Shown: piece after piece, positions 1 to 36,189 of the stretch
How positions within the stretch are numbered: the first letter of the stretch is position 1
Layout: every line of letters begins with the position of its first letter
DNA from: Pseudomonadota bacterium
GTDB taxonomy: Bacteria; CALINM01
Assembly: GCA_026415985.1 (NCBI GenBank)
Contig: JAOAGA010000008.1
Location: 1-36,189, forward strand
Direction: 5' to 3'
Length of the DNA stretch: 36,189 nucleotides
Notes under the pieces: generated by a model
Database searches by the model: none
Seen by the model: only the letters and a program-made list of their open reading frames with translations
Told to the model about the DNA's origin: nothing
Position numbers and translations under genes: made by a program

Positions 1-2
1 CA

Positions 3-1124
3 ATAGATGAGATAAATCAGGCTGGTGGTGAAAGAACCAAGCTTTGCTTTCAGTGCGGAAAGTGTGATTCCGTCTGCCCCTGGAATAGGGTTAAGCAGTT
101 TAGTATGAGAAAACTGATAAGAGAAGCAAACTTTGGATTATCAGAAATAGAAAAAGATGATATATGGAGTTGTACAACCTGTGGAAAATGTCCCAGTATA
201 TGCCCGAGGGATGTAAGACAAATTGAAGATACTGTTGCAGTAAGAAGAGTTGCTAACAGTTACAATATCTTTTCCGAATCGGCAAAGCCAGTTAAAATTG
301 TAAATTCAGGGCTCAAAAGCGAGGGCAATCCCTTCGGTGAGGATCGGAAAAAGAGAACTGCCTGGGCTGAAGGTTTAAATGTTAAGAATTATGAAGAGGG
401 GATGGAGTATCTTTTATTCACCGATTGCTATCTTTGCTATGATCCAAGAATGAAAAAAGTAGCAAAAAAAACGGTAAGCATCCTAAATAATGGGGGCGTT
501 GATTACGGCATATTAGGAGAAGTTGAAAACTGTTGTGGCGAAAGCATAAGAAAAACAGGGAATGAGGAGCTATTTAAAAAATTAGCAAAGGAGAATATAA
601 AAAACTTCATAGATAGAGGGGTCCAAAAGATAATTGCTTCTTCTCCCCATTGTTTATATACCTTCAAGAACGAGTACTCCCAGTTTAAGGTTAATTTTGA
701 GGTAATTCACATTGTTGAGCTTTTGTATAAACTTATAAGGGATGGCAAAATAACATTTACAAAGCCCTTTAATAAAAGGGTTGTCTATCACGACCCCTGC
801 TATTTAGGAAGGCATAGCGGTATATATGATGAACCCAGAGAGATTTTAAATTCAATAGAGGGGCTTACATTACTTGAGATGGAAGAGGAAAGAGAAGATG
901 CCCTTTGCTGTGGTATGGGTGGTGGCAGGGTATGGATGGAAACTCATAAAGAAGAGCGTTTCTCAAACATTAGGATAGAACAGGCAATAAAGGCTGGAGC
1001 AGAAATACTTGTAACTGCCTGTCCTTACTGTATAACAAACTTTGAGGACACAAGAGTGGTTTTAGGCCTTGAGAATAAAATTGAGATAATGGACATAACA
1101 GAAGTAATGATAGAGGCCATTTAA
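3..1124 (+). CDS. HdrD/TmcB-like iron-sulfur (CCG-domain) oxidoreductase, 5' end cut by window edge
   Basis: The ORF track starts at an internal ATG (105), but the same frame is open to the window edge and encodes a ferredoxin-type motif, CFQCGKCDSVCPW. The real gene therefore starts outside the window. A second 4Fe-4S motif follows (CTTCGKCPSICP), then two cysteine-rich CCG domains. The first has NCCGES and SSPHC; the second has DPCYLG, LCCGMGGG and ACPYC. This order (two 4Fe-4S clusters, two CCG domains) is that of HdrD, GlpC, DsrK and TmcB-type subunits. These sit at the membrane or in the cytoplasm and pass electrons between a quinone or cytochrome and a disulfide or other acceptor. The CGKCxxVCPW form is closest to DsrK/TmcB-like members, as I recall them. 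The true partner cannot be named because upstream genes are missing. It ends 16 nt before the convergent queE. Confidence 0.85.
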   Translation: MDEINQAGGERTKLCFQCGKCDSVCPWNRVKQFSMRKLIREANFGLSEIEKDDIWSCTTCGKCPSICPRDVRQIEDTVAVRRVANSYNIFSESAKPVKIVNSGLKSEGNPFGEDRKKRTAWAEGLNVKNYEEGMEYLLFTDCYLCYDPRMKKVAKKTVSILNNGGVDYGILGEVENCCGESIRKTGNEELFKKLAKENIKNFIDRGVQKIIASSPHCLYTFKNEYSQFKVNFEVIHIVELLYKLIRDGKITFTKPFNKRVVYHDPCYLGRHSGIYDEPREILNSIEGLTLLEMEEEREDALCCGMGGGRVWMETHKEERFSNIRIEQAIKAGAEILVTACPYCITNFEDTRVVLGLENKIEIMDITEVMIEAI

Positions 1125-1140
1125 GAGACATTCTCTGGAT

Positions 1141-1872
1141 TTATTTTATTCCCCAGAACTTGTGTATTTGTGGGAGTATTCTTACGTCTGTGATCCTGTT
1201 TTTAGCAATTTTATAGAGATTTGAAAGAAACTTTATATCAAAATTTTCCTTTGAGCTGGGCTGTAAAATAAGGGGAATAGTCTTATTTACATCAAAGATT
1301 AATGATAGGGCCCTGTCAAAATTTTTTAAGTCTAAATCACCGCTAACTACTATCTTTATCTGAAGAGGCTTGCTGGCACTTAACTCTAAAAACTCCCTTT
1401 GTATCCTAAAAAAGTTATCGCTATCTAAAAAATTAACCTTTATATCCATTGAGATAAAATCAATAAGTTCAATTACTTCCTTTAATTTTTCCGGCATAGT
1501 TCCGTTTGTTTCTAAATGAAAATTTTTATTCCCTTTATAATTTCCAAGAAAAAAGGTTATAAACTCGCTGTATAAAAGAGGTTCTCCGCCCGTCAATGAG
1601 ATACTATCTATAGAAGGATCGAGTCTATAATAGAGATCAATATACTCTTTTAGTCTAAAAGGAGGGGTGGGGTTTCTCTCCTTTATGAAAAAGCCTGAGA
1701 AAGGTTCCGACTCAAAGAGTGCATCGCCTTTGTAATCCTTTGCATATATGGTATCACAATAGTTGCATGATAAATTGCAACCAGAAAATCTAGTAAAGAC
1801 CTGTTTTTTTCCGGCAAAAAGTCCTTCTCCCTGAATGGAGGTAAAAACCTCACACAAATCTGCCGATGCCAT
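1141..1872 (-). CDS. queE: 7-carboxy-7-deazaguanine synthase QueE (radical SAM)
   Basis: QueE converts 6-carboxytetrahydropterin to 7-carboxy-7-deazaguanine, the third step toward preQ0 and queuosine, in the cytoplasm. The N-terminus has the family signature SIQGEG (residues 12-17), followed by the radical SAM cysteines CNLSCNYC (C32, C36, C39) that bind the 4Fe-4S cluster. A SAM-binding SLTGGEPLL motif and a later LETNG segment also fit the family. The 243-aa length is normal. The ATG at 1872 lies inside the end of folE2 (23-nt overlap), which gives the usual short lead before SIQGEG and suggests translational coupling. It is the last gene of the queD-folE2-queE run. No queC is present in the window, so preQ0 synthase must lie elsewhere. 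Confidence 0.95.
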   Translation of the reverse strand: MASADLCEVFTSIQGEGLFAGKKQVFTRFSGCNLSCNYCDTIYAKDYKGDALFESEPFSGFFIKERNPTPPFRLKEYIDLYYRLDPSIDSISLTGGEPLLYSEFITFFLGNYKGNKNFHLETNGTMPEKLKEVIELIDFISMDIKVNFLDSDNFFRIQREFLELSASKPLQIKIVVSGDLDLKNFDRALSLIFDVNKTIPLILQPSSKENFDIKFLSNLYKIAKNRITDVRILPQIHKFWGIK

Positions 1873-2650
1873 CTCTTCTTCTTTCTATATAAGCATAGGC
1901 GTTATGATTGTGAATACTCTCAAAGTTTTCAGCCTCAACGGAGAACCAGATAATTTTTTTATCCTCCATTAGTTTGAGGGCAACCTCTCTGACGACATCT
2001 TCAACAAACATCGGATTAGCAAAGGCCTTTTCTGTAACATACTTTTCATCAGCCCTTTTAAGAATTGCGTATATATCACAACTTGCCGAAGTTTCAATTA
2101 GTTCAACAATATCTTCTATCCATATGAAACCGTCGAATCTTATTTTTACTTTGACATTACCTCTCTGATTGTGGGCACCTTCCTTACTGATAGATTTGGA
2201 GCAGGGGCATACCGTTGTGACTGGAACATTTACCTCCAGAAAAAAATCAAAATTTTCTCCCAAAGTCCCTGAAAAGACACAGTTGTAGGACATTAAACTC
2301 TTTGATTTTGATACCGGTGCCTTTTTTTCTATAAAATATGGAAACTCAATTGTTAAATGAGAAGATTTCGCGTGTAACTTGGTTTTTATGGCTGAGAGAA
2401 TTTCTTTAAAATTTTTTACAGCTATCCCCTTTCTGTATGAGTTGATTATCTCAATAAACCTGCTCATATGGGTTCCTTTGAAGTGATGAGGTAAATCAAC
2501 CCCTATCTCAATGGTTGCTATTGTGTGCTGATATTTATTGAGTTTGTCAAGAACATAAATGGGGTATCTTATTCCTTTAATCCCTACCTTTTGAATCTCG
2601 AGCATTCGTTCATCGGGCTCACTCTGAACGTCCTTCAAGGTATCTTTCAT
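1850..2650 (-). CDS. folE2: GTP cyclohydrolase FolE2 (type IB)
   Basis: Type IB GTP cyclohydrolase turns GTP into 7,8-dihydroneopterin triphosphate, the shared precursor of folate and 7-deazaguanines. Family signatures are clear: VGIKGIRYPI near residues 22-31, KGTHMSRFIE in the first half, and the metal/catalytic cysteine segment VTTVCPCSKSIS followed by HNQRG. The 266-aa length is usual for the family. A strong ribosome binding site (GGGAGG) precedes the ATG at 2650. Its position between queD and queE indicates that its main job here is to supply QueD, though it may also serve folate synthesis. FolE2 enzymes are metal-promiscuous and often replace the zinc-dependent FolE; whether a folE also exists cannot be seen here. 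Confidence 0.95.
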   Translation of the reverse strand: MKDTLKDVQSEPDERMLEIQKVGIKGIRYPIYVLDKLNKYQHTIATIEIGVDLPHHFKGTHMSRFIEIINSYRKGIAVKNFKEILSAIKTKLHAKSSHLTIEFPYFIEKKAPVSKSKSLMSYNCVFSGTLGENFDFFLEVNVPVTTVCPCSKSISKEGAHNQRGNVKVKIRFDGFIWIEDIVELIETSASCDIYAILKRADEKYVTEKAFANPMFVEDVVREVALKLMEDKKIIWFSVEAENFESIHNHNAYAYIERRRDGIGRFV

Positions 2651-2670
2651 TTTTCCTCCCTTCTTAAAAG

Positions 2671-3042
2671 TTATCTGGAATAAATAGCGAAGGAGTTTTC
2701 TGATTCAAAAACTTTTACATAATCTATGGATACATCAAAATCTTTAATTTTTTCTGTTAGCTTATCATATATATATCTTGCAAGATTTTCTGAAGAAGGG
2801 CTCTTTTCCTTAAAATAATCAATCTCTTCGTTTATACATTTATGGTCAAGCAAATCAAGGATTTCCTTGAGATATTTCTTCAGATTCCCGAAGTCTATGA
2901 GCATGCCTGACTTGTCAAGATCTTCGCCTTTTACAACAACTTCCACCTTCCAGTTGTGTCCATGCAGATTTTCACACTTACCTTGATAGTTTCTAAGGTA
3001 ATGAGCTGACGAAAAGTGATCCCATACCCCCGCTTTGTACAT
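2671..3042 (-). CDS. queD: 6-carboxy-5,6,7,8-tetrahydropterin synthase QueD
   Basis: QueD converts dihydroneopterin triphosphate to 6-carboxytetrahydropterin, the second step of queuosine precursor synthesis. The N-terminus shows the PTPS fold signature: H14 in FSSAHYL, the catalytic cysteine C23 and zinc ligands H27 and H29 in GKCENLHGHNW. Further on, MLIDFGNLK and LDHKCIN match the family, and SPSSENLARY carries the conserved glutamate region. The length of 123 aa is standard. The start has a good Shine-Dalgarno (AGGAG, 7-nt spacing) although it lies 50 nt inside the 3' end of the upstream phospholipase gene. That overlap argues for co-transcription. folE2 follows 20 nt downstream. Confidence 0.95.
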   Translation of the reverse strand: MYKAGVWDHFSSAHYLRNYQGKCENLHGHNWKVEVVVKGEDLDKSGMLIDFGNLKKYLKEILDLLDHKCINEEIDYFKEKSPSSENLARYIYDKLTEKIKDFDVSIDYVKVFESENSFAIYSR

Positions 3043-3814
3043 AACCTTTCTCCTCTAAATTTTTTTTCAATTCTAATACCTTTTGATAGCTATTTTTATA
3101 AGAATAATTTATCACCTCTTCTCTCTTTTTAAAATCGAGAAAACCTATTCCTTCAAGATCTATATCAATTAGGAAATCTGCCGAAGCTCTTTCCTGTTCG
3201 GTAGTCCTTTGAACCATTAAGGTTACCGATTCATAGACTACTTGATAAATATTTGTAATGACGGGGAATTTTCTTGAGGAACTATTTACATCAACCGCTA
3301 CTACGAAATCGGCACCATTTTCTTTTAGTACAGATACGGGAAGATTGACCGATATTCCGCCATCTACAAGATACATCTCGCCCATCTTAATGGGAGAAAA
3401 AACCCCCGGTAAAGCCATACTGGCAAAAAGGGCTGACCATAAACTACCGCTATTGAAATAAACAGGAGCCCTTTTTTTTAAATCGGTGGCAGAAACAATC
3501 AGCGGTATTTTTAGTTCTTCAAAGCTCTCAGGTATCCCCAATTTTGAAAAGAGATTTGCAACCTTTTTAAAGCTGGAGAGGCCATAAAAGGGAAGGATAA
3601 AACTGAAAATATTAAGAAAACCAATTTCTTTAAGCCGGTTTTTTAGTATATCAAGATTTAACCCAGCAGAATAATAGGCGCCGATTACTGCTCCGACACT
3701 CGAGCCGGAAATTAAACTAACGGGAATCTTTGCCCATTCAAGATTGGAGAGGAAGCCTAAGTGAGCATAGGCCCTGATGCCACCACCTGATAAGGCTAAA
3801 CCGATTTTTTTCAT
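2993..3814 (-). CDS. Patatin-like phospholipase (RssA/NTE family)
   Basis: A patatin-family serine lipase or acyl hydrolase. The oxyanion-hole glycines appear at the N-terminus (LALSGGGIRAYAHLG), the nucleophile serine S39 sits in GSSVG (GXSXG), and the catalytic-dyad aspartate is D151 in LVDGG. It has no signal peptide, so it probably acts on membrane lipids from the cytoplasmic side, as RssA-like proteins are thought to. The 273-aa length is typical of short bacterial members. The last 50 nt overlap the start of queD, making it the apparent first gene of the queuosine-precursor run. No Shine-Dalgarno precedes the ATG; a promoter-like pair ends only 6 nt upstream. Its substrate and its link to queuosine genes are unknown; the linkage may be purely positional. 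Confidence 0.88.
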   Translation of the reverse strand: MKKIGLALSGGGIRAYAHLGFLSNLEWAKIPVSLISGSSVGAVIGAYYSAGLNLDILKNRLKEIGFLNIFSFILPFYGLSSFKKVANLFSKLGIPESFEELKIPLIVSATDLKKRAPVYFNSGSLWSALFASMALPGVFSPIKMGEMYLVDGGISVNLPVSVLKENGADFVVAVDVNSSSRKFPVITNIYQVVYESVTLMVQRTTEQERASADFLIDIDLEGIGFLDFKKREEVINYSYKNSYQKVLELKKNLEEKGYVQSGGMGSLFVSSLP

Positions 3815-3820
3815 AGCATA

Positions 3821-3849
3821 AGTATAATTTTTTTTTGAGTCTGAGGCAA
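3821..3849 (-). promoter_or_regulatory. Candidate sigma70 promoter of the patatin-queD-folE2-queE operon
   Basis: Reading the minus strand, TTGCCT (-35, 4 of 6 consensus) and TATACT (-10, 5 of 6) are separated by exactly 17 nt. The -10 box ends 6 nt before the patatin ATG, so transcription would begin at or beside the start codon (a leaderless mRNA). No Shine-Dalgarno is present. This is a by-eye match in AT-rich DNA. Confidence 0.45.
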
Positions 3850-3855
3850 TAATTA

Positions 3856-4812
3856 CTAACCTCTTTTAAATATGAACATCAGATATATTAAATATGTTGC
3901 TAAAAAAAGTATCCCTTCTTTTCGGTAGATTGTCTGTTTTTTTCCTGTAAAGTTGAAAATAAACAAAAGTAAAGTTGAGAAAATAAGTATAAGCGTATCT
4001 ATATTATATATTTCGTTGAACGGAACGGGATTTATAACAGATGAAACCCCCATTATCCAGAAAATATTAAATATATTTGATCCCACTACATTTCCTATGG
4101 CAATCTCACTGTTTTTTTTATAGGCAGCTATGGTGCTTGTAAAAAGTTCGGGAAGGCTTGTTCCTATAGCAATCATTGAGAAACCAATCAGTTCCTGAGA
4201 AAACCCTAACTTTCTTGCTATTTCTGATCCTGAAGAAACTACAAATTTGCCTCCATAAGTAAGCCCCGTTAATCCTAAAATTATTAAAAAGAAAGAAAGA
4301 GGGATGCCAAATTTCGGTTCAATTAAAGCCTCTTCTGGCTTATATCTTGAAAGATTAAAAACATAGGCAAGAAAGATTACAAAGAAACTAATAAGAATAA
4401 GCCCGTCAGAACGTGTAATCAGGTTTTTGTTGTCATTGTTGATAAGAATATCATTGGAAACTATAAAAAATACTACTATTGCTAAAAGTGAAAGTGGTAT
4501 CTCTTTCCATACAGTTGAATGTTTTATAAAAAGAGGTGAGATTGTTGCGGTTACGCCAAGAATAAGTAATATATTGGCAATATTACTGCCTATTACATTT
4601 CCAACGGTAATTCCACCCTTGTTTTCCAATGATGCTATCACATTTACCGTCAGCTCCGGCGCAGAGGTGCCAAAAGAGACAATCGTTAATCCGATAACGA
4701 GGTCGCTGATCTTTAGATGCTTGGCTAAGGATGAAGCACCATCAACAAGATAGTTACCTCCATAAATGAGAAATACGAAACCTAAGATAAAGATTATGAA
4801 CTGTGTTATCAT
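3856..4812 (-). CDS. Calcium/sodium antiporter (CaCA family, YrbG-like)
   Basis: An inner-membrane cation/Ca2+ exchanger of the CaCA superfamily. The two alpha repeats are evident and inverted relative to each other in sequence space. The N-terminal copy has SFGTSAPELTVN followed by GNVIGSNIANILLILG. The C-terminal copy has AIGTSLPELFTSTIAA followed by GNVVGSNIFNIFWIMG. The glutamates and asparagines in these motifs form the ion site in the family. The chain is almost entirely hydrophobic, consistent with about ten membrane helices, and 318 aa is the usual YrbG length. The ATG has an AGGGG ribosome site 7 nt upstream. The patatin gene begins 41 nt after its end and has its own promoter-like sequence, so co-transcription is uncertain. 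It is divergent from the tRNA-Arg gene. Confidence 0.92.
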   Translation of the reverse strand: MITQFIIFILGFVFLIYGGNYLVDGASSLAKHLKISDLVIGLTIVSFGTSAPELTVNVIASLENKGGITVGNVIGSNIANILLILGVTATISPLFIKHSTVWKEIPLSLLAIVVFFIVSNDILINNDNKNLITRSDGLILISFFVIFLAYVFNLSRYKPEEALIEPKFGIPLSFFLIILGLTGLTYGGKFVVSSGSEIARKLGFSQELIGFSMIAIGTSLPELFTSTIAAYKKNSEIAIGNVVGSNIFNIFWIMGVSSVINPVPFNEIYNIDTLILIFSTLLLFIFNFTGKKQTIYRKEGILFLATYLIYLMFIFKRG

Positions 4813-4905
4813 AAATATCCCCTATTATTTTAACAGACTTTAAATTTTAGGCACTATTTTTTATGGTAAAAACCCCCTCACTATTATAAAATATTTTTAT
4901 TCTCT

Positions 4906-4979
4906 GCGCCCGTAGCTCAGTTGGATAGAGCGTCGGACTACGAATCCGCAGGTTGGAGGTTCGAATCCTCTCGGGCGCG
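4906..4979 (+). tRNA. tRNA-Arg (anticodon ACG)
   Basis: A complete 74-nt cloverleaf folds by eye. The acceptor stem is GCGCCCG pairing perfectly with CGGGCGC. The D arm is GCTC/GAGC and the T arm is GGAGG-TTCGAAT-CCTCT (one G-T pair). The anticodon loop is CTACGAA, with anticodon ACG at 4940-4942, whose A34 would be deaminated to inosine. The discriminator is G, and CCA is not encoded. The anticodon stem TCGGA/TCCGC has a T27-C43 mismatch at its top. The sequence closely resembles bacterial tRNA-Arg(ACG). The HEAT-repeat gene starts 17 nt after the 3' end. Confidence 0.97.
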
Positions 4980-4996
4980 TTAATCTATAACTAACT

Positions 4997-5473
4997 ATGG
5001 ATGAGATAAGAAAGATATTAGATGCATTAAATGATCCTCTTCCTGCAATAAGGACTTCTGCTGTACAGGAAGTTGGAAAGCTTAAAATAAAAAGCGTTGT
5101 AGACGAGGTCATAAAACTTTTATTAACAGATCCAAGCCCTCTTGTAAGGGATAACTCTGCTTTCACATTAGGAGAGTTAGGTGAGAGTAGGGCAGTACCC
5201 TATCTTATAAAATCTTTAAAGGAAGACGAAGATGAGTGGGTGAGAAAGTCTTCTGCTAAGGCCTTGGGGATATTAAAGGCAAAAGAGGCCTTTGATGTTC
5301 TTGTATCTGCATTGAAAGATAGTTCCTCTGCTGTTCGGAGATCCTCCGCAAGGGCCTTAGGTCAGATAGGTGATAAAAGGGCTATCAAGCATCTTGAAGA
5401 ACTTCTTAACAACGATGAAAATGTTCTTGTTAAAAAATATGTTAAAGAAGCTTTGAAAAATCTGGAAAAATGA
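4997..5473 (+). CDS. HEAT-repeat (PBS-lyase-like) protein
   Basis: The 158-aa protein is built almost wholly of about five helical HEAT repeats of roughly 31 residues. Each has the pattern P-xxR-xxA-xxLGxLG/xxAVxxLhxxLxD, for example PLVRDNSAFTLGELGESRAVPYL and SAVRRSSARALGQIGDKRAIKHL. Such repeats act as protein-interaction scaffolds; in cyanobacteria related domains occur in phycobilin lyases, but nothing here suggests that role. There is no signal peptide, so it is probably cytoplasmic. No Shine-Dalgarno precedes the ATG, which is 17 nt after the tRNA. Its TGA overlaps the ATG of the following flavoprotein gene by 4 nt (ATGA), pointing to coupled translation and a shared pathway or complex. 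Confidence 0.85.
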   Translation: MDEIRKILDALNDPLPAIRTSAVQEVGKLKIKSVVDEVIKLLLTDPSPLVRDNSAFTLGELGESRAVPYLIKSLKEDEDEWVRKSSAKALGILKAKEAFDVLVSALKDSSSAVRRSSARALGQIGDKRAIKHLEELLNNDENVLVKKYVKEALKNLEK

Positions 5474-6540
5474 AAAAAATAGCCATAATAGGTGGAGGAC
5501 CTGCGGGTCTTTCTTCAGCTATTCATCTCATAAAATTTGATAAAAACTTTCTTATTCATCTCTTCGAGAAGTGTAGGATAGGAGAGAATATAGTTTGTGC
5601 AGAGGGTTTTTTTGATTTTTTTGGAAACATTCATGTTGAACTTCCCGAGAAGATGAAAGTTAAGAAAATAATTATCTCATCAGGAAAAAAAACAGAGATT
5701 AATCTGCCAAAAAACAGCAATATTTTTACGTTCAGCAGAAAGAGATGGCAAAAAGATTTGGGTGATTATGCCCGTTCCTTAGGGGTTAAGATTTTTGAAA
5801 ATACAAAGATAGAAAAGGGTGAGATAAAAAAACTCTCCTCTCAATATGATTATGTTCTCGATTGTTCAGGCTTTTCCGGAGTTAGTCATTTCGTTTTTCC
5901 TGAAAAAGAGGTATCAAAATACAGGAAAAGTCTTGTTCCCGCTGTTCAGTTTAGGTTAAAGGGTGATTTCAGTTCTTTTTATGAAGCCCTTTATGCAAAT
6001 GTCTTTGATAACCCGCCGGGATATTTTTGGATTTTCCCTATTTGTGAAGGCAAAAAGCCTGTATATGCAAACGCCGGATTGGGAATACTGTTGAAAGACA
6101 AATCAAAAAGAAATTTGAAGGAGTTACTAAAAGAAATGCTCAAGGAAGAAATCTCTCATTATGAGATAATAAATTACTCCGCATCTCCCATACCCACAAG
6201 GAGGTTAAAAACTTTCAAGGTGAATAATATAATCTTATTGGGCGATTCGTTGGGACTATGTTCTCCACTACACGGGGGAGGAATAGACAGTGCATATTTA
6301 TCAGGGTATTATGTATCCAAGTCTATTATAGCTAATGACTTTTCCATATACAGGAATTTTTTAAAGGAGCTTGACAAAAGATTTTTTAAGGAAAGGCTTT
6401 TTTTAAAATTATGGAATTTTTTCGGTTCCCGGTGGGTTTTGGAAAGGCTCAGAAACAAAGGACTTTTTTCAGAGAACGTTCCCCATGAACCCTTTTCAGG
6501 GAGATGGCTAAGTAATGCAATCATAAGGTTGTTTTTTTAA
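5470..6540 (+). CDS. Geranylgeranyl-reductase-family FAD-dependent oxidoreductase
   Basis: The N-terminus is a dinucleotide-binding Rossmann motif, IAIIGGGPAGLSSAIHL (GxGxxG plus a downstream acidic residue in LFEKC). The C-terminal FAD motif is LLGDSLGLCSPLHGGGIDSAYLSG, the GD-x6-P-xxGxG form of the geranylgeranyl reductase/p-hydroxybenzoate hydroxylase-like superfamily. At 356 aa it fits bacterial members that reduce isoprenoid double bonds or hydroxylate. The GG-reductase subgroup is favoured by the CAEGFFDFF segment after the first 30 residues. The substrate is unknown; isoprenoid chains of quinones or carotenoids are possible. It overlaps the HEAT gene by 4 nt and the GH13 gene begins 1 nt after its stop codon, so all three should be co-translated. 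Confidence 0.8.
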   Translation: MKKIAIIGGGPAGLSSAIHLIKFDKNFLIHLFEKCRIGENIVCAEGFFDFFGNIHVELPEKMKVKKIIISSGKKTEINLPKNSNIFTFSRKRWQKDLGDYARSLGVKIFENTKIEKGEIKKLSSQYDYVLDCSGFSGVSHFVFPEKEVSKYRKSLVPAVQFRLKGDFSSFYEALYANVFDNPPGYFWIFPICEGKKPVYANAGLGILLKDKSKRNLKELLKEMLKEEISHYEIINYSASPIPTRRLKTFKVNNIILLGDSLGLCSPLHGGGIDSAYLSGYYVSKSIIANDFSIYRNFLKELDKRFFKERLFLKLWNFFGSRWVLERLRNKGLFSENVPHEPFSGRWLSNAIIRLFF

Positions 6541-6541
6541 A

Positions 6542-9500
6542 ATGAAGAGAGAATCAGCAAAAGATTACCAATACTTTTTAAACGATATCCCTGTTAAAAG
6601 AGCGGTATGGGATAATACACATCTCTGGGAGATTGCAAAAGAGGAGGGGAGGTCCTTTTATCATCTCTTATATGACAGATTAAAATTTTTTACCACCCTT
6701 TCGGAAACGATTAACCCTAAATTTTTAATAGCCTTTTCAATATTAAACAGGACTTTCAGATATATAATAAAGACCTATTTCGAAGATAAGCAGAAATATT
6801 TAAATAAAAAAATTTTAGAAAACCCCCTTTATAAATCAATAGTAAGAAATTTTGTCTATTCCTACCCCCCTAAAATTTACAAAAAGGGTTTTAACTTCTC
6901 TCTTTTTTTAAAAAAGGAACCTTCTGAAAAATTAAAAAAGTCAATTTTCTATGAGATGGTATTACTAAAAATAATAGATGAAAATCCCGCGATTAGTGAA
7001 GGCAGAGAGATTTTTGTAGATGATGGCTTTATAAAAAATGAGCTCTATCTGAAAATTTTAAAAACAATTGAAAATGATAAAAAGGTATTGGGACCCTTAA
7101 AAAAATCCGGACTTTTTCTCTTTGATCTACTCAGAGAGCCAATCAGGCACTCCCCCAACTCAATTTACGGTCAGATTATCTATATAAAGGAAAGGTGGGG
7201 TTATCTGCTTCCGGAGGAGATTTTTCAAGATATAGTTATTTCTCTGGATATTATAAAAGAGTATGACCAGATCAAAATAGGAGGTAAGGGGGTACAGGAG
7301 GTTATATCTTTTAAAAAAGAGGAATTTTTCATAGAACCGGAAAGATTTAGTCCTGATACCCATTGGATGCCGGAGGTGGTTTTATTAGCAAAGCTCATAT
7401 ACGTATGGCTCTACCAGCTATCGAAAAAATACTCAAGGGAGATTAAAAGGCTCGATGAGATACCCGATGAGGAGTTAGATTTAATGAGGGAATGGGGTTT
7501 TAATGCCCTATGGCTGATAGGTATATGGGAAAGATCTCCTGCTTCAAAAAAGATTAAACACTTAATGGGAAATATATCCGCCCATTCGTCTGCATACTCC
7601 CTTTACGACTATGTTATTGCAGAGGATTTAGGAGGAGAAGAAGCATTTAATAATCTGAAAGAGCGAGCCTTTAAAAGAGGTATAAGATTGGCCAGTGATA
7701 TGGTTCCCAATCACACAGGGATTTACTCTAAGTGGGTTATTGAACATCCTGATTGGTTTATTCAAACAGACTATCCTCCCTTTCCTAAATACTCCTTTAC
7801 TAAAGCAAATCTTTCGGAAAATCCCGATATAGAGATTTATATAGAAGATGGCTATTATGACAGGACAGATGCAGGTGTGGTTTTTAAATACATAGATAAA
7901 AGAGATGGAAGGGTAAGGTATATTTATCACGGTAATGATGGTACCTCCACACCCTGGAATGATACCGCCCAGTTAAATTATCTCTTAAGGGAGGTAAGGG
8001 AAGCGGTTATTCAGACTATACTGTATGTGGCAAAAAAAACGCCAATTATAAGATTTGACGCAGCTATGACCCTTACCAAAAGGCACTTTCAAAGGCTATG
8101 GTTTCCTATGCCCGGTCAGGGGGGGGCTATTCCTTCAAGGGCGGAATTTTCTATGCCTAAAGAAGTTTTTGATGCGCTCATGCCTGATGAGTTTTGGAGA
8201 GAGGTTGTTGATCGGGTTTCAAGGGAGGCTCCGGATACCCTTCTTCTGGCAGAGGCCTTTTGGTTGTTAGAAGGTTATTTTGTAAGATCTTTAGGTATGC
8301 ATAGAGTTTATAACAGCGCCTTTATGAATATGTTAAAGAATGAAGAAAATGGGAAATACAGGCAAATTATAAAAAATATACTCCATTTTAATCCAGAGAT
8401 ACTAAAAAGGTTTGTAAACTTTATGAGTAACCCCGACGAACAAACTGCTATCGAACAGTTTGGTACCGGTGATAAGTATCTGGGAGTTTGTATTTTATTA
8501 GTGACTATGCCCGGTCTGCCAATGTTTGCTCACGGTCAGGTAGAAGGGTTTAAAGAAAAATATGGTATGGAGTTTTATAAAGCCTTCTGGGATGAAGAAC
8601 CTAATGAAGGTCTTATTGAGCTACATAAAAGATTTATATTCCCGTTGATGAAAAAAAGGTATTTGTTCAGTGAGGCAGAAAATTTTTATCTTTTTGATTT
8701 TTTGACAGAACATGGTATCGATGAGGACGTCTTTGCCTACTCAAACTTCTGTGAGGGTGAAGGGGCTATTATCCTTTACAACAACAGATATAAGTCTACA
8801 AAAGGCTATATAAAGATCTCTTCAGAAAGGATGGTTAAAAATATAAATAAGGGACATGAATACTTAAAGAAAGATATCTTTTCGGCATTAAACTTAAAGT
8901 TGGGAGACAATGTTTACTATCTTTTTGAAAACTTCAGGAATAACAGTTTTTATCTCAGAAGCTCCCATGATATTTATAAAGAGGGGCTTTATTTTGAACT
9001 TAATGCCTACGAATCTGTCGTTCTTATCAACATAAAGGAGCTAATAGATACTGACGGAACTATTTCCAAAATCTATAGGATATTTAAAGATAAATTTTTC
9101 GATAATTTTGAACAGATATATCTTGAAAATAAAAATGAAGAAAAACTAAAAAAAATTAATGAACTTATGGAAATTAAATTAGGGGAGAGAGACAGAATCT
9201 TTGAGATATTATCAGAAATCATTCTCACTGATATTACAAAAACAGAAGATCTAAATAGTCTAAAGGAGAAAGTTGAAGAACTGGTAAGTTTTTTGGATTT
9301 AAATATCAATTATAGACTTATAAATCTTACTATCTCTGATCTATATCTTAGAAAATTCAATAAAAATATTCTCAGTTTCTTTAACGAAATCGGTGCCATA
9401 AAACTTTTAGAAAGGATGAATGAGAGCAATAAGTTATATCTATTAGCTTTTAATGAAATTTTAAATAATATAAATACCTTAGATAACAGGCAATTTTTAG

Positions 9501-9745
9501 ATCTCTTGTCTAAAAATGATATTACAGAAAGGTTTCTTATTTTTAATAACTTTCAGGGTCATACCTATTTTAATAAGGAAAGATTTGAAGAGCTTGTTTC
9601 TTCTCTCTTGCTATTAAATGAAAGTAAAGACTTTGATAAAGACAATGTAAAGTTTTTGATTAAGAGTGCTGAAGAAGCAGGTTATTGTTTTGATTTGTTT
9701 GTAAAAAAGCTTATCCCTGAGGAAAGAAAAGAAACGGAATCTTAA
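6542..9745 (+). CDS. Very large GH13 (alpha-amylase family) glycoside hydrolase or transglycosylase
   Basis: The 1067-aa protein has a central GH13 barrel at about residues 300-720. The four classical regions are visible: DMVPNHTG (D386), IRFDAAM with the nucleophile D506, LLLAEAF with the acid/base E571, and SNPDEQTA with the third carboxylate D632. In that last region the usual NHD is replaced by NPD. The first 260 residues or so and the final 220 (acidic, lysine-rich, helical) match nothing I recognise. There is no signal peptide, so it should be cytoplasmic and act on glycogen, maltooligosaccharides, trehalose or a similar alpha-glucan. Hydrolase and transferase activity cannot be told apart by eye. 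It starts 1 nt after the flavoprotein gene without a Shine-Dalgarno, and its last 35 nt overlap the convergent gene. Confidence 0.85.
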   Translation: MKRESAKDYQYFLNDIPVKRAVWDNTHLWEIAKEEGRSFYHLLYDRLKFFTTLSETINPKFLIAFSILNRTFRYIIKTYFEDKQKYLNKKILENPLYKSIVRNFVYSYPPKIYKKGFNFSLFLKKEPSEKLKKSIFYEMVLLKIIDENPAISEGREIFVDDGFIKNELYLKILKTIENDKKVLGPLKKSGLFLFDLLREPIRHSPNSIYGQIIYIKERWGYLLPEEIFQDIVISLDIIKEYDQIKIGGKGVQEVISFKKEEFFIEPERFSPDTHWMPEVVLLAKLIYVWLYQLSKKYSREIKRLDEIPDEELDLMREWGFNALWLIGIWERSPASKKIKHLMGNISAHSSAYSLYDYVIAEDLGGEEAFNNLKERAFKRGIRLASDMVPNHTGIYSKWVIEHPDWFIQTDYPPFPKYSFTKANLSENPDIEIYIEDGYYDRTDAGVVFKYIDKRDGRVRYIYHGNDGTSTPWNDTAQLNYLLREVREAVIQTILYVAKKTPIIRFDAAMTLTKRHFQRLWFPMPGQGGAIPSRAEFSMPKEVFDALMPDEFWREVVDRVSREAPDTLLLAEAFWLLEGYFVRSLGMHRVYNSAFMNMLKNEENGKYRQIIKNILHFNPEILKRFVNFMSNPDEQTAIEQFGTGDKYLGVCILLVTMPGLPMFAHGQVEGFKEKYGMEFYKAFWDEEPNEGLIELHKRFIFPLMKKRYLFSEAENFYLFDFLTEHGIDEDVFAYSNFCEGEGAIILYNNRYKSTKGYIKISSERMVKNINKGHEYLKKDIFSALNLKLGDNVYYLFENFRNNSFYLRSSHDIYKEGLYFELNAYESVVLINIKELIDTDGTISKIYRIFKDKFFDNFEQIYLENKNEEKLKKINELMEIKLGERDRIFEILSEIILTDITKTEDLNSLKEKVEELVSFLDLNINYRLINLTISDLYLRKFNKNILSFFNEIGAIKLLERMNESNKLYLLAFNEILNNINTLDNRQFLDLLSKNDITERFLIFNNFQGHTYFNKERFEELVSSLLLLNESKDFDKDNVKFLIKSAEEAGYCFDLFVKKLIPEERKETES

Positions 9746-10988
9746 CACCGGTATCACCGGTCTCGCTCTTGGGCGGGAACTTAATTGATTTTACTAAACT
9801 TAATATCCTGTCTGTAAAATCCTGGTTTTTAATGGTACTTTCAACAATTTCCGCCTTAGTGACTACTCCTTCCTCCGATATGACAAAAAAAACCACTACC
9901 TTACCTTCCAGCTGAGGGTCTTTTTTTCTTGCATCGGTAAAAATAAACTCAAACCCCTTCTTATATCTTGCCATTACCGAAAGTATCTCATTTTCCGGTC
10001 TCTTCCCCTTTAATATTCTTATCTCCGATTCTTTCTGAACATTGGCTTTTATACTTGCTCCTGCCGATAATTCTACCTTAACTTCCTTTTTTTCAGGACC
10101 TTTATATATACTTTCAGCTTTAACGGATTCATATTTTTCTGTATCTTCACCATCTAATTTTTTTGCCCTTTCTGATGTTTCTCCTGTACCCTTAACAGGA
10201 AGGGCATCTAGGGTTTCGTCAATTTTACTAAAAAGGCTTTTTTCTTTCTGTATGACTACCGTTTTAGCCCCTTCTCTGACTCCGAGAACACCTTCCTTGA
10301 CAACCGCCTGTCCTTCAAAAAACGTTCCTCCTGACTGTTTAAAAGGTTCTTTTGCTGTTTGTATTAACCTTTCACCTCTTTTTTCGGTTATCTTTTCTTT
10401 AGTTTCACCTTCCCTGGTTTTTTCATCTTTTTTATCAGGAAGATCCTTTTCCAGTTTTTTGTAATCTATCTCAATTTCTTTATCTTTTTCATCAAACTTT
10501 GCTACCTTTTCCAATGGTTTAATATTTAATGTGGCATAGATAAAAAATGTTAATAAAAGAACGGATAAAGATAAAAAAAGTGACAGAAAAGGTATATTTT
10601 CTCTTGTTATGTAGCTTTTCCTGAACTTGTTGATGGAATCTGATTTTTCTTCTTTAAACTCACTTGCTTTAAAGAATATCCTTTTCTCATCAAGGGAGAT
10701 CTCACAGACAATGTTTTTACTGAGTTCTAAATATCTTTTATTGGCAAAAATATCTTTAATTTCCCCGATGTCAAGAATCCTGTTATTGTGATGAATTTTT
10801 AAGTTTAAGCCATCAATAAGATTAATTTTAAGATAACCCTCTTTATTTTCTGCAATATTTAAAGATTTTTTTAAAGAATGGCTGTAAATAGAGCTTTTGT
10901 AATCACTACCAATGGTTAAAACCGGACTATTAATTTTTAAGTTTTTTTCTGCACCGCCTTCTATGATTTTTACAAGAAAACCTCTCAT
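9711..10988 (-). CDS. FHA-like / single-TM / TonB-AgmX C-terminal energy transducer (GltG-like)
   Basis: Three parts can be seen in the 425 aa. Residues 1-110 are beta-rich with an FHA-like look (VLTIGSDYKSSI near residues 23-34) but without a clear phosphothreonine signature. Residues 132-154 form one membrane helix. A long charged, repetitive linker (about 160-335) is typical of proteins spanning the periplasm. The final 85 residues read as a TonB/AgmX-PglI type domain, including LEGKVVVFFVISEEGVVTKAEIVEST. This layout resembles Myxococcus GltG and AgmX/GltJ, which link the Agl motor to the outer envelope. It is the last gene of the operon, overlaps the upstream exbD by 4 nt, and overlaps the GH13 gene tail-to-tail by 35 nt. 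The partner in the outer membrane is unknown. Confidence 0.7.
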   Translation of the reverse strand: MRGFLVKIIEGGAEKNLKINSPVLTIGSDYKSSIYSHSLKKSLNIAENKEGYLKINLIDGLNLKIHHNNRILDIGEIKDIFANKRYLELSKNIVCEISLDEKRIFFKASEFKEEKSDSINKFRKSYITRENIPFLSLFLSLSVLLLTFFIYATLNIKPLEKVAKFDEKDKEIEIDYKKLEKDLPDKKDEKTREGETKEKITEKRGERLIQTAKEPFKQSGGTFFEGQAVVKEGVLGVREGAKTVVIQKEKSLFSKIDETLDALPVKGTGETSERAKKLDGEDTEKYESVKAESIYKGPEKKEVKVELSAGASIKANVQKESEIRILKGKRPENEILSVMARYKKGFEFIFTDARKKDPQLEGKVVVFFVISEEGVVTKAEIVESTIKNQDFTDRILSLVKSIKFPPKSETGDTGVKIPFLFFPQG

Positions 10989-11401
10989 TTTGGTAACACC
11001 GCCAGATAGGGTTTTGAAAAACCGGCCTGAACAGCTAATCGGATGTAGTTTCTGACCATATAGAAGGGGAGTTCCTTATCTGCCTGAATGACAAGATAGT
11101 TTTTGCCTTTTGATTTAATTGACCGGAGCTCTTTTAGTATAAAGCTATCGTCTCTTCCGGTATTTGAGTAAATCTTACCATCAATATCAATCCTGTCTTT
11201 GCCAACAGCTATATAAAATTTTTCTGCTATAGGTATTGTGGTTTTTGCCTTCGGGAGTTCTATTCCTTCTACTAATTGCATCAAAACCCCTTCAAAACTA
11301 TAGGTTGTCAGAAAGAAGAAAAGGATTATAGTAAACATATCCATTAAACTTGTTAGGTTAAGTTCTATTGATGTCTCTTTTTTCTTAAAGAGCTTTGCCA
11401 T
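10985..11401 (-). CDS. ExbD/TolR-family protein with intact proton-site Asp
   Basis: A 138-aa single-pass protein. The N-terminal membrane segment LNLTSLMDMFTIILFFFLTTY carries the conserved aspartate D21 that, in ExbD, TolR and MotB families, binds and releases protons at the channel formed with ExbB. A periplasmic domain follows, ending in the family's KNYLVIQADKELPFYMVRNYIRLAVQAG segment (compare the usual VxIxADxxxxYxxVxxVhxxhxxAG). It overlaps the previous exbD by 1 nt and the TonB-like gene by 4 nt. It probably supplies the active proton site in the complex. AglR or AglS of Myxococcus is the functional analogue, by inference. Confidence 0.88.
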   Translation of the reverse strand: MAKLFKKKETSIELNLTSLMDMFTIILFFFLTTYSFEGVLMQLVEGIELPKAKTTIPIAEKFYIAVGKDRIDIDGKIYSNTGRDDSFILKELRSIKSKGKNYLVIQADKELPFYMVRNYIRLAVQAGFSKPYLAVLPK

Positions 11402-11856
11402 TATTTAACCTCATCGTAAAAAACTATATTAGGAAAAAGCTTCCCTTCACTCTTTGCAATATCCATAACTGAGACAACTTTTTCATATTGAACAGCAGGA
11501 TCAACCTTAATCATCAGATCCTGTTTCTGAGGAGCTAACCTTTTTATCTCCATAAGTTTTTCTTCCAAAACGGGTCCGTAATTATCTTTAAAATCTTTTT
11601 CAAGCTTTTTTTCGTCACCCCAGAAAAGGGTAAAACCATCCTTTTTTATCTCGATAATAATATCTTTTGAAGCTTCTGTTTTCTGAGCCACACCTTCCGA
11701 TATGCTTGGAAGCTGAAGCTCCATTGAGGCAATCTTTTGCAAAAAGGCATTTTGTATTACAAAGGGTAATATCAGTAGGAACAGATTCATTACCGGTATC
11801 AATATGGGCAAAAAGGCACCCTTTCTCTTCTCTTTTCTAAACCTTTTATAGAGCAT
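11401..11856 (-). CDS. ExbD/TolR-family protein lacking the conserved Asp (Asn24)
   Basis: This is the second ExbD-like protein of the operon (151 aa). The membrane segment reads LPILIPVMNLFLLILPFVIQ. Aligned with its neighbour (LTSLMDMFTIILFFF), the proton-carrying aspartate is asparagine N24, codon AAT. The periplasmic part keeps the family shape, including QDLMIKVDPAVQYEKVVSVMDIAKSEG near the C-terminus. It may form a heterodimer with the Asp-bearing paralogue so that only one of two subunits carries protons. The stop codon of exbB and this start share one base (TAATG), and its own stop shares one base with the next start. That implies tight coupling and fixed stoichiometry. Confidence 0.82.
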   Translation of the reverse strand: MLYKRFRKEKRKGAFLPILIPVMNLFLLILPFVIQNAFLQKIASMELQLPSISEGVAQKTEASKDIIIEIKKDGFTLFWGDEKKLEKDFKDNYGPVLEEKLMEIKRLAPQKQDLMIKVDPAVQYEKVVSVMDIAKSEGKLFPNIVFYDEVK

Positions 11857-12533
11857 TAATACCTCATGGTTATAAGATTGATGAATTTAAGAACATAATA
11901 CTCAGTCTCTTCCATTAACCTTTCTGCCCTTGCATTAAGAATTGTATACATAAAAAGTATAATTACCGCTACAAATAACCCGTAAGCAGTGGTGTTCATT
12001 GCAACAGATATTCCCTGTGCGAGAAATTGAGCCTTCTGAGAAGGATCTACATTTGAAAGAGAGGAAAAGGCCTGAATTAAGCCTTGTAACGTTCCTAAAA
12101 GACCGAGGAGAGTTGATAAGTTAGCAACTGTAGGAAGAAAACTTAACCTTCTCTCAATCTTCGGAAACTCAAGGGCGGCAATCTCTTCAATTGTTTTTTC
12201 TATGACTACAGAAGCCCTCCGCTCACCCTTAAAAAGTTTAACTTCACAGGCTTTGGGATCTTCGCTCATCTGGCATCTCTTGACAACATCAATACCAAAC
12301 TTACATATATTTGATAGAGGAACATCGGGTGAGTTTTTTGAGATATCATCTAACTCTTTGTTTAATATCTTTTGCTCAACAAAATTAAAGTATTTATTTG
12401 CATCTAAATTAAATTTCTTGAAAAGAACAAAAAACCTTTCCACAACGACTGCTATTCCAAAGGCAAAGATTAATGTGATGGGGTACATAAAAAAACCACC
12501 ATCTTTAAAAAACCTACCTATAAAATCAATCAT
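11856..12533 (-). CDS. MotA/TolQ/ExbB-family proton channel protein
   Basis: This 225-aa inner-membrane protein has three membrane helices in the ExbB pattern. The first is near residues 14-38 (FFMYPITLIFAFGIAVVVERFFVLF). After a cytoplasmic loop come ANLSTLLGLLGTLQGLIQAF and AMNTTAYGLFVAVIILFMYTIL. The second carries the signature TLLGLLGTLQGLI. The AMNTTAYGL motif in the third helix is the family's threonine-lined proton path. ExbB pentamers surround an ExbD dimer and use the proton gradient to drive a TonB-like arm. It has the clearest ribosome site of the operon (GGAGG, with a 30-nt gap from the upstream gene), which may allow higher expression than its neighbours, as a pentamer would need. 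Confidence 0.93.
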   Translation of the reverse strand: MIDFIGRFFKDGGFFMYPITLIFAFGIAVVVERFFVLFKKFNLDANKYFNFVEQKILNKELDDISKNSPDVPLSNICKFGIDVVKRCQMSEDPKACEVKLFKGERRASVVIEKTIEEIAALEFPKIERRLSFLPTVANLSTLLGLLGTLQGLIQAFSSLSNVDPSQKAQFLAQGISVAMNTTAYGLFVAVIILFMYTILNARAERLMEETEYYVLKFINLITMRY

Positions 12534-12563
12534 TTTTGTAATCCTCCTTTATAAAACTGAAAA

Positions 12564-12833
12564 TTATTTAATTTTAGCATCTTCTATAGTAACTTCAATG
12601 TAATTTTCAATATCCTTTTCCATAAGGTTATCTTTAAGGATAAATTTCATATCTATATCTTTTTTTTCCAGAGGTAGCTTAAGTTCGGGTATAAAAAAAA
12701 TAACCCTTGGTCTCTCTTCCGTTCCTATGATTTCAAAACCTCTTTTAATATCAAAATCGTAGATTATTTCTTCCGAGTAAGATATCGTATTGATTAATAT
12801 ACTAATTATTAAGCCACTTAATAACCTCTTCAT
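12564..12833 (-). CDS. Small exported protein of the TPR/ExbBD operon, unknown function
   Basis: I do not recognise this 89-aa protein. It begins with a likely cleavable signal peptide (MKRLLSGLIISILINTISYSEE, cleavage perhaps after Ser-Tyr-Ser), leaving about 67 residues in the periplasm. The mature part is rich in charged residues and beta-prone stretches (RPRVIFFIPELKLPLEK, ENYIEVTIEDAKIK) and has no cysteines. Its start lies 32 nt inside the 3' end of the TPR lipoprotein gene, and exbB follows after 30 nt, so it is firmly embedded in the operon. It may be a periplasmic accessory subunit of the ExbBD complex. That is inference from position only. Confidence 0.6.
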   Translation of the reverse strand: MKRLLSGLIISILINTISYSEEIIYDFDIKRGFEIIGTEERPRVIFFIPELKLPLEKKDIDMKFILKDNLMEKDIENYIEVTIEDAKIK

Positions 12834-13764
12834 CCTTTACCTCTTTGAGATATTTCTCGTAATAATTCTTTGCCTTTTCTCTGTCATCAAGATATAAATC
12901 ATATATCAAGCCTAAATTTCTATAAAAACTACCCTTTCTCTCAGTCAAAGGTACACTTTCAAGAAGTTCTAATGCCTTCTTTATATCTCCTCTGTTTATA
13001 AAAACCAGAGAAATAACTGGAATTGTTTTCTCGTTTAGTTGAAGCCTGTTTTCTTCATAATATTTTAATAGTTCATCATATCTGTTCAAATAAAAAAGGC
13101 AATAAAGGGTATATATTTTGGCGTCAGCATATTCTTTAACCACCCTGAACCTTTCTATGGCCCTCTCATAACTGCCTTCAGTAAACAATATCTTGCCCTG
13201 AAGATAATTTTTTTTCTCATAATCTTCTATCTCTCCAATTATGGAAAGTGCCAATGCTGATTGATTTCTTTTCTGGTATAGCAGGGCTAAGTAAATATTC
13301 AGCAAATCATTTTTGTAACCACTATCATATAAAGAAGTTAATATTCTCCTTGAAGCCTCAAAAACTGACTTTTCGTAATAGGCAATTCCTAATATGAGGT
13401 TAATCTCTTTATCCTCTAAATTTGGTATCTTTGAGAGCTTCTCTTCTCCAATTTTTAAAATATCGTCAAATCTTTTTTCTGAAAGAAGAGATAATACAAC
13501 CGGTTTAAGCAACTCAATGCTTACGAACTCATCTTTTCTTTTTTCGTAAAGCTCTATAATATCTTTATATTTACCGTTAGTCTTTTTTTCCCTTATTATT
13601 TCAATAAGGTTTTTTTCTTCGGTAATAACAGGCTTTGTAATCTCTTTATCAATTTTTACAATAGCCTGTTTCTCCTTTGTGGCACAACCGTACAGTGCTG
13701 TCAAAAGCATGGTTATAAACAAAAAATTAATTAGCCCTTTTCCTTTATTTGATGAGATTTTCAT
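12802..13764 (-). CDS. TPR-repeat lipoprotein
   Basis: The 320-aa protein has a lipoprotein signal: a positively charged start, a hydrophobic run (LINFLFITMLLTALYGC) and a lipobox ending in cysteine (LYGC, near residue 27). After lipidation it would be anchored in the inner or outer membrane and face the periplasm. Most of the mature protein consists of TPR-like helical pairs, such as LILGIAYYEKSVFEASRRILTSLYDSG and YRNLGLIYDLYLDDREKAKNYYEKYL at the C-terminus. It overlaps the giant TPR gene by 20 nt and the small exported protein gene by 32 nt. TPR lipoproteins commonly scaffold envelope complexes. In Myxococcus the Agl/Glt system also includes TPR proteins. Confidence 0.8.
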   Translation of the reverse strand: MKISSNKGKGLINFLFITMLLTALYGCATKEKQAIVKIDKEITKPVITEEKNLIEIIREKKTNGKYKDIIELYEKRKDEFVSIELLKPVVLSLLSEKRFDDILKIGEEKLSKIPNLEDKEINLILGIAYYEKSVFEASRRILTSLYDSGYKNDLLNIYLALLYQKRNQSALALSIIGEIEDYEKKNYLQGKILFTEGSYERAIERFRVVKEYADAKIYTLYCLFYLNRYDELLKYYEENRLQLNEKTIPVISLVFINRGDIKKALELLESVPLTERKGSFYRNLGLIYDLYLDDREKAKNYYEKYLKEVKDEEVIKWLNN

Positions 13765-16700
13765 AGTTAATTATGCTCTCAAAGTTAACGTCTAATTTGT
13801 CTATCTTTAACTTTCTTCCATATTTTTCAGGGTCTATCTCTCTAAGTTTAGTCAAAGATTTTAATACCAAATCTTTGTTACCCTTTTCAACAGAGTTTTT
13901 AACAGCTCGTTTTAAAAGAGCAACAGCTCTCAGCTTAGCCTCTTCCTGCTGGAGAAAAAACAGTGAAAACTCGTTAATAATATCCCCTAACTTATATAGA
14001 TATAGATCATCCCCCGTCTCTTTAAACTTCTTCGATAGATAGCCAACATATAGTTCAAGGGCTTCTCTCGCTTCGTCTTCCGGCTTGGTAAAAACAACCT
14101 TTGCGAGAACATTATGTAAGGGCTCCTCTGTTTCTGTTCCGAATCTATCTAAAATATCTGCCTTCAACCCCGCTATCAATAAATCATAGGCCTTATCAAA
14201 GTTGTTCTTGTAATAATATAAAAGTCCTTTTACAAAATCCTTTTCTTTCTTTTCCCTTTCCGTTAGTCTTTTACTTTCCAATTGATATAAGACCCTTTCT
14301 GAATCGTCATAATTTTTACCCTTAAGAAAGAGATAGGAAGATTCTATCAGATAAAAAATCTCTTTTTCCTTTGATAGGGAGGCATAATCAAGGGCTGCCT
14401 GTGCCGACTCTATAAACATACCCTTTTGTTTTCCAAAATTATAAATAAAATCCTTTGCCTTTATCCTGAGATCGTCCTTTTGTTTAATTTTGCTCATGTA
14501 TTTGACTGCTTCTTCAGTTTTGCCATCTCTCTGAAGTAAAAGCGAGAGGTTATAAATGGCAAACTCTGTAAACTCACTGCTTTTGTCATTTATAATTTCA
14601 TTATATGTATTTATGGCGAAATCCCTTTTTCCCTCACCCTCTAACAGTATCGCATGTTTAAATAATGAAAAATGTTTTAGTTTAAGATATTTATCATCAT
14701 TGAAGTTTTTATATCCTTTGTCAAACAGTTTGGAGATAAATAATTTATTCTCGATCCCGTCAAAGTTTGCCTCAACAAATTCTAAAGCACGTTTAAGCCC
14801 GGAATCATTAGAGCCGGCAACTTCTAAAGCAAAAAACATTTTTTCTGTCAGACCTTCTTTAAGAGATATATCTGCAAGAACAAGGGCAGAATCATTCAGA
14901 TATTTAGATTTTTTAAAATTAATTAAAAAATCTTCCAGAGAGTTTATCAGTTCTCTTGATAATATTTCGTGTCTTTTCCACATCTTATATTCACAGAAGA
15001 GGCTTCTGTAGTAACTTTCCTCTTCGTTAAACTTAAGCCTTCTTGCCTCTCTGAAGTACTTAACCGCTCTTTTGTTATCGTTTTTATCTTCATAAAGTTG
15101 TGCAAGCATAAAAGCTACTTCTCCTGCCCTTTTGTGAGAAGGAAAATAATCAAGCAGGCTTTCGTAGAGTTGAGTAGCTAAAAGGTAGTGGTCATCTTTT
15201 TTTTCCTTATCGTAAAGATTATTATAATAAAAGGCTGTCATTATAATCTCATCGCCAAAATCAGGTGGAAACTCTCTATATTTTTTATAATATTCAGAAT
15301 TCTTATCATATTTTTGTATATATCGCACCCTTTCTTTATAGGCCTGTTCCTGTTTACCCATAAAATTATAGGCATCTATTATAGAAAGGGCGATTTCATG
15401 GGAGTTTTTAAAGAGATAGTATCTATCCAAACCCTTTTTGTAAACAGATATGGCTTTCTCATAATCTGCTAAGTAAAGATACAGGTCTCCTAAATATTTA
15501 AACACTTTGTCTGGGTAAGGAAATTGCCTGTTTTTGTCAAGATAGTTCTCCACCAGATCTAAATTATCTATTTTATAAAAGGCCCTCGACAGTAGATCTA
15601 TCATCTCGTTAAGCAAGAGCTCCTGTCTTTGGCCTAAACTTTCAAATTTATAGTTCAAAAAGAGATTTATAACCTTATCGTATTGGCCTGAAAGATAGTA
15701 GCTCCATCCGATTTTATAATAGGCACTGTCTTTATAAACCTTTGCGGATGCACCTGCCTTTTCATAAAAACTAATAGCCCTCTGATAATCCTTTTTCTCA
15801 AAAAGAAGTTCAGCAATTTTCATATAGACCCTGAAATCACCCTCTTTTTTCTCGTTAAGATAGTCAAAGAATGTCTTTAATGCCTTTTCATATTCACCTA
15901 ACTCTTCATAGGTTTCTGCTAAAAAAAGTGTTACTTCAGCCTTTCTCTCTTTAAACTTTCCAAGATACTTCTTCGCAAGTTCTGTTGCGTTATTCATCAG
16001 TATTGTTCTTTCTTCATTGTTTTCCTTTGATGACATATATAGAAGTTCGTTAATAAGATAAATCTGATAATAAAGGATATTCTCATCAAAACTAAGATTT
16101 TTGTTTTCCAGTTCTGAGTCAAGCTTTTTTAGGGCTGTTAATAAGTTTATTATGTCTTCTGCAGTAAGGTTTTTGTTTTCCAGGATTATTTTTTCTATCT
16201 TTCTTGCGTAAATTTCTATATTTATCCTTTCTAACTCAACATTATATTTTTCTGTAATGTTTTTAAATAGCTTATCTATCTCTCTTTTCTCTTTCTCATA
16301 GGCTTCCTGAAAGAATGATAGCTCGCGGTAATCTTTATCTATGGTTTTTCTGAACTTTTTTATTCTGTTATAGGTCTCGTTAATTGAGACGATCTTTTGC
16401 TGAAGGTCTTTAAGTTTCGGGTCTTCCTTATAGGTTTCATAAACCTTATCAAAGTAAGTATTTACGGAGGAAAGCCCCTTTTCAACGTTTTTTAATTTTT
16501 CCTGAAATACTTTAATTTCATCAAGATAGAGATTTAAATGGTAGGCATAGTTTTTCATCTGCCATTTTATTCTGAAAATATCAGCTTGTTCCTTTAAATT
16601 TTTGTCTTCCAATGTATCTACCAATCTTAAGCTTCTGAGAATTGTAAACTCATCGGAAAGATTATTTGAAAAATCAGCTGGTTTCTCAAAATCGGGTATA

Positions 16701-17449
16701 TTGTAATTGCCCTTAGCTGTCATTGCATCAATTAGCAGAAGTTTTTCTTTATATCCCAATCTTTTATTAGATAAGAGTTCAATAACTTTGTCATATTTTT
16801 TAAGGTAATATGAGGCGACAGCCATAAGGTAATCTCTGTCCTCTATTTCTTGTTTTTCTAAAAACTCCAAAGCGTCGGAAAAATTTTTATTTTTAAAAAG
16901 AATTAATGTATAAACTCTTGGAAAGGTATCTTTATAAGATGTTATTAGCTCGAGAGCCCTTTTATACTGTTCTTCACCATAAGCAAGTACTATCTCTTTC
17001 AAATCGTTAAAGAGAGGTTTTTTTGATTTATATTCTTTTAGCTTTCCAGCTTTGAAGTGATATAAAAAGTTAATATCTTCAAAGTCTGAACTTGACAACA
17101 GGGAACCAAAATTTTTATAAAAAATTTCAAGATCTTTTGAATCTTTCGTGTCAGAGAGGATATTGTATAGTATCTTTTTTCTGGTTGTAAGGTCTTCTTT
17201 TTCAATAAGATTTTTAATAAGAGATATAGTAAAGTTATCTCTATAGGCCCTGTAAATTGCTAAAGTTGTTGTGTCTTTTTCATAAGACGAGCCCTTAAAA
17301 CTTGCAGGCAGATCCAAATCTAATACCAGATATTGGGAGATATCTTTCCATCCTGCAGATTTCACATTAATTTTTTCAACTGTCTGAGGATAAGAAAGAG
17401 TAACCCAAAAAAGAGAGAACAGAATAATAACGCTTAGTCTATAAGCCAT
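13745..17449 (-). CDS. Giant periplasmic TPR-repeat protein (1234 aa)
   Basis: A signal peptide (MAYRLSVIILFSLFWVTLSYPQT) is followed by more than 1150 residues of TPR-type helical repeats. Examples are AEVTLFLAETYEELGEYEKALKTFFDYL, YMKIAELLFEKKDYQRAISFYEKAG and VAFMLAQLYEDKNDNKRAVKYFREARRL. Around residues 300-420 the repeats give way to a charged stretch with coiled-coil character (LDEIKVFQEKLKNVEKGL onward). No enzymatic motif was seen. It should be periplasmic or outer-membrane associated and form a long superhelical scaffold. The closest analogy by architecture is the large TPR proteins of the Myxococcus Glt machinery (AgmK/GltI, GltE). It overlaps the upstream small gene by 16 nt and the TPR lipoprotein gene by 20 nt. 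Confidence 0.78.
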   Translation of the reverse strand: MAYRLSVIILFSLFWVTLSYPQTVEKINVKSAGWKDISQYLVLDLDLPASFKGSSYEKDTTTLAIYRAYRDNFTISLIKNLIEKEDLTTRKKILYNILSDTKDSKDLEIFYKNFGSLLSSSDFEDINFLYHFKAGKLKEYKSKKPLFNDLKEIVLAYGEEQYKRALELITSYKDTFPRVYTLILFKNKNFSDALEFLEKQEIEDRDYLMAVASYYLKKYDKVIELLSNKRLGYKEKLLLIDAMTAKGNYNIPDFEKPADFSNNLSDEFTILRSLRLVDTLEDKNLKEQADIFRIKWQMKNYAYHLNLYLDEIKVFQEKLKNVEKGLSSVNTYFDKVYETYKEDPKLKDLQQKIVSINETYNRIKKFRKTIDKDYRELSFFQEAYEKEKREIDKLFKNITEKYNVELERINIEIYARKIEKIILENKNLTAEDIINLLTALKKLDSELENKNLSFDENILYYQIYLINELLYMSSKENNEERTILMNNATELAKKYLGKFKERKAEVTLFLAETYEELGEYEKALKTFFDYLNEKKEGDFRVYMKIAELLFEKKDYQRAISFYEKAGASAKVYKDSAYYKIGWSYYLSGQYDKVINLFLNYKFESLGQRQELLLNEMIDLLSRAFYKIDNLDLVENYLDKNRQFPYPDKVFKYLGDLYLYLADYEKAISVYKKGLDRYYLFKNSHEIALSIIDAYNFMGKQEQAYKERVRYIQKYDKNSEYYKKYREFPPDFGDEIIMTAFYYNNLYDKEKKDDHYLLATQLYESLLDYFPSHKRAGEVAFMLAQLYEDKNDNKRAVKYFREARRLKFNEEESYYRSLFCEYKMWKRHEILSRELINSLEDFLINFKKSKYLNDSALVLADISLKEGLTEKMFFALEVAGSNDSGLKRALEFVEANFDGIENKLFISKLFDKGYKNFNDDKYLKLKHFSLFKHAILLEGEGKRDFAINTYNEIINDKSSEFTEFAIYNLSLLLQRDGKTEEAVKYMSKIKQKDDLRIKAKDFIYNFGKQKGMFIESAQAALDYASLSKEKEIFYLIESSYLFLKGKNYDDSERVLYQLESKRLTEREKKEKDFVKGLLYYYKNNFDKAYDLLIAGLKADILDRFGTETEEPLHNVLAKVVFTKPEDEAREALELYVGYLSKKFKETGDDLYLYKLGDIINEFSLFFLQQEEAKLRAVALLKRAVKNSVEKGNKDLVLKSLTKLREIDPEKYGRKLKIDKLDVNFESIINYENLIK

Positions 17450-17889
17450 GCGTTTGGTACCACTCTTAACTTCTCGAAGCTGTCTGAAAAGAGAAACTCT
17501 ACCGCAACTCTTCTGTATTCGGGAACATCAAACTGAAACTTCTTGGAAATTTCACGATTGTCTTTAAACATCCTTATTGTAACAGTGTTAGCACCGGTTC
17601 TTACAGGGAAATCCCCGATGAATTGTGTTTTAAGTTTATCTTCCTTAATCTGAAAATCTCCCGTTCTTATGAGATTATCATTAAGGTATAGACCATAAAA
17701 GACATTATTAAACTTTTTGCTATCATAACTGAAGAATATGGTCACCTTGCTCTTTGTAAAAAAGGGGATTTCTCTTTCTAATTTTCCTATTTCTCTGCCT
17801 AAGTTTATTAGCTCTTCCAGTGGCTCAGCAATTGCAGAGGTAGTAAAAAGTGCACAGAAAACAACAAATATTGTTAATGTTTTTTTCAT
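17434..17889 (-). CDS. Exported protein, first gene of the TPR/ExbBD operon, unknown function
   Basis: This 151-aa protein is not one I recognise. A clear signal peptide (MKKTLTIFVVFCALFTTSAIAEP, cleavage after AIA) sends it to the periplasm. The mature part is mostly beta-strand in look (VTIFFSYDSKKF, VFYGLYLNDNLI, GANTVTIRMFKDN), like a small immunoglobulin-type or carbohydrate-binding sandwich, but without a diagnostic motif. It is the first gene of the eight-gene operon and overlaps the giant TPR gene by 16 nt. There is no Shine-Dalgarno before its ATG; a strong -10/-35 pair ends 9 nt upstream. It probably belongs to the same envelope complex as the TPR proteins. Confidence 0.6.
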   Translation of the reverse strand: MKKTLTIFVVFCALFTTSAIAEPLEELINLGREIGKLEREIPFFTKSKVTIFFSYDSKKFNNVFYGLYLNDNLIRTGDFQIKEDKLKTQFIGDFPVRTGANTVTIRMFKDNREISKKFQFDVPEYRRVAVEFLFSDSFEKLRVVPNAWLID

Positions 17890-17898
17890 AGTGTAGAT

Positions 17899-17927
17899 AT
17901 TATAGAAAACAAATTATTAAAATTCAA
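17899..17927 (-). promoter_or_regulatory. Candidate sigma70 promoter of the TPR/ExbB/ExbD/TonB-like operon
   Basis: On the minus strand, TTGAAT (-35, 4 of 6) and a perfect TATAAT (-10) are spaced by exactly 17 nt. The -10 box is followed by 9 nt (ATCTACACT) and then the ATG of the first gene, so the 5' leader would be about 2-4 nt. It is the best promoter match I found in the window. Confidence 0.6.
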
Positions 17928-18035
17928 TAATATTAACAAATTTCTACCCTTTTCCTTAATAATTGAAAAGAAGGCTTAAATCGTGACAATATCTGAAAGA
18001 TTTTTTTGGAGTTAAAAGTTGTCTCCGAGATTTTT

Positions 18036-18065
18036 TTAATATTTATATCCATTTTTTGTTATAAT
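18036..18065 (+). promoter_or_regulatory. Candidate promoter of mqnC
   Basis: A perfect TATAAT at 18060-18065 lies 9 nt before the chosen mqnC ATG (intervening AACGAGACT). A weak TTAATA at 18036-18041 could serve as -35 with an 18-nt spacer. The geometry mirrors the divergent promoter at 17899-17927. The region is very AT-rich, so the -35 is uncertain. Confidence 0.4.
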
Positions 18066-18074
18066 AACGAGACT

Positions 18075-19100
18075 ATGAAAGAAATTTCCGAGAAAAAGGC
18101 ATTTTTTTTACTCACCGAAGAAGAGTTTCTTAAATTAGGTAAAACCGCTGAAGAGATCAGATTTCTTATTAATCCCGAAAAGATAGTTACCTATGTGATA
18201 GATCGAAACATTAACTATACAAATATCTGCGAGAGTGGTTGTAAGTTCTGTGCCTTTTACAGAAATGAAGGCGACGAAGAAGCTTATTTATTAGACCATT
18301 CGGAAATATTAAAAAAGGTAGATGAGCTTGCTTCTGCCGGCGGAACTCAGCTTCTGATTCAGGGTGGCTTGCATCCGAATATCAGCATATCATATCTTGA
18401 GGATCTCTTTAGAAAAATAAAAAATAAGTTTCCTTCAATAATAATTCATTCACTATCACCTGCAGAAATAATCCATATTTCAAAAAAAAGCGAACTCTCT
18501 GTTGAAGATACACTGATCAGATTAAAAGAAGCTGGCTTAGAGTCACTTCCTGGTGGTGGAGCGGAGATACTTGTAAACGAAATAAGAAGTAAGATTAGCC
18601 CTAAAAAGATAGGCTGGAAGGAATGGCAGGAAGTGATGTATTGTGCTCATAAACTGGGAATGAAGGGAACTGCAACGATGATGTTTGGCAGTGTAGAAAA
18701 ACCACAAGATATAATAACCCATTTAAAAAGAGTAAGGGAGTTTCAGGAAGAGACTGGTTTTTTCAGAGCCTTTATCCCCTGGACATATCAACCGGGCAAG
18801 AACGAGCTTGGCGGGGTTAAGGCATCATCATATTATTATCTCAGGGTCCTTGCGGTATCAAGGATATATCTTCATAATATAAGAAATATTCAGGCATCGT
18901 GGGTAACTCAGGGGCCAAAGGTTTCGCAACTGGCACTTTTTTTCGGTGCCAATGATATGGGTGGCACCATGATGGAAGAAAATGTGGTTTCTGCAACAGG
19001 CTGGAGATTTTTAATGGATAGGAATGAGATAGTTGAGCTCATAAAAGAAGCGGGTTTTGAGCCAAAAGTCAGAAATACAAGGTATGAGGTTTTGGAATAA
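18075..19100 (+). CDS. mqnC: Cyclic dehypoxanthinyl futalosine synthase MqnC (radical SAM)
   Basis: MqnC cyclises dehypoxanthine futalosine, a step of the futalosine pathway to menaquinone. The signature TYVIDRNINYTNICESGCKFCAFYR contains the radical SAM cysteines (C52, C56, C59 from the chosen start) and is characteristic of MqnC rather than MqnE or CofG/H. Further family features are IQGGLHP, LPGGGAEILV and the C-terminal GANDMGGTMMEENVV. I place the start at ATG 18075 (341 aa), not the TTG at 18006 used by the ORF track, because the upstream 23 residues are hydrophobic and unlike the family. In addition, a TATAAT box overlaps that stretch. No other mqn genes are nearby in the window, so the pathway is dispersed. 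An HD-domain gene follows 56 nt later. Confidence 0.93.
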   Translation: MKEISEKKAFFLLTEEEFLKLGKTAEEIRFLINPEKIVTYVIDRNINYTNICESGCKFCAFYRNEGDEEAYLLDHSEILKKVDELASAGGTQLLIQGGLHPNISISYLEDLFRKIKNKFPSIIIHSLSPAEIIHISKKSELSVEDTLIRLKEAGLESLPGGGAEILVNEIRSKISPKKIGWKEWQEVMYCAHKLGMKGTATMMFGSVEKPQDIITHLKRVREFQEETGFFRAFIPWTYQPGKNELGGVKASSYYYLRVLAVSRIYLHNIRNIQASWVTQGPKVSQLALFFGANDMGGTMMEENVVSATGWRFLMDRNEIVELIKEAGFEPKVRNTRYEVLE

Positions 19101-19156
19101 CAGACCATGAGAAACAGTGAAGGGTTAGATAAAGTTTAAATAAGTGAGGAGGAGTA

Positions 19157-19699
19157 ATGACGAGAGACGAAGCCTATAAAATCTTATCGGATAAAATTAA
19201 GAATAAAAACCTGCTTAAGCATATGTTAGCGGTAGAGGCAATAATGGAGGATCTTGCTGAATACTTCAATGAAGATAAGAAAAAGTGGGGGATCTGCGGA
19301 TTATTACATGATTTTGATTATGAAGAAACTCTTAACAATTTTGAAAATCATGGAAAAGTTACAGAGGAGAGGTTTAGAGATACTTTGGAGGAAGATATTC
19401 TTTATGCAATAAGGGCACACACCGGTCTTGTGGAAAGAAAAAGCCCCATGGATAAGGCAATCTATTGTGCCGATCCTGTCTCTGGTTTTATAGTTGCTGC
19501 TACCTTAGTAATACCTTCAAGGAAGATTGCCGATATTAAAGTTGAAAATCTGTTAAACAGGTTTAAAGAAAAACACTTTGCAAAAGGTGCCAGCAGGGAA
19601 CAGATGATGGCTTCAGAAGAGTTGGGACTTAGTCTTGAAAAGTTTTTTCAAATAGCCCTTACCGCAATGAACAGGATATCAAAAGAGTTAGGGCTTTAA
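19157..19699 (+). CDS. HD-domain metal-dependent phosphohydrolase-like protein
   Basis: A compact 180-aa HD-domain protein. The metal-binding residues are visible as H22 in LLKHMLAV, the H51-D52 pair in GLLHDFDYE and the later aspartate in AIYCADPVSG; IRAHTG supplies a further histidine. Proteins of this type hydrolyse phosphomonoesters or nucleotides, and this short subgroup is usually annotated only as an HDIG-domain protein. The substrate is unknown. The start is well supported by a GAGGAGGAG ribosome site 5 nt or so upstream. It ends 11 nt before the convergent nrdJ. Downstream of mqnC it might share the transcript, but a functional link to menaquinone is not evident. Confidence 0.85.
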   Translation: MTRDEAYKILSDKIKNKNLLKHMLAVEAIMEDLAEYFNEDKKKWGICGLLHDFDYEETLNNFENHGKVTEERFRDTLEEDILYAIRAHTGLVERKSPMDKAIYCADPVSGFIVAATLVIPSRKIADIKVENLLNRFKEKHFAKGASREQMMASEELGLSLEKFFQIALTAMNRISKELGL

Positions 19700-19710
19700 A
19701 AAAACAGATA

Positions 19711-21351
19711 CTAACACTCTTTATCGGGGTTGAGATTACAAAAGTTGAGAGTTTGTTTGGGTTTACTTTTATCTCTGTATATGGTGATACCTTTAAGGTT
19801 AAGTTCTAAGGCTAATTTAAAAATCTCTTTCACATCTTCAACCTTAGCATTGGAAGGCAGGTTTACTGTTTTTGAAACGGCGTTCTCTGTGTATTTCTGA
19901 AAGGCAAACTGCATCATTAAATGTTGTTCTGGCTTAATATCAAAGGTAGTTTCGAAAATTTTTTTATCATATTCTTTTCTATCTTTCAGTTCCCTGTAGA
20001 GAGGATGGATATCTTCAAACTCCCTGTCGAGGATCCGGCGTTTTAGTTTAAAAGAGAATATAGGCTCGATCCCGCTTGATGTCCCCGCTATGATACTTAT
20101 GGTTCCCGTAGGTGCTATTGTTGTAACTGTTGCATTTCTTCTTTTTTTATCTCCTCTTTTGCTATAAATACTTCTTGAAAATTCCGGGAAGGCTCCTCTT
20201 TTCTTTGCAAGATTTTCAGAAGCAAATACTGCCTGTTCATTGATGAACCTCATAATATCTTCTGCTATTTGTAGCGCATATTTACTGCTATAGGCTACGT
20301 TCATTAAAATTAAGGCATCGGCAAAACCCATAACCCCAAGACCGATTTTTCTGTTTCTCTTGCTGATTTTTTCAATCTCCCTGAAGGGATAAGAGTTTGC
20401 GTCTAAAACATTATCAAGGAAGTGAATGGCTATTCTAACTACCCTTTTAAGTTCTTCGTAATCTATTCTTTTATTTTTAACAAATTTTGCCAGGTTTATA
20501 GAGCCAAGGGTGCATGATTCATAAGGAAGCAGAGGCTGTTCTCCGCAGGGGTTTGTTGCATTGATATATCCCAGATGGGGTGTTGGATTAGAAAAGTTGA
20601 TTGCATAAAGGTTAATCAGACCGGGATCCCCCGTTAACCAGGCATAATAGGATATCTCATCAAATAGCTTCTCTGCCTTGATTTTTTTCTCTGTTTTTTT
20701 TGTCCTTGGATTTATTAATGGTATAAAACCGCCATTTTTTATGGTACTTATCTCATCCTTACCCAGAGATACAGAGATATTAAAATTGGTAAGAAAACCT
20801 TCTTTCTCTTTAGATTTTATAAAGGATAGGATATCGGGATGAGTTATATGTAAGATGCCCATATTGGCGCCTCTTCTCTTACCGCCTTGTTTGATAATAT
20901 TAGTTGCCATATCATAAATTTGCATAAAGGATATCGGTCCCGATGAAACTCCCTTTGTTGAAGCCACAATATCTCCTGCAGGCCTGAGATCTGAGAAGGA
21001 AAAACCCGTTCCGCCACCGCTTTTGTGAATAATGGCAGACTTTTTTAGGGTTTCAAAGATACTTTTAAGATTATCCTTTATAGGCAAAACAAAGCAGGCA
21101 GAAAGTTGTCCCTTTTTAGTACCCGCATTCATTAAAGTAGGTGAGTTGGGCAGAAACTTGAGGGAATGAATTATTTCGTAAAAATCATCAAAGGTTTTGA
21201 GATAATCATCTTTATATGATCTGTCAACCTCAGCAACAGCTTCAGAGACACGTCTGCATAAGTGCTCGAAATCTTCTGTTATATTTCCATCTTTATCTTT
21301 TAAATAGTATCTTGATTTTAAAACTTCTTCGGCTATTTTAGTAAGTTTCAT
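19711..21351 (-). CDS. nrdJ: Adenosylcobalamin-dependent (class II) ribonucleotide reductase, compact form
   Basis: Class II RNR reduces ribonucleotides using a thiyl radical made from adenosylcobalamin, without needing or being destroyed by oxygen. The catalytic motif is NPCGEQPLLPYESC, giving the thiyl cysteine C269 and a redox cysteine C280. The partner cysteine is C86 in GQLSACFVLPI. FLPNSPTLMNAGT, HKSGGGTGFSFSDLRP, KRRGANMGIL and TVTTIAPTGTISIIAG are strong family signatures. At 546 aa it is short: it lacks the ATP cone and the C-terminal zinc-ribbon of larger members, and ends with a CX7C pair (C538, C546) that may carry electrons to the active site. The 5' side is a 218-nt AT-rich gap shared with the divergent sigma-factor gene. 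Confidence 0.93.
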   Translation of the reverse strand: MKLTKIAEEVLKSRYYLKDKDGNITEDFEHLCRRVSEAVAEVDRSYKDDYLKTFDDFYEIIHSLKFLPNSPTLMNAGTKKGQLSACFVLPIKDNLKSIFETLKKSAIIHKSGGGTGFSFSDLRPAGDIVASTKGVSSGPISFMQIYDMATNIIKQGGKRRGANMGILHITHPDILSFIKSKEKEGFLTNFNISVSLGKDEISTIKNGGFIPLINPRTKKTEKKIKAEKLFDEISYYAWLTGDPGLINLYAINFSNPTPHLGYINATNPCGEQPLLPYESCTLGSINLAKFVKNKRIDYEELKRVVRIAIHFLDNVLDANSYPFREIEKISKRNRKIGLGVMGFADALILMNVAYSSKYALQIAEDIMRFINEQAVFASENLAKKRGAFPEFSRSIYSKRGDKKRRNATVTTIAPTGTISIIAGTSSGIEPIFSFKLKRRILDREFEDIHPLYRELKDRKEYDKKIFETTFDIKPEQHLMMQFAFQKYTENAVSKTVNLPSNAKVEDVKEIFKLALELNLKGITIYRDKSKPKQTLNFCNLNPDKEC

Positions 21352-21569
21352 ACTATTTTCTTAGTAATTTTAATGGTGAGCTTTGGGTTTTTAAATAATT
21401 TCCTATTTTATATGAAAAAAAAAGACTAACAATTATAACAAGGGTTATTATTAGTAAGGTTAATAAACAACGGATTTCTCTGTTCACATTAAGAGGGTAA
21501 TATATTTTTTTTGCAAAATCAAATTAAACTTCTAAAAAATATTAAATTAATGTAAGATTAAAATTATTT

Positions 21570-22448
21570 ATGGGTAGAAAAAAAGAGAAGAAAGACACTG
21601 AAAATATTCACCATGATTACTCTGATGAACTCCTGAAGCTTTATTTAAAGGATGTTCAGAAAAACAAGCTCCTCACTATCGAAGAAGAAAGAAATATAGC
21701 CAAACTCATTAAAAAGGGCGACAAAAAAGCACGGAAAAAGCTGATAGAGGGGAATCTAAGGCTCGTTATAAAAATTGCAAAAAAATATGTTGGCAGAGGA
21801 CTACATCTGTTGGACTTAATAGAGGAAGGAAATATCGGTTTAATCAGGGCGGTTGATAAGTTCGAACCTCAGATGAACTGCAGGTTTTCTACCTATGCTA
21901 CCTGGTGGATAAGACAATCCATAGAAAGGGCTATTTCTAACCAGACATTGGCTATAAGGCTACCTGTTCATATTGCCGATGAAATAGGCAAGATCCAAAG
22001 GGAAATCTATAATTTTACAAATAAGAATGGCAGAGAACCTTCAGAAGAAGAACTTTCTGAACTGCTTGATATGGCCGTTGAAGATATCAGAAAATTCCTA
22101 AACTATGTAAGAAAGATAAGTTCAATGGATTCCCCAAGAAACATAGAAGATGATGATTATGTTCTTTCTGATACCATAGAAGATATAAACTCCCCCAATC
22201 CTCTTGAGATTATGGAGTCTGTTTTTATTAACGACAAGGTTAAGAAGTGGTTGGCCAAGCTTGATGAAAAAGAGAGGAATATTTTAATCCTGAGGTATGG
22301 TCTTGATGATATGATACCCAAAACCTTGGAAGAAGTGGCAAGAATATACAATGTTACGAGGGAAAGAATAAGGCAGATAGAGTGTAAGGCTATGGAAAAT
22401 TTGAGGAAGCTTGTTTTGTCTGAAGTAGAGAGGGATGAAATACTTTAA
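21570..22448 (+). CDS. Sigma-70 family RNA polymerase sigma factor (RpoS/group 2 type)
   Basis: The 292-aa protein has regions 1.2 to 4.2 but no region 1.1, which is the group 2 (RpoS-like) design. Region 1.2 reads [22 protein letters not shown]. Regions 2.2-2.4 give [41 protein letters not shown], the -10 recognition helix. Region 4.2 is [31 protein letters not shown], the -35 recognising helix-turn-helix. It should direct RNA polymerase to -10/-35 promoters under stationary phase or stress. The symbol rpoS is plausible but is withheld because function in this lineage is unknown. No Shine-Dalgarno is visible before the ATG. The upstream 218-nt gap shared with nrdJ contains only weak promoter-like sequences. 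Confidence 0.9.
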
Positions 22449-22518
22449 CCGGTTGATTGGTGAGTGGAAAAAGCGTGTAATAAACTTTGTATACACCTGA
22501 ACCAATTTAACCTGAGTC

Positions 22519-22546
22519 TTGTTAAGCCACTGTTACTGAATATAAA
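22519..22546 (+). promoter_or_regulatory. Candidate sigma70 promoter upstream of apt
   Basis: TTGTTA (4 of 6 to the -35 consensus) and TATAAA (5 of 6 to the -10) are separated by 16 nt. They lie in the 127-nt gap after the sigma-factor gene. The predicted start is about 23 nt before the apt ATG, leaving room for the GGAGG site. By-eye match only. Confidence 0.4.
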
Positions 22547-22575
22547 ATATATACAGTTATAACTTGGAGGGTGCT

Positions 22576-23091
22576 ATGGATGAGTTGAAAAGCGTTATCA
22601 GAGATATCCCTGACTTCCCAAAAAAGGGGATTTTGTTCAGAGATATTACAACTCTTCTGAAAGATGCCAAGAGTTTCCACCGGGCGGTAGATTATATAGC
22701 CCACCGATATATAGATAAAAATATAAAGTATGTTATCGGAATTGAGGCGAGAGGTTTTATTCTTGGTTCTGCCCTGGCATATAAGTTAAATAAAGGGATT
22801 GTTTTGGTTAGAAAACCGGGAAAACTTCCATCTGACACTATAAAGGTTACCTACGATTTGGAATATGGACAGGATAGCTTAGAAATCCATAAAGACGCGC
22901 TGGAAGAAGGAGATAGGGTTATTATCTGTGATGATGTACTTGCTACAGGTGGAACGGTGAAGGCAACCATTGAACTTGTTGAAAAACTAAAAGCAGATAT
23001 TTTTGAATGTGTCTTTTTGGCAGAGCTATCCGCTCTTGGTGGAAGGGAAAGGCTAAAAAACTATAATATTTTTTCTCTGCTCCAGTACTGA
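22576..23091 (+). CDS. apt: Adenine phosphoribosyltransferase
   Basis: Apt salvages adenine with PRPP to form AMP in the cytoplasm. The N-terminal [21 protein letters not shown] is the classic Apt signature, [17 protein letters not shown] and [10 protein letters not shown] form the adenine and loop regions, and [13 protein letters not shown] is the PRPP-binding motif. I choose ATG 22576 (171 aa) over the TTG at 22564 in the ORF track because the GGAGG ribosome site at 22566-22570 would fall inside the longer version and is ideally spaced for 22576. The gene likely heads the transcript that continues into crcB (9-nt gap) and eno. Confidence 0.95.
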
Positions 23092-23100
23092 TAGATAATT

Positions 23101-24827
<1,727 letters not shown>

Positions 24828-24869
24828 TAGTGGATAGTAATTGGTTTATAACGTAAATTAGAGTTAGAA

Positions 24870-25565
24870 ATGAATATACTAAAAAATATCAAGGGTTTTT
24901 ACGAGCTATCACTGATGGAATGGAAGGGAGTTGTATCTTCCATAATTTTTTTAGGAGGATGCAACTTCCGGTGTATCTATTGTCATAATTACGATATGGC
25001 TTTTAACCCTAAGGATATACCCTCTAAAGATTTAGACGATATTCTTAACAATCTTGATAATAGAAAAGGTTGGGTCGATGGTGTGGTAATATCGGGTGGT
25101 GAGCCAACCATTTATGGTGAAGAACTGATTGATTTTTTGCTGATATTCAAAAAAAGAGGTCTTAAAACCAAGATATATACAAATGGCTATAATTATGATG
25201 TAATAGAAAAGATTGTTGATAAAAAGATCGTTGATGAGATCAGCATGGATATAAAGCATATTCCGGGAAAGTATGAAGAGATAATCAAGGTTAAATTGCC
25301 AGAATTGGAAGACAGAATTCTTGCTTCAATAAATATACTTAAAAGGGCAAAGATAAATAAAGAGTTCAGATTAACGGCAGTTAAGGGAGTTCATTCCCTT
25401 GAAGACATAAAAAAGATTAGCGAACTTATCTCTCCGGAAAAAATCATCTTACAAAATGTTACAAATGATTGTGTCAGAGATGCCTACAAAGAGCTGATAA
25501 CTCCCTTTACTGATGAAGAAATTAAGTGTTTTGAAAAAAAGATTGAGGTGGATCATGGATATTGA
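24870..25565 (+). CDS. NrdG-like glycyl-radical activating radical SAM protein
   Basis: The 231-aa protein carries the radical SAM cluster motif CNFRCIYC (C31, C35, C38) after FLGG, and VVISGGEPTIYGEEL as the SAM-binding strand. This layout, with WKGVVSSIIFLGGCNFRC at the N-terminus, is typical of anaerobic ribonucleoside-triphosphate reductase activating proteins (the NrdG-like branch that also includes pyruvate formate-lyase-activase-like proteins). It would generate the glycyl radical on NrdD in the cytoplasm. No nrdD or other glycyl radical enzyme is in the window, so the target is uncertain. It overlaps gmhA by 11 nt, probably just by compact arrangement. Confidence 0.82.
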   Translation: MNILKNIKGFYELSLMEWKGVVSSIIFLGGCNFRCIYCHNYDMAFNPKDIPSKDLDDILNNLDNRKGWVDGVVISGGEPTIYGEELIDFLLIFKKRGLKTKIYTNGYNYDVIEKIVDKKIVDEISMDIKHIPGKYEEIIKVKLPELEDRILASINILKRAKINKEFRLTAVKGVHSLEDIKKISELISPEKIILQNVTNDCVRDAYKELITPFTDEEIKCFEKKIEVDHGY

Positions 25566-26127
25566 TGTAATCTTTGATGAAACCATTTTCCTTTTAGAAA
25601 AGGTAAGAGACAAGTATAAAGATAAGATAACGGAGGTTGCAGAAAAGATCTATGAATGCTTTAAGAGAGGCAATAAGCTTCTTGTATGTGGTAATGGCGG
25701 ATCCTCTGCAGACGCACAGCATATCTCTGCCGAGTTTGTAAACAGATTCAGGATTGAGAGAAAACCGCTTCCTGCCATTGCCCTGACAACGGATACCTCG
25801 ATAATAACAAGCATAGGCAATGATTATAGTTTTAATGAGATCTTTTCCAAGCAGGTTCTTGCCCTTGGAAAAGAGGGAGATGTTTTGTTAGGTATCTCTA
25901 CTTCAGGCAGATCAAAAAATGTTATAAATGCTTTAAAAACTGCCAGGGAGTTAGGCTTGACAACCATAGGGCTTTCGGGAGATTATGCAGATGAGATGGG
26001 AAAGCTATGCGATCACTACATTTATGTTCCTTCAAAGAATACTCCAAGGATACAGGAAGCCCACTTATTGATAGAACATACCATATGTGAGCTTATAGAT
26101 CAGTTCTGGAGAAAGGATAATTTGTAA
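25555..26127 (+). CDS. gmhA: Sedoheptulose-7-phosphate isomerase GmhA
   Basis: GmhA makes D-glycero-D-manno-heptose 7-phosphate, the first committed step toward the ADP-heptose of the lipopolysaccharide core, which supports an outer membrane. The SIS-fold signatures are LLVCGNGGSSADAQHISAEFVNRF, then ALTTDTSIITSIGNDYSFNEIFSKQV, GISTSGRSKNVINAL and the C-terminal EAHLLIEHTICELID. Starting at ATG 25555 (190 aa) gives the expected length; the ORF track's 25513 start would add 14 residues inside nrdG-like sequence. A GAGGTG ribosome site 4 nt upstream supports 25555. No other heptose genes are adjacent. Confidence 0.95.
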   Translation: MDIDVIFDETIFLLEKVRDKYKDKITEVAEKIYECFKRGNKLLVCGNGGSSADAQHISAEFVNRFRIERKPLPAIALTTDTSIITSIGNDYSFNEIFSKQVLALGKEGDVLLGISTSGRSKNVINALKTARELGLTTIGLSGDYADEMGKLCDHYIYVPSKNTPRIQEAHLLIEHTICELIDQFWRKDNL

Positions 26128-26183
26128 GGACTTGGAGTTTTAAAAGCGGTCAAGGCGGGTTTATTAACAGGTGGTGTAAAAGA

Positions 26184-27122
26184 ATGTATGAGAAGATAGA
26201 TAACAGTAATATTAAGACCTATTCTTTGTATCAAAGAGAAAGCAAGGTTAATATAAAAGATTTTTCTAAGGTGGGAGATATTAAATCTCTTGATGACTTT
26301 GTCAGTTTAATACCCCATATTCTGGCAGGTAAAGAAATTAAAGAGATCGCCCGCAAAGTAGCTACAGTCAAAGAGGATAAAGGGAAAATTATATTAGGAA
26401 TGGGTGCCCATTTAATAAAGGTTGGACTGTCCCCGATTATAATAGCAATGATGAGGGAAGGAATAATAGATGGTATTGCCTTAAACGGTGCCTGTATGAT
26501 TCATGATGTTGAGATTGCAATGGTTGGACACACATCAGAAGATGTGGCAAAGGAGATTAAAGAAGGCACCTTTGGTATGGTAAAGGAAACAACCGAGTTC
26601 ATTATAAATGCGGTAAATAAGGGTAAAGAAAAGGGGTTAGGCGAGCTGATATGTGATGCACTGTTCAACTCAGATTTTCCCTATAAAGAATATAGTATTT
26701 TATCTAATGCCTGCAGATACAGGATACCGGTAACGATTCATCTTGCCATCGGTACTGATATTATTCATATGCATCCGTCTTTTGATGGTGCTACCTTTGG
26801 TTTGGCTACCCACAGGGATTTTCTCGTTTTTTCTAATCTGATAAAAGATCTTGAAGATGGAGTTTATATAAACATTGGCTCTGCTGTCATATTACCGGAG
26901 GTATTTTTAAAGGCTCTGTCTTTAGTAAGAAATTTAGGACACCCTCTGAAAAATATAACAACAATCAATATGGATTTTAAAGAGCATTACAGACCATTGA
27001 CTAATGTGGTAAAAAGACCAACCCTGGAGGGTGGCAGGGGTTATAATCTCATCGGACACCATGAGATACTGTTACCCCTTTTGTATTTTTTGATAAAATA
27101 TTACCAAGGCAAAAATTTTTAA
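26184..27122 (+). CDS. Deoxyhypusine-synthase-like NAD-fold protein, function unknown
   Basis: The 312-aa protein resembles the deoxyhypusine synthase family. The clearest part is the Rossmann-like core KIILGMGAHLIKVGLSPIIIAMMREGIIDGIALNGACMIHDVEIAMVGHTSEDV, comparable to the IFLxxxxNhhxxGLxxxhxxLhxxxxhDhhhxTxxxxxxD pattern. Later segments IGSAVILPEVFLKALSLVRN and the conserved FDGATFG are consistent with a homologous nucleotide-binding enzyme. The active-site lysine of true deoxyhypusine synthase was not found, and bacteria lack eIF5A, so another amine or NAD reaction is more likely. It has no signal peptide. It sits 36 nt before the PilZ-macro gene and 56 nt after gmhA. I am unsure of the family and give it no symbol. 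Confidence 0.5.
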   Translation: MYEKIDNSNIKTYSLYQRESKVNIKDFSKVGDIKSLDDFVSLIPHILAGKEIKEIARKVATVKEDKGKIILGMGAHLIKVGLSPIIIAMMREGIIDGIALNGACMIHDVEIAMVGHTSEDVAKEIKEGTFGMVKETTEFIINAVNKGKEKGLGELICDALFNSDFPYKEYSILSNACRYRIPVTIHLAIGTDIIHMHPSFDGATFGLATHRDFLVFSNLIKDLEDGVYINIGSAVILPEVFLKALSLVRNLGHPLKNITTINMDFKEHYRPLTNVVKRPTLEGGRGYNLIGHHEILLPLLYFLIKYYQGKNF

Positions 27123-27158
27123 TATATAAAAACTCAGAGGTTTTCAGGGGAAAGAAGA

Positions 27159-28040
27159 TTGATTGAAAGAAGAATAGATAGAAGAATACCTTTCAGAACT
27201 AAGGTAATCGTTGAGGCAGATGGTATAAGGAGAGAATTCTATACCATCAACATAAGCAGGGGTGGTGTATATATTGAAACGGATAACCCGCTTACAATAA
27301 ACAGCATTATATCTTTGGAGATTGCCATTGATGAAAACACCAAGATAGACTTGCAGGGCAAGGTTGTTTGGGTATCCTATCCCCATAGGGACAGTAACTA
27401 TCTTCCCGGGATGGGAGTTAAGTTTATGGATATATCGGCAGAAAAAATGGAGATTCTCGGGAATTTTATCGGTGATTATATCAAGAAAAATATGGAGATA
27501 ATAGATTACACGGAATACTCTCTTGATGACAGAATAGTTTTAACTGATGAGAATATCTATGAACAAAATGCGGAACTACTCATTGCCTTTGCCGGTTTGG
27601 GGATAAAGGAGCTTATTAACCATACAAAGTATGTCCTTGACAATGGCGGGGAACAGTTAAGGTTAGAATATGAAAAAAGAGGAGATCTTTTGCCCTTTGA
27701 GGGGTCCTTTCAGGTAACCGCTGGTGGAAATTTAATGGCGAAGTATGTGTTGTTTACCGCTATTCCGAATTTTTATGACAGCTATGGTGAGGAGCTATTA
27801 AGGATATCAATGCTGGAGGTTCTTAATAGGGCTTCTTTGCATTGCTTTAGCTCTGTTTTTTATCCTGCCTTTTCTCTTTTGGAAGCGGGTTTTCCCATAA
27901 ATGTTTCTGCTAAGGTTTTGCTTGGCACAACATATGGTTTTTTAAAGAAAGAGAAATTTCCGGTTAAGGTAATCTTTTTCTGTAACAATCAGGATTTAAT
28001 GGTCTTTCAAAAGATTAAAAGGGAGATTTTTGAGAGTTGA
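27159..28040 (+). CDS. PilZ domain fused to a divergent macro-like domain
   Basis: Residues 1-105 form a PilZ domain. The c-di-GMP motif RxxxR is present in ERRIDRRIPFR and the (D/N)xSxxG motif as NISRGG at residues 31-36, so ligand binding is likely retained. Residues 135-293 read as a macro (ADP-ribose type) domain: GSFQVTAGGNLMAKYVLFTAIP matches the family's xhTxGxxLxAKYVIHxVGP, then FYPAFSLLEAGFPINVSAKVLL corresponds to FPAIStGxxGFPxxxAA, ending with VIFFCNNQDLMVFQKI. The canonical N-terminal VNAAN binding stretch is replaced by AFAGLG, so ADP-ribose binding may be altered or lost. Translation starts at TTG 27159 behind AGGGG. It overlaps the next gene by 4 nt (TTGA). Cytoplasmic. Confidence 0.75.
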   Translation: MIERRIDRRIPFRTKVIVEADGIRREFYTINISRGGVYIETDNPLTINSIISLEIAIDENTKIDLQGKVVWVSYPHRDSNYLPGMGVKFMDISAEKMEILGNFIGDYIKKNMEIIDYTEYSLDDRIVLTDENIYEQNAELLIAFAGLGIKELINHTKYVLDNGGEQLRLEYEKRGDLLPFEGSFQVTAGGNLMAKYVLFTAIPNFYDSYGEELLRISMLEVLNRASLHCFSSVFYPAFSLLEAGFPINVSAKVLLGTTYGFLKKEKFPVKVIFFCNNQDLMVFQKIKREIFES

Positions 28041-28690
28041 GAGATTATTTTCCCCTTTTTGTCTCTCTTGCCGATAAGAAAGTTTTGGTTATAGGTGGGG
28101 GGAAGGTCGCTGAAAGGAAAATCAGAAAATTACTTAAATATTCTCCGAAAATTATTATAATCTCGCCTGAACTTACGGAAGGTCTGAAAAATTTATCAGA
28201 TAAAGGTTTTATAGAATGGGAAAAGAGATCATTTCGGGAAAGTGATCTCGACGGGGGAGTATTTCTGGTAATTTCTGCAACTGATAGCAAGGACCTGAAC
28301 GACTATATTCATAAATTATGCGATGAAAGAAATATACTGATTAATAAGGTTTCCGGACGAGGCAGGGTTATCTTTCCTGCAATAGCTGAAGAAGGTAACA
28401 TATCAGTTGCTGTATCAAGTTCCGGGTTAACGCCTCTTATAACAAAAATCTTAAAGAAGAAAATTAAAGAGCTCATTAGACCATATTCAAAAATTGTCAG
28501 TATTATCAAACCATTAAGGTCAAGTTTGTTGACAGAGAACGATGATTCGTCTTATAATAAAAAAATACTAAGGGAAGTTTTATCTCTATCTCCCCTTACT
28601 GGTGATATTGAAAAAGATATAGGCCTTATAAAAGAAAAGGTTAAAAAAATTTTACAAAAGACACCCAGGTCATCTAAAAAAACATTATGA
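28037..28690 (+). CDS. Precorrin-2 dehydrogenase / sirohydrochlorin ferrochelatase (CysG-N/Met8-like)
   Basis: This enzyme oxidises precorrin-2 to sirohydrochlorin with NAD+ and may insert iron to form siroheme. The 217-aa protein opens with FPLFVSLADKKVLVIGGGKVAERKIRKLL, the NAD-binding GxGxxA motif typical of the family, and includes NVSGRGRVIFPAI-like sequence (INKVSGRGRVIFPAIAEEGNISVAVSSSGLTPLI). The catalytic aspartate is probably in SATDSKDLN. It begins with TTG at 28037, overlapping the PilZ-macro stop codon. It is the first of five overlapping or nearly contiguous heme genes, and CobA at the end of the cluster makes its substrate. The product could feed siroheme, alternative heme or cobalamin, the last relevant to NrdJ. 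Confidence 0.88.
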   Translation: MRDYFPLFVSLADKKVLVIGGGKVAERKIRKLLKYSPKIIIISPELTEGLKNLSDKGFIEWEKRSFRESDLDGGVFLVISATDSKDLNDYIHKLCDERNILINKVSGRGRVIFPAIAEEGNISVAVSSSGLTPLITKILKKKIKELIRPYSKIVSIIKPLRSSLLTENDDSSYNKKILREVLSLSPLTGDIEKDIGLIKEKVKKILQKTPRSSKKTL

Positions 28691-29514
28691 GCATTGAAAA
28701 TTTTTATTATATAACTTTATTTTTTACTGTTTTCTCTTCAATACTGTTTTTTGGCTACCTTATTACCTTAAAAAAAACGATCGGTGATATCTCACTGATA
28801 ATATTTTCTTTATCTACAATAGCAATTTTTTTCTATCTTGTTCTCAGAGGAGTTAAGGGTGGTTATTTTCCCGTTTCAAACACCCACGAAGGACTTGTAT
28901 TTTTTGCCCTTCTTTGTTCTGTATTTTTCTTAATCTTCTATCTGAGAAACAAGATATTAATCTTAGGTGTATTTCTTTCCCCCCTTGTTACAATTCTGAC
29001 TCTCATTGCAGGATTTACTGACAAAAGCATCGGTGAGATTCTCCCCATATTACAAAGTTTTTGGTTTCCTATCCATGTTGTGTCAGCTTTCATTGGAAAT
29101 GCTCTTTTTGCCCTTTCTTTTGTTGTTAGTCTCGTCTACCTTATAGAAAACTTCAGATTGAAAAAGAAGAAATTTGATGTTTTAGGGAAGTTACTGCCAT
29201 CCATAACAATGCTTGATACAATAAACTATTTTTGTATTGTCTATGGCTTTCCGTTTCTGACCTTAGGGATGATTACAGGAGCCATATGGGCTCAGGTTGC
29301 CATAGGTTCATACTGGAATAATGATCCCAAGGAAATCTGGTCTCTCTTTACCTGGTTTATTTATGCAGCGTTACTTCATACAAGATTAATAAGTGGCTGG
29401 AGAGGTAAAAAAATAGCCTTTTTATCAATATTAGCCTTTCTCTTTTTAGTTTTTAGCTTTATTGGTGTTAAATTTCTATTTAAGGGTTATCACGTTTTCG
29501 AAACAATAAGATGA
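28687..29514 (+). CDS. ccsA: Cytochrome c assembly protein CcsA/ResC-like (HemX type)
   Basis: A polytopic inner-membrane protein of 275 aa with about eight helices. The tryptophan-rich heme-handling motif is present as GAIWAQVAIGSYWNNDPKEIWSLFTWFIYAALLHTRL, in which the middle tryptophan of the canonical WGxYWxWDxKE pattern is an asparagine. Conserved histidines appear in VSNTHEG near residue 65 and in LHTR and IHVVSA. The protein helps to transfer heme to apocytochrome c on the outside of the membrane (System II). In Desulfobacterota relatives a gene of this type commonly precedes hemA, and here it does so with 4-nt overlaps on both sides. No partner CcsB is in the window. Confidence 0.88.
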   Translation: MSIENFYYITLFFTVFSSILFFGYLITLKKTIGDISLIIFSLSTIAIFFYLVLRGVKGGYFPVSNTHEGLVFFALLCSVFFLIFYLRNKILILGVFLSPLVTILTLIAGFTDKSIGEILPILQSFWFPIHVVSAFIGNALFALSFVVSLVYLIENFRLKKKKFDVLGKLLPSITMLDTINYFCIVYGFPFLTLGMITGAIWAQVAIGSYWNNDPKEIWSLFTWFIYAALLHTRLISGWRGKKIAFLSILAFLFLVFSFIGVKFLFKGYHVFETIR

Positions 29515-30803
29515 AGATATGTATCCTTGGTTTAAGTCATAAAACTGCTCCTGTGGAGATTAGAGAAAAGATTGCCTTTTCAAGCCCCCAAAAACTTGAA
29601 GAGGGGCTTCTCTTACTAAAAAAAATCCCCCATATAAAAGAAGTGGTTATACTTTCTACCTGTAACAGGGTTGAGATATATCTGATAGTAAGTGATGGCA
29701 TAAACTGGAAAGAAGATATCATATCCTTTTTCTGCAGTTATCAGGGATTAAAAAGAGATGATTTTGTCAGTCACCTTTACTTTAAAGAAGATACTGATGC
29801 TGTAAAGCATATATTCAGGGTTGCCTGCGGGCTTGACTCAATGGTTTTGGGGGAGCCTCAGATTACGGGACAACTTAAGGAAGCCTATGGGATATCTGCA
29901 GGTAAGAATACCACAGGGTTTTATATCAACAAATTGATGCATAACGCCTTTTCGGTAGCAAAAAGGGTCAGAACAGAAACAAAAATTGGTAGTTTTGCTG
30001 TATCCATTAGTTTTGCAGCAGTAGAACTGGCAAAAAAAATATTTGAGACACTGGAAGGGAAAAAGGCAATGCTCATTGGTGCGGGTGAGATGGCAGAACT
30101 TGCGGCGAAGCATCTCATAACAAATGGTGTCTCTCAGATTATTGTTGCTAACAGAACATACGAAAGGGCCTGTATGCTTGCCAGTGATTTTAATGGTGTT
30201 CCCTGCAATTTCGAGGAGTTTCCTGATAAGCTAAAAGATGTGGATATTGTAATTTCTTCCACCGGTGCACCAAACTTCATCATTACTCCCGAAAAAATAA
30301 AGGATGCCATAAAGGCGAGAAGAAACAAACCAATGTTTCTCATAGACATAGCTGTTCCGAGAGATATAGACCCTAAGGTAAATGAGCTTGATAATTGCTA
30401 TCTCTATGATATAGATGATTTACAAAACGTCGTGGATGAAAACTTAAAGGAAAGACAAAAAGAGGCTTTAAAGGCAGAAGAAATCATCAACAGCGAGGTT
30501 TATGAGTTTGAAAGGTGGCTCAGATCGTTAGAGGTTAAGCCATTGATAGTTGAGATCAGAAGGTATTTTGAGAGAATAAAAGAGGAAGAGCTTGAAGAGG
30601 CAAAGAAAAAACTCTCCCATTTAACTGAAAAAGATATAAAAACCATTGAAGCAATGCTTAACGCAATCGTCAACAAAACCCTTCACAGACCTACAGTATT
30701 CCTGAAGAACCTATCTAATGGTGAAGAAAATTATCTGTATTTAGATGCAATAAAAGAGATTTTTGGCATAGGAAGAGAGGAAAAAGATGAAAAGAAAGAT
30801 TAA
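29511..30803 (+). CDS. hemA: Glutamyl-tRNA reductase
   Basis: HemA reduces glutamyl-tRNA(Glu) to glutamate-1-semialdehyde with NADPH, committing glutamate to tetrapyrrole synthesis by the C5 route. The 430-aa protein has GLSHKTAPVEIREKIAF at the start, the catalytic cysteine C51 in ILSTCNRVEIYL, GEPQITGQLKEAY, the NADPH-binding AMLIGAGEMAELAAKHL, and a C-terminal helical dimerisation domain with LHRPTVFLK. It overlaps ccsA by 4 nt and hemC by 17 nt. HemL, the next enzyme, is not in the window. The level of this enzyme usually sets the flux of the pathway, which fits its position in a tight co-translated operon. Confidence 0.97.
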   Translation: MKICILGLSHKTAPVEIREKIAFSSPQKLEEGLLLLKKIPHIKEVVILSTCNRVEIYLIVSDGINWKEDIISFFCSYQGLKRDDFVSHLYFKEDTDAVKHIFRVACGLDSMVLGEPQITGQLKEAYGISAGKNTTGFYINKLMHNAFSVAKRVRTETKIGSFAVSISFAAVELAKKIFETLEGKKAMLIGAGEMAELAAKHLITNGVSQIIVANRTYERACMLASDFNGVPCNFEEFPDKLKDVDIVISSTGAPNFIITPEKIKDAIKARRNKPMFLIDIAVPRDIDPKVNELDNCYLYDIDDLQNVVDENLKERQKEALKAEEIINSEVYEFERWLRSLEVKPLIVEIRRYFERIKEEELEEAKKKLSHLTEKDIKTIEAMLNAIVNKTLHRPTVFLKNLSNGEENYLYLDAIKEIFGIGREEKDEKKD

Positions 30804-31725
30804 GATTGGGACGAGAGGGAGTCAGTTAGCCCTTTGGCAGGCAAACCACATCAAGTCAATACTTGAAAAAAGTTATCCCGACTATACCTTCGAACTGGTA
30901 AAAATAAAGACACAGGGGGACAAGATCCTCGATGTAGCCCTTTCAAAAGTAGGCGGTAAAGGTTTGTTTGTTAAAGAGCTTGAAGATGCCCTGCTGGAAA
31001 AGAAGGTTGATTTTGCTGTCCATAGTATGAAAGATGTGCCGGTTATACTTCCTGAGGGGTTACATCTTACCGCCATAACAAAAAGAGAGGATCCGAGGGA
31101 CTGTTTTCTTTCGAAAAACTATAATAGTCTCTCCGATTTGCCAGAATCAGCAAAAGTGGGTACCAGTAGTCTTAGAAGGCAGTGTCAGATATTGAGTTTA
31201 AGAAAGGATTTACAGGTAGAAGTCCTGAGAGGAAATGTGGAGACAAGGATCAGAAAAATGACCGAAGGTGTCTACGATGCGGTTATACTTGCCTATGCAG
31301 GAGTAAAAAGACTTAATCTTATGGACTATGTTAAAGAAGTTATATCGGAAGATCTCTCGCTACCTGCAATAGGGCAGGGTGCTTTGGGAATTGAATGCAG
31401 GGTTGATGACGATGAGGTAAATAATCTTCTTTCAATACTGAACGATGACGATTCTGCTGTATGTGTCAAGGCAGAAAGGGCTTTTTTAAGAGTTCTTGAA
31501 GGCGGTTGTCAGGTCCCCATAGGGTCCTACGGAAGAATTATTGATAATAAACTTGTGTTAAAAGGGCTCGTGGGAACACTCGATGGTAAGACAATAATAA
31601 AAGAGACCGTTTCCGGTGAAAAGACAGATGCAGAAGCATTGGGAGAGTCTCTGGCAGAAGTTATCTTGTCTAAAGGTGGCAAAAAGATTCTTGAAGAGGT
31701 CTATGGCAGGGAGATGGGTTCTTAA
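30787..31725 (+). CDS. hemC: Hydroxymethylbilane synthase (porphobilinogen deaminase)
   Basis: HemC links four porphobilinogens into hydroxymethylbilane. The 312-aa length is typical. Signatures are IKIGTRGSQLALWQANHI at the N-terminus, the catalytic aspartate segment FAVHSMKDVP, LRGNVETRIRKM, and LEGGCQVPIGSYG, which contains the cysteine that holds the dipyrromethane cofactor. The ATG lies 17 nt inside the end of hemA. The cobA-hemD gene follows after 3 nt. The preceding enzyme HemB is absent from the cluster, although in some relatives hemB follows cobA-hemD directly. Confidence 0.97.
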   Translation: MKRKIKIGTRGSQLALWQANHIKSILEKSYPDYTFELVKIKTQGDKILDVALSKVGGKGLFVKELEDALLEKKVDFAVHSMKDVPVILPEGLHLTAITKREDPRDCFLSKNYNSLSDLPESAKVGTSSLRRQCQILSLRKDLQVEVLRGNVETRIRKMTEGVYDAVILAYAGVKRLNLMDYVKEVISEDLSLPAIGQGALGIECRVDDDEVNNLLSILNDDDSAVCVKAERAFLRVLEGGCQVPIGSYGRIIDNKLVLKGLVGTLDGKTIIKETVSGEKTDAEALGESLAEVILSKGGKKILEEVYGREMGS

Positions 31726-31728
31726 TCT

Positions 31729-33240
31729 ATGAAAAAAGGCTTTGTCTCTCTCGTAGGTGCAGGTCCGGGTGATCCGCTTTTAATTACCATTAAAGGAAAG
31801 ATTTGCATCGAAAATGCAGATGTGGTGATCTATGATTATCTTGCTAATAAAGAGTTGCTTAAATACGCGAAAAAAGATTGTGAATTAATCTATGTGGGGA
31901 AAAAAAGCAAGGAACACACTGTTGATCAGGATAATATAAACAGACTGATATCAGAGAAGGCAAAAGAGGGTAAAAAGGTAGTAAGACTTAAGGGCGGGGA
32001 TCCCTTTATCTTTGGCAGAGGTGGAGAAGAGGCCCTTTATCTGAGAGAACATAATATTGATTTTGAGATAGTGCCGGGTATTACTTCAGGTATCGCAGGC
32101 CCCCTGTATGCGGGTATTCCTGTAACCATGAGAGGTGTAAACTCATCCGTAGCCTTTGTTACAGGACATGAGAGTGAAGATAAAGAGTTAAGCCTTCTTG
32201 ACTGGAAATCACTGACCAAAATGGGGACCCTTATTTTCTATATGGGGGTGAAAAATCTTCCTGCAATAGTTGAAAATCTCATAAAGGAAGGAATGGATAA
32301 GGAAACTCCCGTCGCACTTATCAGATGGGCAACCTATCCTGAACAAACCGTTTTAGAAGGGACACTTTGTAATATTGTTGAGCTCGTAAGAAAAACTGGT
32401 TTTAAGGCTCCCGCAGTAATAATTGTCGGTGAGGTAGTTAAACTGAGAGACAAACTTAAATGGTTCGAGAGCAAGCCCCTTTTTGGTAAGAAGATTATCG
32501 TAACAAGGGCAAGTGAACAGGCAGGGAGCTTTAGTTCTAAACTCAGGGATTTAGGTGCAAGAGTTTTTGAGATACCTACAATAAAGATAGTGCCGATAAA
32601 TGATTATGGTTTGATTGATTCGGCAATAGAAAATATAAAAAATTACGACTATCTTATCTTAACAAGTGTAAACGGTGTTAAATATTTTTTTGAAAGATTG
32701 GAGAAAAAAGGCAGAGATGGCAGAACTCTTTCTAATCTGAAAATATGTGCCATCGGTCCTGCAACAGCAAAGGCTATAAAAGAAAGATTTTTAAATGTAG
32801 ACATCATGCCGGAGAAATATATTGCGGAATCAGTTGTTGAGTCTTTAGAAAAGTCAGGGATAGGGGGTAAAAAATTTCTTCTATGCAGGGCTAAGATAGC
32901 AAGAGATGTAATCCCCGATGAGATTAGAAAAAAAGGCGGGGAAATTGATGTAATACCTGTTTATGAAACATTAATCAATAAAGAAGTTAAAGATGAGCTG
33001 TTAGATGTATTAAGAAAAGGGGTAGATTATATAACATTTACAAGCTCTTCAACAGTATCTAACTTTTTTGAACTCATAGAGGAGAATAAAAATCTCCTTT
33101 CAAATATTAAGCTTGCTTCTATTGGCCCGGTAACATCATCGACTATAAAAAAACTTGGATTTGAACCCTATGTTTCTGCTGAAGAGTATACAATAGATGG
33201 TTTGATCAGTGCCATAATAAAGGCAGAAGGCAAGAATTAG
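31729..33240 (+). CDS. Fused uroporphyrinogen-III C-methyltransferase / uroporphyrinogen-III synthase (CobA-HemD)
   Basis: This 503-aa fusion joins two consecutive steps. Residues 1-240 are a SAM-dependent uroporphyrinogen III methyltransferase: VSLVGAGPGDPLLITIKG, VVIYDYLAN, LKGGDPFIFGRGGEEAL, VPGITSGIAGP and TFIFYMG-like LIFYMGVKNL motifs are all present. Residues 245-503 are HemD-like uroporphyrinogen III synthase, with GKKIIVTRASEQAGSFSSKLRDLGARVFEIPTI, LILTSVNGVKYFF and ITFTSSSTVSNFFEL. The product uroporphyrinogen III is therefore either released for heme or methylated to precorrin-2 for the dehydrogenase at the start of the cluster. Fusions of this kind are common in Desulfobacterota and Firmicutes. 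It ends the operon, 18 nt before the convergent cimA. Confidence 0.95.
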   Translation: MKKGFVSLVGAGPGDPLLITIKGKICIENADVVIYDYLANKELLKYAKKDCELIYVGKKSKEHTVDQDNINRLISEKAKEGKKVVRLKGGDPFIFGRGGEEALYLREHNIDFEIVPGITSGIAGPLYAGIPVTMRGVNSSVAFVTGHESEDKELSLLDWKSLTKMGTLIFYMGVKNLPAIVENLIKEGMDKETPVALIRWATYPEQTVLEGTLCNIVELVRKTGFKAPAVIIVGEVVKLRDKLKWFESKPLFGKKIIVTRASEQAGSFSSKLRDLGARVFEIPTIKIVPINDYGLIDSAIENIKNYDYLILTSVNGVKYFFERLEKKGRDGRTLSNLKICAIGPATAKAIKERFLNVDIMPEKYIAESVVESLEKSGIGGKKFLLCRAKIARDVIPDEIRKKGGEIDVIPVYETLINKEVKDELLDVLRKGVDYITFTSSSTVSNFFELIEENKNLLSNIKLASIGPVTSSTIKKLGFEPYVSAEEYTIDGLISAIIKAEGKN

Positions 33241-33258
33241 CTGAGGATGATGTTTACC

Positions 33259-34842
33259 TTACCTGTTTTTCTTCCTGTGCTCTTTATATAATTTATACTC
33301 TATACTGTCAACAAGAGCCTGATAACTTGCCTCTATGATGTTTTGAGATACCCCAACGGTTCCCCATTTATCGTCTTTATCTCCCGATTCAATTAAAACA
33401 CGGACTCCTGCAGCAGTTCCTTTATCGGAGCTTAATACCCTTACCTTATAATCAAGCAGTTTCACATCTTTCAGTTCAGGATAAAATCTTTCCAATGCCT
33501 TTCTCAGTGCGTTATCAAGAGCGTTTACAGGACCATTACCTACTGCTGCTGTATGTTCGATATGACCACCCACTTTAATCATAACGGTTGCCTCAGCAAT
33601 AGGCATCTCACCCTCTTTTCTCTTCTCATCGATAACTCTAAAACCCATTAGCTCGAAATATTTTCTTCTCTGACCGATTGCTTCCATCATAAGCAGTTCG
33701 AAGGATGCCTCTGCTCCTTCAAACTGAAAGCCCTGTAACTCTAACTCCTTAAGTCTGTTGAGTATGTCTATCGTTACAGGATCTTTGCTGTCAAGGTCAA
33801 TATTGAACTCTTTCGCCTTGAAAAAGATGTTACTCTTTCCTGAGAGGTCCGATATCAGAATCCTTCTTCTGTTACCGACAAGCTCCGGTGGAATATGTTC
33901 ATAGGTGGAGGCGTTCTTTGTGATGGCGCTTACGTGAACCCCTCCCTTATGAGCAAAGGCACTTTCTCCCACGAAAGGCTGATTTTTTGGTGGTGGGAGA
34001 TTGGCTATCTCATATATATACCTTGCGGTTTCCTTCAATTTTTTTAACTTATCTTCCGTAAGGACAGGTATGTTGAGTTTAAGCTGGATAACGGGTATAA
34101 TTGACACAAGATTTGCATTACCGCACCGTTCTCCAAAACCATTGAAGGTCCCCTGAACCTGAATTGCACCGTTTTCAACAGCGGTAACGGAGTTTGAAAC
34201 CGCAAGCTCACAATCATTATGGCAATGAATCCCAAAAGGTATTTTAAACCGTTTTTTAAAATCATTTATTATCTTTGCTAAAATTGTCGGGATGGTTCCA
34301 CCGTTTGTATCACAAAGACATATAAGCTCAGCACCGCCATTAATAGCCGATTCTATGGTTTTAAAGGCGTATTCCGGGTTTGCTCTGTAGCCATCAAAAA
34401 AATGCTCGGCATCATAAATGACCTTTCTTCCCTTCTTCCTCAAGTAGCTGATTGATCCTTCTATGAGCTTTAAGTTATCATCAAGGCCAATCCTTAGCGC
34501 CTCTTTTACATGAAAATCCCAGGTTTTACCAAAAATAGTAATCCATTCCGTTTCTGCCTTTAAGAGGGTCTGAATGTTGGAATCTTTTTCGGGTTTGGTA
34601 TCGGGCTTTGCAGTGCTTCCAAAGGCAGAAATCTTGATATTTTTAAGATTGTATTTTTTAATCTCTCTGAAAAAATACATATCCTTAGGGTTTGATCCGG
34701 GCCATCCACCTTCAACATAGTCAATACCCAGCTCGTCTAATTTGAGGGCGATTCTTAACTTATCCTCCAAAGTGAAGGATACATCCTCACCCTGAGACCC
34801 GTCTCTTAAAGTCGTATCGTAGATAAAAACCTTTTTTTTCAT
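33259..34842 (-). CDS. cimA: (R)-citramalate synthase
   Basis: CimA condenses pyruvate and acetyl-CoA to (R)-citramalate, starting the threonine-independent route to isoleucine. The catalytic domain shows [50 protein letters not shown], the HxH metal pair in [14 protein letters not shown], and [17 protein letters not shown]. The [11 protein letters not shown] form and the 527-aa length distinguish CimA from 2-isopropylmalate synthase and homocitrate synthase. A C-terminal regulatory domain ([10 protein letters not shown] onward, with [21 protein letters not shown]) should give feedback control by isoleucine. It starts 2 nt after lysC, making an amino-acid operon, with the translation start overlapping the lysC end region closely. 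Confidence 0.93.
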
Positions 34843-34844
34843 GT

Positions 34845-36077
34845 TTATCCTTCTACTGTTGGCTCTTTGTCTAACTCAAAGGCGTCGTGCAGGACTCTTA
34901 CCGCTAACTCGGTGTATTTTTCATCTATTGCACAGGATATCTTAATTTCAGATGTGCTGATCATTAAAATGTTTATTCCTGCCTTCCCCAAAACCTCAAA
35001 CATTTTTGCTGCAACTCCTGAATGAGATCTCATTCCCAGTCCAACGATAGAGACTTTTGCTATGCTATCGTCTGACAAAACCTCTTTTACTCCCAGATCT
35101 TTCGCAATTTTCTCAATGAGAATTAAGGCCTTTTTTAAGTCCGATTTAGGAACGGTGAAGGTTAAATCAGTGGTGCCGTCTATGCTTGAGTTTTGTATTA
35201 TCATATCTACTACAATATTGCCTTTTGATATCTCTCCAAAAACCTGTGCAGCAATCCCGGGTCTATCAGGGACATTTACAAGGGTGATCCTTGCTTCATC
35301 TTTATTATAAGAAACACCGGAGACTACTACTTTTTCCATATCTTTATCCTCCTCGCATACTATAGTACCAGGTTCATCGGTAAAAGATGACCTTACATGG
35401 ACCGGAACCTTATATTTTTTAGCAAGTTCCACAGACCTTATCTGCAAGACCTTAGAGCCTAAACTTGCCAGTTCAAGCATCTCATCATAGGAAATCTTTT
35501 TTAGCTTTCTTGCCTTATTATAGATCCTCGGGTCTGTGGTATAAACCCCATCCACATCGGTATAAATATCACAGACATCTGCCTTTAAACCCGCTGCTAT
35601 TGCAACACCGGTTGTATCTGAACCACCTCTTCCTAAGGTGGTGATATTACCGTCTTTATCAACGCCCTGAAAGCCTGCAACAACGACTATATAGCCTTCA
35701 TCTAAATCCTTCAGAATGTTTCGGGATTCAACTTCGAGAATTCTTGCTTTTGTGAAGGCACTATCAGTTAGTATCTTTACCTGACTGCCCAGGTAAGATT
35801 TTGCCTTATATCCCAATTTTTTGAGGGTTATTGCAAGTAAGGCAACAGATACCTGCTCTCCGGTGGAAACCAGTACATCGAGCTCCCTTTCATCGGGGAG
35901 GTCTGTTATTGAATGAGCGAGGGCCAAAAGCCTGTTGGTCTCTCCTGCCATAGCAGAGACAACGACAACGACCTTGTTGCCCCGTTCATATTCTGCTATC
36001 GCCTTCCTTGCGACATTTTCAATCTTTTTAATATCTCCTACGGAAGTGCCACCAAATTTCTGAACAACCAAAGCCAT
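34845..36077 (-). CDS. lysC: Aspartate kinase
   Basis: Aspartokinase phosphorylates aspartate at the entrance to lysine, threonine, methionine and diaminopimelate synthesis. The 410-aa chain starts with [22 protein letters not shown] and has [56 protein letters not shown] and [27 protein letters not shown]. Two ACT domains follow, near residues 265-410 ([20 protein letters not shown] and [22 protein letters not shown]), indicating feedback inhibition by lysine or threonine. The ATG has a GGAGG site 7 nt upstream. cimA follows after 2 nt. Both enzymes feed branches of the aspartate and isoleucine families. Confidence 0.96.
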
Positions 36078-36117
36078 CTAAAAACCTCCACAAAAGTGTA
36101 AGCTAACAACTAATTAA

Positions 36118-36127
36118 TGAACGTTCA
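36118..36127. promoter_or_regulatory. 10-bp perfect palindrome upstream of lysC, possible operator
   Basis: TGAACGTTCA lies about 40 nt upstream of the lysC ATG in a 112-nt AT-rich leader. Weak promoter-like sequences (TTGCCT, 17 nt, TAAATT on the minus strand) precede it. It could be an operator, but a 10-bp palindrome is a modest signal and no second copy was noticed. Confidence 0.2.
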
Positions 36128-36189
36128 ACATTATCTTTGAAGTATTTTTCAATTTATTAAAATATAGCCTAAAAGGCAAGAAAAAAGTT

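Follow-up and report, generated by a model that had tools for sequence, protein, structure and literature searches.

What does a deoxyhypusine synthase (DHS)-like protein do in a bacterium when its gene lies directly behind a gene for heptose synthesis? We know of no eIF5A in bacteria, and a preliminary description of this locus reasoned that the protein must have a role other than eIF5A modification, a view that our analysis bears out. It also proposed that the protein uses NAD and forms a c-di-GMP-controlled module with the product of the next gene, a PilZ-macro protein. The locus lies in a window of 36,189 nucleotides (the whole stretch of DNA analyzed here), which belongs to a genome of 1.57 Mb in 161 contigs that is 84% complete. 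Our genome set contains two relatives at the family level (91–92% complete), and the next nearest genomes are related at the domain level only. The features under study are:

25513..26127, + strand: gmhA, sedoheptulose-7-phosphate isomerase (TIGR00441, 205.6 bits, cut-off 209.45; NF010546, 219 bits)
26184..27122, + strand: gene for a GSU2086-family protein of DHS fold, 312 aa, ATG start (NF052581, 401 bits); proposed NAD-dependent ADP-heptose 6-epimerase
27159..28040, + strand: gene for a protein with a PilZ domain and a degenerate macro domain, 293 aa, TTG start (PF07238, 59 bits; PF01661, 25.9 bits)

The 312-residue gene begins 56 nt after the end of gmhA, and a gap of 36 nt separates it from the PilZ-macro gene on the same strand; the adjacency of these two reading frames between gmhA and heme genes is thus as first described. 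On the 3' side of the PilZ-macro gene lie an NAD(P)-binding CysG-N-type gene, a ccsA-like gene, hemA, and hemC. Immediately 5' of gmhA, and overlapping its annotated start, is a gene for an NrdG2-type radical SAM activating enzyme (24870-25565 of the window; TIGR02495, 162 bits), which also precedes gmhA in the two relatives of the window genome. The true start of gmhA may be the ATG at 25555.

Family and fold of the 312-residue protein

The protein matched NCBIfam model NF052581 ("GSU2086 family protein") over its full length (401.4 bits against a cut-off of 250; residues 4-301), a family that is already named but recorded without a function. In a tree of this family, 42 rows, the window protein included, formed a canonical clade (support 100/98), and 19 rows were paralogous. 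The proposed relationship to DHS proved strong in structure but weak in sequence. The Pfam DHS model PF01916 scored 22.8 bits, under its 27-bit cut-off, and the ArgZ-like_C_2nd model scored 30.2 bits, slightly over its own; both matches covered ~70 N-terminal residues. TIGR00321 scored 19.9 bits against a cut-off of 304, and sequence matches in the PDB were to ArgZ/AgrE and the Methanococcus protein 3c2q, with marginal E-values. An AlphaFold2 model built from an alignment of 46 relatives had a pLDDT of 94.3 and a pTM of 0.91, and the best Foldseek matches to this model in the PDB were deoxyhypusine synthases, led by the Pyrococcus horikoshii enzyme (probability 1.00, TM ~0.6). Profile alignment of the family to two bacterial DHS-like proteins extended over nearly the whole length with 96–97% probability.

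Having the DHS fold does not make the protein a DHS. During catalysis by the human enzyme, a hydride passes from the substrate to NAD and subsequently back again, and Lys329 carries the imine (PMC7226451). In the profile alignment with the two DHS-like sequences, the WGK segment that contains this catalytic lysine fell in a gap. We found no conserved lysine in residues 244-312, either among 46 diverse family sequences or in a comparison of both clades, and Lys243 was the sole lysine conserved across the two clades. The catalytic lysine sought in the preliminary description is thus not conserved, and because the WGK segment falls in a gap of this alignment and Lys243 is the only lysine that both clades keep, we conclude that the protein has the fold of DHS without being one. 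For the same reasons, and also because the equivalog cut-offs are missed by far and the genes nearby are those of heptose synthesis (see below), we regard as very improbable a role in polyamine or protein-lysine chemistry, like that of DHS or homospermidine synthase, or as an ornithine cyclodeaminase, in spite of the common fold and the weak profile matches that suggest one.

An alignment of 46 diverse sequences contained 29 invariant columns, many with polar residues of catalytic type. His76, His107-Asp108, Glu110, Asp192, His197, Lys243, Asp264, and Arg270 were conserved in both the canonical and paralogous clades and, judged by conservation, are candidate contacts for a cofactor or sugar. 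The protein probably uses NAD, as originally suggested from its fold.

The PilZ-macro neighbor

Both domain matches in the neighboring protein are real (PilZ, 59 bits; partial Macro, 25.9 bits), and the residues of the c-di-GMP motif in its PilZ domain (R5/R9 and NISRGG) look intact. The macro domain, by contrast, has lost the NAAN, GGGV, and STG(I/V)(F/Y)G loops: in an alignment with MacroD-type relatives (from genomes G128 and G098), AFAGL stands in place of VNAAN and AFSLLEAGFP in place of AISTGIFGYP, and the GGGV loop is absent. An AlphaFold2 model of this protein, made from two sequences only, was poor (pLDDT 42) and was left out of the evidence.

In a protein search of 193 genomes, the full PilZ-macro architecture occurred only in the window genome and one family-level relative (G001); the other matches had PilZ alone or macro alone. 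A PilZ-macro gene stood beside the GSU2086-family gene in 1 of 67 informative loci, and this one locus (L027) is apparently the G001 contig itself. Genome G002, the other family-level relative of the window genome, carries gmhA, the DHS-like gene, and the CysG-N gene but has no PilZ-macro gene between them. Among the loci compared, the adjacency is thus peculiar to this lineage, an outcome that the preliminary description had named as counting against its proposal. With the pairing unseen outside one taxonomic family and the ADP-ribose motifs of the macro domain lost, same-strand adjacency in the window genome and one close relative is what speaks for an NAD/ADP-ribose module under c-di-GMP control, and we consider such a module the least probable of the readings weighed here. 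The PilZ-macro protein is a local neighbor that lies outside the function we propose for the 312-residue protein.

Heptose genes and the distribution of HldD

GmhA, HldE-type kinase/adenylyltransferase, and GmhB convert sedoheptulose-7-phosphate to ADP-D-glycero-D-manno-heptose. HldD is the classical ADP-heptose 6-epimerase and catalyzes the last step to the heptose sugar of the outer membrane, and lipopolysaccharide (LPS) synthesis draws on its product, ADP-L,D-heptose, as a core precursor. Several observations connect the GSU2086 family to this pathway.

First, heptose biosynthesis genes (gmhA, hldE, and gmhB), which the earlier account had treated as mere flank, are the conserved partners of the 312-residue protein. 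Contigs from 80 relatives, mainly metagenome-assembled Desulfobacterota/delta-proteobacteria and Nitrospirota, included 70 loci with sufficient 5' sequence, and in 56 of these gmhA preceded the family gene by no more than 700 nt. At least 25 genomes have an HldE kinase gene no farther than 2.5 kb from the family gene, and one genome (G026) has a family-hldE-gmhB run. The commonest genes downstream of the family gene were hemC and a cobA-hemD fusion. At ~30 loci (L029-L106), the gmhA/family pair has hemC and a cobA-hemD-type fusion on its 3' side, and proximity to tetrapyrrole genes is therefore itself conserved. Transposon sequencing of Geobacter sulfurreducens grown on electrodes gave scores of –3.1 for hldE (GSU2085), –3.2 for GSU2086, and –3.7 for gmhA (GSU2087), and the study described the GSU2086 product as hypothetical and its operon as one for sugar biosynthesis (PMC5585712). 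These scores are consistent with a single pathway, although operon polarity could lie behind part of their similarity, as the three genes are adjacent by locus number.

Second, the family and HldD almost never occur together. In a set of 60 genomes, the family scored above its cut-off in 19 and HldD (TIGR02197) was present in 17, with an overlap of one; HldE, GmhA, and GmhB mostly accompanied either protein, and 18 of the 19 family genomes had a Glyco_transf_9 (heptosyltransferase-type) protein. Replacement of the phosphatase GmhB was considered and ruled out, as GmhB occurs in 14 of 19 family genomes, much as in HldD genomes (11 of 17). In a set of 386 genomes, we detected the family in 133, HldD (E ≤ 1e-60) in 115, and HldE kinase in 291. 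HldE was present in 127 of the 133 family genomes and 111 of the 115 HldD genomes; the few family genomes in which HldE or GmhB went undetected possibly reflect incompleteness or divergence. The 291 HldE-positive genomes comprised 124 with the family only, 108 with HldD only, 3 with both, and 56 with neither. Co-occurrence in 3 genomes compares with an expected 48 (Fisher p = 2e-33, uncorrected for phylogeny), and after collapse to 259 taxonomic families the exclusion had p = 4e-11, a value that ignores deeper phylogeny. The window genome, in which HldD was not detected, is only 84% complete, but its two relatives (91–92% complete) lack HldD as well.

Third, the exceptions fall in one part of the family tree. 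In all three genomes with both proteins (G025, G082, and G294), the family copies belong to the paralogous clade, and no genome among the 386 combined HldD with a canonical-clade copy. The paralogue in G025 (L107:5959-7548) carries a fused adenylyltransferase domain of HldE-C type (TIGR02199, 97 bits, under the cut-off of 181.5), and those in G294 (L109:4504-8141) and G065 (L113:3530-6678) lie beside HldE-like and GmhA-like genes. Such surroundings suggest that the paralogous clade possibly serves a related, undescribed nucleotide-heptose pathway.

Finally, one protein replaces the other at the same operon position. In four taxonomic families (f12, f100, f128, and f198), some genomes have the GSU2086-family protein and others have HldD. 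In f198, where G368 carries the family protein and G240, G386, and G387 carry HldD, the LPS-core operon is collinear with 52–82% identity, and its genes include, by NCBIfam name, those for HldE-C-type adenylyltransferase, HldE-N-type kinase, KdsB, PyrG, KdsA, and KdsD. A single slot, directly before the kinase gene, is unmatched, and it contains HldD (TIGR02197, 384 bits) in G240 and a GSU2086-family protein (436 bits) in G368. No in-place swap could be demonstrated in f12, f100, or f128, where the flanks are too diverged.

A proposed ADP-heptose 6-epimerase and its known counterparts

From the fold, the family, the co-occurrence with heptose genes, the exclusion of HldD, and the single-gene replacement in the operon, we think it likely that the 312-residue protein takes the place of HldD as a non-homologous, NAD-dependent enzyme and inverts C-6 of ADP-heptose in the LPS inner-core pathway. 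That the protein binds NAD, which exact substrate it takes, and which residues catalyze the reaction are inferred from these observations. The C-6'' epimerase HldD depends on NAD+ (PMC10948575). In the mechanism that we envisage, bound NAD+ would take a hydride from C-6 of ADP-heptose, the keto intermediate would turn, and the hydride would go back to the opposite face to leave C-6 inverted. Enzymes of the DHS fold already carry out such oxidize-and-return chemistry with NAD, and tightly held NAD in one of them could support the same reaction as in HldD.

Two other explanations place the protein in the heptose pathway. In one, its substrate or product differs: a heptose phosphate would be epimerized before activation, or another stereoisomer or derivative of ADP-heptose would be made. 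The commonest neighbor of the family gene is gmhA rather than hldE, and paralogues are found in heptose-type clusters that have diverged and that contain genes resembling those for GmhA, HldE kinase, and adenylyltransferase, which implies that the family can serve other sugars. Moreover, the 56 HldE-positive genomes with neither protein indicate that the pathway can do without an epimerase, which leaves room for the family to make a different heptose. These 56 genomes may make D,D-heptose only, or they may have yet another epimerase. Occupation of the exact hldD slot in a collinear operon and the general exclusion of HldD nevertheless point most simply to an identical product, and heptosyltransferase-type genes are retained; a different substrate or product seems rather unlikely to us, although it is the least improbable of the alternatives. 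In the other explanation, the protein would be a non-catalytic regulator or scaffold of the pathway that is required only where HldD is absent. Its usual nearness to heptose genes would fit such a role, for which we found nothing direct, but the 29 invariant columns with their many polar residues of catalytic kind, together with the single-gene swap with an enzyme, make it highly doubtful.

Replacement of HldD by the canonical clade remains the explanation we prefer, and we lean, with less assurance, toward a broader one in which this whole branch of the DHS fold acts on nucleotide heptoses. The canonical clade would then be a second, non-homologous ADP-heptose 6-epimerase, about as widespread among the sampled lineages as HldD, and members of the paralogous clade would act as epimerases on the sugar in a heptose pathway yet to be described.

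Many Gram-negative lineages have the pathway as far as HldE but lack HldD, and a likely epimerase can now be assigned to them. The last heptose step probably has a second, unrelated route in many bacteria. The assignment also proposes a function for a family found in one third of the sampled genomes (133 of 386), and it would add sugar-nucleotide chemistry to a fold so far associated with polyamine, lysine, and ornithine chemistry. In the literature searched, outside of which lay subscription papers and preprints, we found no DHS-like protein with a part in heptose synthesis and no ADP-heptose epimerase other than HldD. The reaction is known and the fold is known; their pairing is new.

Among known systems, the C-terminal domain of ArgZ/AgrE and the TIGR00300 ornithine cyclodeaminase are closest in sequence to the N-terminal half of the 312-residue protein, which they resemble over only ~70 residues and with which they have an HDxE motif in common; its C-terminal half is distinct. 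Deoxyhypusine synthase shares its fold and aligns with it by sequence profile in the N-terminal half, but the profile alignment to two DHS-like sequences revealed no equivalent of Lys329 of the human enzyme. GSU2086 of G. sulfurreducens has gmhA and hldE as neighbors (GSU2085-2087), as does the family gene elsewhere, and its family, for which no function is recorded, is here proposed to replace HldD. HldD itself has the same pathway neighbors, occupies the same operon slot in f198, and is in near-perfect mutual exclusion with the family. The window protein has no TIGR02197 match or other sequence match to HldD, and the SDR/GalE fold of HldD differs from its DHS fold, yet HldD is NAD-dependent and the DHS fold binds NAD.
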